Position numbers and translations under genes: made by a program
Assembly: GCF_000590885.1 (NCBI RefSeq)
Contig: NZ_JFHN01000042.1
Span: 44,757-108,756, forward strand
DNA: 64,000 bases
DNA from: Erwinia mallotivora
Lineage (GTDB): Bacteria > Pseudomonadota > Gammaproteobacteria > Enterobacterales > Enterobacteriaceae
Direction of reading: 5' to 3'
Notes under the pieces: model-generated
Databases searched by the model: none
Seen by the model: only the letters and a program-made list of their open reading frames with translations
Told to the model about the DNA's origin: nothing
In this document: one piece after another, positions 1 to 64,000 of the stretch
Layout of the letters: each line of letters opens with the position of its first letter
How positions within the stretch are numbered: position 1 is the stretch's first letter

Positions 1-137
1 AGGCTTGCCCCAACCATTCCGGCACTGGTGTTCAGATCCTGCTGCATCACCCCAAAGGCAGGCAGGTACATATCGGTGGCCAGAAACCCGGACACGCTGA
101 GCAGGGCAAGATAAACGGTAAATCCTTTTGATGACAT
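1..137 (-). CDS. punC: PunC-type purine nucleoside MFS transporter (5' end only)
   Basis: The first 45 codons of a leftward gene are present and the rest lies outside the window. The start is the ATG read from 137 down to 135. The peptide begins [20 protein letters not shown] and continues with TDMYLPAF, the first membrane helix and periplasmic motif of the drug-resistance/YdhC branch of the major facilitator superfamily. E. coli PunC (YdhC) has the same TDMYLPAF motif and the same divergent LysR neighbour. PunC is linked to uptake of purine nucleosides under PunR control. The assignment rests on the N-terminus plus synteny. Confidence 0.8.
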
Positions 138-249
138 GGATGCACTCTTCAGTCAGGTAAATAAAACGCTGCGCAGTGTAACGGGGTGGCAAAGCGGTTG
201 TGAAACGGTAATATTTGCGGTTTGTATTCAAAAATATTGCAGGCAGATT

Positions 250-1161
250 ATGTGGTCAGAACACTCTCTGGAAGTGGTTGATGCGGTAGCAAGGACCGGC
301 AGCTTTACTGCTGCTGCCGCAGAACTGCATCGTGTCCCGTCAGCCATCAGCTATACCATACGCCAGCTGGAGGAGTGGCTGGCTGTCGCCCTGTTTGTCA
401 GACGTCACCGCGACGTCGTGCTGACCGATGCCGGGCATTTTTTTGTCAGGGAAGGGCGAGCTGTTATCAAAAAAATGCTTGCCACCCGACGTCAGTGCCA
501 GCAGGTGGCCAACGGCTGGCGCGGTCAGATTAATATTGCCGTGGACTGCATTGTCAAAGCCGCCAGAACCCGGCAGCTGGTGATTGATTTCTATCGACAT
601 TTTCCCGATATGGAGCTGCATCTGTCAGCAGAAGTATTTAATGGTGTCTGGGATGCGCTGGCAGACGGGCGGGTGGATGTGGCGATTGGGGCAACTCAGG
701 CTATTCCGGTCGGAGGACGTTTTGCTTTTCGCAGCATGGGAATGCTGGGCTGGCATTGCGTGGTAGAGGCCGGGCACCCCCTTGCTCAGCTTCAGGGGCC
801 GGTCAGTGAGGAGAGCATACGTGCATGGCCTTCTCTCGGTCTGGAGGACACCTCCCGTTCACTGACCAGAAGAACGACCTGGACCCTGGATAATCAGCGC
901 CGGATGGTGGTGCCAGACTGGGAAAGCGGCATTGACTGTCTGTTATCCGGATTATGTGTGGGAATGGTGCCTGCGCATCTTTCGCGTCCCCTTATACGCA
1001 GGGGAGCACTCAAAGTTTTGCAGTTGGAAGCGGTATTTCCTGACAGCCCCTGTTGTGTGAGTTGGTCAGAACAAACGGCCTCACCTGCGTTGAGCTGGCT
1101 ACTGGATTATCTGGGAGATACTGACACCTTGAACAGCGAATGGCTTGCGGAAGAGATATAA
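250..1161 (+). CDS. punR: LysR-type activator PunR
   Basis: LysR-type transcriptional regulator of 303 residues. The N-terminal winged helix-turn-helix is clear: MWSEHSLEVVDAVARTGSF, then AAAELHRVPSAISYTIRQLE. The rest is the periplasmic-binding-like effector domain. An in-frame ATG lies further upstream at 136, but ATG 250 gives the family N-terminus (E. coli PunR also begins MWSE) and leaves 112 bp for the shared promoter with punC. It is divergent from punC and next to purR, as in E. coli, where PunR activates punC in response to purine nucleosides. That function is inferred from synteny and similarity. Confidence 0.88.
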   Translation: MWSEHSLEVVDAVARTGSFTAAAAELHRVPSAISYTIRQLEEWLAVALFVRRHRDVVLTDAGHFFVREGRAVIKKMLATRRQCQQVANGWRGQINIAVDCIVKAARTRQLVIDFYRHFPDMELHLSAEVFNGVWDALADGRVDVAIGATQAIPVGGRFAFRSMGMLGWHCVVEAGHPLAQLQGPVSEESIRAWPSLGLEDTSRSLTRRTTWTLDNQRRMVVPDWESGIDCLLSGLCVGMVPAHLSRPLIRRGALKVLQLEAVFPDSPCCVSWSEQTASPALSWLLDYLGDTDTLNSEWLAEEI

Positions 1162-1223
1162 AACAACCGGTCTGTACCGTTCAGGCGCTGCTCTGTACGC
1201 CAGAGCTGTGGCTGGCGAGGCGG

Positions 1224-1245
1224 CCGCCTCTGACATCAGAGGCGG
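1224..1245. terminator. Hairpin between convergent punR and purR
   Basis: A perfect inverted repeat with 10-bp arms (CCGCCTCTGA / TCAGAGGCGG) and a 2-nt centre lies between the two convergent 3' ends. Neither side has a clear T-run, so it is either a weak bidirectional terminator or an mRNA-stabilising 3' stem. Confidence 0.4.
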
Positions 1246-1253
1246 TAGAAGAA

Positions 1254-2279
1254 TTATTGCCGGTGTTTCCTGAAAGGACCATCAGCCACCGAGCGACGTT
1301 CAATCAGTGTGGGGTGCACTTCAATTGTTTGTGATTCTTCACGTTTGCTGGTTATACGATCCAGCAGCATAGCAAAAGCGGTTTCTCCCAGCTGTTCCTT
1401 AGGCTGATGAATCGTGGTCAGTGAAGGAGCGAAAAAACGAGCGTTACGCACATTATCATACCCGATCACCGAAATATCCTGTGGGACACGCAGCCCCATT
1501 TCATCTGCTGCGCATATCGCTCCCATTGCCATAATGTCACCGCCGCAGAACACTGCACTGGGGCGCTGTTTTTGTGAGAGGATCTGCTGCATAGCGTGGT
1601 AGCCGGATTCCGGCTCAAAATCACCCTGAACCAGCCACTCTTCCCGTAACGGAATATCCGCTTCAGCAAGGGCTTTAAGGAATCCAGCATGGCGTCCACC
1701 TCCGGTATTCCGTTCCATCTGACCGGGGATCACCCCGATATCGCGGTGACCACGGTCGATCAGATAGCGGCCTGCCAGGTAGCCGCCTTCAAAGGCATTA
1801 TCCAGTACGGTATCGGTAAAATCGCCGCGCGATTCGCCCCAGTCCATCACTACCATTGGAATATGACGACTCTCTTCCAGTAAGGTAATTAACGGCGCAG
1901 GATATTCAGAACACATGACCAGCAGACCATCTACCCGCTTCTGCGCCATCATCGAGAGATAGGCCTGCTGTTTTTGCAGGTCATTGTGGGCATTACCTAA
2001 AATCAGGGTATAGCCTTTCTCGAAGCAGCAATTTTCTACCGCCTCAATAATCTCAGCAAAGTAGGGCGCTTCGCTTGAGGTGGCTAACAGGCCAATGGTT
2101 TTAGTGTTATTCACCTTCAGGCTGCGGGCGACTGCACTGGGAGAGTAATGTAATTCTTTGATGGCACTCCACACGGCTTCTCGCGTTTCTTCAGCGACAA
2201 AGCGGGTTTTATTAATAACGTGGGAAACGGTGGTGGTTGATACGCCCGCACGTCTGGCCACATCTTTTATTGTTGCCAT
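1254..2279 (-). CDS. purR: Purine repressor PurR
   Basis: LacI/GalR-family repressor of 341 residues, the same length as E. coli PurR. The N-terminal headpiece begins [20 protein letters not shown] and contains the HTH. A hinge helix ([14 protein letters not shown]) follows, then a two-lobed periplasmic-binding-like domain (about 60-341) that in PurR binds hypoxanthine or guanine as corepressor. It represses de novo purine synthesis genes. A candidate PUR box lies 45 bp upstream of the start, consistent with autoregulation. The neighbours punR/punC and cydH match E. coli. Confidence 0.96.
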
Positions 2280-2324
2280 TAACTCGCTACTCCTGGATAT
2301 CTCGTAACTTACTGATAATTAGTT

Positions 2325-2340
2325 TGTTAAACGATTGCTT
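2325..2340 (-). promoter_or_regulatory. Candidate PUR box upstream of purR
   Basis: On the minus strand the 16-mer AAGCAATCGTTTAACA matches the PurR consensus ACGCAAACGTTTTCGT at 10 of 16 positions, including GCAA and CGTTT of the core. It lies about 45 bp upstream of the purR start codon, where autoregulatory sites are expected. This is a consensus comparison by eye. Confidence 0.45.
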
Positions 2341-2560
2341 CAAATACAAAAATCTGATGTCTGTTAACAAAGTTATACGGTGCCTTGCGGAGACATCAGA
2401 AAGGGAAAAGGTCTGTGCCAGAAAATGAATACGGACGATACGGTGACCTGAAGTAATGCGTGAGAATTCTAACAAGCCTGAGCAGAGAAAACGAGATTTT
2501 TACTGGCGACTATGGGAAAATCAATGACGCCATAAACGCTGTGGTTATCGAGGGTAACAG

Positions 2561-2650
2561 ATGGATACCAATCTTAAATTTTCACTACTGACAACCATCG
2601 GCGCTTTACTGATGATTGTTGCATTCAGCTTCACCGCAGTGCTGCACTGA
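2561..2650 (+). CDS. cydH: Cytochrome bd-I oxidase small subunit CydH (YnhF)
   Basis: A 29-residue single-helix membrane protein. It starts MDTNLKFSLLTTIGALLMIV and ends in AVLH. This closely resembles E. coli CydH/YnhF, which is also 29 residues, begins MSTDLKFSL and ends ALH. CydH is an accessory subunit of the cytochrome bd-I quinol oxidase in the inner membrane. An AGGG Shine-Dalgarno lies 6 nt before the ATG. The gene is transcribed toward mepH and divergently from purR, as in E. coli. It is easily missed because of its size. Confidence 0.9.
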   Translation: MDTNLKFSLLTTIGALLMIVAFSFTAVLH

Positions 2651-2679
2651 AAAAATAAGGCCGCTCTTCGGAACGGCCT
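2651..2679 (-). terminator. Rho-independent terminator of mepH
   Basis: Inverted repeat AGGCCG ... CGGCCT (2658-2679) with a TTCG-containing loop. On the minus strand it is followed by the T-rich tail TATTTTTT. It lies 10 bp downstream of the mepH stop codon and abuts the cydH stop on the other strand. Confidence 0.75.
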
Positions 2680-2688
2680 GAGAGTGAA

Positions 2689-3495
2689 TCAGCGAATAGT
2701 TTTTGGCGTCATCATCCGGCGTGCACCGATATAGTGGCGTTGCCAGTAATCTTCGCTTAGTGCGCTGACCTGAATATCTTTGCCGGTGCGCGGCGACTGA
2801 ATAAATTTACCATTACCCAGATAAACCCCAACATGATCGGCAGTACCGCGGCCATTTATACGAAAAAAGACCAGATCGCCTTTTTCGAGATCGTCACGTC
2901 TGATCGAAGCCGCATCACGCAGATGGTACATCTCATTGGCCGTGCGGGGAATTTTGAATTTCACCAGATCTTTATAAGCGTACCAGACCAGACCGCTGCA
3001 ATCGAAACCGGTTTTCGGCGATGTTCCCCCCCACTGATAAGGTTTACCCAGCTGGCCCATCAGTTTGTTCATCGCCGTTTCACGTGCTTTCTGGTAGCGG
3101 GCGCGGTGTGCTCTGCTGAGCTTCAGCGGGGCAACACTGTAAGCCATCTCATCCGGCTGCACTGCCATATTGCCGTGATGGCGCCCATATCGTCTTTTAT
3201 ACACCGGCAATGTTTCTTTAACCGATACGGTTGTTACATTTACCCTGACAGTATTGCGTTTTTTTAGTTTGAATTTATTGACCGCAGTCAGACGGGATTT
3301 TTTGCTACTGACTTCTTTTACTTTGCCGGAACTGCTTTTCACCGGACGTCGCTTACGCCGTTCATCTTCTCGTGCCGTGGTATTGCTGTCAGTTTTGTGG
3401 TGATTAGCATTAACAGGGGTATGGGGCGATGCGTGCGCCATATTGAAAAACAGCTGAGCTGTAGCCAGCATGATAAGCGTGATGAGTAAACGCAT
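2689..3495 (-). CDS. mepH: Murein DD-endopeptidase MepH (NlpC/P60)
   Basis: Exported peptidoglycan hydrolase of 268 residues that in E. coli cleaves D-Ala-mDAP cross-links during wall growth. Residues 1-22 form a Sec signal peptide. A basic Lys/Arg-rich linker spans about 25-105, and the NlpC/P60 cysteine-peptidase domain is in the C-terminal half. The nucleophile is Cys166 in FDCSGLVW and the histidine is His221 in ADHVGVYLG. The third polar residue is probably Gln234 in FIQSPRTG. In E. coli mepH sits beside sodB; here the next gene is cydH. Confidence 0.92.
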   Translation of the reverse strand: MRLLITLIMLATAQLFFNMAHASPHTPVNANHHKTDSNTTAREDERRKRRPVKSSSGKVKEVSSKKSRLTAVNKFKLKKRNTVRVNVTTVSVKETLPVYKRRYGRHHGNMAVQPDEMAYSVAPLKLSRAHRARYQKARETAMNKLMGQLGKPYQWGGTSPKTGFDCSGLVWYAYKDLVKFKIPRTANEMYHLRDAASIRRDDLEKGDLVFFRINGRGTADHVGVYLGNGKFIQSPRTGKDIQVSALSEDYWQRHYIGARRMMTPKTIR

Positions 3496-3852
3496 CGTTA
3501 CCGTTAGCAGTTTATGCTCCCGCCGGGGCCGGAGCGTGGTTGAATTAGGATATCTTTCAGATTGACAGTCCGATTCTAATCGAACTTCCTGGTCAAAGTT
3601 AACACCTTTTTTGTTTCAGGAATGCATAACACGTAAAAGCTGTAAAAATGACAACAAATGGCACTGTTAATGCGCAGCATTTGTGCTCAGATTATGCGTG
3701 CAGGTAATAAAAGTGTTTGTAATCGTATTTTAATCAGGATGTTAACTGGTATCTTCATGCTGGACTTTTACCCTGAATAAAATGTCGTTTTAACGTTGGT
3801 TCATAATCGCTACAATAATAAGACACGAAGTATCCGCTGAAGGAAGCTATTT
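3496..3852. promoter_or_regulatory. Divergent mepH/grxD promoter region (357 bp)
   Basis: AT-rich intergenic region between divergent genes with no plausible ORF. A TACAAT -10-like hexamer at 3811-3816 would place grxD transcription about 30 bp before its start codon, but its -35 is poor. The grxD Shine-Dalgarno is AAGGAAG at 3840-3846. No operator was recognised. Confidence 0.4.
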
Positions 3853-4191
3853 ATGAGTACTGTTGAGAAAATTGAGCGTCAGATAGCAGAAAACCCCATT
3901 CTGCTTTATATGAAAGGCTCGCCAAAACTGCCGAGTTGTGGTTTTTCTGCTCAGGCTGTGCAGGCGCTTTCTGCCTGTGGTGAGCGTTTTGCCTATGTTG
4001 ATATTCTACAGAATCCGGAAATTCGTGCTGAACTGCCTAAATATGCTAACTGGCCGACTTTCCCTCAACTGTGGGTTGATGGTGAGCTGGTTGGCGGCTG
4101 CGATATTATTATCGAAATGTATCAGCGTGGTGAACTGCAACAGCTGATCAAAGAAACGGCGCAAAAATATCCCGCAGCACCGGCTGAATAA
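3853..4191 (+). CDS. grxD: Monothiol glutaredoxin GrxD
   Basis: A 112-residue monothiol glutaredoxin of the Grx4 class. The active-site motif CGFS is at residues 29-32, after the KGSPKLP loop. The glutathione-binding signatures WPTFPQLWV and GGCDI are both present. Such proteins bind [2Fe-2S] clusters with glutathione and BolA partners in the cytoplasm and pass clusters to acceptor proteins. Length matches E. coli GrxD (115). It is a single gene with its own RBS and a downstream hairpin. Confidence 0.96.
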   Translation: MSTVEKIERQIAENPILLYMKGSPKLPSCGFSAQAVQALSACGERFAYVDILQNPEIRAELPKYANWPTFPQLWVDGELVGGCDIIIEMYQRGELQQLIKETAQKYPAAPAE

Positions 4192-4204
4192 ACCACTCCC
4201 GGGC

Positions 4205-4241
4205 GATAAAAAGGGCAGGTAAACAACGGTTTCCTGCCCTT
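4205..4241. terminator. Bidirectional terminator, grxD/rnt
   Basis: Perfect 9-bp stem AAGGGCAGG ... CCTGCCCTT (4211-4219 with 4233-4241) between convergent genes. On the minus strand it is followed by TTTTTATC, so it should end the rnt transcript best. It may also serve grxD. Confidence 0.7.
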
Positions 4242-4318
4242 AAACACCTCTGCAACCATGACGCTTTCCCGCCATTATTGAATAAGCCATATATAAGCGC
4301 ACGAAGTAAGTGACAGTG

Positions 4319-4975
4319 TCACTCCTTACTCGTTGTTTCTGCCTGAGCCAGAGGCCAGCCTCCCAGACGTTTCCAGCGGTTTACCAGCTCGCAAAACAGA
4401 TCCGCTGTTTGCTCGGTGTCATACAGCGCAGAGTGGGCCTGACTACTGTCGAATGGCATACCGGCAGCGATGCAGGCTTTAGCCAGTACCGTCTGACCCA
4501 GAACCAGCCCGCTAAGTGCAGCCGTGTCGAAGGTCACAAAGGGATGAAACGGATTTCGCTTAAGCCCCGCTCTGTCTGCGGCAGCGTTAACGAAATTCAG
4601 ATCAAACGTGGCATTGTGCGCCACCATAATGGCCCGGCTACAGCCCTGATCTTTAATACCTTTACGAATCAGTTTAAAGATAGCGTGTAATGCTGTGTAT
4701 TCGCTGACCGCATCGCGGAGTGGATTGTGAGGATCGATGCCATTAAAAGCCAGAGCTTCTGGTTGCAGCACCGAGCCTTCGAACGGTTCAATATGAAAAT
4801 GCATTGTCTGATCTTTCTCCAGCCAGCCGTGTTGATCCATTTTCAGCGTAACGGCGGCCACTTCCAGTAATGCATTACTTCTGGCGTCAAACCCGGCCGT
4901 TTCCACATCAATGACTACCGGATAAAAACCGCGAAAACGGCTGCTGAGGCTATTCAGTTCGTTCGAATCAGACAT
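4319..4975 (-). CDS. rnt: Ribonuclease T
   Basis: DEDD-family 3'-5' exoribonuclease of 218 residues that trims tRNA CCA ends and matures 5S/23S rRNA. Exo I is [10 protein letters not shown] (catalytic Asp/Glu), Exo II is AHNATFD, and Exo III is [12 protein letters not shown] with the His and last Asp. Upstream in-frame codons exist, but the ATG at 4975 ([20 protein letters not shown]) matches the E. coli N-terminus MSDNAQL and is chosen. The backbone order grxD-rnt-gloA is kept. Confidence 0.95.
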
Positions 4976-5078
4976 CGGGATCTCACAGGGGGAAAAATGG
5001 CAGCGCGTATTATGGCAAATTTTGTCATTCGTTGCAGCATGGGAAGGGGAAAGGGGATGCCGGTGGCATCCCGCAGGG

Positions 5079-5486
5079 TCATGCGCCCAGACCGTGGCCC
5101 GCATGTTTATTTTCAATCAGTTCGATTTTATAGCCATCTGGATCTTCAACGAAGGCAATCACCGTGGTGCCGCCTTTGACCGGACCTGCCTCGCGCGTCA
5201 CATTACCACCATCTTTACGGATGCGTTCGCAGGTGGCTGCCACATCATCCACGCCCAGAGCGATATGTCCGTACGCATTACCCGGATCATAACTGTCAAC
5301 ACCCCAGTTATAAGTCAGTTCAATCACCGCACCCTCACTTTCTTCGGTGTAACCGACAAACGCCAGGTTATATTTATATTCTTTATTTTCGCTGGTGCGC
5401 AGCAGGCGCATGCCCAGCACTTTGGTATAGAAGTCAACGGAGCGTTGTAAGTCACCAACGCGCAGCATGGTATGGAGTAGGCGCAT
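5079..5486 (-). CDS. gloA: Lactoylglutathione lyase (glyoxalase I)
   Basis: Glyoxalase I of 135 residues, which isomerises the methylglyoxal-glutathione hemithioacetal to S-lactoylglutathione. All four metal ligands of the Ni-dependent bacterial enzyme are at their E. coli positions: His5 (MRLLH), Glu56 (AVIELTYNW), His74 (YGHIALGV) and Glu122 (YKIELIE). An AGAGG Shine-Dalgarno precedes the ATG. It sits between rnt and nemA. In E. coli gloA is co-expressed from nemRA, and the same orientation here suggests the same. Confidence 0.97.
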
Positions 5487-5597
5487 AGCATCCTCTTGAT
5501 AAAAGCGTCATCGTCTGATGACGGGAACGAAACAGTATAGCGATGAAACGCTTGCTGCGTTAACGGGCATAGTGCTCAGGCGGAAGAACTTACAGCA

Positions 5598-5622
5598 GAA
5601 AAGGCCGCATTTTACGCGGCCT
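5598..5622 (-). terminator. Terminator after nemA
   Basis: Perfect 7-bp stem AGGCCGC/GCGGCCT (5602-5622) with a 7-nt loop. On the minus strand it is followed by TTTTCTG, 32 bp past the nemA stop and before gloA. Read-through into gloA would be needed for co-expression. Confidence 0.65.
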
Positions 5623-5653
5623 CACACTGTTGTTAAAACGCGGTACTGAGAGC

Positions 5654-6760
5654 TTACTTTTGCGCCAGCGTCGGGTAGTCGGTGTAGCCTTCCGCACCGC
5701 CGCCGTAGAACAGCTCCGGGCGTTGCTCATTCAGCGGCGCATTTTGTTGCAGGCGAGCGACCAGATCCGGGTTGGCAATATAAACGCGGCCAAAAGCAGC
5801 CGCATCAATCAGACCTTTTTCGATCAGATCTTCAGCCTTTTCAGCGGTGTAAGCGCCAGCACCAATAATCACGCCAGGGTAAACGGCGCGGATTGCTTTG
5901 CGGAAAGCTTCGCTGTAGGGCTTGCCACCGGCCCAGTCTGGTTCAGAGATATGCAGGTAAGCAAGGTTGCGTTTCGCCAGTTCAGTAATGTAGTAGAGGG
6001 CTGCGGCTTCCTGATCCTCACCATTATCCAGACCATTAAACGGACCAAGCGGAGAAATACGAATCCCGATCCGATCGCTGCTCCAGGCTGTAACAGCAGC
6101 ATCGACCACTTCCAGAGCAAAGCGGGTGCGATTTTCCACGCTGCCACCGTAGGCATCACTGCGCTGGTTTGAAGCGGGTGACAGGAACTGATGAATCAGG
6201 TAGCCGTGAGCAGAATGCAGTTCAACCAGATCGAAGCCAGCTTCGCGTGCATTGACGACAGCCTGGCGAAAATCATTGACCACACCGGCAATTTCTTCCA
6301 GCTCCAGCGCACGTGGGGTGGACGTCGCTTCACGAATTGCCAAGCCGTTTTCGTCACGCAGAGAGGTGCGCGTATCAGCATTAATGGCAGAAGAAGAAAC
6401 CGGCGCTTTGCCTTCGGGCTGTACGCTGGTGTGAGATATGCGGCCCGTATGCCAAAGCTGAACCGCACTGTGACCGCCTTCCTGATGAATACCTTCATTG
6501 ATCGCTTTCCATGCGGCAATCTGCTCAGCCGTGTGCAGACCCGGCGCACCGGCGTAACCCTTAGCCTGGAAAGAAACCTGAGTAGCTTCAGTAATAATCA
6601 AGCCCGCGCTGGCGCGCTGACGATAATATTCCCCCATCAGCGGCGTGGGAATATCACCCGGCTCAATACTGCGCAGGCGTGTCAGGGGTGCCATCAACAC
6701 GCGGTTAGGTACGGTAATGGCACCTATTTTCAACGGGGAAAACAGCTTTTTAAATTCCAT
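5654..6760 (-). CDS. nemA: N-ethylmaleimide reductase (Old Yellow Enzyme)
   Basis: FMN-dependent ene-reductase of 368 residues (E. coli NemA 365), with a single TIM barrel. Family signatures are APLTRLRS near residue 24, LWHTGRISH near 103 and [14 protein letters not shown] near 180, which holds the substrate-binding histidine pair. The NADPH-dependent enzyme reduces maleimides, quinones and nitro compounds. It lies 41 bp downstream of nemR on the same strand, with a 10-bp palindrome in the gap, so it is probably co-transcribed with nemR and also reached from a local site. Confidence 0.95.
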
Positions 6761-6774
6761 ACTTCACTCCTTGT

Positions 6775-6784
6775 AGACCGGTCT
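6775..6784. promoter_or_regulatory. Palindrome in the nemR-nemA gap
   Basis: AGACCGGTCT is a perfect 10-bp palindrome 14 bp upstream of the nemA start. Its half-site AGAC/GTCT recurs in the palindrome in front of nemR, but the centre is 2 nt here and 6 nt there, so NemR binding is uncertain. Confidence 0.4.
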
Positions 6785-6801
6785 GCTAGTAACGGTTTTT
6801 T

Positions 6802-7395
6802 TTAAACAGGCAGGGGTAGCATGCGTGTAATTTCCAGCAATGCATTTGCCATCGGCGTCATATTGCGAGAAATTTTACTTTGCAGGCTGGCCCCCAGCCA
6901 CAATGAATAAATATTTTGGGCACAGGCTTCGACAGGCAGAGTCAGCTGTAGCTCACTCCGCAACTGCGCGCGTTTTAACGCAGCACAAAGCGTGGAGATC
7001 AGAGATTTTGAACCGGTATCCAGTGCAATGCGCATTGATTCTGAAAGATCACAAACCTCGGCTGAAAGCTTCACGGACAGGCAACCCGCAAATAAACCTT
7101 CCTGACAAAACATGTCCAGAGAGTGCTGATAATAATCAAGGATACGCTGACGTTGATTGCCCTGATCATTTTCCAGAAATTCGCGAAAACGTTGGTAATA
7201 AAGTGCAAAATAACGCTCAAGCATTGCTACGCCGAACGCCTCTTTCGACGGGAAGTAGTAATAGAAGGAGCCTTTGGGCACACCTGCTACTTTCAGCAGC
7301 TCGATCAATCCCATACCGTTAAAGCCTCGCTGGATGCAAAGCTGTTCTCCGGTTATCAGAATATGTTCTCTGGTGTCAGAATGCGTTGTTTTCAT
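6802..7395 (-). CDS. nemR: TetR-family electrophile/HOCl sensor NemR
   Basis: TetR repressor of 197 residues (E. coli NemR 199). The HTH lies in MGLIELLKVAGVPKGSFYYY. Redox cysteines are kept: Cys105 in FAGCLSVKLS corresponds to E. coli Cys106, the residue that senses hypochlorous acid and electrophiles, and Cys97 and Cys115 are also present. Upstream in-frame codons exist to 7464 but would cover the operator. ATG 7395 (MKTTHSDTREH) matches the family start. NemR represses nemRA and gloA until oxidised or alkylated. Confidence 0.94.
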   Translation of the reverse strand: MKTTHSDTREHILITGEQLCIQRGFNGMGLIELLKVAGVPKGSFYYYFPSKEAFGVAMLERYFALYYQRFREFLENDQGNQRQRILDYYQHSLDMFCQEGLFAGCLSVKLSAEVCDLSESMRIALDTGSKSLISTLCAALKRAQLRSELQLTLPVEACAQNIYSLWLGASLQSKISRNMTPMANALLEITRMLPLPV

Positions 7396-7408
7396 GGCGG
7401 TCACGGTA

Positions 7409-7426
7409 ACAGACTGATCGGTCTGT
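7409..7426. promoter_or_regulatory. Candidate NemR operator
   Basis: ACAGAC-TGATCG-GTCTGT is an 18-bp inverted repeat with perfect 6-bp arms, 14 bp upstream of the nemR start codon. Position and symmetry fit a TetR-type autorepression operator. Confidence 0.6.
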
Positions 7427-7645
7427 TTCAAACGAAGCCAGCAATCAGCGCACAATCCGCTCATCTGTGTCAGGCTCAGTTCCGGGTGCTGCTGGCTGAT
7501 TGTCGCTTGCTATTAACATTTTAATGACAATTGCGGTAGTATCGGGGTTTCGGTCGGTTGAAAATCACGCTATGCAATATTTTTTTGATCGCGTGCTGCC
7601 AACAGGCCCCGGCTTAAAGATGACGTCAATGCATCAGGAGTCACG

Positions 7646-7885
7646 GTGGCTGAACAACTCGAATTTTTTCCTGTACCCAGTCCATGTCGCGGCATTTGCC
7701 AGTCTGACCAGCGAGGATATTGTTCTGGCTGTATGCGTAGCCGGGAGGAACGTTTTAACTGGATGAAATACAGTGAATCACAAAAACGTGATGTGCTCAG
7801 ACTGTGTCGACAGCGTTTCCTGCGGCAACAGCGCGCCGGAAAAAATGAGCTTCCTGACGCGCCAGAGCAGCCGTCACTATTCTGA
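7646..7885 (+). CDS. ydhL: DUF1289 protein YdhL
   Basis: Small cytoplasmic protein of 79 residues with the DUF1289 cysteine signature: PCRGICQSDQRGYCSGC, then the Arg-rich RSREERFNW segment. The four cysteines suggest a metal or Fe-S site, but no function is established. The start is GTG at 7646 with AGGAG five bases before it. It is divergent from nemR, as E. coli ydhL is, and its last 9 bp overlap the convergent OB-fold gene. Confidence 0.88.
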   Translation: MAEQLEFFPVPSPCRGICQSDQRGYCSGCMRSREERFNWMKYSESQKRDVLRLCRQRFLRQQRAGKNELPDAPEQPSLF

Positions 7886-8215
7886 CGTGCTCACCAACTG
7901 GATGTGATCAACTTCAATTTCCGTGTGGCCTTCATCTCTGTCGGTGTCACCTGTTACTCGCACGGTTTTGCCAACGGCGAGATTTTTATCTTCCCAGTCG
8001 TCGTCATCCACATCAATTTTGATGCGCCCGGTACTGTCTTCCAGCCAGTATTTATCCTCATCGCCAGCCTGACCGGTAATTTTGCCGGTCAGGGTAACCC
8101 GACTGTTATCACGAAGTGACTTAGCCTGTTTGACCGTAACGGATTTTGCATAATCATGTGCATAAGAAGTAAAACTTAATGCCAGCAGGCAGGTAGATAA
8201 GATGAGTCTTTTCAT
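7877..8215 (-). CDS. Periplasmic YgiW/YdeI-type OB-fold stress protein
   Basis: Exported protein of 112 residues. The signal peptide ends at SYA-HDYA (about residue 19). The remainder is the bacterial OB-fold (BOF) domain: SVTVKQAKSLRDNSRVTLTG near the start, then KYWLEDSTGRIKIDVDDDDW. Relatives such as YgiW and VisP bind small ligands and aid tolerance to peroxide, cadmium, acid or cationic peptides; the ligand here is unknown. It is not at this locus in E. coli. It ends convergently inside ydhL by 9 bp. Confidence 0.8.
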   Translation of the reverse strand: MKRLILSTCLLALSFTSYAHDYAKSVTVKQAKSLRDNSRVTLTGKITGQAGDEDKYWLEDSTGRIKIDVDDDDWEDKNLAVGKTVRVTGDTDRDEGHTEIEVDHIQLVSTSE

Positions 8216-8545
8216 TCTGTGTCCTTACAGTTAGCGTCCCGAAAATAAAGCCAGGCCAGTATAAAATAATACCCTGACTTTTTTAATGGCATTCTGTGAC
8301 ACAAAACAGAACCGCGAATACCGGGTCCAGCGGATGCGGGCAGGGCATCTCATTAACAGTGGAAATTAATCACAATGCATCGCAGTTCAGCGATGAAAAA
8401 AGTCCGACTATTGCTGACGGGTGACAATAACGAGGCGGATAACTGAACCGTTTCCTGACGAATAAATTCCAGTTTATCCTGTAAACTCGCATTCGGTGCT
8501 GGATTAAGGCATGATGAATAGCAAGCTAATTATAAGGAGGTGAAA
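8216..8545. promoter_or_regulatory. Divergent OB-fold gene/slyA promoter region
   Basis: About 330 bp with no credible ORF. It must hold the promoters of both divergent genes. The slyA Shine-Dalgarno AAGGAGG at 8534-8540 is strong and fixes the slyA start at TTG 8546. No operator was identified. Confidence 0.4.
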
Positions 8546-8983
8546 TTGGATACTTCATTAGGTGCGGATCTGGCAAGATTAGTGCGTATCTGGCGTTCGT
8601 TGATCGATCAGCGCCTGAAGCCGCTGGAGCTCACCCAGACGCACTGGGTGACATTACATAACATCCATCAGCTGCCACCGGAACAGTCCCAGATTCAGCT
8701 GGCAAAAGCAATTGGTATCGAACAGCCTTCGCTGGTACGCACTCTCGATCAGTTGGAAGAAAAGGGGTTAATTACCCGCACCACCTGCGCCAGCGATCGT
8801 CGGGCCAAACGAATCAAGCTGACTGAGGAAGCCGCGCCAGTCATCGCTCAGGTTGAGCACGTCATTGATGCTACCCGGGATGATATCCTGACCGGAATTT
8901 CACGGGATGAGATTAATAAAATGGTGACGCTGATTGCCCGACTGGAAAAAAATATTCTGCAACTGCAAAATCGTGACGAATAA
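8546..8983 (+). CDS. slyA: MarR-family regulator SlyA
   Basis: MarR-type winged-helix regulator of 145 residues, nearly identical in its core to E. coli/Salmonella SlyA ([38 protein letters not shown]). SlyA counteracts H-NS silencing and controls envelope and virulence genes. The start is TTG at 8546, five bases after AAGGAGG. A GTG at 8540 overlaps that RBS and is rejected. E. coli slyA also starts with TTG. A strong terminator directly follows the stop codon. Confidence 0.96.
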
Positions 8984-9005
8984 AAACCGGCAAATGCCGG
9001 TTTTT
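8984..9005 (+). terminator. Rho-independent terminator of slyA
   Basis: Stem AAACCGGC/GCCGGTTT with loop AAAT and a run of five T, starting right after the TAA stop. Confidence 0.9.
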
Positions 9006-9144
9006 AATGCAGACTAAAATATCTCTGATGCGCAGTTAACTGACGGTTTCTGCACTGCCTGATTGTCCCGGTTTTAACACTTATCACCGGGCAACAGCTC
9101 ATTTAAAGCTGCATAGCCCTGTTCAGGGCAACATGCTGGTCAGT

Positions 9145-9612
9145 TTAGCGAGGTGAAACAGTTACCTGGCTGCCATTGGAAGCAATAGCTACGCGCATAC
9201 CAGCGGAGAAACGGCTGGCTGCCTGTTTCTGAACCACCATAATGGTGTTGCCATCATCCTTACGGATTTCAAGCTCCACACCTTCGGATTTATTCATTGC
9301 GCCCTGAACACCCTGTCCGGCTACGCCACCCGCAACGGCACCTGCTGCTGTTGCCAGACTGCGACCTGTACCACCGCCGATGGTGTTACCCAGAAAACCA
9401 CCCAGCACCGCACCGCCGATAGCACCAATAACGTTATTTTCATCTCCGCCCTGGATCTGTACCGGACGAACGGACACCAGTGTACCGTAAGTAACACTCT
9501 GTACCTGACGGGCTTCGGAAGCACTGTAAACATCGCCGGACAGTGTGCTGTTATTGGCACACCCAGCTAAGGTCACACTGGTCAGGGCCACGATGGCTAT
9601 ACGCTTAAACAT
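9145..9612 (-). CDS. slyB: Outer-membrane lipoprotein SlyB
   Basis: Lipoprotein of 155 residues, the same length as E. coli SlyB. The lipobox LAGC puts the lipidated Cys at 18. A glycine-zipper segment follows (AIGGAVLGGFLGNTIGG, then AAGAVAGGVAGQG), then a conserved C-terminus ending NGSQVTVSPR. SlyB forms outer-membrane nanodomains under PhoP-type envelope stress. An upstream in-frame codon gives 11 extra residues before the signal peptide; ATG 9612 is preferred. It converges with slyA, as in E. coli. Confidence 0.95.
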   Translation of the reverse strand: MFKRIAIVALTSVTLAGCANNSTLSGDVYSASEARQVQSVTYGTLVSVRPVQIQGGDENNVIGAIGGAVLGGFLGNTIGGGTGRSLATAAGAVAGGVAGQGVQGAMNKSEGVELEIRKDDGNTIMVVQKQAASRFSAGMRVAIASNGSQVTVSPR

Positions 9613-9897
9613 GGTGAGAACTCCTTTATTATCCACATGCTGCATTCAATTGCGCAGCGATCAATAACTTAATTATATGGCACAAGCAATGCTTGTCTGT
9701 TGCTTCCGGTAAAAAAACGTGTAAATCAGCATAACCTGGCATCACTAAACAGGTTATCAATCAGCATTAAGATAGCCGGAAAAGAGAAAAAACGTAACGT
9801 TGTTTGAAAATGCACGGTTAATCATAGAATTACAGCAGCGATTTTGCGACGCTGTGCGCACGTGAGTGGTTAACTCTGATGGCTAAGGCATAAAAAA

Positions 9898-11019
9898 ATG
9901 AAATCAGGACGCTATATTGGGGTGATGTCGGGGACCAGTCTCGACGGTGTGGATGTGGTACTGGCCGCAATAGACCAGCAAATCGTGGCAGAACAGGCAA
10001 GCTACTGTCATCCCATCCCGCCAGCGGTGCGGCAGGATATTCTGGCCATCTGCCAGGGACAATCGTTGACGCTCTCGCAGTTGGGCCAGCTGGATACGCG
10101 ATTAGGACGTCTGTTTGCCGATGCGGTCAACCATTTGCTTCAGCGCGAAGGGCTGGAAAAAGAAGATATCACCGCGATTGGCTGTCACGGGCAGACGGTC
10201 TGGCATGAACCGCTGGGCGAAGCGCCGAACACCCTTCAGATTGGTGACAATAACCAGATTGCTGCGGCAACCGGGATTACGGTCGTTGGCGATTTTCGTC
10301 GCAGGGATATGGCGTTGGGCGGGCAGGGCGCGCCGTTGGTTCCGGCGTTTCATCAGGCAGTTTTAATGCATCCGCAGGAACGAAGGATGGTGCTGAACAT
10401 TGGCGGTATTGCCAATCTCTCCTTATTGATCCCCGGGCAGCCTGTTGGCGGCTATGACACCGGACCAGGCAACATGCTGATGGATGCCTGGATCTTTCAG
10501 CATCGGGGTAAAAATTATGACGAGGATGGTCGCTGGGGCGCGAGTGGAACGGTAAATGATGCCCTGCTGCAACAGATGCTGGGCGATCCCTGGTTTGCCC
10601 GTCCGGCACCCAAATCAACGGGGCGGGAGTATTTCAATCCTGCGTGGATTGAGAAACAGCTGGCGGACTTTCCTGGTCTGGCCCCGCAGGATATCCAGGC
10701 CACGCTCCTTGAATTGACGGCGATGACAGTCACACGCCAGGTCACGTCAGCGGGCGGCTGCGAACGCCTGCTGGTGTGTGGCGGGGGACGTCGTAACCCG
10801 CTGCTGATGGCGAGGTTGTCAGCGTTGCTCCCCGGGACTGAAGTGGCACCCACCGACAGCGTTGGCATCAGCAGCGACGATATGGAAGGGCTGGCTTTTG
10901 CCTGGCTGGCATACCGTACTCTGTCAGGCGAACCCGGCAACATGCCTTCGGTCACCGGCGCACGAGAATCTTCGATACTGGGCGCTATCTGGCCCGCCAA
11001 CAGGGTGCGTTATCGTTAA
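9898..11019 (+). CDS. anmK: Anhydro-N-acetylmuramic acid kinase
   Basis: A 373-residue cytoplasmic kinase (E. coli AnmK 369) that opens and phosphorylates 1,6-anhydroMurNAc to MurNAc-6-P in wall recycling. The N-terminal phosphate-binding motif [14 protein letters not shown], the GCHGQTVWH segment, [12 protein letters not shown] and GYDTGPGN are typical of the actin-fold family. E. coli has mliC between anmK and pdxH. Here the 216-bp gap holds only a CTG/CAG hairpin at 11028-11044 and no ORF. Confidence 0.95.
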
Positions 11020-11235
11020 CATTTCCTGCTGCTGAAACAGCAGCGGTCAACACCTGTGTGACGTGTACGATAACCGCCAAAACGCTGTTTTCATCTCACA
11101 GTAAATAAGACATCAGGTGATGATAACGGCCAGCGGCGGATGAGTGATTGTCGATTCAGCACCGGTTAACCCGTTGAAACTCATCGGTGCAGAGCGCACA
11201 ATGCTTTTTTCTCCCAGTCAGCAGAAGACGAAAAA

Positions 11236-11892
11236 ATGAACGAAAACGATCACCTTCAGCAGATTGCTCACCTGCGCCGTGAATACACGCGTGGCGGGCT
11301 GCGTCGTAAGGATCTTCCCGCCGACCCGTTATCCCTGTTTGAGCACTGGCTTAGCCAGGCGGTGGCCGCTCAACTGCCGGACCCCACGGCGATGAGCGTG
11401 GCGACCGTTGACCCGTTCGGCCAGCCCTACCAGCGCATTGTCCTGCTGAAACATTTTGATCAGCGTGGGCTGGTGTTTTATACCAATCTTGGCAGCCGCA
11501 AGGCTCAGCATCTGGAAAATAACCCGCGCATCAGCCTGCTTTTTCCGTGGCACATGTTGGAACGGCAGGTAATGGTATTGGGCACGGTCGAAAAGTTGTC
11601 GGTTGTCGATGTGGTTAAATATTTTCACAGTCGTCCACGAGACAGCCAGATAGGCGCGTGGGTATCGAAACAGTCCAGTCGCATCTCTGCCCGCGGCGTG
11701 CTCGAAGGCAAATTTCTTGAGCTGAAGCAAAAGTTTCAGCAGGGTGAAGTGCCACTTCCCAGTTTCTGGGGCGGATTCCGCATCCGGCCGGAGTCAATGG
11801 AGTTCTGGCAGGGAGGAGAACATCGCCTGCATGACCGCTTTTTTTATCAGCGTGAAGGCGATAGCTGGAAAATTGATCGTCTGGCCCCCTGA
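11236..11892 (+). CDS. pdxH: Pyridoxine/pyridoxamine 5'-phosphate oxidase
   Basis: FMN flavoprotein of 218 residues, equal in length to E. coli PdxH. It oxidises PNP or PMP to pyridoxal 5'-phosphate. It has the split-barrel fold with conserved segments [21 protein letters not shown] and the C-terminal [11 protein letters not shown]...W.I.RLAP end. It sits upstream of tyrS and pdxY as in E. coli, so two B6-salvage genes flank the tyrosyl-tRNA synthetase. Confidence 0.96.
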
Positions 11893-11912
11893 AGCTGCGA
11901 AATAATCCCTTT

Positions 11913-11941
11913 AAGCGCTGGTGCAGAGTGCTTCAGCGCTT
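11913..11941 (+). terminator. Hairpin after pdxH
   Basis: Perfect 8-bp stem AAGCGCTG/CAGCGCTT with a 13-nt loop, 20 bp past the pdxH stop. The T-run comes only about 15 nt later, so it may be a weak terminator. Confidence 0.4.
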
Positions 11942-12030
11942 TATCCTGTACGCCTCTTTTTTTTCGTCCGCGTCTCAGCGGAAAGCGATGCACCAGCAGA
12001 GGTGCAGACTTTTTTTACATGGAGTCACAG

Positions 12031-13305
12031 ATGGCCAGCAGTAATTTGATCAAACAATTGCAGGAGCGGGGCCTGGTAGCCCAGGTTACGGATGAAATCG
12101 CGTTAGCAGAGCGCCTGGCAGAAGGCCCGATTGCGCTCTATTGCGGTTTTGATCCGACGGCCGACAGCCTGCATTTGGGTCATCTGGTGCCCTTGCTGTG
12201 TCTTAAACGTTTTCAGGATGCCGGTCACCGGCCGGTCGCGCTGGTTGGGGGAGCCACCGGTCTGATTGGCGATCCCAGTTTCAAAGCGGCCGAACGTAAG
12301 CTCAACACCAGTGAAACGGTTAATGAATGGGTGGAAAAAATCCGCCATCAGGTTGCCCCGTTCCTCGACTTTGACTGCGGTGACAACAGCGCGGTGGCGG
12401 CCAATAACTATGACTGGTTTGGCAGCATGAATGTGCTGACTTTCCTGCGGGATATCGGTAAACACTTCTCAGTTAATCAGATGATTAATAAGGAAGCCGT
12501 TAAGCAGCGTCTTAACCGCGACGATCAGGGCATCTCCTTTACCGAATTTTCCTACAACCTGTTGCAGGGTTATGACTTTGCCTGCCTGAATGAACGCTAC
12601 GGTGTTGCGTTACAGATTGGCGGTTCCGATCAGTGGGGCAACATAACGTCCGGTATCGATCTGACCCGTCGTCTGCACCAGAACCAGGTCTTTGGCCTGA
12701 CCGTGCCACTGATTACCAAATCTGACGGTACTAAATTTGGCAAAACCGAAGGTGGTGCGGTGTGGCTGGATGCGAAGAAAACCAGTCCGTACAAATTTTA
12801 CCAGTTCTGGATCAACACAGCCGATGCGGATGTTTATCGCTTCCTCAAGTTCTTCACTTTTATGAGTATTGACGAAATCAATGCGCTGGAAGAAGAAGAC
12901 AAAAACAGCGGTAAAGCGCCACGCGCCCAGTATGTGCTGGCAGAACAGGTGACCCGTCTGGTGCATGGTGCCGGGGGGCTGGCTGCCGCAGAGCGCATCA
13001 GCAGCAGCCTGTTCTCCGGTAGCCTGACCGAAATGACCGAAGCTGATTTTGAACAGCTGGCGCAGGACGGCATGCCGTTTGTGGAACTGGAGCAGGGCGA
13101 GGATTTGCAACAGGCGATGGTGAACGGCGATTTAGCGCCGTCGCGTGGTCAGGCACGTAAGCTGATTGAGTCAAAAGCGGTCAGCATCAATGGCGTTGCG
13201 CAGTTAAACAGCGAATATGCCTTTGTCGCGTCAGATCGACTGTTTGGCCGCTATACCCTGTTACGTCGTGGTAAGAAAAATTACTGTCTGATCGTCTGGA
13301 AATAA
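12031..13305 (+). CDS. tyrS: Tyrosyl-tRNA synthetase
   Basis: Class I aminoacyl-tRNA synthetase of 424 residues, the same length as E. coli TyrRS. The HIGH motif appears as HLGH at 48-51 and the KMSKS motif as KFGKT at about 235. The tyrosine pocket YCGFDPT is intact. The C-terminus (from about 355) is an S4 RNA-binding domain ending [14 protein letters not shown]. The start is ATG 12031 with GGAG 6 bp before it; an in-frame ATG at 12019 lacks an RBS. Confidence 0.98.
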
Positions 13306-13315
13306 CCCACAGCAC

Positions 13316-13340
13316 AGGCCGGTATCATCCGGCCTTTCTC
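13316..13340 (+). terminator. Terminator between tyrS and pdxY
   Basis: Stem AGGCCGG/CCGGCCT with loop TATCAT, then TTCTCTT. It lies in a 47-bp gap, so it probably reduces rather than abolishes pdxY read-through; the pdxY Shine-Dalgarno follows at once. Confidence 0.65.
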
Positions 13341-13352
13341 TTGCAGGACATC

Positions 13353-14213
13353 ATGAAAAATATTCTTTCTGTACAATCGCATACTGTCTATGGTCATGCG
13401 GGTAACAGCGCAGCTGAATTCCCGATGCGGCGGATGGGGGCCAACGTGTGGCCACTTAACACGGTGCAGTTTTCAAACCACACCCAGTACGGTCACTGGA
13501 CCGGTATGGTGATGCCAGCCAGCCATCTGGGCGAAATTGTGCAGGGGATTGCAAACATTGATCGGCTGAAAAGCTGCAATGCGGTCCTCAGTGGTTATCT
13601 CGGTTCCGCAGAACAGGGTGAGCAAATCCTCGATATCGTTCGTCAGGTGAAACAGGCCAACCCTGAAGCCTGGTATTTCTGCGATCCGGTGATGGGCCAT
13701 CCGGAAAAAGGCTGTATTGTTGCACCCGGTGTGGCTGAGTTTCACACGCGCCAGGCGCTGCCTGCGAGCGATATTATCGCGCCGAATCTGCTGGAGCTGG
13801 AGATACTCAGCGGCCACCCGGTCAGCAGCGTCGAGCAGGCGATTGCCACCGCGCGCGAATTGATTGCGCAGGGACCGAAAATTGTGCTGGTGAAGCATCT
13901 GGCACGAGCGGGTCTGCGCAGCGATCGCTTTGAGATGCTGCTGGTCACCGCTGATGAGGCGTGGCATATCAGCCGTCCGCTGGTTGACTTCGGCGTGCGT
14001 CAACCGGTGGGCGTGGGCGACCTGACCAGCGGCTTGCTGCTGGTCAATCTGCTGCACGGTCTGCCATTGCAACAGGCGCTGGAGCATGTGACGGCGGCGG
14101 TATATGAAGTGATGCTGAAAACCCATCAAATGGGCGAATATGAACTGCAACTGGTGGCGGCTCAGCACCGGATGGCCGAACCAGAGCAACATTTCAGCGC
14201 GCTGAGAATTTAA
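13353..14213 (+). CDS. pdxY: Pyridoxal kinase PdxY
   Basis: Ribokinase-fold kinase of 286 residues (E. coli 287) that phosphorylates pyridoxal. The N-terminal [16 protein letters not shown] and [13 protein letters not shown] segments bind substrate. CDPVMGH and the C-terminal [11 protein letters not shown] contain the ATP site and catalytic Asp. The start is ATG 13353 ([10 protein letters not shown]). An upstream in-frame TTG at 13341 overlaps the terminator tail. A CTGCCGG/CCGGCAG hairpin follows the gene. Confidence 0.96.
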
Positions 14214-14229
14214 AGCGGTTTCACTCCGA

Positions 14230-14253
14230 CTGCCGGGAAATATCATCCGGCAG
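14230..14253 (+). terminator. Hairpin after pdxY
   Basis: Perfect 7-bp stem CTGCCGG/CCGGCAG with a 10-nt loop, 16 bp past the pdxY stop, followed by ATTTCC. It marks the end of the conserved backbone before the AT-richer insert. Confidence 0.5.
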
Positions 14254-14399
14254 ATTTCCACTAAAAACATAAAGATGCATCGCCAGAAAAAAACTGGCTG
14301 AACGCGTCAGTTATTTATTTCACCCCAGTGGGGGAACCGTCCCCTTAGAAAGTGCCACTTAGCGAAAACAATATACTTATTCTCGTTAAGGGCACCTGC

Positions 14400-15141
14400 G
14401 TGAACGTTAATCATTACCATTCAATATCGGGCCATTATTATACAGGTGGATACTATGAACACGAGTCATCGTCTGGCTCGTCATCTGATATTTCTCATGT
14501 TTCTGAGGTGGCCAGGAACAGTAATGGCTGGGGGATGCGTGAGCGGTTAAATGATTTATCAGAAAAAGTAGCCAGCCGCACGACGCTTTCAACAACGGGT
14601 TATCAGACGGCGATGATGCGGATTAATAATCCCGGCAAACTTGATTCTGACTCGGTTATGACCATGCGCAGGGCGCATCAGTATATGCAGGGGGGCAAAA
14701 AAACAGTTCCCGCAAAACACCCTGGCCAGTCTGGCTTCGCTTCAGCATGACAGCATTTACCGTACCGCAGACGGAGGTCTGAAGGGCGGAATTGAAATGA
14801 GTGTTGAAGAATTGGGCGAGTCGCTGCAAAAATGTCGTCAGTCAGGATTTTCAAATTGTGACATGCAGGCATTAGAAATGGGATTACATATTAAACATTG
14901 CCTCGGAATAGATGACTTCACCATCTACAGCAATAAAAAACTCAGCCATAATTACGTGGTAATAAAACCGGGTGACCTTTTTCCAAAAGGAGCCATTGTG
15001 GATTCATGGACCGGGCATGGTGTATTTGAATTAAATCTGAAAAACAAACTGATATTCATGCACAAAGAAAGTAACCTGTCAGTTAATCACAACATGCACG
15101 AATTTATTAATACGCATGGGCACAATTATATTGTCGACTGA
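14400..15141 (+). pseudogene. Frameshifted effector-like cysteine protease/deamidase gene
   Basis: Two abutting frames form one protein. GTG 14400 has AAGGG 7 nt upstream and begins a polar, Ser-rich N-terminus (YYEHESSSGSSSD), reading to GGKK near 14702. One base must then be skipped to enter the second frame (QFPQNTLASLASLQHDSIYR), which runs to 15141. The break lies in GGGGGG-C-AAAAAAA (14690-14703). The second part has a papain-like triad pattern: SNCDMQALEMG (Cys at a helix start), LSHNYVVIKPG (His) and GAIVDSWTGHG (Asp), as in YopT/OspI/toxin-deamidase domains. The function is inferred from this pattern only. Base composition is AT-richer than its neighbours, suggesting transfer. Confidence 0.6.
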
Positions 15142-15330
15142 ATCTGATTCATTTTTATTAATCTCTGCGTGGCACTCAGAGCCTGGTCCATCAGGGCTGG
15201 TTTACCTGCTATTCTGAACCCGGGCAGTGCCCGAAATTCTTACGTATTCCGTGTACGTTGTGATTTCTGCGCACTGTCCGTGTCCGGACCGGCTACAACA
15301 ACGCCCGGTGGAACAGGCACTTACTGAAAT

Positions 15331-15378
15331 AAAAACCGGGCAAAAAGCGGAAACTGAGAAAAGCGCCGTTTTTTGCCC
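15331..15378 (-). terminator. Terminator after gstA
   Basis: Stem GGGCAAAAA/TTTTTGCCC (15338-15346 with 15370-15378) with a long loop. On the minus strand it is followed by GGTTTTTATT. It lies 43 bp past the gstA stop. The rest of 15142-15330 holds no gene that I can see. Confidence 0.5.
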
Positions 15379-15420
15379 TGAAACAACCGATCAGTTGTCA
15401 TGGTGAAACACAGAAACCAG

Positions 15421-16023
15421 CTACAGACCTTCCGACCGCAGCGCCTCGCTTACCGCAGGACGCTCCGCCACTCTGGCCGACCAGTCCGCCAGCCTCTTCA
15501 TCGCAGAGAGGTCCACCGCAACGGCACTCGCCCAGCGCATCACCGTAAACAGATAGGCATCCGCCACGGTAAAATGCTGGCCCATCAGCCACTGTTTGTC
15601 CTCAAGCTGGCTGTCCACCCAGCCAAACTTTTGTTCCAGTTGAGTGCGCAGCACTTTTTTGTAGTCTTCAGGCGTAGCAGGGCGAAACAGCGGGCTGAAG
15701 GTTTTATGCAGCTCGGTGGCAATGTAATTCAGCCACTCCAGCGTATGGTAGCGACTCAGGCTGCCAACGGGTGCCAGAAGCTGACGGTCCGGCTTGAGGT
15801 CTGCCAGATACTGCACAATCGCCACGCCTTCGGTCAGCAGGGAATCCTCGTCAAATTGCAAAGCGGGCACCTGGCCTTTTGGATTAATCAGCAGGAAATC
15901 CTCGCCCTGCTCGGTGGTTTTTTTCTGCAAATCTATCTGAATCAGGGTGAAATCCAGTCCCGTCTCCCGCAGGATAATATGCGGCGAAAGCGAACAGGCT
16001 CCCGGCTTAAAGTAGAGTTTCAT
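15421..16023 (-). CDS. gstA: Glutathione S-transferase GstA (beta class)
   Basis: Bacterial beta-class GST of 200 residues (E. coli 201). The beta-class residues Cys10 (KPGACS) and His106 (TELHKTF) are in place, as are the glutathione-binding NPKGQVPAL and [10 protein letters not shown]. Two ATGs lie in tandem; the second (16023) is 7 nt from AGGAG and gives the family N-terminus [11 protein letters not shown]. It is a cytosolic detoxification enzyme, next to dtpA as in E. coli. Confidence 0.94.
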
Positions 16024-16292
16024 CATCTTGCTCCTTCAGTCTGAGGGTTAAGCCTGCTTTCAAGCTTAATGCGGCCTGGAGGAAAAGTCAGCTGATGCAT
16101 CGGGCCGCGGCAGATTAATTCCTGTCGGGGAAGAACGTAAAAAAGCGTCTCTTCCGGCAGGCAAACAGCGGACGAATGACCAGTACAGGGGAGACAGGGA
16201 TAGCCGTAGAGGAGGGTGGCAGAACGGAACAGATGCGGGGTGGGTGCTGAAGTAACAGGGCAGCATCACAGCTGCCCCGTGAGACTCTGCCG

Positions 16293-17786
16293 TCAGGCAG
16301 TCACGTCCTCGCTCAGCGGTTGATCATCCTGAGTCATTCGCTTCAGTTTTGGTGCGGTCAGCAGCATCAGCAGCGCAATGATGCCGGTGACAATACCAAT
16401 TTGCAGGAACACATCACCATAGATATGCAGAGATTGAAGTGGATCGATGATATCTTCCGGCACGGCCATCAGATTCGCCACTTTCCCGGCGATCATCGCC
16501 GCCCCGGCGGTGGTCAGAAACCAGGAGCCCATAATAAAGCCCATCAGACGCTGGGGAACCAGCTGCGCCACCATCGCCAGGCCAAGACCGGAAATCATCA
16601 GCTCTCCGACGCTTTGCAGGGCATAGCTGAGGATCAGCCAGTTAACGGAAACAATCCCCATCTGGCTGGCAAATTTGGTGCCCAGTGGCAGCACGAGAAA
16701 GGCGGCGGAACAGAGCACCATGCCAAGGGCAAACTTATGTGGCATCGGCAACCGGTCGCCCATTTTGTTATAGGTGGCGGCCAGCAGCGGGCTGAAAATC
16801 ATAATCCAGAAGGGATTCAGCGCCTGAAACTGCTCAGGTTCGAATGCAATGCCCAGCAGTGAATGTTCCACGTTGCGAATGGCGAAAAAATTCAGCGAGG
16901 TGGGCATCTGCATATACAGCACAAAAAACACCACCGCTTCGAGCATCAACAGAAAAGCCACAATCATCTTGCGACGGGCAGCCCCCTGCAATTTAAACGC
17001 CTCTTTAATGAACACCACCACGATACCCACGGCGATCAGCGTCAGGGTCATGCGGGCAATCTGCTGATTATGCAGCAGCCAGGTTGCCACGGCGATCAGT
17101 GCCACCACGCCGACGAGGGTTGCCAGCAGCCTGCCAACATGTAGCGGTGCAAAATCTGGCTGAGAACCGTAGTTCTTCACCCATTTCCGGCACAGCATAA
17201 AGTTAACCAGCGTAATCATCATCCCAACCACAGAAAGGCTGAAGGCGGTGCTCCAGCCGTAGTGGGCCGCCAGCCACGGCGTCGCCAGCATAGAAAAGAA
17301 AGAGCCGATGTTAATCGCCATGTAATACATGGTGAAAGCCCCGTCGAGGCGGGGGTCATCTTTTTCATAACAGGTGGAGAGCAGTGATGAAGGATTGGCT
17401 TTAAACAGGCCATTACCCACGGCAATGGTCGCCATACCAATATAGACCACGCCAACATCATGGCCGGAGAAGGCCACCAGCGCATAGCCCAGCGCCAGCA
17501 CCAGCGTGCCCAGCACAATCACCCGTTTGGTGCCCAACACTTTATCCCCCAGCCAGCCGCCAACGGCGACCAGGCCATAGACCAGTGCACTGAAAGAAGA
17601 GAACAGGGTGATGGATTCGGCCTCAGACATGCCCAGCATTTTGACGAGATACACCGCCATAATGCCCTGAAGGCCGTAATAGCCGAACCGCTCCCACAGC
17701 TCGATAGAGAAAATCAGATAGAACGATTTGGGTTGCTTAAACGCATTAAGGCTGGCCGCCTCGGGCTGTTTGTTTGCATCAGACAC
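16293..17786 (-). CDS. dtpA: Dipeptide/tripeptide:H+ symporter DtpA
   Basis: Proton-dependent oligopeptide transporter (POT/PTR2) of 497 residues with about 14 membrane segments. The signature ExxERFxYY appears as [10 protein letters not shown] near residue 30, and the second PTR2 signature is in [13 protein letters not shown]. The C-terminus [12 protein letters not shown] matches E. coli. The start is taken as GTG 17786 (MSDANKQPE), 5 nt after AGAGG; an in-frame TTG at 17804 is less likely. In E. coli nth is the next gene, but here it is 17 kb away. Confidence 0.94.
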
Positions 17787-18285
17787 AGATACCTCTGGAG
17801 TCAAAATCTTGTTTCGACGAGAAAATTAAGTCAACGTCAGACAAGGCGGGCATTCGCCGCATAGTTATAAGAATCAGAAAAGGGCGCTTAATTTCGCCGA
17901 TCATCCGGTGCCAGGCAAGTTTTTTTTCAGCAATGGCGCGGCAGGCAATAAAAAGTGTTAAAGAATGATTTCCAGCCCATGGTCCAGCATTTATGACTGG
18001 TATCAATTGTTAACATCATATAAAAAACCGCAAAATGCGTCTGAATTATCTGGCGGCTATAAATGGCCCTGTTTCCGGTTTTAACCTGATGTTATTTGTT
18101 TAATATATTGATAATTATCTGTTTTTAATGAAAGCAGGAAATTATCACTTCATCGACACAGGTGTTTTCTGCTGCTTTCGGAAATGGTAAAGCATCACTT
18201 AACACGCATACTGATACAGATCACAAAAAGCCAACATATTACGCCTCGGAAAATAACCCCTCAAAACATGCAACATTTATTATTA
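17787..18285. promoter_or_regulatory. Divergent dtpA/betI intergenic region
   Basis: About 500 bp, AT-rich towards betI, with no supportable ORF. In E. coli the choline transporter betT is divergent from betI, but here this position is taken by the dtpA promoter and no betT is present. The only operator recognised is the BetI palindrome at its right edge. Confidence 0.4.
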
Positions 18286-18299
18286 ATTGAACGTTCAAT
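18286..18299. promoter_or_regulatory. BetI operator
   Basis: ATTGAACGTTCAAT is a perfect 14-bp palindrome 51 bp upstream of the betI start, followed by ATAAAAT. It resembles the known BetI site in betIBA promoters (a palindrome around GAACGTTC). Choline relieves BetI repression. Confidence 0.85.
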
Positions 18300-18349
18300 A
18301 TAAAATGCGTTATAGTTTTGGTTATCGAAACGTTAAAAGTGATCGAGTG

Positions 18350-18952
18350 ATGCCAAAAGTTGGAATGAAAGCCATCCGTCAGGCGCAGCTGATTGACGCG
18401 ACGCTGACGGTGATCGATCGCGTTGGGCTGGCGGATGCCAGCCTGGCGCTGATTGCTAAAGAAGCGGGCGTTTCCACCGGGATTGTCAGCCACTATTTTG
18501 GCGATAAGAACGGTCTGCTGGATGCCTGTATGCGCCAGATCCTTGCCGATTTATATCAGGCGGTAGGGCGATTTCGGCAGCAGGCGGCAGATGAGCCGGA
18601 GGCCCGCATCCGCGCCATTATCGACGGCAACTTTGATGCATCCCAGATTGCCAGACCGGTACTGAAAACCTGGCTGGCTTTCTGGACCAGCAGCCTGCAT
18701 CAGCCGGCATTACAGCGTCTGCAACGCATTAACGACCGCCGCCTCTACTCCAATCTGGTGGCACAGTTTGCCCGCAGCCTGCCGCATTCGCAGGCACGGG
18801 ATGCGGGAGCCGCGATGGCGGCGCTGATTGACGGACTGTGGCTGCGCATGACGCTGGCACCTCAGCCGATGCAGCAGGGGCTGAATGCGGCCCGCAGACT
18901 TTGTTATCAACATCTCTCGTTGTGGCTGGCAGCCGCAACGCCTGAAACCTGA
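18350..18952 (+). CDS. betI: Choline-responsive repressor BetI
   Basis: TetR-family repressor of 200 residues. The family N-terminus MPKVGMKAIRQAQLIDATL is present, followed by the HTH in IAKEAGVSTGIVSHYFGDK. The ligand domain contains KTWLAFWTSSLHQP and ALIDGLWLR, typical of BetI. ATG 18350 is chosen; an earlier in-frame ATG would overlap the operator. It is first gene of betIBA, 9 bp before betB, and controls the operon from the palindrome at 18286-18299. Confidence 0.95.
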   Translation: MPKVGMKAIRQAQLIDATLTVIDRVGLADASLALIAKEAGVSTGIVSHYFGDKNGLLDACMRQILADLYQAVGRFRQQAADEPEARIRAIIDGNFDASQIARPVLKTWLAFWTSSLHQPALQRLQRINDRRLYSNLVAQFARSLPHSQARDAGAAMAALIDGLWLRMTLAPQPMQQGLNAARRLCYQHLSLWLAAATPET

Positions 18953-18961
18953 GGAGGAAGC

Positions 18962-20428
18962 ATGGCAGACATGCAACGCCGTGGACTTTACATCAATGGT
19001 CGGGAAGAAGCCGGTCAGGGTGAAACCTTTACCACCATCAACCCGGCAAACGGGGAAGTGCTGGCTGAAATCACCGCTGCAAATCAGCAGGATATCGATC
19101 GTGCCGTCGCCTCTGCGGTAGCCGGACAACGGATCTGGCGCAGCTACACCCCGGTGGAGCGCAGTCGCGTACTGCTGAAGGCCGTGGCCATTTTGCGCGA
19201 GCGCAATCAGCAGCTGGCGGAACTGGAAACCGCTGATACCGGTAAACCCATCAGTGAAACTGCGGCGGTGGATATCGTCACCGGGGCTGACGTGCTGGAG
19301 TACTATGCCGGGCTGGCGGTTGCCGTGCAGGGCGACAGCATCCCGCTGCGTGACAGCGCGCTGGTCTACACCCGCCGTGAACCACTGGGCGTCTGTGCTG
19401 GTATCGGCGCGTGGAACTATCCCATTCAGATAGCCCTGTGGAAAAGTGCGCCGGCGCTGGCGACCGGCAACGCGATGATATTCAAGCCCAGTGAAGTCAC
19501 GCCGCTTAGCGCGCTGGAACTGGCGAAAATTTTCACCGAGGCGGGGCTGCCGGATGGCGTGTTCAACGTGGTGCAGGGGGCTGGTGCTGTGGGGCAGGGG
19601 CTGAGCCAGCACCCGGCGATTGCCAAAGTCTCCTTTACCGGCGAGGTGAATACCGGCAAACGGGTAATGGCTGATGCCGCGCTGGCTAACCTGAAATCGG
19701 TCACCATGGAGCTGGGGGGTAAGTCACCGCTGATCGTCTTCGACGATGCCGATCTGGAGCGTGCAGTTGACGCTGCAATGATGGCTAACTTTTACAGCAG
19801 TGGTCAGGTCTGTACCAATGGCACCCGGGTATTTGTTCAGCGTTCGCTGAAAGCCGCCTTTGAACAGCGTCTGCTGGAAAAAATGGCCGGGATACGCTGC
19901 GGTGACCCGCGTGACCCTGACGTTAATTTCGGGCCGCTGGTCAGCGAGGAGCACTGCCAGAAAGTGGTGTCTTACCTCAACATCGGTAAAGAAGAGGGTG
20001 CCACCCTGCTGACCGGCGGCCAGCGTCTGACAGAAGGCGCACTGGCTAAAGGGTGCTATGTCGCCCCGACGGTGTTCAGCGACTGTCACGATGAGATGCG
20101 AATCGTCAAAGAAGAGATCTTTGGCCCGGTGATGAGCGTGCTGGCGTTTGACGACGAGCAGGAAGTGATTGAGCGTGCCAACAACACCGAATATGGGCTG
20201 GCGGCCGGGGTGTTTACCACCTCACTGAACCGCGCACACCGGGTTATCCACCAGCTTGAAGCCGGGATCTGCTGGGTTAACAGCTGGGGTGAATCGCCCG
20301 CGCCGATGCCGGTCGGCGGTTACAAGCAGTCTGGCCTGGGCCGCGAAAACGGCACCGAGACGCTGCATCACTATACCCGCACCAAATCGATTCTGATCGA
20401 AATGGGCGACTATCCATCAGCATTCTGA
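18962..20428 (+). CDS. betB: Betaine aldehyde dehydrogenase
   Basis: NAD(P)+-dependent aldehyde dehydrogenase of 488 residues (E. coli 490), which oxidises betaine aldehyde to glycine betaine. Catalytic Glu250 is in MELGGKSP and the nucleophile Cys284 in SSGQVCTNG. The coenzyme-binding FTGEVNTGK and the C-terminal [11 protein letters not shown] are typical. GAGGAGGAA precedes the ATG. It forms the second step of the osmoprotectant pathway with betA. Confidence 0.97.
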
Positions 20429-20496
20429 TTCGCTGATATCCCGAATTTATTCAGTCTGTTGCCGCGACACCGGGTGCGCGGCATAACGGAGGTTTA

Positions 20497-22164
20497 ATGC
20501 AGAAATTTGACTACATCATTATTGGTGCCGGCTCAGCTGGCAACGTGCTGGCTACGCGACTGACTGAGGATGCTGACGTATCGGTACTGTTACTGGAAGC
20601 AGGCGGAAAAGACCACCGCTGGGACTTCCGTACCCAGATGCCAGCCGCTTTGGCGTATCCCCTTCAGGGCAAACGTTACAACTGGGCTTTTGAAACCGAC
20701 CCTGAGCCGAAAATGAACAACCGCCGGATGGAGTGCGGGCGCGGCAAAGGGCTGGGCGGATCTTCACTGATTAACGGTATGTGCTACATCCGTGGCAACG
20801 CGATGGATTACGACAACTGGGCAAAGAAAGCGGGACTGGAAAACTGGTCTTACCTCAACTGCCTGCCCTATTTCCGCAAGGCAGAGAAGCGCGACATCGG
20901 TGAGAACGACTATCACGGTGGCGAAGGCTATCTCAGCGTGACCACGCCAAAAGCGGGCAACAATCCGCTGTTCCGTGCTTTCATCGACGCGGCGAAGCAG
21001 GCCGGGCACCATGAAACGGACGACCTGAACGGCTACCGTCAGGATGGTTTTGGTCCGATGGACCGCACCGTCACCGCACAGGGACGTCGGTCCAGCACCG
21101 CCAGAGGTTACCTGGACGTGGCAAAACAGCGGCCAAACCTGACCATCATCACCCATGCGCAGACTGACCGCATTCTGTTCAGTGGCAAAACCGCCACCGG
21201 CGTGTGCTGGTTAAAAGAGGGAAAACAGCAGCAGGCAGAGGCAAACCGCGAAGTGCTGCTCTGTGCCGGTGCAATCGCCTCGCCGCAGATTTTGCAACGT
21301 TCAGGGGTTGGCCCGGAAGAGTGGCTGCGCGAGCTGGATATTGACGTGGTCCATGCACTCCCGGGGGTAGGCCGTAACTTACAGGATCACCTGGAAGTCT
21401 ACATGCAGTTCCGCTGCAAAAAGCCGGTCAGCCTCTATCCCTCGCTTCACTGGTGGAATCAGCCAGCAATCGGCGCTGAATGGCTGTTTAACGGCACCGG
21501 TATTGGGGCCAGCAACCAGTTTGAAGCCGGCGGCTTTATCCGCAGCGATGACCAGCCAGACTGGCCGGATTTGCAGTATCACTTCCTGCCGGTGGCGATT
21601 AACTACAACGGCAGCAGCCCGGTAAAAGAGCATGGTTTCCAGGCGCACGTAGGACCGATGCGTTCACGCAGCCGGGGACGGGTAAAACTGACCTCAAAAC
21701 ACCCGTATGCGGCACCGTCGATCTTCTTCAACTATATGTCGGAGCAGCGCGACTGGGAGGAGTTCCGCAGCGCGGTGCGACTGACGCGCGAGATCATGAA
21801 GCAGCCTGCGCTGGCGGAATATTGCGGTGAGGAAATTCAGCCCGGTGCGGCGGTGCAGAGCGATGAACAGATAGATGCCTTCATCCGTGAACATGCCGAA
21901 ACGGCATACCATCCCTGCGGCAGCTGCGCGATGGGCAACGATGAGATGGCGGTGGTGGATGCACAAGGGCGTGTTCACGGCATGGAGCGCCTGCGCGTGG
22001 TGGATGCCTCCATCATGCCGCAAATCACCACCGGCAACCTAAATGCGCCAACGGTAATGATTGCTGAAAAGATGGCCGACCTGATCCGTGGTCGTACCCC
22101 GCTGGTCGCCTCCACGGCGGACTACTATCAGCATCAGCGTGAAGGCGCGGCTGAACCGGTTTGA
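20497..22164 (+). CDS. betA: Choline dehydrogenase
   Basis: GMC-family FAD oxidoreductase of 555 residues, membrane-associated, converting choline to betaine aldehyde. The ADP-binding GAGSAG is at residues 10-15. GMC signatures are [15 protein letters not shown] near 80 and [15 protein letters not shown] near 260. The catalytic His lies in [11 protein letters not shown], and the family motif [15 protein letters not shown] is near the C-terminus. It is last gene of betIBA, followed by two hairpins. Confidence 0.97.
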
Positions 22165-22172
22165 GCCTCAAC

Positions 22173-22225
22173 ACTCCGGCACAAACGTGCCGGAGTGGCT
22201 GATTTTGGGGCTACAGCCCCATTTT
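22173..22225 (+). terminator. Tandem terminators after betA
   Basis: First hairpin: perfect 10-bp stem ACTCCGGCAC/GTGCCGGAGT with loop AAAC (22173-22196). Second: TGGGGC/GCCCCA (22206-22221) followed by TTTT. Together they end betIBA. Confidence 0.75.
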
Positions 22226-22265
22226 ACCCGCAGTGAAAGGGCAAATGGGGTCATTAGCACATAAT

Positions 22266-23009
22266 TCAGTTGCCGGTGGCAGAGGTAGTGCTGTCGGTGG
22301 TAGTGGCGGTTCCGCTGGTGGTATTTGTCGCAGAAGAACTGCTGTCAGTGCTGGCGGCAGTGCCGCTAGTGGTTTTCGCGGCCGTCGTGCTGGCGTCGGA
22401 ATTGGTAGCGGTTCCGCTGCTGGTATTTGTCGCAGAAGTGCTGGTGCCGGTACTGGCATTTGCCGTGGTTGTGCTGCTGCTGGCTGAAGGTGTTGCCGTG
22501 CCCGTCGAAGCGGATGCGGTAGTGGTGGACGAGGGGGTTGTCTCGCTGGTCGCGGCAGGGGCTTTACTGCTGTCGGCTGGCGCAGGAGCGGCGGCTTTCT
22601 TCACCGGGCGTGGCACCGGGGTAGCGGCAGTTTCTGTAAAGGTCGGCTTGTTCTTCAGCACCGAATAGGTGATGTGTTTGACCTTATCCGGCACGGCGGC
22701 GATTTCCACCGGTTGAATCGTCACCCGTCCATAGCCATACAGCGTCGAGACGTAGCCTCCCACCTTATGCTTACCGGGCAACATATGTAAATCCGTGGTT
22801 TCTCCCCGCACCAGCGGGCCGGCATCTTTGCCATCAACGGTAACAATAATCGACGAGCCATCATCCGTGCGGCTGACCACATGAGAGACGGTCACCTGCG
22901 AAGGGCCGGTGGCGTAATCCTGCTCTGCGGTATCCTCTGCACTGTGTTTCGCACAGCCAGTCAGCGTGATAGCTGCCGTCAGGGCCGCCAGTGTAAAACG
23001 ATAAATCAT
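22266..23009 (-). CDS. Lipoprotein with Ser/Thr-rich repeat tail
   Basis: Putative lipoprotein of 247 residues. The lipobox LTGC puts the lipidated Cys at 19. Residues about 35-128 form a compact beta-rich domain (VTVSHVVSRTDDGSSIIVTV ... LHMLPGKHKVGGY), reminiscent of PEGA-like surface domains. A Pro/Ala linker follows, and from about 145 to the end the chain is almost only Ser, Thr, Ala, Gly and Asn. The last part consists of three 17-residue repeats. I do not recognise an orthologue. It lies between betIBA and the sulfur regulator. Confidence 0.7.
   Translation of the reverse strand: MIYRFTLAALTAAITLTGCAKHSAEDTAEQDYATGPSQVTVSHVVSRTDDGSSIIVTVDGKDAGPLVRGETTDLHMLPGKHKVGGYVSTLYGYGRVTIQPVEIAAVPDKVKHITYSVLKNKPTFTETAATPVPRPVKKAAAPAPADSSKAPAATSETTPSSTTTASASTGTATPSASSSTTTANASTGTSTSATNTSSGTATNSDASTTAAKTTSGTAASTDSSSSATNTTSGTATTTDSTTSATGN
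22278..22430 (-). repeat. Three tandem 51-bp coding repeats
   Basis: The lipoprotein tail is encoded by three in-frame 51-bp units (22380-22430, 22329-22379, 22278-22328). They translate as TNTSSGTATNSDASTTA, AKTTSGTAASTDSSSSA and TNTTSGTATTTDSTTSA. On the plus strand the GC-GTTCCGCT-like block recurs at 22306, 22357 and 22408, exactly 51 bp apart. Confidence 0.85.
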
Positions 23010-23193
23010 TATGCCTCATTCTCCTTAACAGTCAGGAAACCCTATTTTAATGTTGCGAGTCATTGTGTGACAGGGGGAAAAGGTTCAGGTTCATCTTAAA
23101 ATGATGAGCAATTGTGAAACGGCGGGTGAGCAGTGATGCGAGGCTGTGCAGTAAATCGCCGCATTGTGCGGCAAAAGCAGGTGCAGTTCCCGC

Positions 23194-25107
23194 TCAACTC
23201 TCGCTCTTCAGCTCCGCCTGCCAGACGGCGTCACCCACCCGGATCGCGCGGGGTAGCAGACCCAGCGCATAGAAACGATCGGCAATCACCTGCTGCTGAC
23301 GAATTATCTGTCGATCAACCGGTCGGGTCTGATGGCTGCGACGCGACAGCGCAAGCGACAATGAACGGCTCGCCAGGCCCAGCTCGGTTGCCAGCAGCGC
23401 GGCGGCCTCAGCCCGGTGATTGTCGATATAACGTCCGGTCTGTTCCAGCGCCGACATCACTGCCGACAATAAATCACCGCTGTGACGGACAAAATCGCGA
23501 TGGGCGAGATAAAACTGATGGTTGTTGACCCGCTCCACGCCGTTGGCAATTACCCTGAACTGGCCACTCTGTTCAGCGGCACTCAGCAGCGGATCCCACA
23601 TCATCCAGGCATCCACCGCACGACAATCGCCCGGCGTCAGCGGATATTTCGGCGGGGCGTAAACCACATGGATATCATTCAGCGTCAGCCCGGCTTCATC
23701 CAGCAGTTGCAACAGCAGATAGTGCACATTCGATCCCCGGTTAACCGCAATTCGCCTGCCGCGCAGGCAGGCCAGCGAGTGAACGGGACTGTCGGCGGTG
23801 ACCACCAGCGCCACGCTCTGCGGCGCAGCCGGTTCCCATGCCACATAGCTCAGCGGCTGATTCTGCGCCTGGGCAAACAGCGGCGGCACCTCACCGGTGG
23901 TGCCGAAATCAATCTCCCCGCTGTTCAGCGCGTGCAGCAACTGGGGACCGGCGGGAAACTCACTCCACAACACGTTAACGCCGCTGTCGGCAAACTGGCT
24001 CTCCAGCGACTGCCGGGCCTTCAGCACGCCCAGGTTGCCGAACTTCTGAAAGCCAATCCGCAGTTCGCGACTGAGGTTGACGGCGGCGGAGCGGGGGGAT
24101 GTTGAGGCGTTTCCGCCCCTCGCCGTACGTGGCTTAATCACGCCGAGGTGCGCCAGCTGGGTACGCAGGGTGTTGCGACTGATCCCCAGCAGCGCGGCGG
24201 TCTGGATCTGATTGCCATCGGTCAGTTCAAAAGCGTTACGCACCAGTGAGGAGAGCACCCGCTGAAAAACCGGGCTGCGCTGGTCCTGCAATTGCAGACG
24301 AATAAATTCATCAAGCGGTTCCGCCGTCACCGCCACCGGCGAGGTGGCATTGAGTGAGCCAAACTGCAACTGTCCGGCCTTAATCAGCGGTTCGCTGCTC
24401 AGCAGCACCGCATTATGCAGGGTGTTTTCCAGCTCACGAATATTACCCGGCCAGTCATAACTGACCAGCGCGGCCTGCGCTTCTTCACTGAGTACCGGCT
24501 GCGGGCGATGATGTCGTTCGGCATAGTGTTGCAGGAAATGGCGGCTCAGCAACGGAATATCCTGACGCCGCTGGCGTAGCGGCGGCAGCGTCAGCACCGC
24601 CACATTCAGCCGGTAGTAAAGATCTTCACGAAACCGGCGTCGGGCAATGGCCGTGGCAAGATCGACGTGGGTGGCGGCAATCACCCGCACGTCAACTTTT
24701 ACCGGCCGGTGAGAGCCAACACGCGTCACCTCACGTTCCTGGAGAACCCGCAGCAGCTTTACCTGAAGCGGCAGACTAAGCTCGCCAATTTCATCCAGCA
24801 GCAAAGTGCCGCCGTCAGCCGCTTCAAACCATCCCTGATGGCGTTCCCCTGCGCCGGTAAAGGCACCTTTCTCGTGACCGAACAGTTCTGACTCCGCCAG
24901 GCTTTCACTCAGCGCACCGCAGTTGACCGCCAGAAATGGCTTCTGACTTCGCGGGCTGTGGTGATGCAGATAGCGCGCCACCCCCTCTTTACCGGTGCCG
25001 GTTTCACCGACAATCAGCACCGTGGCGTCAGTGGGTGCCAGCCTTTTCAGTACGCCCTGCAACGCGACAGAGGCGGGATCTTTTAATTCAGGGCCGTCGT
25101 TGTGCAT
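23194..25107 (-). CDS. Sigma-54 activator fused to an SsuA-like binding domain
   Basis: Regulator of 637 residues with an unusual architecture. Residues about 10-245 are an AAA+ sigma-54-interaction domain: Walker A GETGTGKE (34-41), the GAFTGA loop (81-86) and Walker B LLLDEIGEL (102-110). A Fis-type HTH is at about 297-320 (IQTAALLGISRNTLRTQLA). From about 347 to the end is a periplasmic-binding fold like SsuA/TauA (LRIGFQKFGNLGVLKA ... FGTTGEVPPLFAQAQ ... WMMWDPLL) without a signal peptide. It is inferred to be a cytoplasmic ligand sensor for a sulfonate or sulfone. ATG 25107 (GGAG 6 nt upstream) is chosen; earlier in-frame codons would run through the UAS sites. It is divergent from the sulfone operon, as SfnR-like regulators are. 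Confidence 0.88.
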   Translation of the reverse strand: MHNDGPELKDPASVALQGVLKRLAPTDATVLIVGETGTGKEGVARYLHHHSPRSQKPFLAVNCGALSESLAESELFGHEKGAFTGAGERHQGWFEAADGGTLLLDEIGELSLPLQVKLLRVLQEREVTRVGSHRPVKVDVRVIAATHVDLATAIARRRFREDLYYRLNVAVLTLPPLRQRRQDIPLLSRHFLQHYAERHHRPQPVLSEEAQAALVSYDWPGNIRELENTLHNAVLLSSEPLIKAGQLQFGSLNATSPVAVTAEPLDEFIRLQLQDQRSPVFQRVLSSLVRNAFELTDGNQIQTAALLGISRNTLRTQLAHLGVIKPRTARGGNASTSPRSAAVNLSRELRIGFQKFGNLGVLKARQSLESQFADSGVNVLWSEFPAGPQLLHALNSGEIDFGTTGEVPPLFAQAQNQPLSYVAWEPAAPQSVALVVTADSPVHSLACLRGRRIAVNRGSNVHYLLLQLLDEAGLTLNDIHVVYAPPKYPLTPGDCRAVDAWMMWDPLLSAAEQSGQFRVIANGVERVNNHQFYLAHRDFVRHSGDLLSAVMSALEQTGRYIDNHRAEAAALLATELGLASRSLSLALSRRSHQTRPVDRQIIRQQQVIADRFYALGLLPRAIRVGDAVWQAELKSES

Positions 25108-25184
25108 CGCCTTCTCCGGGCAGGAAACCAGCTGCCACACTAACGCCAGCGCGCCATTCTGGCGAGGGGCCGCAGCCCGATAAA

Positions 25185-25232
25185 AGTGGCAAATGCAGCA
25201 GGGTCTGTGCGCCAGCTGTTGCATTTGCAACA
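25185..25232. promoter_or_regulatory. Two tandem upstream activator sites (UAS)
   Basis: The 16-mer TGTTGCATTTGCAACA at 25217-25232 has perfect 7-bp inverted arms. A second site at 25185-25200 (AGTGGCAAATGCAGCA) matches its reverse complement at 13 of 16 positions. The centres are 32 bp apart, about three helical turns, and lie roughly 97 and 129 bp before the predicted transcription start. They are inferred to bind the Fis-type HTH of the divergent activator. Confidence 0.7.
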
Positions 25233-25255
25233 CTCCGCCGGGGTGGGTGGAATTC

Positions 25256-25268
25256 TAACGCATTGATA
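25256..25268 (-). promoter_or_regulatory. IHF-site match
   Basis: On the minus strand TATCAATGCGTTA matches the IHF consensus WATCAANNNNTTR at every position. It lies between the UAS pair and the -24/-12 element, where IHF bending is expected. Confidence 0.6.
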
Positions 25269-25294
25269 AATAATCATTAAAAAAAACGGCACAG

Positions 25295-25310
25295 CTGGCA
25301 TGTTTCCTGC
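25295..25310 (+). promoter_or_regulatory. Sigma-54 (-24/-12) promoter
   Basis: CTGGCATGTTTCCTGC has the invariant GG (25297-25298) and GC (25309-25310) separated by 10 nt. It differs from the consensus YTGGCACGNNNNTTGC at two positions. It precedes the SsuD-like gene by about 70 bp. Confidence 0.75.
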
Positions 25311-25380
25311 TTAGTGACATATAACCAAACGAAATCAATCAATGTGATTTTTTCTGATAACGTTATATAGGAAAGCGATA

Positions 25381-26541
25381 ATGAGCCAGCGCAGCGACAC
25401 CATCAACGTCTTCTGGTTTCTGCCGACCCACGGTGACGGACACTATCTTGGCACCGCCGAAGGCGGACGTGCCGTGGATCTGCCTTATCTGCAACAGGTG
25501 GCGCTGGCGGCTGACAGCCTTGGCTATTACGGCGTGCTGATCCCCACCGGCAAAAGCTGCGAGGATGCATGGCTGGTGGCATCCGCACTGGCACCGATTA
25601 CGCAAAAACTGCGCTATCTGGTGGCGGTGCGTCCCGGCCTGCAACCCCCCAGCCTCGCCGCGCGTATGGCTGCCACCCTCGACCGTCTCTCCAATGGTCG
25701 GCTGCTGATCAACGTGGTGACCGGCGGCGACCCGGTGGAAAATCGGGGTGACGGTATTTTCCTCAGCCATGCCGAACGCTATCAGGTGACCCGTGAATTT
25801 CTGACGGTCTTTTCCCGCCTGCTGAAAGGCGAAAAGGTTGACTACAGCGGTCAGCACATCCGGGTGGAGGGCGCGGAACTGCTGTTCCCGCCGGTGCAGG
25901 ACAACGGGCCGCCGCTCTACTTTGGTGGATCGTCCGACGCCGCAACCGAGGTGGCGGCGCAGCAGATTGACAGCTGGCTCACCTGGGGCGAGCCGCCTGA
26001 ACAGGTGGCGGAAAAGATTGCCCGGGTGCGTCAGCGGGCCAGAGAAGAGGGGCACACGCTGAGCTATGGCATTCGTCTGCATGTGATTGTGCGGGAAACC
26101 GAAGAAGAGGCGTGGGCCGCCGCAGACCGACTGATTTCCCACCTTGATGATGAAACCATCGCCAGCGCGCAGAAAATCTTTGCCCGGATGGATTCGGCAG
26201 GCCAGGCGCGAATGAGCGCGCTGCATAACGGCCAGCGGGACAATCTGCGTATCGCGCCGAATCTGTGGGCCGGTGTTGGTCTGGTACGCGGCGGGGCGGG
26301 CACGGCGCTGGTGGGCAATCCGCAGCAGGTGGCGGCGCGCATCCGGGAATATCAGGCGCTGGGCATTGAGAACTTTATCTTCTCCGGCTATCCGCATCTG
26401 GAAGAGGCACACCGTTTCGCCTCGCTGGTTATGCCGCTGTTGCCGCTGGCGGACAGGGCCGAAAAGCGCCCTGGCACGGTCAACACCGGACCCTTTGGTG
26501 AAACTATCGGCGGCGATCGCCGTCCGGTAAAAGCAGAGTAA
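25381..26541 (+). CDS. ssuD: FMNH2-dependent alkanesulfonate monooxygenase (SsuD/MsuD-like)
   Basis: Bacterial luciferase-like flavin monooxygenase of 386 residues, very close to SsuD. Shared segments are [29 protein letters not shown] (active-site Cys60), [32 protein letters not shown] and [19 protein letters not shown]. It cleaves C-S bonds of alkanesulfonates to an aldehyde plus sulfite using FMNH2. It is the first gene behind the sigma-54 promoter and is followed by sfnG, so methanesulfonate (the MsuD substrate) is an alternative. No FMN reductase is encoded in the cluster. Confidence 0.9.
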
Positions 26542-26551
26542 GGAGCCATTG

Positions 26552-27643
26552 ATGAGCAACCAACCAATCAGATTTGCCTACTGGGTGCCGAATGTGTCCG
26601 GCGGGCTGGTGATCAGCAAAATCCCCCAGCGCACCAGCTGGGACTTTGACTACAACCGTAAACTGGCGCAGATTGCCGAGCGGGCAGGGTTTGAATATGC
26701 CCTGACGCAAATCCGTTTTACCGCCGGTTACGGCGCGGACAATCAGCATGAATCGGTCAGCTTTTCCCAGGCGCTGCTGGGGGCGACAGAAAAACTGAAG
26801 GTGATAGCCGCGCTGCTGCCCGGTCCGTGGAATCCGACGCTGGCGGCAAAACAAATCGCCACCATCAGCCATCTGAGCCAGGCCCGCATCGCGGTGAACA
26901 TCGTCAGCGGCTGGTTTCGCGGCGAATTTAAAGCCATCGGCGAGCCCTGGCTGGATCATGAAGAGCGTTACCTGCGTTCAGAAGAGTTTATCCGCTGCCT
27001 GCGCGGCATCTGGCAGCAGGAGAGTTTCAGCTTTGCCGGGGATTTCTACCGCTACCGGGACTATGTGCTGAAACCCCGACCGCTCGATCCGCTGCCGGAA
27101 ATCTTCCAGGGCGGCAGTTCGCGGGCGGCGCGGGATATGGCGGCAAGAGTGTCTGACTGGTACTTCACCAATGGCAACACCGTCGAGGGGGTGAGGGCGC
27201 AGGTGGAGGATATCCGTGGTAAGGCGGCACAGAATCGCCATCAGGTGAAAATTGGTGTCAACGGCTTCGTTATCGCCCGCGACACGGAGCAACAGGCGCA
27301 GCAGGTGCTGAACGACATCCTGCAACAGGCGGACCCGGAGGCGGTGCGCGGCTTTCAGCATGAAGCGAAAAATGCGGGCAGCGCGTCGCCGGAAGGGGAA
27401 GGCAACTGGGCAAAATCGACGCTGGAGGATCTGGTGCAGTACAACGACGGCTTTAAAACCAACCTGATTGGCACCCCACAGCAAATCGCAGAGCGGATCA
27501 TCGCCCTGAAACAGGCCGGTGTGGATCTGCTGCTGCTGGGCTTTCTGCATTTTCAGGAAGAGGTGGAATTCTTTGGCCGCGAGGTGATCCCGCGCGTCCG
27601 CGAGCTGGAGCGGCAGACCGAGCCGGAACTGAGCCATGAGTGA
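26552..27643 (+). CDS. sfnG: Dimethylsulfone monooxygenase SfnG
   Basis: FMNH2-dependent luciferase-family enzyme of 363 residues with SfnG-type segments: FAYWVPNVSGGLVISKI, FEYALTQIRFTAGYG, RIAVNIVSGWFRGEF, EIFQGGSSRAARDMAA and DWYFTNGNTVEG. SfnG oxidises dimethylsulfone to methanesulfinate, which after oxidation feeds the sulfonate monooxygenase. ATG 26552 is 6 nt from AGGAG. It lies 10 bp after the SsuD-like gene and overlaps the next start by 8 bp (ATGAGTGA), indicating translational coupling. Confidence 0.9.
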   Translation: MSNQPIRFAYWVPNVSGGLVISKIPQRTSWDFDYNRKLAQIAERAGFEYALTQIRFTAGYGADNQHESVSFSQALLGATEKLKVIAALLPGPWNPTLAAKQIATISHLSQARIAVNIVSGWFRGEFKAIGEPWLDHEERYLRSEEFIRCLRGIWQQESFSFAGDFYRYRDYVLKPRPLDPLPEIFQGGSSRAARDMAARVSDWYFTNGNTVEGVRAQVEDIRGKAAQNRHQVKIGVNGFVIARDTEQQAQQVLNDILQQADPEAVRGFQHEAKNAGSASPEGEGNWAKSTLEDLVQYNDGFKTNLIGTPQQIAERIIALKQAGVDLLLLGFLHFQEEVEFFGREVIPRVRELERQTEPELSHE

Positions 27644-29036
27644 ACGGCATATCGTCATCGTTGGCGGCGGCTTCAGCGGCACCGCGCTGGCTGTTCAGCT
27701 GGCGCGACGGGGCGGCGCGGGCCTGCGGGTGACGGTGATTGAGCCGCGTGATGCTCTGGCGCAGGGCGTGGCTTACAGCACTGACGATGCCGCACACCGC
27801 ATTAACGTTCCTGCCGCCCGGATGCAGCTCTCTGCGGCGGAAGAAGGGGATTTCGATCGCTGGTATCGCGCCTCCGCCGCTTATCAGGCCGATCCGGCGG
27901 CGCGCTGGCACGACGACAGCGTCTGGCCGCAGCGCCGCCAGTTTGCCGCATACCTGACCCTGAAACTGGACGACGCCCGTCGCCATTCAGCCGTGGTGGT
28001 TCAGCATCTGAAGGATCGCGCGGTGGCGCTGGTTGATGGCGTGGTGCATACCGCCGGGGGAGCGCGCTTAACGGCCGATCAGGTGGTGCTGGCCATCAGT
28101 CATCCGCCGCCCGACGTGCCGCCACCGCTGCGCGCCTTTCGCAACCATCCTGCCGTCATCGCTGACCCCTGGCGTCCCGGGGCGCTGGCCGGGATTGCCG
28201 CCGGTGACCGCGTGGCGATTATCGGCAGCGGTCTGACCATGGCGGATATGGTGGCATCCCTTCAGCGGCAGGGGCACCGGGGCAACGTGCTGGTCTTTTC
28301 CCGTCGGGGACGTCTGCCGGGGGCTAACCTGAGCGGTGAATATGCTGACTGGCCGCTCGATTTTCAGCGTCCACAGCGTGACAGCGCGCGAGGCTGGCTG
28401 CAACGTGTGCGCGCGGAAGTGCGCGAGGCCGCTAAGGTTAACCTGCCCTGGCAGCGGGTGCTGGATGCAATCCGCCACCATGCGCAGTCGATCTGGCAGC
28501 GCTTGCCGTTGCAAGAGCAGCAGCGCTTTCTGCGCCATCTTCGTCCCTGGTGGGATGCGCACCGCTATCGCATTGCGCCGCAGGTCAGCGCGGTACTGGA
28601 GCAGCGACAACAAAGCGGGCAGTTGCAGCTGCTGGCGGCCCGCCTGCAACAGGTTGACGTCCAGAACGGCAGCATCAGCCTCACCCTGCACCGTCGTCAG
28701 GGGGCAGAAGAGATCCACCACGTTGACCGGCTGATCGTCACCACCGGCCCGGCCCACAGCGGGTTGATCGACAGCGACGCGCTGCTGAGCCAGCTGGCTG
28801 GCGCAGGCATCATCCGCCGCGATGCGCTCGGCCTCGGTATCGATGTCAGCGCGCTTTCGCAAACCCTTAACGCCACTGGCCAGGCGAATCCGCATCTGTA
28901 CGTGGTGGGGCCGGCGGCCCGTGGCCGCTTTGGCGAGCTGATGGGACTGCCACAGGTGGCGGAACATGCCGAACAGCTCGCCCGCCAGCTGCTGGAACCA
29001 TTGCTTCTCACCGCGTCAGCGCGATGTCCTGCCTGA
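27636..29036 (+). CDS. FAD/NAD(P)-binding oxidoreductase, YdhS-like
   Basis: Flavoprotein of 466 residues of the COG4529/YdhS type. The N-terminal dinucleotide fold is HIVIVGGGFSGTALAVQLAR, with DxxAQGVAYSTDDAAHRINV as in this group. A second Rossmann motif is VAIIGSGLTMADMV near 190, and the C-terminal FAD segment is LYVVGPAARGRFGE. The substrate is unknown. Its position inside the sulfone operon, overlapping sfnG by 8 bp, suggests electron supply or an N/S-oxidation step, but this is inference. Confidence 0.75.
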   Translation: MSERHIVIVGGGFSGTALAVQLARRGGAGLRVTVIEPRDALAQGVAYSTDDAAHRINVPAARMQLSAAEEGDFDRWYRASAAYQADPAARWHDDSVWPQRRQFAAYLTLKLDDARRHSAVVVQHLKDRAVALVDGVVHTAGGARLTADQVVLAISHPPPDVPPPLRAFRNHPAVIADPWRPGALAGIAAGDRVAIIGSGLTMADMVASLQRQGHRGNVLVFSRRGRLPGANLSGEYADWPLDFQRPQRDSARGWLQRVRAEVREAAKVNLPWQRVLDAIRHHAQSIWQRLPLQEQQRFLRHLRPWWDAHRYRIAPQVSAVLEQRQQSGQLQLLAARLQQVDVQNGSISLTLHRRQGAEEIHHVDRLIVTTGPAHSGLIDSDALLSQLAGAGIIRRDALGLGIDVSALSQTLNATGQANPHLYVVGPAARGRFGELMGLPQVAEHAEQLARQLLEPLLLTASARCPA

Positions 29037-29109
29037 CTGAACCACTGAACTTTTCCTTCTGATTAACCTCATCATGGTCAGGCTGCGTGCTGGCCGTTAA
29101 GGAGTGCCT

Positions 29110-30519
29110 GTGTCGTCATCACGAGAAATCCGCCTCAACGCCTTTGAGATGAACTGCGTCGGCCATCAGTCACCGGGACTGTGGGCGCATCCCCGCGACC
29201 GCTCATGGCAATATAAGGATCTGAGTTACTGGACCGACCTCGCCCGTTTGCTGGAGCGGGGGAAATTTGACGGGCTGTTTATTGCCGATGTGCTGGGCGT
29301 TTACGACGTGCTGAATGGCAGCAATCAGGCGGCAATCCGTCATGCCACCCAGGTGCCGGTGAACGATCCGCTGGCGCTGATCACTCCGATGGCGCTGGTC
29401 ACCGAGCATCTTGGCTTTGGCCTGACCGCCTCGCTGTCGTTTGAGCATCCTTATCCGTTCGCCCGGCGACTCTCGACGCTGGATCACCTGACCAGAGGCC
29501 GCGTCGGCTGGAATATTGTCACCTCCTACCTGGAGAGCGGCGCACGTAATATTGGCCAGACGCAGACCGATCACGATGCGCGCTATGACTATGCCGATGA
29601 ATATTTGCAGGTGGTCTATAAGCTGCTGGAAGGCAGCTGGGAAGAGGGCGCGGTGCTGCGTGACCGGGAGCGGCGTATCTTCAGCGATCCGCATAAAATT
29701 CATCCCATCAACCATCAGGGCACTTTCTTTCAGGTGCCGGGTATTCATCTCTGCGAACCGTCACCGCAGCGTACCCCGGTGCTGTATCAGGCCGGGGCAT
29801 CGAGCCGGGGTAAACAGTTTGCCGCCGAACATGCCGAGTGCGTGTTTGTGGCCGCGCCGTCAAAAATATTGCTGAAGAAAACCGTCAGCGATATCCGTCG
29901 CCGCGTTGCCGAAGCGGGCCGTGATCCGCGTAGTGTGCTGATCTTTAATCTGCAAACGGTGATTGTCGGCGAAAGCGATCGGGCTGCCCGCGCAAAGTGG
30001 CTGGAATACAAAGAGTATGTCAGCTACGAAGGCGCGCTGGCGCTGATATCAGGCTGGACCGGCATTGATTTTGCTCAGTATCAGTCGGACCAGGTGTTAA
30101 AGCATCTGCACACTAACGCTATCCAGTCGGCGGTGGAAACCTTCTCCACCGCTGACCCCAACCGCCAGTGGACGGTGCAGGCGCTGGCCGACTGGGTGGG
30201 CATTGGCGGCTTTGGTCCGTTGCTGGTCGGCAGTGCGCAAACCGTGGCTGATGAATTGCAGAGCTGGGTAGAAGAAACCGATGTCGATGGCTTCAACCTT
30301 GCCTATGCCCTCAGCCATGAAACCTTCAGCGACGTGGTTGACCTGCTGATCCCGGAGCTGCAACAGCGCGGCGTCTTCAAACGGCAGTACCAGCCGGGCA
30401 CTCTGCGCGAAAAACTGTCTGGCGGCGGGCCACGGCTGGCGGCACCGCATCCGGCTGCGCGCTACCGTCAGCTCAGCGGTGAGCAGCACTGGGCGGCGGG
30501 GGATCGTCTCGCCGTCTGA
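29110..30519 (+). CDS. NtaA/SnaA/DszA-family flavin monooxygenase (DmoA-like)
   Basis: Luciferase-like monooxygenase of 469 residues. Family segments include LNAFEMNCVGHQSPGLW, KFDGLFIADVLGVYD, RVGWNIVTSYLESGARN, HDARYDYADEYLQVVYKLLE and the PVLYQAGASSRGKQFA phosphate loop. Relatives act on dimethylsulfide (DmoA), nitrilotriacetate (NtaA) or dibenzothiophene sulfone (DszA). Given sfnG and ssuD beside it, an organosulfur substrate is likely. The start is GTG 29110, five bases after AGGAG; GTG 29104 overlaps that RBS. Confidence 0.8.
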   Translation: MSSSREIRLNAFEMNCVGHQSPGLWAHPRDRSWQYKDLSYWTDLARLLERGKFDGLFIADVLGVYDVLNGSNQAAIRHATQVPVNDPLALITPMALVTEHLGFGLTASLSFEHPYPFARRLSTLDHLTRGRVGWNIVTSYLESGARNIGQTQTDHDARYDYADEYLQVVYKLLEGSWEEGAVLRDRERRIFSDPHKIHPINHQGTFFQVPGIHLCEPSPQRTPVLYQAGASSRGKQFAAEHAECVFVAAPSKILLKKTVSDIRRRVAEAGRDPRSVLIFNLQTVIVGESDRAARAKWLEYKEYVSYEGALALISGWTGIDFAQYQSDQVLKHLHTNAIQSAVETFSTADPNRQWTVQALADWVGIGGFGPLLVGSAQTVADELQSWVEETDVDGFNLAYALSHETFSDVVDLLIPELQQRGVFKRQYQPGTLREKLSGGGPRLAAPHPAARYRQLSGEQHWAAGDRLAV

Positions 30520-30552
30520 TCTGCCGTGGACAGCACCGTGGCACCCTTCTGA

Positions 30553-30577
30553 CCGGAACAGTCCGTGGCTGTTCCGG
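30553..30577 (+). terminator. Hairpin after the DmoA-like gene
   Basis: Perfect 9-bp stem CCGGAACAG/CTGTTCCGG with a 7-nt loop, 34 bp past the stop. There is no adjacent T-run. The remaining 130 bp before the MFS gene are AT-rich and may hold a separate promoter; a weak GG-N10-GC pattern at 30581-30594 could be a second sigma-54 element. Confidence 0.45.
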
Positions 30578-30712
30578 TGTGGCTGTTGGTGAGCAAAAAA
30601 TTATTTAACTTATTGAATTTATGTAATTTTATAGCAGTAATTGTTGTTTGTCTGCCGCCCGAAACCTCTCTATAACTGCCTCGTTACCTGCTGAAAAAAA
30701 GACGAGGATATG

Positions 30713-32164
30713 ATGAGCACCATTAATTTTGAGGGGATAACGGCGACGCCACCGCCGCATTCAACACCGGTTCGTTCGGTCAGTGACGTGGCGAAACTGA
30801 TCAACGCACAACAAAACCCACACCGCTATGCCCGCTTTATCGTTTTTCTGGCGCTGGGCGGGGTCTTTCTGGACGCTTACGATCTCACCACGCTGTCATA
30901 CGGTATTGATGATGTGGTGAAAGAGTTTGCGCTGACGCCAGCCCTGACCGGTCTGGTTACCTCATCGATTATGATCGGCACTATTATTGGTAACCTGCTG
31001 GGCGGCTGGCTGACCGATAAGTACGGACGCTACACGGTATTTATGGCCGATATGCTGTTTTTCGTCGTCTCCGCCATTGCCGCCGGTCTGGCCCCTAACG
31101 TCTGGGTGCTGACTGGCGCACGTTTCCTGATGGGTATCGGCGTGGGGATCGATCTGCCGGTGGCGATGGCCTACCTTGCGGAGTTCTCAAAGTTCACCGG
31201 CAAAGGCAACAAAGCCGCGCGCCTCGCTGCCTGGTGCCCGATGTGGTATGCCGCCTCATCGGCCTGTTTCTTTATCATCTTTGCGCTGTTTTTTCTGTTA
31301 CCGGAAGCGCATCAGGGCTGGCTGTGGCGGGCATCACTGCTGTTTGGTGCCGTCCCGGCGCTGTTGATTATTGCCGTACGCCGTAAATTTATGAATGAAT
31401 CGCCGCTGTGGGCGGCGAATCAGGGCGACCTGCGCGGGGCGGTGCGTATTCTGCGTGACGCTTACGGCATCCACGCCCATGAAGCCGCGCCGCCGGTTAA
31501 CAAAAAACCGCCGAAGGTTGGCTACCGCGAGCTGTTTCGCCAGCCGTGGCGGGGACGCACGCTGGTGACTGCGGTGATGAACATCTGCATCTCATTTGAG
31601 TACACCGCGATCGCCTTCTTTCTGCCCTCGATCCTGGCCCGCTTTCTTGGCGCGGGCGTATTTGAAACCATCGCGGCGTCGCTGGGGCTGAACGTGCTGT
31701 TCGCCTTTACCGGCGGCCTGCTGGGGATGCGGCTGGCATGGAAATATCCTTCGCGCCATGTCGCCATCGCCGGGTTTGCCCTGCAATTTATCGCGCTGGT
31801 TTCACTGGCGCTGATCGGCCACCCGCAGGCCGCCGCCGGGGTGCTGTTGGCGATACTGATGCTCGGCCTGTGGCTGTTTGCCGAAGGCTTTGGTCCCGGT
31901 GCGCAGATGATGGTCTATCCGACGCTGGCTTATCCGACCCACATTCGTGCCACCGGGGTGGGCTTTGGCCGCTCGCTTTCCGGCATCGGCAGCGCGCTGG
32001 CGCTGTTTATTCTGCCGGTATTGCAGGCGTCGTTTGGCACCAACATGTTCTGGATTGTCTCGCTGGCGGCGATCATCCCGATCTTTTTCCTGCTGATTAT
32101 CCGTTTTGAACCCACCCGTCAGGATATCGATGACCAACCCGATAATGGAGAACACCATGTCTGA
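30713..32164 (+). CDS. MFS transporter (metabolite:H+ symporter type)
   Basis: Major facilitator of 483 residues with 12 predicted helices. The MFS loop-2/3 motif is GGWLTDKYGRYTVFMAD, and helix 4 has GVGIDLPVAMAYLAEF as in sugar/aromatic-acid symporters. Arg-rich FVRRK and FRQPWRGR loops are cytoplasmic. As the only membrane transporter in the sulfur cluster it is the candidate importer (or exporter) of the organosulfur compound; no ssuABC-type ABC genes are present. It overlaps the next gene by 8 bp. ATG 30713 is 5 nt after GAGG; ATG 30710 is equally in frame. Confidence 0.82.
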   Translation: MSTINFEGITATPPPHSTPVRSVSDVAKLINAQQNPHRYARFIVFLALGGVFLDAYDLTTLSYGIDDVVKEFALTPALTGLVTSSIMIGTIIGNLLGGWLTDKYGRYTVFMADMLFFVVSAIAAGLAPNVWVLTGARFLMGIGVGIDLPVAMAYLAEFSKFTGKGNKAARLAAWCPMWYAASSACFFIIFALFFLLPEAHQGWLWRASLLFGAVPALLIIAVRRKFMNESPLWAANQGDLRGAVRILRDAYGIHAHEAAPPVNKKPPKVGYRELFRQPWRGRTLVTAVMNICISFEYTAIAFFLPSILARFLGAGVFETIAASLGLNVLFAFTGGLLGMRLAWKYPSRHVAIAGFALQFIALVSLALIGHPQAAAGVLLAILMLGLWLFAEGFGPGAQMMVYPTLAYPTHIRATGVGFGRSLSGIGSALALFILPVLQASFGTNMFWIVSLAAIIPIFFLLIIRFEPTRQDIDDQPDNGEHHV

Positions 32165-33374
32165 ACAGCACACTGCAAATTACACTGCGCTGGCCTCACA
32201 CTTTCGTCCGGTTTTTGCCCGCATCGCGGAAGGCGCGCTGGCCCGTGAACGCGATCGTCAGCTGGTTCATCAACCGATCAACTGGCTGAAACAGGCCGGT
32301 TTTGGCACCCTGCGCATTCCGCAGAGTGAGGGCGGATGGGGGGCATCGTTGCCGCAGCTGTTCCGTCTGCTGAATGAGCTGGCGGCAGCGGATTCTAACC
32401 TGCCGCAGGCACTGCGGGCGCACTTTGCCTTTGTCGAAGATCGCCTTAATCAGCCGGACAGCGATGAACGGCGGCGCTGGTTCAGCCGCTTTCGCGACGG
32501 CGAGCTGGTAGGCAGCGGCTGGAGTGAAACCGGCAACCTCAAACTGGGCGAGGTGCTGACCAGAGTCAGCCCCGCAGAGCAGGGCTGGAGGCTGGACGGC
32601 GAAAAATTTTACAGCACCGGCGTACTCTATGCTGACTGGATCGATGTCTATGCGCAGCGTACCGATAATGGTCGCGACGTGATTGCGCTGGTCAGCACCC
32701 ATCAGTCTGCCGTGGAACGGGAAGATGACTGGGATGGTTTCGGCCAGCGTCTGACCGGCAGCGGCACCACCCGTTTTCGTCACGCTGCCGTCGAGCCGCA
32801 GCACGTCTATGACTTCAGCGAACGCTTCCGTTATCAGACGGCGTTTTATCAGCATGTGTTGCTGTCATGCCAGGTGGGGATCGCCAGAGCCATCGTGCGC
32901 GATGTGGCAGAGGGGGTGGAAAGTCGTAAACGCATCTACAGTCATGGTAACGCCCGCCTGGTGAAAAATGACGTCCAGGTGTTGCAGGTGGTCGGGCAGA
33001 TAGCCAGCTGGGCCTGGGCGGTGGAGGCCAGCGCAGAGCGGGCGACAGAATCACTGCAACAGGCTTATGAGGTCTGGCAGCGTGGCGGCAGCGAAGAGGC
33101 GTTAAAGCAGGCCAATATCCTCGCGGAGCTGGAGGCGGCAAAAGCGCAGGTTATCGCCAGCGACCTGGTGCCGCGCGCCGCCACCGAGCTGTTCAATGCG
33201 CTGGGGGCGTCGGATACACGCGTCAGCAAGGCGCTGGATCGTCACTGGCGCAATGCCCGGACGCTGGCCTCGCACAATCCGGTTGTCTACAAAGCCCGCA
33301 ACGTCGGCGACTGGGAGGTAAACGGCAGGCAGCCAACCTTTATCTGGCAGATTGGCAATGGGGGAGAAGGATAA
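32157..33374 (+). CDS. Acyl-CoA dehydrogenase-fold flavin monooxygenase (SfnB/DszC-like)
   Basis: Protein of 405 residues with the acyl-CoA dehydrogenase fold. The helical N-domain contains GFGTLRIPQSEGGWGASLPQ. The middle domain has VGSGWSETGNLKLG and GWRLDGEKFYSTGV, and the C-terminal domain has YQHVLLSCQVGIARAIV and ATELFNALGASDT. The catalytic Glu of true dehydrogenases is not obvious. SfnB and DszC/TdsC members are sulfur-acquisition oxidases or monooxygenases. The overlap with the MFS gene and cluster context support that role. ATG 32157 follows GGAG by 6 nt. Confidence 0.8.
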   Translation: MSEQHTANYTALASHFRPVFARIAEGALARERDRQLVHQPINWLKQAGFGTLRIPQSEGGWGASLPQLFRLLNELAAADSNLPQALRAHFAFVEDRLNQPDSDERRRWFSRFRDGELVGSGWSETGNLKLGEVLTRVSPAEQGWRLDGEKFYSTGVLYADWIDVYAQRTDNGRDVIALVSTHQSAVEREDDWDGFGQRLTGSGTTRFRHAAVEPQHVYDFSERFRYQTAFYQHVLLSCQVGIARAIVRDVAEGVESRKRIYSHGNARLVKNDVQVLQVVGQIASWAWAVEASAERATESLQQAYEVWQRGGSEEALKQANILAELEAAKAQVIASDLVPRAATELFNALGASDTRVSKALDRHWRNARTLASHNPVVYKARNVGDWEVNGRQPTFIWQIGNGGEG

Positions 33375-33390
33375 ATCCGCATGGTCTGGT

Positions 33391-33426
33391 GGTCAGAAAC
33401 CACGCCTGTTGGCGTGGTCACTGACC
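33391..33426 (+). terminator. Long hairpin ending the sulfone cluster
   Basis: GGTCAG-AA-ACCACGCC-TGTT-GGCGTGGT-CA-CTGACC forms a 14-bp stem with one 2x2 internal loop and a TGTT tetraloop, 16 bp past the stop. No T-run follows, so it could be a Rho-assisted terminator or 3' protective stem. Confidence 0.55.
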
Positions 33427-33491
33427 CGATACCGATGAGGCTGTGGCAACCTGATGATTATCGTACGGACCCCACCGCGCATGCCCTGCGG

Positions 33492-33908
33492 TCAGTCTTT
33501 AACGGGCTGATAAGTAAGAATACCCGCCACGCCGCCGCCACCGCCGTCACGAGGGTGATTGACCCCATCCACCACCTCGACTGTTGCAAAATCAAAGGGT
33601 GACACGCCTTCGAGGCAGGCCACATTAATGCCGTACTGCTGAGGATTTGACCGGCGTTGATGAAAGGTGTAAATCCCGCACTGAGAGCAAAAAAAGTGGG
33701 CAGCCTGCCGCGTATTGAAACGGTATTCGGTCAGGAATTCACTCCCGCTTACAATCTCAAGTCCTGAAAGTTCTGCGGAGACGGCAACCGCCCCGCGCAT
33801 CCGGCACAGGGAACAGTTACAGCGGCGAACAGTATTAAAACTATCGGATAACACCACGGAAAAGCGCACGGACTGACAGTGACAGCTGCCAGAAAATTTT
33901 TCACTCAT
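33492..33908 (-). CDS. GFA/CENP-V family zinc protein
   Basis: Small cytoplasmic protein of 138 residues with the GFA (glutathione-dependent formaldehyde-activating)/CENP-V fold. The zinc-binding cysteines are in GSCHCQSVRF, RRCNCSLCRMRG and FFCSQCGIYTFH. The tail has FDFATVEVVDGVNHP, then a glycine stretch. The name does not imply proven formaldehyde chemistry. It is convergent with the sulfone cluster. A C1 link to methylated sulfur oxidation, which releases formaldehyde, is only a speculation. Confidence 0.85.
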   Translation of the reverse strand: MSEKFSGSCHCQSVRFSVVLSDSFNTVRRCNCSLCRMRGAVAVSAELSGLEIVSGSEFLTEYRFNTRQAAHFFCSQCGIYTFHQRRSNPQQYGINVACLEGVSPFDFATVEVVDGVNHPRDGGGGGVAGILTYQPVKD

Positions 33909-34528
33909 CGTTTTTTCCTCACTAAGTTACAGACAACAGCATGGCCCAGGCCGCAGATCTTTTCGGGGCACAGGCTTTATCTGATGTCAGTATTGTACAT
34001 CTCAGAAATTTCGGTGTTTCTGGCGGACAGATAAGGCCCTCTGACAGCGGGCAGGCAGCAGGATTTTATTAAATTGCGCCAGTTCCACAATCTGCAATGC
34101 CGGTGAGCGGAAGAGAGCAGCCAGACGTTACCGTTTAAACAGAAATTGCGTGTTTTTTGCAAGAATTTCTGCTGATAACCCTGTTATAAATAGCCCTGGC
34201 TTTCCTGAGAAGAGCAGCCTGTACAGAAAGATAGTAATTAAGGGAATACGCCAGTAACGGTGAAATCACCCCCGCCTGGCCGAATCTGAATGCGTTGTAC
34301 ATGCATTTCCTGAGCTTGTCAGAAAACGAAAAGTGTAAAACGGCCGAAACACCAACAGTGAATGGTGGATCAATCACGTCAGCAATATAAACGTCGCAGG
34401 GAGCAAAAAATCATCACAGGAAACAGGATCTGATGTTCAGCATAATTCCGTCAGATAACGGCTGAGCCGAATCAGAATAAAATCCTGCATGATGAAACAG
34501 ACCATTAATACGTCAGTGAGGAGCACTT
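33909..34528. other. Gene-poor 620-bp region
   Basis: AT-rich stretch between the GFA gene and the orphan gene. Two leftward frames of 61 and 80 codons exist (33977-34162, 34135-34377), but neither has an RBS or recognisable sequence. No tRNA, insertion-sequence end or repeat was recognised. Confidence 0.4.
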
Positions 34529-34921
34529 ATGTCAGTTATCACCTTTATCAAAGCAACAATTTGCCATAGCAGCAGTGCTGCGTTCGAACGTGCAATAGAA
34601 GACCCTAAAAAGATGGAGTTTGCCCTGAAAGTGATTTCAGTTAAGCACCAAAATGCACTTCTTGACTTCAATAAAGCACGTTCTGATATTACAAAAGAAA
34701 TTCAAATTAAGGACAGGATTTATAAGTATGAACGCTTTCTGAATGCTCTTTTACTCAGAACGCCGCAAACCGCGCAGAAAAAAACTATTTCAGATTTCAA
34801 CAGCCCTCTTACCAGGTTGACGGTAGTCAGCAAAAACGCCAACGATCATCAATATTTTCTGCCTGGCGATTACCAGCCAAAACTCCTCAGTATTACAGCT
34901 GCGGAAGAGCGTTTGATTTAA
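34529..34921 (+). CDS. Orphan hypothetical protein
   Basis: Unrecognised protein of 130 residues. A perfect Shine-Dalgarno GAGGAG lies 5 nt before the ATG, the best support that it is translated. It is polar and Lys-rich, helical in the middle (ITKEIQIKDRIYKYERFLNA), with no signal peptide, membrane helix or metal motif. The base composition is AT-richer than the flanking backbone, suggesting acquisition. It stands alone between the sulfur/GFA block and nth. Confidence 0.6.
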   Translation: MSVITFIKATICHSSSAAFERAIEDPKKMEFALKVISVKHQNALLDFNKARSDITKEIQIKDRIYKYERFLNALLLRTPQTAQKKTISDFNSPLTRLTVVSKNANDHQYFLPGDYQPKLLSITAAEERLI

Positions 34922-35125
34922 GCATTATCAGCCAGTGATCTTATTCACGTCATTCTGCCCCGCAGGCAGATGCTCTGACCGTCCTGGAAAACAGGCGGCT
35001 GTTGTTTATTTCTGCTGGCTGCAGGATGGCCGGGCAATAACTAATAAGGTTGTGCTGGCGTTTCATCCGGAAAATGACGCGAGAAGGGGAGCGTACTTCA
35101 GGCTAAGGCCGCCCGGGATAAAAGC

Positions 35126-35758
35126 TCACTCCACCTTCTCGCGGTATTCGCATAAATCTTCTATCAGACAGGAGCCACAGCGCGGCTTACGGGCGATGCA
35201 GGTATAACGGCCATGCAGGATCAGCCAGTGATGGCAGTCCACTTTAAATGGCGCGGGCACCACCTTCAGCAGTTTCTCCTCCACCTGCTCAACGTTCTTG
35301 CCTGGCGCAAAGCCGGTGCGATTGCTGACGCGAAAAATATGGGTGTCCACCGCGATGGTTGGCCAGCCGAACGCGGTATTCAGCACCACATTAGCGGTTT
35401 TGCGCCCGACGCCGGGCAGTGCCTCCAGCGCCTCGCGATTTTCCGGCACTTCCCCCTGATGCTGCTCCAGCAGGATGCGACAGGTTTTAATCACGTTTTC
35501 CGCCTTGCTGTTAAACAGGCCGATGGTCTTGATGTACTCTTTCACCCCGTCAACCCCCAGCGCCAGTATCGCCGCCGGGGTATTCGCCACCGGATAAAGC
35601 TTCGCGGTGGCTTTGTTGACGCTGACGTCGGTGGCCTGGGCGGAGAGCAGCACGGCGATCAGCAGTTCAAACGGCGTGCTGAAATGTAATTCCGTGGTAG
35701 GATGAGGATTGTTATCCCGCAGGCGGATCAGGATCTGCTGGCGTTTATCCTTGTTCAC
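35126..35758 (-). CDS. nth: Endonuclease III
   Basis: DNA glycosylase/AP lyase of 210 residues for oxidised pyrimidines. Catalytic Lys120 is in the HhH motif [11 protein letters not shown] and Asp138 in AVDTH. The [4Fe-4S] ligands are Cys187, Cys194, Cys197 and Cys203 (C-x6-C-x2-C-x5-C). Its start overlaps the rsxE stop by 4 bp, so it is the last gene of the rsxABCDGE-nth operon, as in E. coli. Confidence 0.98.
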
Positions 35759-36456
35759 AGCGCACCTGCTTTCCCGTCCAGATCAGGCTGCGCCTGCTGT
35801 TCTGCCTTGCGGGCCGCGCGGGCTTTCATCCGGTTATCAATCAGATATTTTGCCGCCAGCAGCATGCCCAGTCCGATAAATGCGCCCGGTGGCAGCATCG
35901 CCAGCAGCATGGGTGAATCAAAATGCACCACCTGAATGCGCAGCGCTTTAGCCCAGGGACCAAGCAGTTGATCGGCTCCGTTGAAAACGGTGCCATTGCC
36001 AATGATTTCCCGCAGGGAGCCCAGCACCACCATCACGCTGGTGGCACCCAGGCCAATCGCCATGCCGTCCAGCGCCGCCAGCGGTACGCTGCTGCGTGAG
36101 GCTACCGCTTCAGCCCGTCCAACCACGATGCAGTTGGTGACAATCAACGGGATAAAAATGCCGAGCGACTGGTAGAGGCCGTAAGCGTAAGCATTGATCA
36201 GCATCTGCACGCAGCTGACCACCGCCGCGATAATCATCACGTAAATCGGAATACGGATATCGCCAGGCACCCAGCGCCGCGAGGCGGAAATGGCGCTGTT
36301 GGTACAGGTCAGTACCATGGTGGTGGCCAGCCCCAGTCCCAGCGCATTGGTGGCGGTGGAGGTGACCGCCAGCAGCGGGCAGAGGCCGAGCAGCTGCACC
36401 AGCGCCGAGTTGTTCTTCCACAGGCCGCCAATCAGCAGCGTTTTAGCTTCACTCAT
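35755..36456 (-). CDS. rsxE: Electron transport complex subunit RsxE
   Basis: Integral membrane subunit of 233 residues with about six helices, of the RnfA/RnfE/NqrD/NqrE family. Typical segments are [20 protein letters not shown] near the start, [20 protein letters not shown] and [13 protein letters not shown]. The paired half-helices carry conserved Cys residues (GLCPLL, TNCIV) that in Rnf/Nqr bind a membrane [2Fe-2S] cluster with RsxA. The start is ATG 36456, overlapping rsxG by 8 bp; in-frame upstream codons lie inside rsxG. Confidence 0.95.
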
Positions 36457-37081
36457 TGTCTTCTCCACAGGTTGGCAGCGAGCTGAGTCGCTGCGGCAAG
36501 GTTTCAACATACAGCGTGGTGCGCTTCGCTGCATTCACCACCGCACGAGGCGTGATGGTGGCACCGGTAAACTGATCAAAGTTGCCGCCATCTTTTTTGA
36601 CCGCAAATTGCGGATCGTTTTTGCCGTGGATCTGTACGCCATTAAAACTGTTGATCCAGTCGGAAATACGCAGCTCAATTTTGTCGCCCAGGCCAGGTGT
36701 CTCGTGATGTTCAACCACGCGCACCCCCAGCACTTTGCCGCTGAAGTCCGCGCCGACAATCATCTGAATTGCGCCAGAATAGCCGTCTGGCGCGGTAGTC
36801 TCAATGGCAACGGCCACCGGCTGGTCATTTTTTCTCGCCAGATACAGACGGTGAGGGCTGGCATTTCCCAGTGCCGCATCGCTGACAAGGTAGCACTCCT
36901 GCTGAATGGCGTTGTTGTACATTCCTGGCGGCACCACCTGGTCCAGCAGGATTTTCTGTTGCACCGCTGTCTGATGCTCAATGGTGGGTTTGGTCACCGC
37001 ATTGATCACCGCCGTCAGGCCGGTGGTGACGGCAGCGAACACCGCCAGCGTCACGCCATTTTTACGAATCGCATCCAGCAT
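36449..37081 (-). CDS. rsxG: Electron transport complex subunit RsxG
   Basis: Subunit of 210 residues with one N-terminal helix and a periplasmic FMN domain. The covalent FMN-Thr motif is [11 protein letters not shown], with the acceptor at about Thr175. The segment [18 protein letters not shown] is conserved. ATG 37081 follows GGAG by 5 nt and overlaps the rsxD stop (TGATG). In E. coli the Rsx complex reduces SoxR and keeps the SoxRS response off. Confidence 0.95.
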
Positions 37082-38142
37082 CACTTCTCCTTACGATGGC
37101 CATAAACGCGCGGCTGCGTGTAGTAGTCGATTAACGGCACGGTAATGTTGGCCAGCAGCACGGCGAAGGCGACGCCATCAGGATAGCCGCCGTAGCTGCG
37201 GATCAGCCACACCAGCAGCCCAATCAGCACGCCGTAAACCAGTCGGCCTTTGTTGGTGGTGGACGCGGTAACCGGATCGGTGGCGATAAAGAATGCCCCC
37301 AGCATGGTGGCACCGGAGAACAGATGCAGCACCGGCGACAGCAGCGAATGGGGCGACAGCAGCCAGCCCAGGGTTGAGAACAGTGCCAGCGACAGCAGAA
37401 AGCTCAGCGGGATGTGCCAGCGAATGGTGCGGGTAAACAGCAGAAACAGGCCGCCAGCCAGATAACCCAGATTGATCCACTGCCAGCCGGCACCGGCAAT
37501 CACGCCGGAGTAAATGGGCTGTGCGAGCAGTTGTTCGGCGCTGTGACCGGCGCGCAGACCGGTTTTGAAGGTGTCCAGCGGGGTGGCCTGACTGACGCCG
37601 TCAATGCCCATCTGCAACTGCTGCATCGTGTGTCCGTTGGGCGTATGACCGTGAAAAATGACGCTCAGTGAATCAGTGAAGCCTGGGGTGATCGCCTGGA
37701 GCGCCTCCGGTGGCAGCCAGCTGGTCATCTGTACCGGGAAGGAGATCAGCAAGACCACGTAACCGACCATCGCCGGGTTGAACGGATTCTGTCCCAGACC
37801 GCCGTACAGCTGCTTGGAAATGACCACGGCGAAAAGCGTGCCAATAACCACCAGCCACCAGGGTGCCAGCGGCGGAATGCTGATGCCGAGCAGCAGGGCG
37901 GTAAGCAGTGCGGAATTATCCCCCAGCGTTTTGCTCACCGGAAGCCTGCGCAGTCTGAGGATCAATGCTTCGGCAGCCATACCGGCGATGGCGGCAATCG
38001 CTACCTGAATCAGGTTGCCCCAGCCAAAAAAGTACCACTGGGCGGCCATGCCAGGGATGGCGGCCAGCAGCACCAGCAGCATAATCGTACTGGTGCTGCG
38101 CTGATTGTGGGTATAGGGCGAACTCGCGATACGAAAAGCCAT
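37081..38142 (-). CDS. rsxD: Electron transport complex subunit RsxD
   Basis: Polytopic inner-membrane subunit of 353 residues (NqrB/RnfD family). The flavinylation site is Thr187 in [13 protein letters not shown], the same position as in E. coli. Other conserved segments are [18 protein letters not shown] and [12 protein letters not shown]. It carries a covalent FMN and forms the core with RsxE and RsxA. It abuts rsxC. Confidence 0.96.
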
Positions 38143-40014
38143 TTAATCCTCTTGCGTAGAGTGCTGCGCTTTACGCGCTTTAACACGGGCGATGGCAGCG
38201 GCGACCGCCGCTTTACGTGGGTCATCGGCAGGCGCGGCGCTGTCGTCGGCTTGCGTCGCCGACGGTGCAGCGGTTACCCCGGTTTGTTCCTGCGGCGATA
38301 CGCTGTCCTGTGCGGCTTTCTTCGCTTTGGCGCGGGCGATGGCCGCCTCTACCGCTGCTTTGCGCGGATCCTCTGCCTGACGGGTAGCGGGTTCTGTTTC
38401 CGCCTGATGAAGCGCGCTCTGTGCTCGTGCCTGGGCATGGCGGGCCAGCGTTGCGGCGCTTTCTTCCGCTGGCGCGCTGCTGGCGTCCTCTGTTTGCTGC
38501 GCCTGCTTCGCTTTTACCCGCGCCAGCGCGGCGGCAATCTCACCGCCGTCATTCTGACTGACGGCACGTTTTGCCTGCTGATGACGGTTTTCCCGCGCCA
38601 GTTTTTCCCGCTCAAGACGCTGCTGGCGCGCTTCAAAACGGGCCTTCGCCTGCACGGTGCGTTCCGCTTCCAGGTCGATAGCGCGAAGCTCTGCTTTCTC
38701 CTGACGGTAATACTGCACCAGCGGAATGTTGCTGGGGCAGACCCAGGCACAGGCTCCGCATTCAATGCAGTCGGCAATATTGTGCTCCCGCGCCTTATCG
38801 TGATCGCCTCCACGGCTGTACCAGTAAAGTTGCTGTGGCAGCAGGGCGGCCGGACAGGCATCGGCACAGGCACTACAACGGATGCAGGATTTTTCGCTCT
38901 CCTGTTCGCCCGTTTCGCTGGCGGAAGGGGCCAGAATACAGTTGGTGATCTTCACCATCGGCACATCCAGCGTTGGCAGGGTAAAGCCCATCAGCGGGCC
39001 GCCCATCACCACCATCTGACTGCTGGCTGGGGTAAAGTCTGCGCAGCGCAGCAGATGGCCGATTGGTGTGCCAATTCTGCCCCAGACGTTGCCCGGCTGG
39101 CCCACTGACTCACCGGTCAGCGTGACCACCCGCTCCGTCAGCGCCTCACCGTCAATCACCGCCCGTTTTACCGCATACGCCGTGCCGACGTTTTGCATCA
39201 GCACGCCAATATCGGTTGAACGGCCACCGTGCGGCACTTCCAGCCCGGTGAGAATTTTGGTCAGCTGTTTGGCGCCGCCTGAAGGATATTTGGTCGGGAT
39301 CACCCGGATTTGCAGGTCGGTTGCCGCGCCCAGCGCTTTTTTCAGCGCGGCGATGGCCTGCGGCTTATTGTCTTCAATACCAATCAGTACCCGCTCAGAC
39401 TGCAAAAGCCAGGCGAGGATACGGCTGCCCTCCAGTACTTCCTCCGCGCAGTCCTGCATCAGGCGGTCATCGGCAGTGATATAAGGTTCACATTCTGCGG
39501 CGTTGATAATCAGGGTCTTCACCCCGCGAATGCCGCCTTTAAGCTTGGTCGCGGTGGGAAAACCTGCGCCCCCCAGACCGGCCACGCCCGCCTGATGAAT
39601 AATGTTAATAATTTCACTGCGTTCCCGCTGCTGATAGTCAGCCACGCCATGACGTTCACACCAGCGGTCCTCACCGTCCGGGGTGATAAAAACACAGAGC
39701 TCCGCCAGGGCGGACGGGTGGGCGATGGTGTGCGGCGCGACAGCCGACACCGTGCCGGAGGTCGGGGAATGCACCGGTAGCATCCGGCCACGGCCAAAGG
39801 TCAGCGGCTGGCCGCGCAGCACTTTATCACCGGGACTGACCAGCAGTTCACCTTCATGGCCGATATGTTGCTTAACCGGGATGATGAACTGCGTCGGTAA
39901 CGGCAGCTGACGCAGCGGGGTGCCGTTGGACTGGGTCTTCATCTCCGGCGGATGAATGCCGCCATCGAAATCCCATAATTGATCTTTTTTAAATCGTCTG
40001 AACAGATTACGCAT
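38143..40014 (-). CDS. rsxC: Electron transport complex subunit RsxC
   Basis: Subunit of 623 residues. The N-terminal part is NqrF/RnfC-like with a FMN/NADH site ([33 protein letters not shown]). Two [4Fe-4S] motifs follow: [12 protein letters not shown] and [12 protein letters not shown] (near 376 and 415). The C-terminal Lys/Ala tail has short repeats around AAVxAAIARxKAxKA. E. coli RsxC is about 740 residues; this tail is shorter, as repeat number varies between strains. It overlaps rsxB by 8 bp. Confidence 0.95.
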
Positions 40015-40582
40015 GGTGTTCCACTGGGATGACTCTTACCGGGATGGTTTGCAGGTCCCACTTCCAGTTGTCGGTCGTGGTGGCGACGGGCCGCATCTCA
40101 ATGCAGTCAGTCGGGCAGGGGGCAACGCATAAATCGCAGCCGGTGCAGACGTCGCTGAGCACCGTATGCATGGCGCGGGTGGCACCGACAATGGCGTCAA
40201 CCGGGCAGGCCTGAATGCATTTGGTGCAGCCAATGCAGTTGGCTTCATCAATCCACGCAACTTTGCGCTCCGGTTCGCGGGCGGCTTCATCACCGAGGGG
40301 CTGCGGTTCGACGTTCAGCAGCGCCGCCAGCTTAAGCATGGTCTGTTCTCCGCCCGGCGCACATTTGTTGATCATCTCTCCGTTGTTGCCCACGGCGTCA
40401 GCATAAGGACGACAGCCAGGGTAGCCGCACTGCCCACACTGGCTTTGTGGCAGGATGGCGTCAATTTGTTCAACAATCGGATCGTCTTCAACTTTGAAAC
40501 GACGTGAGGCATATCCCAACAGGCCACCAAACAGCAGGCCCAGCGCACTTAATACCGCAATGGCAATCCAGACTGCACTCAT
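40007..40582 (-). CDS. rsxB: Electron transport complex subunit RsxB
   Basis: Ferredoxin-type subunit of 191 residues. An N-terminal anchor helix is followed by the cysteine cluster [14 protein letters not shown] and two bacterial [4Fe-4S] motifs, [12 protein letters not shown] and [12 protein letters not shown]. It passes electrons between RsxC and the membrane part. Its stop lies in rsxC by 8 bp, and its start touches the rsxA stop. Confidence 0.97.
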
Positions 40583-41163
40583 CAGAATTTCACCAGCCCG
40601 CTGAAGCCCATAAAGGCCAGCGCCATCAGACCGGCGGTGACCAGTGCAATTGACGAGCCTTTAAAAGGGGCGGGTACGTCGGCCAGCACCAGTCGCTCGC
40701 GAATACCGGCAAACAGCACCATCACCAGTGAGAAACCAATTGATGCACTGAAACCATACAGCGCCGCCTGCAAAAAGGTGTGATTCAGGTTAACGCTGAG
40801 CAGCGGCACGCCGAGTACGGCGCAGTTGGTGGTGATCAGCGGCAGAAAGATCCCTAACAGGCGATAGAGGTCCGGGCTGGTTTTGCGTACCACCATCTCG
40901 GTGAACTGCACCACGACCGCAATCACCAGTATATAGGCCATGGTGCGCAGATAGACCAGATCCAGCGGCAGCAGGATCAGATGATTAACCAGCCAGGCGC
41001 AGATGGAAGCCAGGGTAATCACGAAGGTGGTGGCGAGTCCCATGCCTATCGCCGTTTCCAGTTTTTTGGAAACGCCCATAAAGGGACACAGGCCGAGAAA
41101 CTTCACCAGAACGAAGTTGTTCACCAGCACTGTGCCAATAAAAAGAAGCAGGTAATCGGTCAT
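40582..41163 (-). CDS. rsxA: Electron transport complex subunit RsxA
   Basis: Membrane subunit of 193 residues with six helices, a paralogue of RsxE. It has [20 protein letters not shown] near the start and [14 protein letters not shown] in the centre. The two Cys-containing half-helices pair with those of RsxE. It is the first gene of rsxABCDGE-nth. Confidence 0.97.
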
Positions 41164-41619
41164 TATTTCGCCTGATAAAAATGAAAGCGGCCTATTATCG
41201 GGGATCGGCGGCCTGACGACAACATTTGAACACTAAGGATATCTTACCAGCGCACTGAGGATTAAATTTTTGCTGCTTTTTTCACCAGCTGGCGCGATTG
41301 CTCTCGCCGCAGGCACCGGGATCGCCCGCCCGCATCGCTGCTGACCGGGTGACAGAGTCCCGCTGCTCAGTGAAACACAGGGATGGCAAACAGGGGGTGT
41401 TAAAGCAGTGCAAAACCGCGCACTTACTCTTTTACGTAAAACAACCTTTTTATTACGCAGGAAAGTTTTTATATTGTTTCGGGATTAACCGGGTTATTTA
41501 AAATAATAACGCGCACTGCGCGAGTTTACGTCGTAAGACAGGGTCATTTCATGGAGCAGCACTGTTTTTAGTAATATGGCGTTATAAAAAACTAAATATC
41601 ACGACAGGAGCAGAGATTG
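41164..41619. promoter_or_regulatory. Divergent rsxA/omptin intergenic region
   Basis: About 450 bp with no credible ORF. It contains the 13-bp palindrome CGCGCACTGCGCG at 41510-41522 and, downstream of it, an AT-rich stretch next to the omptin start. No consensus PhoP or CRP box was convincing. The Shine-Dalgarno for the omptin is AGGAG at 41606-41610. Confidence 0.35.
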
Positions 41620-42540
41620 ATGAAAACGAATGCCGCTTTAACCGCCGTTACGTTATTTTTATCCTGTAGCGTACAGGCTGATAATAACAATACATTCGGA
41701 AAAATTAAAGCAAGCGCCGGGCTGGGCTGGCTGAGTGGCGAGTCAGGAGAATATGTTTACGGTGATGATGGAAATAAACAGAGCGAACTGAAATGGAAAA
41801 TTAAAAATACCGCCATCATTAAAGGCGATCTCTCCTGGGATGCGCTTCAGTGGCTGACGCTCAATGCCAGAGGCTGGGCAACGGTGGCCTCCAGCGGGTC
41901 GGCAATGGATGACTATGACTGGCAGACGCCGGGCCAGTCGCACTGGTCTGACTGGTCAACACATCCGAATACGCGGTTAAATCATGCCAACGAATTCGAT
42001 CTGAATGTCAAAGGCTGGCTGTTAAATGAACCGACATACCAGCTTGGCGTCATGTTGGGTTATCAGCAAACCCGTTTCAGCTGGACGGCTTTTGGTGGCA
42101 GTTATAATTACGATAATGGTCAGGATATCGGTGAATTTCAGCGTGGCTCTCGTGGAATAGGGTATAAACAGCAGTTCAGCCTCCCTTATTTAGGTCTTGT
42201 CGGGCTGACGCGCTATGGCGATATTGAACTGACGGCGGCATTTAAATTCAGTCCCTGGGTGAGAGCAAAAGATAATGACGAGCATTATCAGCGGGCGCTG
42301 AGTTATCAGGAGAGAGGCAATAACTCAAATTACTATTCAGCCACGGCAGGGGCAGGTTATTACATTACCCCTGCGGCAAAGGTTTATCTGGAATTAAATT
42401 ACAGTCGCTATGAGAAGGCCAGCGCCAGTACTTCTGTCACCGACAGGACAACAGGTGAAAATTACGCTCTCGGCGATGATTCAGCCGGCATCGCCAACAA
42501 GACCTTTGCGGTAACATCCGGTCTGCAATATCAGTTCTGA
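41620..42540 (+). CDS. Omptin-family outer-membrane protease (Pla/PgtE/OmpT type)
   Basis: Outer-membrane aspartyl-type protease of 306 residues with a 10-strand beta-barrel. The signal peptide ends at SVQA-DNNN (about residue 20). Catalytic residues are in SAMDDYDW (Asp-x-Asp pair) and in DNDEHYQ (the Asp-Glu-His dyad). Conserved barrel segments are HANEFDLNVKGWLLNEP, AIGYKQxF-like GIGYKQQF, and a C-terminal Phe (LQYQF) for BAM assembly. Omptins cleave host peptides, plasminogen or antimicrobial peptides at the surface. A TTG at 41617 is an alternative start, better spaced from AGGAG. Confidence 0.93.
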   Translation: MKTNAALTAVTLFLSCSVQADNNNTFGKIKASAGLGWLSGESGEYVYGDDGNKQSELKWKIKNTAIIKGDLSWDALQWLTLNARGWATVASSGSAMDDYDWQTPGQSHWSDWSTHPNTRLNHANEFDLNVKGWLLNEPTYQLGVMLGYQQTRFSWTAFGGSYNYDNGQDIGEFQRGSRGIGYKQQFSLPYLGLVGLTRYGDIELTAAFKFSPWVRAKDNDEHYQRALSYQERGNNSNYYSATAGAGYYITPAAKVYLELNYSRYEKASASTSVTDRTTGENYALGDDSAGIANKTFAVTSGLQYQF

Positions 42541-42567
42541 GAAGGAAAACATCCGCGAAGCTGTGGC

Positions 42568-42595
42568 CGTGTCTGGGAGTGAATACTCAGACACG
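42568..42595. terminator. Hairpin between omptin and ydgK
   Basis: CGTGTC ... GACACG with inner GAGT/ACTC pairs forms a stable stem between two convergent genes, 27 bp past the omptin stop. Outer ACATCCG/CGGATGT arms extend the symmetry. No T-run. Confidence 0.5.
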
Positions 42596-42620
42596 GATGT
42601 CGGCTGTGAGAATCGTCGCT

Positions 42621-43058
42621 TCAGGGTTCGATAAAGGTGTTTTTAACCCGTTGCGACCGTGTGAAGTAAGGCACCAGCACCGCGGCGGCCAGCAGGGCTA
42701 TCAGCAGGGTGCGAATCGCTGCGGCATCGCTGACCGGCGAAAAAGCAAAGGTTTTAATCGCCAGCAGTACGGTGACCAGAAGCCAGACAATGTACTGCTT
42801 TGGTAACCGCCGCGAACGCTTACAAAAAATCCACGTTACCCACAGGCTGTAGCACCAGACCAGTGCTGAAGTCAGCAGAGAAATGCCCCACTGTAGGGTA
42901 AAGGCATGGGTATTGTTAAACAGGGCACTGCGCAGTTCCGGGTTGGCCAGAGCGCTCAGATACATTGCCATCACCAGCGCGCTGGTCAGTAATGTCATCA
43001 GCAGCCAGGCGAGGGGAACCAGTAACAGTCCGGCGATGCGCGGTTTGGTTTCTGCCAC
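42621..43058 (-). CDS. ydgK: DUF2569 membrane protein YdgK
   Basis: Inner-membrane protein of 145 residues with four hydrophobic segments (at about 9-33, 54-78, 88-105 and 113-130) and short charged ends. It matches the DUF2569 family and its E. coli location between rsxA and cnu. No function is known. The start is GTG 43058 with AAGGA upstream. Confidence 0.85.
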   Translation of the reverse strand: MAETKPRIAGLLLVPLAWLLMTLLTSALVMAMYLSALANPELRSALFNNTHAFTLQWGISLLTSALVWCYSLWVTWIFCKRSRRLPKQYIVWLLVTVLLAIKTFAFSPVSDAAAIRTLLIALLAAAVLVPYFTRSQRVKNTFIEP

Positions 43059-43138
43059 GATATATCCTTTTCAAAAGTTGAATCTGACCGTTGATGGTGC
43101 AGACGGTCATGCAGGAGCGCGGCAGAATTATACGGAAA

Positions 43139-43354
43139 TTACTTCACATAACGCCAGACCGACTTTGGCACCTGACCCGGATCGAACAGACGACCACCTG
43201 AGGTCAGTTCGGCGCGGCGGTGGTCGGCGGCACGGTACATATTGACAATTTCTGTGGTGTCGGTCAGCGAATAATTAAGATGATCGAACAGCTTTTCCAG
43301 CGTTTCCAGCGAACTCACTTTGCGAAACTTAAGCAAATAATCGTATACAGTCAT
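43139..43354 (-). CDS. cnu: Nucleoid-associated Hha-family protein Cnu (YdgT)
   Basis: A 71-residue Hha/YmoA-family protein, nearly identical to E. coli Cnu: [20 protein letters not shown], then [21 protein letters not shown] and [16 protein letters not shown]. Such proteins lack a DNA-binding domain and pair with H-NS or StpA to silence horizontally acquired genes; Cnu was also found as an oriC-binding factor. Two ATGs lie in tandem; the second gives the E. coli length. Confidence 0.96.
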
Positions 43355-43844
43355 CATAAAAGGTGCAGGCAGAATTAAGAGAGCCTGAGTATAGGGTGCA
43401 CTGCGTTTATTTTCATAGGGATAAATAATAACAAGGCACTAAATTCAGACTCGGGCGTGATTCTTTGCAATTTTTTTCGTCTTCCATACGCTCTGTGTCT
43501 TGCATTCGCTCACTGACCACGGTGTGCTTCAGCTCACAGAATGGATAAACAGCCTGGCCGGAAAGCGTGATTTGCCGCAATGGCAGAAATTTACGTGGTG
43601 CTGTAATCGCTTTCATCGCCAATCGTCATAAATACTTATCTTCATTACAGTTAATTAACATTTTTTGCCAGCGGATCGCCTGTTTTATCCATATGTCCTT
43701 GATCCAACAGTATTACTGTTACGGCCCTGGCGTTTCTTAACATCAGGATCTGTGAGCGATGTCCAAAATGTTTTTTCTCCACCAGGCCAGACTTGTCAGG
43801 CGTTTAACCCTACAGAACTGAATCCCATCAGAGGAAAACTGCCC
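43355..43844. promoter_or_regulatory. Intergenic region upstream of cnu and ytfQ
   Basis: About 490 bp between divergent genes. A leftward 69-codon frame (43413-43622) has no RBS and no recognisable similarity. GAGGA at 43831-43835 serves ytfQ. I could not identify a GalR or CRP operator by eye. Confidence 0.35.
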
Positions 43845-44801
43845 ATGTGGAAGCGTTTACTGTTAACTACCCTCGTCAGCGCAGGTCTGTCGACCAGCGC
43901 GCTGGCAGAATCCCTTACGGTTGGTTTTTCGCAGGTTGGCTCGGAGTCGGGCTGGCGTGCGGCTGAAACCAGCGTCGCCAGAAGTGAAGCCGCAAAGCGT
44001 GGCATCACGCTGAAAATCGCCGATGGTCAGCAAAAGCAGGAGAATCAGATCAAAGCTGTCCGCTCGTTCATTGCTCAGGGCGTGGATGCCATTTTTATCG
44101 CCCCGGTGGTGCAGACCGGCTGGGAGCCGGTTCTTCAGGAAGCGAAAGAGGCAAAAATCCCGGTTTTCCTGCTTGACCGGGCCATTGTGGTAAAAGACAA
44201 ATCACTCTATATGGCGGTGGTGACCGCAGATAACGTCTATGAAGGCAAACTGATTGGTGACTGGCTGGTAAAAGAGCGTGCCGGTAAGCCCTGTAATGTG
44301 GTCGAGCTTCAGGGAACGGTGGGTGCCAGCGTGGCAATCGACCGCAAAAAAGGGTTTGCGGAAGCCATCGCTGCTGCACCGGGCATTAAAATCATCCGCT
44401 CCCAGTCGGGCGATTTTACCCGTAGTAAAGGTAAAGAGGTGATGGAGAGCTTTATCAAGGCGGAGAACAACGGCAAAAATATCTGCATGGTGTTTGCGCA
44501 CAACGACGATATGGCGATTGGCGCTATCCAGGCAATTAAGGAAGCGGGCCTGAAGCCGGGGAAAGATATTCTGACCGGCTCCATTGATGGCGTGCCGGAT
44601 ATTTATAAAGCCATGCTGGCCGGCGAGGCCAATGCCAACGTCGAACTGACGCCGGATATGGCCGGACCGGCATTCGATGCGCTGGAGAAGTTTAAAAAAG
44701 ACGGCACGCTGCCGGCCAAAATCATCAAAACCGAATCGCGACTCTGGCTCCCCGCCGATGCTCAGTCCCAGTTGAACAAGAAAAAAGACATGGGGTATTG
44801 A
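43845..44801 (+). CDS. ytfQ: Galactofuranose-binding periplasmic protein YtfQ
   Basis: Sugar-binding protein of 318 residues (periplasmic-binding family 4). The signal peptide ends at SALA-ESLTV. It shares long stretches with E. coli YtfQ: TVGFSQVGSESGWRAAET, KIADGQQKQENQIKAVRSF, VELQGTVGASVAIDRKKGF and SIDGVPDIYKAML. YtfQ binds galactose, preferring the furanose form. ATG 43845 gives the signal peptide; upstream in-frame codons do not. A terminator separates it from ytfR. Confidence 0.96.
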   Translation: MWKRLLLTTLVSAGLSTSALAESLTVGFSQVGSESGWRAAETSVARSEAAKRGITLKIADGQQKQENQIKAVRSFIAQGVDAIFIAPVVQTGWEPVLQEAKEAKIPVFLLDRAIVVKDKSLYMAVVTADNVYEGKLIGDWLVKERAGKPCNVVELQGTVGASVAIDRKKGFAEAIAAAPGIKIIRSQSGDFTRSKGKEVMESFIKAENNGKNICMVFAHNDDMAIGAIQAIKEAGLKPGKDILTGSIDGVPDIYKAMLAGEANANVELTPDMAGPAFDALEKFKKDGTLPAKIIKTESRLWLPADAQSQLNKKKDMGY

Positions 44802-44808
44802 GCCACAC

Positions 44809-44837
44809 GCCGTCGGGCCCGCCCGGCGGCTTTTTTT
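44809..44837 (+). terminator. Intra-operon terminator between ytfQ and ytfR
   Basis: Stem GCCGTCGGG/CCCGGCGGC (one G-U pair) with loop CCCG and a run of seven T. It starts 7 bp after the ytfQ stop and should make binding protein in excess over the membrane parts. Confidence 0.88.
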
Positions 44838-44854
44838 ATCCTCACTGAGGTCTG

Positions 44855-46387
44855 GTGGCTATGCGAAATGACAGTTTATCCCGAGCGCCGCTGTTAACCA
44901 TCAGCGGCGTCAGTAAAGCGTTTCCCGGCGTCAGGGCGTTGGACAACGTCTCATTTGATCTGCATCGCGGTGAAATTATGGCTCTGCTGGGTGAGAACGG
45001 TGCCGGGAAGTCCACGCTGATTAAAGTGCTGACCGGGGTTTATCGCCGTGACAGCGGCACGGTGATGCTGGCCGGTCAGGCGGTCAATGCGCAGAGCACC
45101 GCGCAGGCCCAGCAGGCGGGGATTGGCACGGTTTATCAGGAAGTTAACCTGCTGCCCAATATGTCGGTGGCCGATAATCTTTATATCGGACGTGAACCCC
45201 GACGGCTGGGACTGATTGATCGCCGGACGCTGATAAAAAACGCGCAAACGCTGTTAAGAAGCTATGGATTTGAGCTGGATGTCACCCGTCCGCTGGGACA
45301 CTATTCGGTCGCCATGCAGCAGATTATCGCTATCTGCCGGGCAGTGGATCTTTCGGCGCAGGTGTTGATCCTGGATGAGCCCACCGCCAGCCTGGATGCG
45401 GGCGAAGTGGCGTTGCTGTTTACACTGATGAAGCAGCTGAAAGCAAAAGGAATGGGGCTGATTTTCGTCACACACTTTCTCGATCAGGTTTACGCCGTCT
45501 GCGATCGGATTACCGTGCTGCGCAACGGCCAGTTTATCGCCACGCGACCCACCGCTGAGTTACCGCAGCTGGAGCTTATTAAACTGATGCTGGGACGCGA
45601 GCTGCTGGCGGGGGCGTTACAGCGGGCAGGGCGCACCCTCAGGCGCAATGAGCCGGTGGTGGAATTCAAAGATTACGGCAAAAAAGGCACCATCGAACCC
45701 TTCAGCCTGAGCGTGCGCCCCGGCGAAGCGGTCGGGCTGGCGGGCCTGCTGGGGTCCGGGCGGACCGAAACCGCCGAGCTGTTGTTTGGCATTAAACCCG
45801 CCGACAGCGGCAGCGCTTTTATCAGGGGAAAAAAACAGACTGTTCGCTCACCGGCGCAGGCTTCCCGGCTGGGCATGGGCTTTTGTCCGGAAGATCGCAA
45901 AACCGATGGCATCATTGGCGCGGCGTCGGTGCGGGAAAACATCATTCTTGCCCTCCAGGCACAGCGCGGCTGGTTACGTCCGATCCGCCGACGCGAACAG
46001 CAACAGATTGCTGAACGTTTTATCAAACGGCTGGCTATCCGCACGCCGGATGCTGAGCAGCCGGTGGAGCTGCTTTCCGGCGGTAATCAACAGAAGGTGT
46101 TGCTCTCCCGCTGGCTGGTAACCCGACCGCAGTTTTTAATACTGGATGAGCCAACCCGCGGGATTGATGTGGGCGCACACGCGGAAATTATCCGCCTGAT
46201 TGAATCGCTTTGTGCCGACGGACTGGCGCTGCTGGTGATCTCATCAGAGCTGGAAGAACTGGTGGGCTATGCCGACCGGGTACTGATCCTGCGTGACCGC
46301 CAGCAGGTGGCGGAGATCCCACTGGAGCAGTTATCGGTAGCCGCCATTGTCAATGCAATAGCCGAAGGAGGGGGGAGTGATGCCTGA
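44855..46387 (+). CDS. ytfR: Galactofuranose ABC transporter ATPase YtfR
   Basis: Duplicated sugar-importer ATPase of 510 residues (E. coli about 500). The first cassette has Walker [10 protein letters not shown] and Walker B LILDEPTASLD, with a degenerate signature YSVAMQQ. The second has the degenerate Walker A LGSGRTET, signature LSGGNQQK and Walker [12 protein letters not shown]. These asymmetries are typical of the monosaccharide class. The start is GTG 44855, four bases after GAGG; ATG 44861 is an alternative. It overlaps ytfT by 8 bp. Confidence 0.95.
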   Translation: MAMRNDSLSRAPLLTISGVSKAFPGVRALDNVSFDLHRGEIMALLGENGAGKSTLIKVLTGVYRRDSGTVMLAGQAVNAQSTAQAQQAGIGTVYQEVNLLPNMSVADNLYIGREPRRLGLIDRRTLIKNAQTLLRSYGFELDVTRPLGHYSVAMQQIIAICRAVDLSAQVLILDEPTASLDAGEVALLFTLMKQLKAKGMGLIFVTHFLDQVYAVCDRITVLRNGQFIATRPTAELPQLELIKLMLGRELLAGALQRAGRTLRRNEPVVEFKDYGKKGTIEPFSLSVRPGEAVGLAGLLGSGRTETAELLFGIKPADSGSAFIRGKKQTVRSPAQASRLGMGFCPEDRKTDGIIGAASVRENIILALQAQRGWLRPIRRREQQQIAERFIKRLAIRTPDAEQPVELLSGGNQQKVLLSRWLVTRPQFLILDEPTRGIDVGAHAEIIRLIESLCADGLALLVISSELEELVGYADRVLILRDRQQVAEIPLEQLSVAAIVNAIAEGGGSDA

Positions 46388-47399
46388 ATCCCAGGAAGTA
46401 TCCGTCAAAGCGCCGCGCCCCGGGCGTAAGCTACCTGCCGGACTGCCGCAGCTGGCGGCCCTGCTGCTGGTGCTGTTGGTCGACAGTCTGGTGGCAGACC
46501 ATTTTTTTGCCATTCACCTGCAGGACGGTCGGCTGTTCGGCAGCCCGATTGATATTGTTAACCGGGCTGCACCGGTAGCCCTGCTGGCTGTTGGCATGAC
46601 GCTGGTAATCGCCACCGGCGGCATCGATCTGTCGGTCGGCGCAGTGATGGCCATCGCCGGGGCCACGGCGGCGACGCTGACCGTTTCCGGCCACAGCCTG
46701 GCGTTTATTATCAGCGCGACGCTGGCGACCGGGCTGCTCTGCGGCCTGTGGAATGGCGTACTGGTGGCGTTACTGAAGATTCAGCCGTTTGTCGCCACGC
46801 TGATCCTGATGGTCGCCGGGCGCGGTATTGCGCAGCTGATCACTCAGGGCCAGATTGTCACCTTCGACAGTGAGTCGCTGGCCTGGCTGGGCAGTGGCAC
46901 GCTGTGGCTGCTGCCGGTGCCGGTGTGGCTGACCCTGGTGATGGCGCTGCTGGTCTGGTTACTGACCCGTAAAACCGCGCTGGGGATGTTTATTGAGGCA
47001 GTGGGGATTAATCTGCGGGCTGCCCGCAATGCCGGGGTGACCAGCTGGCTGGTGGTGATGAGCTGTTATCTGCTGAGCGGCCTCTGTGCTGCGGTAGCCG
47101 GACTGATTGTCGCGGCGGATATTCGCGGGGCGGATGCCAATAACGCCGGGCTCTGGCTGGAGCTGGATGCGATCCTCGCGGTGGTCATCGGCGGAGCATC
47201 GCTGCTGGGCGGACGTTTTAACCTGCTGCTGTCGCTGACGGGTGCGCTGATCATTCAGTCGATGAATACCGGGATTCTGCTGTCGGGATTTCCGCCGGAG
47301 CTGAATCAGGTGATTAAAGCCGTGGTGGTGCTGGTGGTGCTGTTAATTCAGTCACCGCGTTTTATCGCCATATTTAAAAGAGGGCGGAGAAATGATTAA
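46380..47399 (+). CDS. ytfT: Galactofuranose ABC permease YtfT
   Basis: Inner-membrane permease of 339 residues (BPD-transp-2/RbsC family) with about 8-10 helices. The family motif GGIDLSVGAVMAIAG appears near residue 80, and ADANNAGLWLELDAILAVVI matches YtfT. ATG 46380 follows GGAGG. Its end overlaps yjfF by 8 bp, so ytfR-ytfT-yjfF are translationally coupled. Confidence 0.95.
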   Translation: MPESQEVSVKAPRPGRKLPAGLPQLAALLLVLLVDSLVADHFFAIHLQDGRLFGSPIDIVNRAAPVALLAVGMTLVIATGGIDLSVGAVMAIAGATAATLTVSGHSLAFIISATLATGLLCGLWNGVLVALLKIQPFVATLILMVAGRGIAQLITQGQIVTFDSESLAWLGSGTLWLLPVPVWLTLVMALLVWLLTRKTALGMFIEAVGINLRAARNAGVTSWLVVMSCYLLSGLCAAVAGLIVAADIRGADANNAGLWLELDAILAVVIGGASLLGGRFNLLLSLTGALIIQSMNTGILLSGFPPELNQVIKAVVVLVVLLIQSPRFIAIFKRGRRND

Positions 47400-48378
47400 A
47401 CGGCATCTGCCATTGTTTATCACGCTGCTGGTGTTTGTGATGGGTTACCTGTTCTGCCTCAGCCAGTATCACGGCTTCGCCTCCAGTAGAGTGATGGCGA
47501 ATATCCTGACGGATAATGCTTTTCTGGGCATTATCGCGGTGGGGATGACCTTCGTTATTCTTTCCGGTGGCATCGACCTTTCGGTGGGTGCAACGGTGGC
47601 CTTCACCGGCGTGGTGCTGGCGCGGATGATTGGTGATTATCACCTTAATCCGTGGCTGGCATTTACGCTGGTGATGACCATCGGCTCAATTTTTGGTGCG
47701 CTGATGGGCTGGCTGATTGATGCGCTGAAGATCCCGGCCTTTATTATCACCCTCGCCGGGATGTTTTTCCTGCGCGGATGCAGCTATCTGGTGGCGGAGA
47801 GTTCCCTGCCCATCGATCATCCGTTGTACGCCACGCTCTCTTCGCTGGCGTGGACCATTCCGGGGGGCGGCAGACTGAGTCTGCTGGCGCTGGTGATGCT
47901 GCTGGTGGTGTTGCTCGGCATGGTGCTGGCTCACCGCAGCCGCTTTGGTAATCAAGTCTATGCCATCGGGGGCAATGCCACCTCGGCGCAGCTGATGGGG
48001 ATCTCCACGCGCAGCACCACGGTGCGGGTCTATATGCTGTCATCGGCGCTGGCGACGCTGGCCGGAATTGTCTTTTCTGTTTACACCTCATCGGGCTATG
48101 CGCTGGCGGGCATGGGGGTGGAACTGGACGCCATTGCCTCGGTGGTGATTGGCGGCACGCTGCTGTCAGGCGGGGTGGGAACCGTGCTGGGTACGCTGTT
48201 TGGCGTGCTGATTCAGGGGCTGATCCAGACCTGGATCAACTTCGACGGTACGCTGAGTTCCTGGTGGACGCGGATTGCCGTCGGGGTGCTGCTGTTTGCC
48301 TTTATCGCCCTGCAACGGCTGCTCAGCGTGCTCTGGGACCGGCAACAGAATGCGCCGGTAAAACGGCTACCCGGGTGA
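47392..48378 (+). CDS. yjfF: Galactofuranose ABC permease YjfF
   Basis: Second permease of 328 residues, a paralogue of YtfT with its own SGGIDLSVGATVAFTG motif and the YjfF-type segments SGYALAGMGVELDAIASVVIGG and GVGTVLGTLFGVLIQG. It probably forms a heterodimeric channel with YtfT. Unlike E. coli, where this cluster is followed by fbp, the next gene is a MocR regulator. The 180-bp gap holds no credible gene. Confidence 0.94.
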   Translation: MIKRHLPLFITLLVFVMGYLFCLSQYHGFASSRVMANILTDNAFLGIIAVGMTFVILSGGIDLSVGATVAFTGVVLARMIGDYHLNPWLAFTLVMTIGSIFGALMGWLIDALKIPAFIITLAGMFFLRGCSYLVAESSLPIDHPLYATLSSLAWTIPGGGRLSLLALVMLLVVLLGMVLAHRSRFGNQVYAIGGNATSAQLMGISTRSTTVRVYMLSSALATLAGIVFSVYTSSGYALAGMGVELDAIASVVIGGTLLSGGVGTVLGTLFGVLIQGLIQTWINFDGTLSSWWTRIAVGVLLFAFIALQRLLSVLWDRQQNAPVKRLPG

Positions 48379-48558
48379 TAAAGGGTGTATCTGTCCTGAA
48401 CCTTGTCGCTGACGGCGTTTTTGCTTTTAGCATCAAGGCCCAGCTGTGGTTTTTTTGGCGCCGCCTGGAATACGGAAAATGTCCCACGCCAGGCCTGTTT
48501 CTTCAGCAGGAATAAGCGGCTTCTTTGAGCAATATAGCGTCAATAAATGAATAACTGG

Positions 48559-49893
48559 TTAACGATACTGTTCGTACTCCACCGCTTCCCGGACTTTAAG
48601 CAACGCTTTTTGTAAGCTCTCAATGGTGACAGACCCAAGAGCAATCCTGAGAGCCTGTGGAACGACCAGTGACGTGCTAAAGGGTTCGGCTGTTGAAACG
48701 GAAATATTGCAGTTCATCAAATCCCTTGCGACGCGGTCCGCTCTTGCTTCATCCGGTAAAGGTAACCACGCGAAATATGAGCCCGGATGCGCAATACAGG
48801 GAATATTTCCAAGCGAGGATCTTAATACGGCCTGTCGCTGGCGTGCATCTCGCCTCTTCAGGGATTCAAAACGGGAGACCGTACCATCCTGTATCCAATT
48901 ACATACCAGTGTCGTCATTACAGAGGGTGTATTCCAGGTGGTTGCCCTCACAGCCCTCTCCAGTGCAGGCCGGTACGATTCAGGGCAGACAACAGCTCCC
49001 ACCCTCAAGCCTGTCGCCACGTTCTTTGAGAATCCAGTGATATAAAAGGTACGTTCAGGTGCATAAAACGCAACTGGCGGCGGTGGTCTGCGGATCAGAT
49101 AGCTGTAAGCGGTGTCTTCAATAACGAGAAGATCACAGGCTCTGGCAATTTCGGCCATTTTCTTTCGCTGATTGTGGCTGAGCACCCAGCCAAGGGGGTT
49201 GTGCAATGTAGGCATGGTATAGACAGCTCTGACATGTCTTTTCTGGCACAACTCTTCCAGCACCGATAAATCCGGGCCATCGGTTAAAGCAGGTATGGCA
49301 ATCAGCTCCAGATGATATAACTCTGCCAGCACTTTAAAACCCGGATAGGTCAGTGCATCAACGGCTACTACATCCCCCGGGCGCAGCATGCCCATCACTG
49401 TGATAGTAAGTCCGTGTTGTGCGCCATTCACAATAACCACGTTTTCAGCTTCAGGTTGAAATCCTGGGCCTGTGATATGACCAGCGATAATCTCCCGCTC
49501 TGTCATTCTGCCTGCATGGGGTTGGTAACGGAGATGGGACTCCGTATCCCCGGAGATCGCGACCTGCCGAAGGGCATCACGGAGTAGTTCCCCCTGACCA
49601 GGTAACGACGGATAGTTGAAATTCAGGTCAAGCACATCCGTGGCGACAGCATGCTGGTCAATCCCGTGGCCGTTGGGCAAAGATATTTCCCTGACAAATG
49701 TTCCTCTGCCCGTTTCTCCACTGACCAGCCCCATAGCTTCCAGCTCGCTGTAAACCCGTGTTGCGGTGGCCAGAGAGATATGTTCCTGCGCTGAAAGTGC
49801 TCTGTGTGTCGGTAAACGCGTACCGGAAGGAATATCCCCGTTTCGGATCCTGTTAGCTAAGATATCCACGATGGATTTATAGCGTGCTTTCAT
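48559..49893 (-). CDS. MocR-type GntR/aminotransferase regulator
   Basis: Regulator of 444 residues. The N-terminal GntR winged helix (KSIVDILANRIRNGDIPSG ... THRALSAQEHISLATATRVY) is joined to a fold-type I aminotransferase domain. PLP-site features are NGAQHGLTITV, DALTYPGF, TLHNPLGW and the Schiff-base lysine in FYITGFSKNVATGLRVG. MocR proteins often sense PLP-amino acid or PLP-amine adducts. It is divergent from an EamA exporter and a DapA-like lyase, which it probably controls. The effector is unknown. A TTG at 49911 is an alternative start. Confidence 0.88.
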   Translation of the reverse strand: MKARYKSIVDILANRIRNGDIPSGTRLPTHRALSAQEHISLATATRVYSELEAMGLVSGETGRGTFVREISLPNGHGIDQHAVATDVLDLNFNYPSLPGQGELLRDALRQVAISGDTESHLRYQPHAGRMTEREIIAGHITGPGFQPEAENVVIVNGAQHGLTITVMGMLRPGDVVAVDALTYPGFKVLAELYHLELIAIPALTDGPDLSVLEELCQKRHVRAVYTMPTLHNPLGWVLSHNQRKKMAEIARACDLLVIEDTAYSYLIRRPPPPVAFYAPERTFYITGFSKNVATGLRVGAVVCPESYRPALERAVRATTWNTPSVMTTLVCNWIQDGTVSRFESLKRRDARQRQAVLRSSLGNIPCIAHPGSYFAWLPLPDEARADRVARDLMNCNISVSTAEPFSTSLVVPQALRIALGSVTIESLQKALLKVREAVEYEQYR

Positions 49894-49907
49894 CAAATGT
49901 ATCCATG

Positions 49908-49923
49908 ACAATAATTTGATTGT
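49908..49923. promoter_or_regulatory. Candidate MocR-type operator
   Basis: ACAAT-AATTTG-ATTGT is an inverted repeat with 5-bp arms in the 103-bp gap between the divergent regulator and EamA genes. Confidence 0.4.
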
Positions 49924-49996
49924 ATTGAATGACTGAGCGTACCATCCGCCTTACCAGCGTCAAGCCTGCGGGCAATAAACAAAAAGTGGGGCCAAC

Positions 49997-50887
49997 GTGA
50001 CTAAGACAGTGACAGATAAAACAGATCCAGGTTCAGTTTCCGGGTGGCTCAACGGTCTTATGGGGGTCTTAATTTTTAGTGGTTCGCTGCCAGCTACGCG
50101 TGTTGCCGTTATGGATTTGGATCCTTTTTTCCTGACATTCCTGAGAGCGTCGATTGCCGGGGTGCTGGCTGTTATTCTGATTTGTTGCTTTCGGCAAAAA
50201 CGTCCCCAGGCCTCGCAGATCGTGTCACTTATCATCGTCTCTCTGGGCGTTATTATTGGTTTCCCTTTGCTGACGGCTATGGCGCTACAGCACGTGACTT
50301 CTGCGCACTCTATCGTTTTTCTGGGACTGCTTCCGCTGGCCACTGCAATTTTTGGTGTCATGCGCGGTGGTGAACGTCCGGGAATGGCCTTCTGGATTTT
50401 TTCTGTGTCTGGTAGCCTGCTGGTGATGGGGTTTGCTTTGTCACAAAGTGCAGGCGTCTCGCCAACCGGTGATCTTCTCATGCTCGCAGCGGTACTGGCC
50501 GGTGGCCTGGGTTATGCCGAAGGCGCAAAATTAACCCGCGTGCTGGGGGGATGGCAGGTCATCAGCTGGTCGCTGATCCTCTCCCTGCCTTTCATGCTGA
50601 TAGCGTCATTGACAACAATGCCTGCCACATTTGCCGGGACAGGAATATCTGCATGGATTGCACTGGGTTATGTCTCCCTGTTCAGTATGCTGATTGGCTT
50701 TATTTTCTGGTACAAGGGACTGGCAACTGGCGGGATTGCGGCTGTCGGGCAGCTACAACTCCTTCAGCCTTTCTTCGGGCTGGGCCTGTCAGCCACACTG
50801 CTGCATGAGGCCGTCAGTCCCCTTATGGTGTTCGTTACGCTTGGTGTCATCCTGTGCGTCATGGGCTCTCGTAAATTTGCCCGATAA
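49997..50887 (+). CDS. EamA/DMT-family transporter
   Basis: Inner-membrane protein of 296 residues with ten hydrophobic segments in two EamA repeats (starting GWLNGLMGVLIFSGSLPATR and GDLLMLAAVLAGGLGYAEGA). Drug/metabolite transporters of this group usually export amino acids or related metabolites. The start is GTG 49997; the RBS is weak. It lies between a divergent MocR regulator and a DapA-like gene, suggesting a small amino-acid or keto-acid pathway. Confidence 0.84.
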   Translation: MTKTVTDKTDPGSVSGWLNGLMGVLIFSGSLPATRVAVMDLDPFFLTFLRASIAGVLAVILICCFRQKRPQASQIVSLIIVSLGVIIGFPLLTAMALQHVTSAHSIVFLGLLPLATAIFGVMRGGERPGMAFWIFSVSGSLLVMGFALSQSAGVSPTGDLLMLAAVLAGGLGYAEGAKLTRVLGGWQVISWSLILSLPFMLIASLTTMPATFAGTGISAWIALGYVSLFSMLIGFIFWYKGLATGGIAAVGQLQLLQPFFGLGLSATLLHEAVSPLMVFVTLGVILCVMGSRKFAR

Positions 50888-50892
50888 CTCTT

Positions 50893-50927
50893 CTGCCAGG
50901 TCACCGCTGGCAGACCTGGCTTCTTTT
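50893..50927 (+). terminator. Terminator with alternative stem, EamA to DapA-like gene
   Basis: GCCAGGT/ACCTGGC (50895-50901 with 50914-50920) followed by TTCTTTT is a terminator. It competes with CTGCCAG/CTGGCAG (50893-50899 with 50907-50913), which uses the same left arm. Partial read-through into the next gene is plausible. Confidence 0.55.
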
Positions 50928-50942
50928 GCAAAAGGAATCATT

Positions 50943-51836
50943 ATGTTTACTGGTCTGAGCGCTTTCCCACTGACACCCCTGGTTAACGGTGAGATCGATG
51001 AGAGCAGATTTACTTCTCTGATTGAAAATTTGGCTGATGCAGGCGTTGATTCCATTGGTGCTCTGGGGTCTACGGGCAGCTATGCCTATCTGACCCACGA
51101 ACAACGTTTCTCTGCAACCAAACTTGCCGTCAGTGCGGCGGCGGGTATCCCGGTGATAACCAGTATTGGCGCAGTTCGTGCCGGGGATGTCATGAGATTA
51201 GCGGAAGACGCACAGCAGGCCGGTGTCAATGGGGTATTGCTCGCCCCAGTATCTTATCAACGACTGAGTGATGCAGAAGTCTTCCTTTTATATGAAAGGG
51301 TGACAGCCGAATTATCGGTTCCACTTTGCATCTACGATAATCCTGCAACCACCGGATTTGATTTCAGTGATGATCTACTCATCGCCCTGTCTCATCTGAA
51401 TAAGGTAGGTTCTGTCAAACTCGGGAATTTTCCTGCCGATCCGGATCGGGCCATTCAACGTGTTGAGCATCTGAAAAGTAAGATGGCCCGGGGTGTGACG
51501 CTGGGGATCAGTGGAGATATGCAATCGGCGGCTGGCTTGCTGGCTGGATGTGATATCTGGTACTCGGTGTTGGGCGGGCTGTTTCCCCATTATGCGATGA
51601 AGCTGTCTCATGCTGCGTTGCGCGGAGATACCACTGCAACCCGACAATTGGATCTGGCACTCGAGCCACTGTGGGCCTTCTTCCGCCGTCATGGCAGTTT
51701 GCGGGTTATTGCCAGTATCGCGGAGATCCAGGGCGCTGTGCAATCCCCCTGTCTGCCATTCCCGCTGCAAACGCTTATCGGAAAAGAAATGGCCTCTCTC
51801 GAAGCCACACTGGAACAACTCAGTTTCCTGGCGTGA
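50943..51836 (+). CDS. DapA/NanA-family aldolase-lyase
   Basis: Class I (Schiff-base) lyase-synthase of 297 residues with the DHDPS/N-acetylneuraminate lyase barrel. Conserved features are GLSAFPLTPL, the carboxylate loop GALGSTGSYAYL, the tyrosine in CIYDNPATTGFDF and the Schiff-base lysine in GSVKLGNFP. The substrate cannot be read from sequence: 2-keto acid lyases and true DapA share these. ATG 50943 with AAGGA is chosen; the long upstream frame runs inside the EamA gene. It is probably co-regulated with the EamA gene by the MocR protein. Confidence 0.85.
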   Translation: MFTGLSAFPLTPLVNGEIDESRFTSLIENLADAGVDSIGALGSTGSYAYLTHEQRFSATKLAVSAAAGIPVITSIGAVRAGDVMRLAEDAQQAGVNGVLLAPVSYQRLSDAEVFLLYERVTAELSVPLCIYDNPATTGFDFSDDLLIALSHLNKVGSVKLGNFPADPDRAIQRVEHLKSKMARGVTLGISGDMQSAAGLLAGCDIWYSVLGGLFPHYAMKLSHAALRGDTTATRQLDLALEPLWAFFRRHGSLRVIASIAEIQGAVQSPCLPFPLQTLIGKEMASLEATLEQLSFLA

Positions 51837-51904
51837 TGCCACTGAGTTTCCCTGCACTCTGTGAGGAGGGCTGAATCCTGGAATAGTCTTGTCGGAAAAA
51901 GAAG

Positions 51905-52089
51905 ATGGGTAGTGAAGTCCGGGTGACTAAGATGACTGACCTTTTAAAGAGTATGACGGCAGCAGCTGAGTCGATTGCAATGGACGAAGGGAAGTCTGCA
52001 ACCATTCTTCCTTACCTGCACATTCATCTCTTCAGTACAACGCATGTCACCATCCCGGAACCAGGCGCACCTTTTCTGTACATGATGCT
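51905..52089 (+). pseudogene. Remnant of an AraC-family regulator (AraC_N domain)
   Basis: An open stretch encodes MTDLLKSMTAAAESIAMDEG, then a segment with HLFSTTHVTIPEPGAPFLYM. The spacing and pattern recall the start of the AraC_N (PF06719) domain of AraC regulators acting on aldehydes and alcohols. The remainder, including the DNA-binding domain, is missing; the frame runs into the antisense of araA. It is judged a 5' fragment left by a rearrangement. Confidence 0.45.
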
Positions 52090-52109
52090 GGGCATCCCGC
52101 AGGATGCCC
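52090..52109. terminator. Hairpin downstream of araA
   Basis: Perfect 8-bp stem GGGCATCC/GGATGCCC with loop CGCA, 60 bp past the araA stop. It has no T-run on either side, so it is a possible weak terminator of araBA. Confidence 0.45.
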
Positions 52110-52168
52110 TTAAAGATAACGCCATTGCGTCAATACCCCTGAGCGGTCAGGATCCGCGGCACGGCGGC

Positions 52169-53665
52169 TTAACGCTGATTCAGCCGGTAATACGCCTCGT
52201 TCCAGCGCAGCGCATCCTTAAAGCCGTGCAGCGTGGTTTCTTCGTCGATCACCAGCACTTCAATGCCATGCATCTCGCCATACTGGCGCATATCGTCCAC
52301 GGTCAGTGCCTGGCTGAACACCGTGTGGTGTGCGCCGCCGCCCAGTATCCAGCTTTCTGATGCGGTCGCCAGTGAAGGCTGCGCTTTCCACAGGGCGCGT
52401 GCGACTGGCAGCTTCGGCAGCGCCTGCGGCTGCTCGATAGCGTCCACCACATTGACCAGCAGGCGGAAACGGTCGCCCATATCAATCACGCTGGCATTGA
52501 CCGCACGTCCGGCAGGCGTGGAGAAGATCAGCCTGGCCGGATCGGCCTTGCCACCAATGCCCAGATACTGCACGTCAATCAGCGGGCGGGCCTGCAACGC
52601 AATGGAAGGGCAGACCTCCAGCATATGCGACCCCAGCACCAGCTCATTACCGGGCGCGAAATGATAGGTGTAATCCTCCATAAATGAGGTGCCCCCCGGC
52701 AGACCGGTTGCCATCACCTTAAAAATGCGTAGCAGCGCGGCGGTTTTCCAGTCGCCTTCTCCGGCAAAGCCATAGCCCTGGGCCATCAGGCGCTGCACTG
52801 CCAGACCGGGCAACTGCGTCATGCCATGCAGCGTCTGGAAATTAGTGGTGAACGCCATGCAGCCTTCATCCTGCAAAAAGCGCTTCAGACCCAGCTCGAT
52901 CCGCGCCGCATCCAGCACGTTCTGCCGCTTCTCGCCGTTGACCGCGGCGGCGGCGGTAAAGTCATACAGCGTTTCATATTCATCGACCAGCGCGATGACG
53001 TCGCCGTCGCTGATACCGTTAATGACCTCAACCAGATCGCCCACGCCCCAGCCGTTTACCGCGTAACCAAACTGGATCTGCGCAGACACTTTATCGCCTT
53101 CCGTCACCGCCACGTCGCGCATGTTGTCGCCAAAACGCGCCACCTTCAGCGTCTGACTGGCCTGTTTCGCCGCCGCCGCCCGCATCCATTTCGCCAGTCG
53201 GGCCTGAGCGTTTTTATCCTGCCAGTGACCGGTTATCACACTGTGCGCCTGTCGCATCCGCGCACCGATAAAGCCAAACTCACGCCCGCCGTGTGCCGTC
53301 TGGTTCAGGTTCATAAAGTCCATATCCATGCTGTCCCACGGGATCTCCGCGTTGAACTGGGTATGGAACTGCAACAGCGGCTTATGCAGAATCGACAGGC
53401 CACCAATCCACATCTTCGCGGGTGAAAAGGTGTGCAGCCAGGTGACAAGCCCCAGACAATCCTGTGCATGGTTGGCATCCCGACACAGGGCCAGCGCCTC
53501 ATCCGGGCTTTTTACCAGCGGCTTAAGAAGCAGGGTGAAGGGCAGGTTGCCTTCGCGGTTAAGGCCGTCAACCACCTGTTGCGCATGGTGTTCCACCTGT
53601 TGCAGCGTCTGCTGGCCATACAGATGCTGCGTGCCAATCACAAACCAGACGTTATGCTGAGCCAT
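52169..53665 (-). CDS. araA: L-arabinose isomerase
   Basis: Mn-dependent isomerase of 498 residues (E. coli 500) converting L-arabinose to L-ribulose. Typical segments are [58 protein letters not shown] and the late HHTVFSQAL. Metal ligands Glu and His fall in [12 protein letters not shown] and GGGAHHT. It lies 9 bp downstream of araB. No araD follows; the gene after it on this strand is unrelated. Confidence 0.97.
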
Positions 53666-53674
53666 AGATTCTCC

Positions 53675-55357
53675 TTAAATTGTTGACGGGGTGGCGGCGA
53701 ACAGAGGTTCCGACGCTTCACACCATTGAAGGTAACGCTGATAGAGTTGCTGCCAGCTGGCGACACGCGTCGCATCTGGCTGAAGGGTGGTGGCAACAGG
53801 GCTGGCCATGTTTTGCTGTGCGGCAGGCACATCGGCATAGACTCCGGCGGCAACGGCGGCAAAAATCGCTGCTCCCAGTGCACAGCATTCATCGGAGGCG
53901 ACGATATCCAGCGGCCGGTTCATCACATCGCAACACACCTGCATAATTGCCGGTGATTTACGCGCAATACCGCCCAGCGTCAGCAGGCTTTCCACCGGAA
54001 CAGACTGCCGTTCAAAGCACTCCATAATCGCCCGTGCGCCAAACGCGGTCGCCGCGATAAAACCGCCGAACAGCGCCGGGGCATCGGTGCCAAGATTCAC
54101 GTCGCTGATCACCCCCTGCAAACGCTGATTGGCAAACGGCGTGCGGCGACCGTTGAACCAGTCGAGCACCACCGGCAGATTTTCCAGCTGCGGATCGGCG
54201 GCCCAGCTGCGGGTCAGATCGTTGAGCAGACTGTGCTGGATCTCCGCCAGTTCCGCCGCCAGCTGAGGATGTCGCTCTGCCGCCTGCACCAGCGGCCAGC
54301 TCAGCAGGCGACTGAACCAGGCATACATATCGCCAAACGCTGACTGGCCGGCTTCCAGTCCGATCATGCCGGGGGTGACGCTGCCGTCTACCTGTCCGCA
54401 GATCCCTTCAATGGCCCGGCCCGCAATGCGTTGCGGATCGGCAATCAGAATGTCGCAGGTGGAGGTGCCAATGACTTTGACCAGGGTATATGGCCCGGCT
54501 CCTGCGCCAACGGCCCCCATATGGCAGTCAAAGGCACCGCCGGAAAGGGTCACGTTCTGATGCAGCCCCAGGCGCGCCGCCCATTCAGCGGTCAGCCTGC
54601 CAACCGGGACGTCAGCGGTCCAGGTTTCCGTAAACAACGGCACGTCGAGATGGCGGGTAAGCAGCGGGTCCAGCGCGTCGAGAAATGCTTTCGGCGGCAG
54701 CCCCTGCCAGTCCGGGTGCCATAAGGATTTATGTCCGGCGGCACAGCGCCCCCGGCGAATCTCTGACGGGGCGGTGGTGCCACTCAGCAGCGCCGGCACC
54801 CAGTCGCACAGTTCGACCCAGGAGACGGCGGCCGCGCGCACCGCGGCGTCTTCCCGGCTGACGTGCAGGATCTTGGCCCAGAACCATTCAGATGAATAAA
54901 TGCCGCCGATAAAACGCGAATAGTCTTCAAACTGGCCGCTGTGACAGAGAGCAGTGATCTCCTCCGCTTCTTTAATTGCGGTGTGATCTTTCCACAGCAC
55001 GAACATGGCATTGGGGTTGTCAGCAAATTCAGGACGCAGCGCCAGAACGTTACCGTCGCGGTCGATGGGGGCCGGGGTGGAACCGGTGGAATCAACGCCA
55101 ATACCCACCACATTCTGGCGCTGCGCGGGCGACATTTTCGTGACAACGTCACATATGGCCCGTTCCAGCGCGTCAATATAGTCCTGGGGATGATGGCGAA
55201 ACTGATTGCGTCGGCTCTGGCAGTACAGGCCCTGCTGCCAGCGCGGGTAAGCCACCACGCAACTGTACAGCTCCTGACCGCTGGCACACTCCACCGCCAG
55301 CGCACGTACCGAATCACTGCCAAAATCCAGCCCGATGGTAATGGCTTCCCTCTGCAT
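53675..55357 (-). CDS. araB: Ribulokinase
   Basis: FGGY-family kinase of 560 residues that phosphorylates L-ribulose to L-ribulose-5-P. The N-terminal phosphate motif is [17 protein letters not shown], followed by [19 protein letters not shown] features are in VIGTSTCDI and [16 protein letters not shown], with [12 protein letters not shown] near the C-terminus. GGAGAAAAC precedes the start. It is first of araBA, reading away from the shared araB/araF regulatory region. araD, which normally completes the pathway, is not at this locus. Confidence 0.97.
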
Positions 55358-55496
55358 GATGTTTTCTCCAGCCGCTCAGTGTCTGATGTCTCATTACCCT
55401 AAGAATTGTCAGCAACAGGCGTTAGGAAGGGGACGCTGCAAATATGCATTTTTCTGTCATTTGCACCGCTTTTGTGATGGGCTTCAAATGTTAACA

Positions 55497-55561
55497 GGAG
55501 GTTAATATGGCTGAATGCATGGATAATTCAGCTGGAATCTCAGGGTGTGATAGCGCTCTCC
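55497..55561 (-). promoter_or_regulatory. araBA control region: CRP site and tandem AraC sites
   Basis: On the minus strand CAGC-TGAATTA-TCCATG (55518-55534) matches the AraC consensus TAGCN7TCCATA at 8 of 10 positions. A second CAGC starts exactly 21 bp later (55497-55513) and ends ACCTCC, like E. coli araI2 (ACCTGA). TGTGA-N6-TCTCC at 55546-55561 lies just upstream, as the CRP site does in E. coli. A further TGTGA-N6-TCAAA is at 55473-55488. Confidence 0.65.
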
Positions 55562-55720
55562 CTTTCGCTGCCGGCTTACCGTTAAAACTAATGCATTCCG
55601 GCATCTGTGGCACTGTTCAGGTGCGGAAATAGCGGAATTACAGTTGTTTAAGTTCTCAGCATCGCCAATGTTACCGTTTACATCACACCGCAAAAAGCGG
55701 GTACTGAGCCGGAGAGCCTC

Positions 55721-56704
55721 ATGCACAAAATTACTCACGCGCTGGCCGCGATTGGCCTCGCCACCCTTATGTCACATTCAGCTATCGCCGACACCATGAA
55801 GTTGGGTTTTCTGGTTAAACAACCGGAAGAACCCTGGTTCCAGACCGAATGGCGATTCGCTGACAAGGCCGGAAAAGAGATGGGCTTTGAAGTGATCAAA
55901 ATCGCCGTCCCGGACGGTGAAAAAACCCTTAATGCTATCGACAGTCTGGCGGCCAGCGGCGCGAAAGGCTTTGTAATCTGTACGCCCGACCCGAAACTTG
56001 GCTCTGCCATCGTGGCAAAAGCCCGCAGCTATGACCTGAAGGTGATTGCGGTTGACGACCAGTTTGTCACCGCGAAGGGCAAACCGATGGATACCGTACC
56101 GCTGGTGATGATGGCGGCGACCAAAATCGGTGAGCGTCAGGGGCAGGAGCTGTACAAAGAGATGCAGAAGCGCGGCTGGGATGCGAAGGACACCGGGGTG
56201 ATGGCGATCACTGCCGATGAGCTGGACACCGCACGTCGTCGTACCTCCGGCTCGATGGATGCGCTGAAAGCAGCGGGTTTCCCGGCGGCGCAAATCTATA
56301 AAGTGCCGACCAAATCCAATGATATTCCCGGTGCCTTTGATGCCGGTAACTCATTGCTGGTGCAGCACCCGCAGGTGAAACACTGGCTGATTGTCGGCAT
56401 GAATGACAACACCGTGCTGGGTGGCGTTCGCGCTACGGAAGGTCAGGGTTTTAAAGCACCGGATGTCATCGGCATTGGCATTAACGGGGTGGATGCGGTG
56501 AGCGAACTGTCAAAAGGCCAGGCCACCGGCTTCTACGGTTCACTGCTGCCCAGCCCCGACGTGCATGGCTACAAGAGTATCCAGATGCTCTACAACTGGG
56601 TAACCAAAGGGGCTGAACCGGCGAAATTTACTGAAGTGACGGATGTGGTGCTGATCACCCGCGAAAACTTCAAAACCGAACTGGCTAAAAAAGGCCTGAT
56701 GTAG
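55721..56704 (+). CDS. araF: L-arabinose-binding periplasmic protein AraF
   Basis: Binding protein of 327 residues (E. coli 329). The signal peptide ends at [10 protein letters not shown]. It has typical AraF segments: [56 protein letters not shown] and [19 protein letters not shown]. It delivers L-arabinose to AraG/AraH. GCCGGAGAG precedes the ATG. It is first gene of araFGH-araC, divergent from araBA. Confidence 0.96.
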
Positions 56705-56754
56705 CAGCGGAAGGGTCGTCTTTAAGGCGGCCCGTCACCTTTGCAGGAGGAGTG

Positions 56755-58278
56755 ATGAGCACACAACCCCCTTATCTGAGTTTTCACGGTATCGGCAAAA
56801 CCTTTCCCGGTGTGAAAGCTTTGCAGGATATCAGTTTTACCTGTGAGGCCGGACAGGTTCACGCGCTGATGGGTGAAAACGGTGCCGGAAAATCGACGCT
56901 GCTGAAGATCCTCAGCGGCAGCTACCGGCCTGACAGCGGTGAAATCCGTCTGAAAGGCGAGCCTGTCAGCTTCGGTCATACCACCGATGCGCTGGACGCC
57001 GGGGTGGCGATTATCTATCAGGAGCTGCACCTGGTGCCGGAGATGTCGGTGGCCGAGAATATTTATCTGGGGCAACTGCCACAGCGGGCCGGACTGGTTA
57101 ACCGCAGGCTGTTGCGCTATGAAGCCGGTCAGCAGCTGGCGAATCTGGGTATGGATATCGATCCGGACACGCCGCTGAAAGCGCTGTCGCTGGGACAGTG
57201 GCAGATGGTGGAGATTGCCAAGGCGCTGGCGCGTAATGCCAAAGTGATCGCCTTTGACGAGCCGACCAGCTCACTCTCCGCGCGTGAAATTGAGCACCTG
57301 TTCCGGGTGATCCGCAAACTGCGCGATTTGGGAAGAGTGGTGCTGTACGTCTCACACCGGATGGAAGAAATTTTTGCGCTGAGCGATGCCATCACCGTGT
57401 TTAAAGACGGGCGCTATGTGCGCACCTTCAGTGATGTGGCGAATACCAGCCATGATCAGCTGGTGCAGGCGATGGTGGGCCGGGAAATTGGCGATATCTA
57501 TGGCTATGCGCCGCGTCAGACCGGAGAGGTGCGGCTGAAACTGGATCGGGTACAGGCGAAGGGCGTGCGGATGCCGGTTTCGCTCAGCGTGCGCGCCGGG
57601 GAAATTGTGGGTCTGTTTGGGTTGGTAGGCGCGGGGCGCAGCGAGCTGATGAAAGGGCTGTTTGGCGCGACCCGGCTTACCGGCGGCGAACTCTGGCTGG
57701 ATGGCGAGAAGCTGACGATTCGCGAACCGGCGCACGCTATTCGTGCCGGGATCCTGCTCTGCCCGGAAGATCGCAAAGCGGATGGCATCATTCCGGTGCA
57801 TTCGGTGCGCGACAATATCAATATCAGCGCCCGGCGCAATAACCTGACCGCCGGCTGTCTGATCAACAATCAGTGGGAGAGTGAAAATGCGGCCAGACAC
57901 ATCCGTGCGCTGAACATCAAAACCCCGTCTGCCGACCAGGCGATTATGAACCTTTCCGGCGGCAATCAGCAGAAGGCGATCCTCGGCCGCTGGCTGTCGG
58001 AAGAGATGAAGGTGGTTCTGCTCGACGAGCCCACCAGGGGAATCGACGTCGGGGCGAAACATGAAATCTACAACGTCATTTATGCGCTGGCGGAAAAGGG
58101 CATTGCGGTGCTGTTTGCTTCCAGTGACCTGCCTGAAGTGATGGGGCTGGCCGACCGCATTGTGGTGATGCGTGAAGGGGAAATTGCCGGTGAGCTGAGC
58201 CATGAGGAAGCCACCGAAACCCTGACCCTGAGCCTCGCCATGCCTGTAACCACCCAACAAACTGCCGCTGTGGCCTGA
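56755..58278 (+). CDS. araG: L-arabinose ABC transporter ATPase AraG
   Basis: Tandem-cassette sugar ATPase of 507 residues. Cassette one: Walker [10 protein letters not shown], signature [13 protein letters not shown], Walker [11 protein letters not shown]. Cassette two: degenerate Walker [20 protein letters not shown], signature LSGGNQQKA and Walker [16 protein letters not shown] 56755 follows AGGAGG; a GTG just before it is inside the spacing. Its product powers AraF-dependent uptake through AraH. Confidence 0.97.
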
Positions 58279-58295
58279 ATCACAGGAGATTTTTT

Positions 58296-59284
58296 ATGTC
58301 ATCTTCCACCACGTCTTCTGCACCGTCAGCAACCCCCTCTGCGCGCGTTAATCTGAGCCGTATCTGGGATAATTTCGGTATGCTGGTGGTGTTCGCCGTA
58401 CTGTTTATCGGCTGTAGCCTGTTTGTGCCGAATTTTGCCACCCTGATCAATATGAAAGGCCTGGGGCTGGCCATGTCGATGTCCGGTATGGTGGCCTGCG
58501 GAATGCTGTTCTGCCTGGCCTCCGGCGATTTTGATCTGTCGGTCGCCTCGGTGATTGCCTGCGCCGGGGTGACCACCGCTGTGGTTATCAACCTGAGTGA
58601 AAGCCTGTGGATCGGTGTGGTTGCCGGTTTACTGCTGGGGGTGGTCTGCGGCTTTATTAACGGTTTTGTCATCGCGAAGCTGAAAATCAACGCGCTGATC
58701 ACCACGCTCGCCACCATGCAGATTGTGCGTGGGCTGGCCTATATCTTCTCCGACGGCAAGGCGGTGGGGATTGAAGATGAGCGTTTTTTTGCGCTGGGCT
58801 ATGCCAACTGGCTTGGCGTACCGGCACCGGTCTGGCTGACCATCGGCACCATGGTGATTTTTGGCTTCCTGCTGAACAGAACCACCTTTGGTCGCAACAC
58901 GCTGGCAATCGGGGGTAATGAAGAAGCGGCCAGGCTGGCCGGGGTGCCGGTGGTGCGCACCCGTATTATCATCTTTATCCTTTCCGGACTGGTATCGGCG
59001 GCGGCGGGTATTATCCTTGCCTCCAGGATGACCAGCGGCCAGCCGATGACCTCGCTTGGCTATGAGCTGATCGTTATTTCGGCCTGCGTACTGGGCGGCG
59101 TATCGCTGAAAGGGGCATCGGTAAAATTTCCTACGTGGTCGCCGGGGTGTTGATCCTTGGCACGGTAGAGAACGCGATGAACCTGTTGAATATTTCACCG
59201 TTCTCCCAGTATGTGGTGCGTGGCCTGATATTGTTAGCTGCCGTTATTTTTGACCGATACAAACAGAAAGCCAAATCAGCCTGA
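58296..59284 (+). pseudogene. araH: L-arabinose ABC permease AraH, frameshifted near the 3' end
   Basis: The first frame (58296-59153) gives 285 residues that match AraH up to VLGGVSLKG and then a spurious tail. The expected C-terminus (GIGKISYVVAGVLILGTVEN, AMNLLNISPFSQYVVRGL) continues in another frame to 59284. One base is missing in the G-run at 59112-59115: GGGG instead of GGGGG restores the frame. Before that the ten-helix RbsC-type permease is intact (ASGDFDLSVASVIACAG motif). It is either a true loss of the last helices or a sequencing error; the conserved downstream frame favours error or a very recent event. Confidence 0.85.
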
Positions 59285-59293
59285 GGTAACGTT

Positions 59294-60211
59294 ATGTATC
59301 ATCGTTCAGCGCCTGCGGCGCAGTCCAATCCGTTGTTGCCCGGTTACCCTTTTAACGCCTGGCTGGTGGCCGGGTTGACGCCGATTAATGCCGGGGACAC
59401 GCTCGACTTTTTTATCGACCGGCCACAAGGCATGAAGGGCTACATTATCAACCTGACCATCCGGGGCCGGGGGCAGGTATTCAGCGGTGAGGATGCTTTT
59501 GACTGTGAGCCGGGTGACCTGCTGCTGTTCCAGCCAAAAACGCCGCATTATTATGGCCGCGCCGCGCAGAGTGACTGCTGGCATCATCGCTGGATCTATT
59601 TTCGTCCGCGCGCCTACTGGAGCGACTGGCTGGTGTGGCAGGATGAGACCCGGGGGGTTGGCCGTTTAAGACTGCCGGAACGGCTGCGGGGCGAGTTCGA
59701 GCGGCTGTTTGCCAGCATTGAGCAGACGCACACCTCCGGACGCCGTTTTGCCGAGGAGCTGGCGATGAACCTGCTGGAAAGGTTGCTGCTGCGGGCGGTA
59801 GAGGAAGATCCGCGCAGCCGCCAGCAGGTACGGGATCCAAGGGTGATCGAGGCCTGCCAGTATGTCACCAGCCACCTGGCGGGCGAATTAAAGATCGATG
59901 AAGTAGCCAGTCACGTCTGTCTGTCGCCGTCGCGGCTGGCGCATCTGTTTCGTGAGCAGATGGGCGTGAATCTGCTGCGCTGGCGTGAGGATCAGCGGGT
60001 GATCCGCGCCAGGCTGCTGTTACAGACCACCCAGGAACCCATTGCCACCATTGGCCGACTGGTGGGCTATGACGATCAGCTCTACTTTTCCAGGGTGTTT
60101 CGCAAGCGGGTGGGGGTGAGTCCCAGTGATTTCCGTCGCCGGATGCGCGACGCCCATGATGCGCTGGTGGCGGAAGAAACCTGGGATTTACCCGCCAGCG
60201 CCAGCGGTTAA
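59294..60211 (+). CDS. araC: Arabinose regulator AraC
   Basis: AraC protein of 305 residues (E. coli 292). The N-terminal cupin dimerisation/arabinose domain has [33 protein letters not shown] and [20 protein letters not shown]. The C-terminal part carries two HTHs: [20 protein letters not shown] and [19 protein letters not shown]. In E. coli araC is divergent from araBAD; here it is the last gene of araFGH-araC, 9 bp after the araH frame, so it would be induced by arabinose with the transporter. Confidence 0.96.
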
Positions 60212-60224
60212 GCAGGCCTGTTAT

Positions 60225-60256
60225 CAGGCGGGCTTATTAATGTGGCTGCCCGCCTG
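60225..60256 (+). terminator. Hairpin after araC
   Basis: Perfect 9-bp stem CAGGCGGGC/GCCCGCCTG with a 14-nt AT-rich loop, 14 bp after the stop. A second stem AACAGGCG/CGCCTGTT spans 60315-60351. Neither has a T-run. Confidence 0.5.
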
Positions 60257-60471
60257 CTGGCGGGGTGCCATGGTCTTTCTGGCGTGTTGCAAACCGCGGG
60301 GTGGCTGACCAGTTAACAGGCGGCGAATCAGCCCGGATTATATCGCCTGTTGTCTGCGGGATTATTAGATACAGGCTAAAACTTCTTAAGCCAGTGGTGA
60401 CCTAATCTTACTGAAATCGTTAACTTATAATTCCTGTCTCTTTCCTTTAGCGACTGAGTTCAGGAGACTGA

Positions 60472-60782
60472 ATGCGCATTTTATGTCTGGATATTCCCGC
60501 TTCCGGCGCGACGCCGGAAAAATATTCCCCTCATCTGCTTTCTGAAGTGCTGCACGCCTGGGCGCTGTATAAATCCGGCATCATGCGGGATATTTATTAC
60601 CGGCAGGCGCGGCGATTTTTCTTGAGTGTGACAACCTTGATCAGGCTGTCAGCGTGATGGGCGAGTTTCCACTGGCAAAGGCGGGTTTGCTGACTTTTGA
60701 ATGTATTCCTCTTGGTTCCTTCGCTAACTGGGAAAACCTCTTTGCCGCAGAATTCAGGGCTCCACAGGGCGCTCAAAAATGA
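60472..60782 (+). pseudogene. Frameshifted small Dabb-like protein (YciI/muconolactone isomerase type)
   Basis: Starts at ATG 60472 (CAGGAGACTGA before it) as MRILCLDIPASGATPEKYSP and reads to about 60606. The frame is then lost to an early stop at 60657. Adding one G near 60606 joins it to GAAIFLECDNLDQAVSVMGE, then FPLAKAGLLTFECIPLGSF to the stop at 60782. The joined ~103-residue protein resembles the ferredoxin-like dimeric barrels of the YciI/muconolactone-isomerase group (PLxKAGLIxFExIPLGPF pattern). The function is unknown. Confidence 0.6.
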
Positions 60783-61076
60783 ATTTCGCCAGCAGAACTG
60801 TGCTCTGTGTGAATTGCTGATGAGCCGTCAGCTCAGCCAGTGACCACCCTGGCTGAGGAAAGCCCCGGACGTCCCGGGCTGGAAGAGACTGACATCTTTT
60901 CGATACATAACACACAGACCTGCGAGCCGCTAAAGACCAGATAGTAAAATTTAAGCAGACGAAAAAAATGGGGGGTGATTGCAAATCAATTTATTATGCA
61001 TTGATAAAAGGACCTTAATAAGATCCTTTTATTTCATCAATTCTTTCTGATAGTGCGGAAAAATGTTCATCACACT
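60783..61076. other. Hairpin-rich gap (294 bp)
   Basis: No credible gene. It holds CTCAGCCAG/CTGGCTGAG (60832-60857), an AGCCC/GGGCT stem at 60860-60882 and the AT-rich terminator at 61004-61032. Confidence 0.45.
61004..61032. terminator. Terminator of the toxin-immunity module
   Basis: Perfect 9-bp stem ATAAAAGGA/TCCTTTTAT with an 11-nt loop, 45 bp past the stop of the leftward immunity-like gene. The U-rich arm and following AT-rich sequence fit an intrinsic terminator. Confidence 0.65.
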
Positions 61077-61661
61077 TTAGTTATGAGAGTTCGAATCGTC
61101 GCCTCTGTCTACTTCACATTCGGCATGAACTAATGGTGTAAACTGGTTTCCCTTGAAGTTATAGATAATGATAGCGCATTCATTATTACCACTCCCTCTG
61201 GCTGGCAGATTAGAGCCGGCGATCCATAACATAGAGCTATCAGGGTAGAATATAGGGGAAAATTCATCCGGGCGAGGTGTGCCATTATCGTTGTACGAAA
61301 AGTAGGCCGTATTGCCATTAAACTCAGGGAGAGTAGATACGACTTCACCAGTTTTTTTATCTAAAATCCAGCCACAAACCCATCTGTCATCACCACACTC
61401 TCCAGGTAATTCACCATTCCATGACAGATACAATCGATAATGCCCTGAGAAATTCACAGCCTTAGAAAGCTCATGTTGCATTATACGTTGCCATTTATCT
61501 GTGAATGCCTTTTGCTTTTTCGTCAGAGAAAGTACTTGAGTAAATGGGCCGGTGCTTTTTTCTACTTTAAAATCCGAAAACTGTGGAGAGCCAGCTTCAA
61601 TGTTTTTAACCACAAAAACCGAAAAAACGAGCAGAAGAATTCTAAATTTACCTGTCTGCAT
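61077..61661 (-). CDS. Exported protein, putative immunity protein
   Basis: Protein of 194 residues with an N-terminal signal peptide (hydrophobic LLLVFSVFVVKNIEA). Its mature part has VNFSGHYRLYLSWNGELPGE, CGDDRWVCGWILDKKTG and CAIIIYNF, rich in Trp, Tyr and paired Cys, typical of periplasmic binders. I do not recognise a named family. Its start overlaps the muramidase-like gene by 14 bp, so the two are co-translated. Export to the periplasm beside a wall-degrading protein supports immunity. It is AT-richer than the enzyme genes. Confidence 0.6.
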   Translation of the reverse strand: MQTGKFRILLLVFSVFVVKNIEAGSPQFSDFKVEKSTGPFTQVLSLTKKQKAFTDKWQRIMQHELSKAVNFSGHYRLYLSWNGELPGECGDDRWVCGWILDKKTGEVVSTLPEFNGNTAYFSYNDNGTPRPDEFSPIFYPDSSMLWIAGSNLPARGSGNNECAIIIYNFKGNQFTPLVHAECEVDRGDDSNSHN

Positions 61662-62877
61662 TTTTGGACTCCTCCAGTTTTTTAATCATTTCATCAGGCA
61701 TAATATGAGCTTTGTTCAATCCATCGCCTGAGTAGTAAGATACGCCGTCTTCCTTCGCCCAACGCCGTTTATGAATTTTCTTGTAATTAGCATCAATTTT
61801 GATATGTCCGTCAGCATCTCTCTCATATTCGTTGGGATCGCGGCTAATCTCCCTGGCTTTCTGTACGCCTGCTGACGCAAATTCCAGCGCCCACGCATAA
61901 GCGGCATCTTCAACGCTGCCATTCCCCTCCAGGTAATTAATAATTGGCTTTCGCTTAACTTTAATCAGATATTCTTCAAATATTCGGTCCTGCATCGCAT
62001 TATCATATAAATCATTGACATCCAGCTTAAGCGAGCTGACAGCCAGTTTTAGAGTGTCCGGGATAATCTGGAATCGACCTGTAGCAAACATATCGTGTGT
62101 CTTTTGGGCTGCCATAACCTGACTCAGAGTCATCGAAGTCAGGTTCGTATTGTGATACGCCTGAGAATGTGTAGGTTTGGGATGCGGCCAGGTTCGGTTG
62201 TAGGCTGTGTAGTCATTTTTGGACTCAACGCTCCCCAGCAGCTCAGCAAACGGGCTGTGTGCCCATCCCTGTTTTTTCTTCGCCCTGAGTGCGTCAGGAA
62301 ACACCAGCGGGTGCATATGCCACTGATTTTCTTCCATGTAAGGCACAAGATGCATCCAGCGCGTGTCCGTCAGAATCTTCACGCTCCAGGCGTACCATTC
62401 CGGCGATTCCTTCTTCATCGTGGGTGATAAGAAAGACTTCCAGATCGGATCTTCCGATGAGTAGTACCACTCACAGGGATGTTTCACGCACAGACGGTAC
62501 AGGTAATCGCGCATTGACGGGTTCTGTACCGCCCGCCGGTACTGTTCCGGGTAGTAGCCGGTAGATTTTACGTCGTCAATTTTGTTCAGCAGCTGTCGGT
62601 AGTTGAACGCCACCGCCTTGCTCCAGGGCTTCCCGTCGTTATCCGCCACGCTGAAAAACCGCTCAAAAATTGTCTTCACCAGCCCTTTCGGCTGCTTCTT
62701 TCCATCGAGATGGTCAAAGCTCGCCGGGCTGTCTGTCGTCGTTTCAAAACCCCGACCGGTGAGGTCATATTGCGACAGCAACTGCATATCCGACTCTGCC
62801 AGCAGCCCGTGCGATGTCCCGCCCGGCCAGTAGCGTTTCCCTTCCTGGTCCGTCACAGCCTGCCCGGACAGCGCCAT
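61648..62877 (-). CDS. Putative muramidase toxin
   Basis: Protein of 409 residues without a signal peptide. The C-terminal half contains THDMFATGRFQIIPDTLKLA near residue 260 and LDVNDLYDNAMQDRIFEEYL, the G-[RK]-[YF]-Q-x-[IV]-P motif of lysozyme-like folds. The N-terminal half is Trp/Tyr-rich and unassigned (SDMQLLSQYDLTGRGFE ... CEWYYSSEDPIWKSF). The start is ATG 62877, overlapping the upstream stop as TGATG with AAAGG before it; a GTG one codon earlier is possible. The context (M23-like gene upstream, exported protein downstream) suggests a secreted wall-degrading effector. Confidence 0.6.
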   Translation of the reverse strand: MALSGQAVTDQEGKRYWPGGTSHGLLAESDMQLLSQYDLTGRGFETTTDSPASFDHLDGKKQPKGLVKTIFERFFSVADNDGKPWSKAVAFNYRQLLNKIDDVKSTGYYPEQYRRAVQNPSMRDYLYRLCVKHPCEWYYSSEDPIWKSFLSPTMKKESPEWYAWSVKILTDTRWMHLVPYMEENQWHMHPLVFPDALRAKKKQGWAHSPFAELLGSVESKNDYTAYNRTWPHPKPTHSQAYHNTNLTSMTLSQVMAAQKTHDMFATGRFQIIPDTLKLAVSSLKLDVNDLYDNAMQDRIFEEYLIKVKRKPIINYLEGNGSVEDAAYAWALEFASAGVQKAREISRDPNEYERDADGHIKIDANYKKIHKRRWAKEDGVSYYSGDGLNKAHIMPDEMIKKLEESKNADR

Positions 62878-63740
62878 CACCTTTCGGTCTGCGTGGTTAT
62901 CAGGCCCGGGTATACCTTTCCGTCACTGTCTTTCAGGTACACCGGAATGCCCTTCGGACAGCGGGCAAAGGCGGGCGTGTCACGCCCCGTGCCTTCCGGA
63001 TTGCTCAGGAAGCGCGGCAGGTCATCCGTGGTCAGGCATTCGATATGCACCTGATAGCGTTTTTCATGCCCGTCCTCAGTGGGAACCTGAAAATACCCCA
63101 GATGGCCCACCGGGTCTCCGGCGTTAATGGGGCAGGGGGTGGGGCATACCACCGTATCAAACTGCACGGCTTCACGTGACGGCGGCAGGAATGGCGACCA
63201 CCACGCCGGACGGGTGGCGCTGTCGCGGGCCGGAAGAAGATTGCCGCTGTCGCACAGCGTCCACACCCGGTCCCCGGTTTTCAGGCTCATTCTGCCCGAA
63301 ACCGGCTCCGCCAGCGTGACGTACGCATACTGTCGCCCGTTGCTTCCGGTCATCATGCCGGCGCTGTCCGCTTTGTCCCATGTCACCCGCGTGCCGGATG
63401 GCAGCACCGTCGCCATCCACTGCCGGGACATGTCGACATACGCATTCAGATGCCGGCCGTCCGCCACCTTAAACGCCGTACTGTCCTGCCCCGGGTAGGC
63501 CAGCCACGGCGCGAGGTGCATGTACAGTGTGTAAAAGGTCAGCGCGCCCTCTGTCGTTTTCCCTGGCTGAATACGGTGGCGAATAAGCACAAAAGACCCG
63601 GAGTAGCACAAATCCCCCCCGTACCACGGCACGCTGAGGTAATCCCGGTTAATCCGGTACGCCACCACCTCACCGTCCACCATACACCGCACGGGCTGCT
63701 CTCCCGGAAATGGCAGCGGAAAATCCAGAGCCTCATTCAT
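62877..63740 (-). CDS. M23-like protein, C-terminal portion
   Basis: Frame of 287 residues. Its N-terminal part looks like the body of an M23 peptidase barrel: PVRCMVDGEVVAYRINRDYL, then YSGSFVLIRHRI and LTFYTLYMHLAPWL. The remainder (NAYVDMSRQWM ... GHLGYFQVP ... YQVHIECLTTDDLP) is unassigned. The metal-site motif that should precede it lies at the end of the upstream frame (HGGIHISD). The ATG overlaps that frame's stop (ATGA), so either the gene is split by a frameshift or two coupled proteins are made. Confidence 0.6.
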   Translation of the reverse strand: MNEALDFPLPFPGEQPVRCMVDGEVVAYRINRDYLSVPWYGGDLCYSGSFVLIRHRIQPGKTTEGALTFYTLYMHLAPWLAYPGQDSTAFKVADGRHLNAYVDMSRQWMATVLPSGTRVTWDKADSAGMMTGSNGRQYAYVTLAEPVSGRMSLKTGDRVWTLCDSGNLLPARDSATRPAWWSPFLPPSREAVQFDTVVCPTPCPINAGDPVGHLGYFQVPTEDGHEKRYQVHIECLTTDDLPRFLSNPEGTGRDTPAFARCPKGIPVYLKDSDGKVYPGLITTQTER

Positions 63741-64000
63741 CGCCTGACCGCTGAGCGCACACCAGGGGTGGTGGCATCACTGATGTGGATGCCTCCGTGC
63801 CACATGCCGTGGCGGCCAATAAGCCAGTGCCCGGCGGCTTCACCCTCAAGATGTGCCAGAATTTCGCGGAGGTTACTGAACTCTCCACCCCGGTTATTTT
63901 TTGGTACCGGCCAGCGTATGGTCGGGAGCAGCGGAGCATTTTGTGTCTTAAGCATACCAAATCCTTTTAGTTGCTCTGGTTTAATACCGGCCATCATACA
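63737..64000 (-). CDS. M23-like protein, N-terminal portion (runs off the window)
   Basis: Open frame from the window edge (ATG possible at 63997 or 63994) to a stop at 63737. It ends HWLIGRHGMWHGGIHISDAT, then TPGVRSAVRR. One extra C in the C-run (G-run 63765-63768 on the plus strand) would instead give TTPWCALSGQAM and enter the downstream M23-like frame without a stop. It is probably the first part of the same protein; any upstream genes are not visible. Confidence 0.55.
   Translation of the reverse strand, partial: CMMAGIKPEQLKGFGMLKTQNAPLLPTIRWPVPKNNRGGEFSNLREILAHLEGEAAGHWLIGRHGMWHGGIHISDATTPGVRSAVRR

Follow-up and report, generated by a model that had tools for sequence, protein, structure and literature searches.

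A sigma-54 activator with an SsuA-type binding domain behind its helix-turn-helix, encoded divergently from an ssuD operon in Erwinia mallotivora

SfnR is a short activator. SfnR-type activators of Pseudomonas consist of an AAA+ domain and a Fis-type helix-turn-helix (HTH), have no N-terminal regulatory domain and are linked to sfnG- and ssuD-type monooxygenases. The sigma-54 activators NtrC, ZraR and NorR share an AAA+ core with a GAFTGA motif, an HTH, paired upstream sites and a -24/-12 promoter. The order common to bacterial enhancer-binding proteins is an N-terminal regulatory, a central AAA+ and a C-terminal DNA-binding domain, as outlined in excerpts of PMC7175178. On the receptor side, the sulfonate in SsuA of X. 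citri is held by Q36, G68, G86 and S141, with W185 beside the alkane chain (excerpts of PMC3839906). A binding-protein-like domain in the role of a cytoplasmic C-terminal regulator has its nearest precedent in CmpC/NrtC, whose C-terminal domain lies on the cytoplasmic side and is thought to regulate its own protein (excerpts of PMC11349869). No published description of an activator joined to such a receptor was apparent in the accessible parts of the open-licence literature, whose coverage leaves out most subscription journals.

Here, we analysed a stretch of 64,000 nucleotides from E. mallotivora (the window), in which a sigma-54 activator joined to an SsuA-like sensor had originally been predicted. 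The gene and its parts are:

23194..25107, minus strand: fused regulator of 637 aa, sigma-54 AAA+ activator plus Fis-type HTH plus SsuA-type binding domain (domain and family searches, homologue alignment)
24358..25077, minus strand: AAA+ sigma-54 interaction domain and lid, residues about 11-250 (domain search)
24142..24270, minus strand: Fis-type HTH, residues about 280-322 (domain search, structure prediction)
24073..24141, minus strand: flexible linker, residues 323-345 (structure prediction, alignment)
23212..24072, minus strand: SsuA-type binding domain, residues 346-632 (family score, structure matches, alignment)
23626..23649, minus strand: KYPLTPGD, residues 487-494, in enterobacterial fused proteins the counterpart of the DAR(A/P)AF of stand-alone SsuA-type proteins (row comparison)

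The regulator is encoded by a single uninterrupted frame. Its Sigma54_activat domain scored 230 bits against a cut-off of 20.2, HTH_8 was likewise above its cut-off, the Walker A motif GETGTGKE is intact at residues 34-41, and GAFTGA at residues 81-86 is invariant in 43/43 aligned rows. The binding domain passed the curated cut-off of TIGR01728 (172.6 against 163.5 bits), did not reach the stricter PRK11553 model (245 of 299 bits), and matched the SsuA structures 2x26, 3e4r and 3ksx both by sequence and by fold. Domain scores, family scores and structure matches thus bear out the predicted joining, including the expectation that the C-terminal ~290 residues would match binding-protein profiles. 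The two halves are connected by a linker in which 1 of 23 columns is invariant in the 43-row alignment and where residues 325-345 have a pLDDT below 50. The overall prediction reached a pTM of 0.48, so that the mutual placement of the domains is of low confidence. All 16 aligned homologues are collinear with the regulator from end to end. An assembly join or frameshift between the HTH and the binding domain was ruled out by the single frame, this collinearity and the presence of the protein in 46 of 392 family genomes. A longer version starting at GTG 25233 is disfavoured, since its reading frame would cross the conserved upstream sites described below.

Compared with the SfnR-like short relatives among the matches listed, which have 354-433 aa and end after the HTH without a sensor, the 637-aa regulator carries an additional C-terminal domain. 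The tie to SfnR itself is our assumption; the relatives compared bear other names. In NtrC, ZraR and NorR the regulatory domain, where present, is usually N-terminal, whereas here it sits C-terminally behind the HTH, an order that is indeed unusual against the common one described in the excerpts of PMC7175178. SsuA shares the fold and four of five pocket residues with the regulator, which differs in its fusion to an activator, in KYPLTPGD replacing the DARAAF-type segment, in an Asn at the position of Ser141 and in the apparent lack of a signal peptide, none being visible by eye, in line with the original prediction. The domain is therefore not recognisable as an exported, periplasmic partner of SsuBC: in view of this apparent lack, its position behind the HTH and a polar linker, and the absence of an ABC gene from the six operon genes scanned, we regard it as an SsuA-type domain but not as an SsuA protein. 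The C-terminal domain of CmpC/NrtC (9uak, 8wm7) also matches the fold of the binding domain, but is an add-on to an ABC transporter ATPase rather than to an activator and shows an identity of only 14-15%.

A closer inspection of the potential ligand pocket was possible by alignment to X. citri SsuA, whose Q36, G68, G86, S141 and W185 correspond to Q354, G387, G405, N460 and W504 of the regulator; the single exchange is Ser141 to Asn, which is also found at position 460 in 20 of 26 stand-alone relatives. Each of the five positions is invariant in 43/43 rows, in a domain in which 96 of 286 columns are invariant overall. The five letters are identical in all 24 fused rows, 11 enterobacterial and 13 of myxobacterial type. 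Since the pocket letters are invariant and common to both fused lineages, the pocket looks maintained as judged from the alignment. The KYPLTPGD segment lies between two pocket positions. DAR(A/P)AF is present in all 26 stand-alone rows and is replaced by xPLxxxD in 11/11 enterobacterial fused rows and 0/26 stand-alone ones, while the myxobacterial-type fused rows keep an AF-containing form (13/13). The replacement may reflect ligand tuning or the loss of a transporter contact, and KYPLTPGD may alter or abolish ligand binding. A second SsuA-like protein, 35% identical to regulator residues 331-631, is encoded elsewhere in the E. mallotivora genome.

Divergently from the regulator, six genes were annotated on the opposite strand:

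25381..26541, plus strand: ssuD, FMNH2-dependent alkanesulfonate monooxygenase (TIGR03565, 616 bits, cut-off 518)
26549..27643, plus strand: sfnG, dimethylsulfone monooxygenase family (TIGR04021, 596 bits, cut-off 383)
27636..29036, plus strand: FAD/NAD(P)-binding oxidoreductase (NAD_binding_9)
29104..30519, plus strand: NtaA/DmoA-family FMN-dependent monooxygenase (TIGR03860, 560 bits, cut-off 280)
30710..32164, plus strand: MFS transporter (domain search)
32106..33374, plus strand: SfnB-like protein of acyl-CoA dehydrogenase fold (TIGR04022, 250 bits, below the cut-off of 431)

None of these six scanned genes is an ABC gene. In the 35 enterobacterial loci examined, from 46 genomes with a full-length regulator, ssuD is invariably the divergent neighbour. 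Operon content was compared in the loci of 20 relatives, in stretches of 10.6-15.5 kb of which some stop short of the operon end: ssuD adjoins the regulator in all 20, and the oxidoreductase was found in 19, the DmoA-type gene in 19, the MFS gene in 15 and sfnG in 7. In seven of these loci (L146, L148, L150, L152, L159, L163, L164), a separate SsuA-like protein is encoded near the regulator, 37-40% identical to the fused domain and with a leader-like N-terminus as judged by eye. Moreover, open reading frames of roughly 338, 235 and 291 aa lie between the DmoA-type and MFS genes in L146-L149, L153-L157, L161 and L162, and their sizes suggest an ABC importer.

The intergenic stretch between regulator and ssuD contains three predicted elements:

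25185..25200, no strand: candidate upstream activator site 1, imperfect, AGTGGCAAATGCAGCA (motif conservation)
25217..25232, no strand: candidate upstream activator site 2, TGTTGCATTTGCAACA (palindrome match)
25296..25311, plus strand: predicted sigma-54 -24/-12 promoter TGGCATGTTTCCTGCT for the ssuD operon (conservation)

We compared this stretch across 35 of the 46 genomes with a full-length regulator, counting the window itself. When up to three mismatches were allowed, 35/35 stretches matched TGYTGCANNTGCARCA at least twice; 30 did so with up to two mismatches and 24 with up to one. The TGTTGCAnnTGCAACA-like sites are paired at a distance of 31-32 bp in 33 of the 34 loci having exactly two sites, the exception being L164 with 122. 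A -24/-12 element of the form TGGCA(C/T)N6(T/C)GC is present in all 35 loci, which are mutually related and thus demonstrate constraint rather than 35 independent trials, and it follows the last site by 62-65 bp in 33 of them. Letter-shuffled controls contained the -24/-12 element in 8 of 3500 cases and at least two sites in 2 of 3500. Taken singly, the element is a weak match, given that the window contains 55 occurrences of the loose pattern TGGN9TGCW where 29.5 are expected; its conservation supports it as a promoter. rpoN is present in the genome with one match. The predicted link to the adjacent oxidation operon is thus supported by a conserved, divergent putative sigma-54 promoter. Between the -12 element and the ssuD start, TATAACCAAA (25320-25329) and TTATATAGGAAA (25363-25374) are strongly conserved in the 35 genomes, of which TTATATAGGAAA likely holds the ribosome site. 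An Rfam scan of 22200-34000 returned no match.

The exact sequence TGYTGCANWTGCARCA occurs once in the whole 4.64-Mb genome, at site 2. A genome-wide regulon was considered and set aside: of 12 further places with one mismatch, the four that were opened (L198-L201) had no -24/-12-like element within 700 bp of the site, the nearest ones lying about 780 bp (L199) and about 1250 bp (L201) away. The palindrome TGYTGCN4GCARCA was found 26 times in 303 kb of enterobacterial loci (17/20 loci) and 7 times in 107 kb of myxobacterial fused loci (5/7 loci), and did not occur in 1.24 Mb of 79 other loci, a natural control that is better than the crude triplet-block shuffle also used.

To judge how widespread the architecture is, a protein search was scored on residues 335-637 against the 7997 candidates of about 350-1115 aa sharing most words, and yielded 553 matches. 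The best 120 of these measure 627-696 aa, apart from a single protein of 591 aa, and precomputed Pfam annotation assigns both a sigma-54 and an NMT1 domain to every one. Source names among the matches listed were Serratia, Pantoea, Erwinia, Rouxiella, Brenneria, Lonsdalea, Gibbsiella, Tatumella and Kalamiella. Since records label the fused protein either as a regulator or as a sulfonate-binding protein, its numbers may be misjudged in genome surveys. Among plasmids, at least 80% of the query was covered in one place by 73 of 2786 matching records, and the 20 plasmid records among the matches listed are all from Pantoea. Of 392 genomes sampled from the same family, 49 matched with an E of 1e-100 or better: 46 over the full length (counting G502, which has an in-frame stop) and three partially (G658, G487, G679); by genus, 21 of 154 had any match. 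Full-length matches in the order sample (4/394 genomes) and matches in the phylum sample (3/398) all came from the window's own family, and the two matches in the class sample (369 genomes) were the window's genome and G1225, which has the activator part only. No full-length fusion was therefore found in other families in these three samples (394, 398 and 369 genomes), an absence that weighs less than a presence, since at most three first-look candidates per genome were scored in the family, order, phylum and class surveys and six in the survey of the order around Sorangium. An apparent fused homologue in Acinetobacter (L051) was rejected, as the locus holds two tandem stand-alone binding proteins and ssuD.

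Fused proteins were also obtained with a Methylococcus-like short activator as query. Among its best 120 matches, 17 were fused, with 639-684 aa, and all 17 align with the window protein from end to end at 42-45%. Three are named Polyangiaceae or Myxococcota; 13 of the 17 were used in trees and are called myxobacterial here from their grouping with these three records. In the order around a Sorangium assembly, 11 of 183 genomes match at E 1e-130, five with the fused form and six with the activator part only; two of the five carry three copies each. The survey of frequency thus describes a conserved family, in 46 of 392 family genomes and in myxobacteria, rather than a lone oddity. We compared seven loci from all five genomes (three from one and one each from four; two further copies were left out). 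In five of the seven, ssuD (62-65%) adjoins the regulator in a tail-to-tail and not a head-to-head arrangement, and sfnG is nearby in two of these five; in the fetched stretches of L190 and L191 ssuD was not found. Two other loci, L193 and L194, contain no exact TGYTGCN4GCARCA. The palindrome lies just upstream of the fused regulator gene in L191 (6790). In L189 (12448) and L195 (9650) it precedes a TGGCACCGCTCCTGCT-type element by about 65 bp, and a stand-alone binding-protein gene follows at some distance. These placements hint at autoregulation or a wider regulon.

How might such a protein have arisen? The activator-only protein of the class sample is 96% identical to Methylococcus records. 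In the locus of this protein (L166), from a Methylococcus-like genome, the same parts stand side by side as separate genes on one strand: SfnG (75%), an SsuA-like protein (42%), SsuD (65%) and a short activator that is 55% identical to regulator residues 8-325. The nearest activators sampled include short relatives from Methylococcus, Pseudomonas and Sorangium. The regulator thus most likely descends from an SfnR-like activator without a sensor, by which a neighbouring ssuA-type gene was captured as a cytoplasmic sensor, as judged from these comparisons, and the originally proposed captured-receptor origin gains support from L166. In a tree of the binding domain (50 rows), each fused group forms one clade (100/100), and a topology uniting both groups could not be rejected (p 0.262). 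The activator tree (63 rows) separates the enterobacterial clade (100/96) from the fused rows of the myxobacteria, which it places among short activators; the short rows of this tree were chosen by similarity to the Methylococcus-like query, which introduces a bias, and the program gave a long-branch warning. Holding all fused rows together was not rejected there either, at a borderline p of 0.061 obtained with P0160 and P0222 set aside. These two short records lie inside the myxobacterial fused group and may be cut records or losses. Taken together, we lean towards two fusion events rather than one.

A single genome of the same family, G487, bears on the role of the domain. Its activator frame of 362 codons ends after the HTH without a binding domain, and groups in the enterobacterial clade (100/99; inside at 87/83). 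The locus (L203, G487:C52:12000-19500) keeps the -24/-12 element and one site, and its divergent genes within 7.5 kb are the oxidoreductase and the DmoA-type gene; neither ssuD nor SfnG proper was found in these 7.5 kb. A search of the G487 genome for ssuD gave no match at E 1e-20, in a search run without a positive control. Binding domain and ssuD thus appear to be missing together, a joint absence that is predicted by the reading set out below and comes from one genome.

We consider it probable, from the comparisons above, that the regulator senses an intracellular organosulfonate through its SsuA-type domain and would then activate the divergent ssuD operon from the predicted -24/-12 promoter. 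At sequence level there is good support for the activator part, the sites and the promoter; ligand, sign and signal path we infer. The activator would bind the two conserved candidate sites, form the usual ring and loop to sigma-54 polymerase. A sulfonate entering via the MFS transporter or another importer would close the binding domain in the cytoplasm, and the closed domain would release or promote AAA+ assembly, so that SsuD's substrate would itself signal its availability. Because the receptor sits behind the DNA-binding domain, the signal of ligand closure would have to travel across the HTH to reach the AAA+ ring, and no description of such a route was apparent in the accessible parts of the open-licence literature. 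If the domain binds like SsuA, it would provide a ready-made sulfonate-responsive switch and explain how organosulfur oxidation is linked to substrate supply; it would also illustrate how a receptor gene beside a regulator gene could become the sensor of that regulator. More tentatively, and with rather less than even confidence, we propose that Enterobacterales and Myxococcota independently welded the receptor onto the tail of a sensorless SfnR-like activator, forming a new activator class in which the sensor is kept only while ssuD is kept.

Alternatively, the domain might sense sulfur status, its effector (sulfite, sulfate or an end product) acting negatively, so that the activator would be on by default and switched off under ample sulfur supply. 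Good sulfur sources usually repress the scavenging of sulfonates, which would fit such a sign. Sensorless short relatives exist, and the activator of G487 retains the promoter element and one site without a binding domain; both indicate that the activator part may work without it. We nevertheless regard this reading as unlikely, as the pocket keeps the sulfonate positions of SsuA and the domain tracks ssuD in two lineages, and the single genome in which no ssuD was found lacks the domain too. The same pocket conservation argues against a domain that has lost ligand binding and mediates protein contacts instead, for example by docking to a subunit of a transporter or by holding the ring of the activator; the protein would then respond to transport activity rather than to free ligand. 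This possibility draws on the xPLxxxD replacement in the enterobacterial fused rows and on CmpC/NrtC, which carry their binding-protein-like domain on a transporter ATPase (excerpts of PMC11349869); as the six operon genes scanned encode an MFS transporter but no ABC component, it appears less likely still.

That two adjacent genes were merely joined by annotation or assembly, yielding a functionless fusion, would account for the two naming habits of the databases and for nothing else noted here. The open frame, the 16 collinear homologues, the 46 family genomes and the recurrence in myxobacteria leave this explanation a negligible probability, and sensing of an organosulfonate by the fused domain is the reading we prefer.

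Several records and neighbouring genes deserve mention. P0243, P0244 and P0247, from Klebsiella- and Hafnia-named sources, are apparent pieces of the fused regulator and are named partial ATPase, sulfonate-binding protein or a precursor thereof; the start of the Hafnia record lies inside the HTH. In a same-genus relative (L204, G658:C23:35000-41500), the regulator is joined directly, mid-gene to mid-gene, to the DmoA-type gene, and the system looks decayed through deletion. In the window, the gene just downstream of the regulator (22266-23009) encodes a putative lipoprotein with a long, repetitive, Ser/Thr-rich C-terminal half. Further on, a TetR-type gene, an aldehyde dehydrogenase and a GMC oxidoreductase stand in a row (18287-22164), resembling betI-betB-betA.
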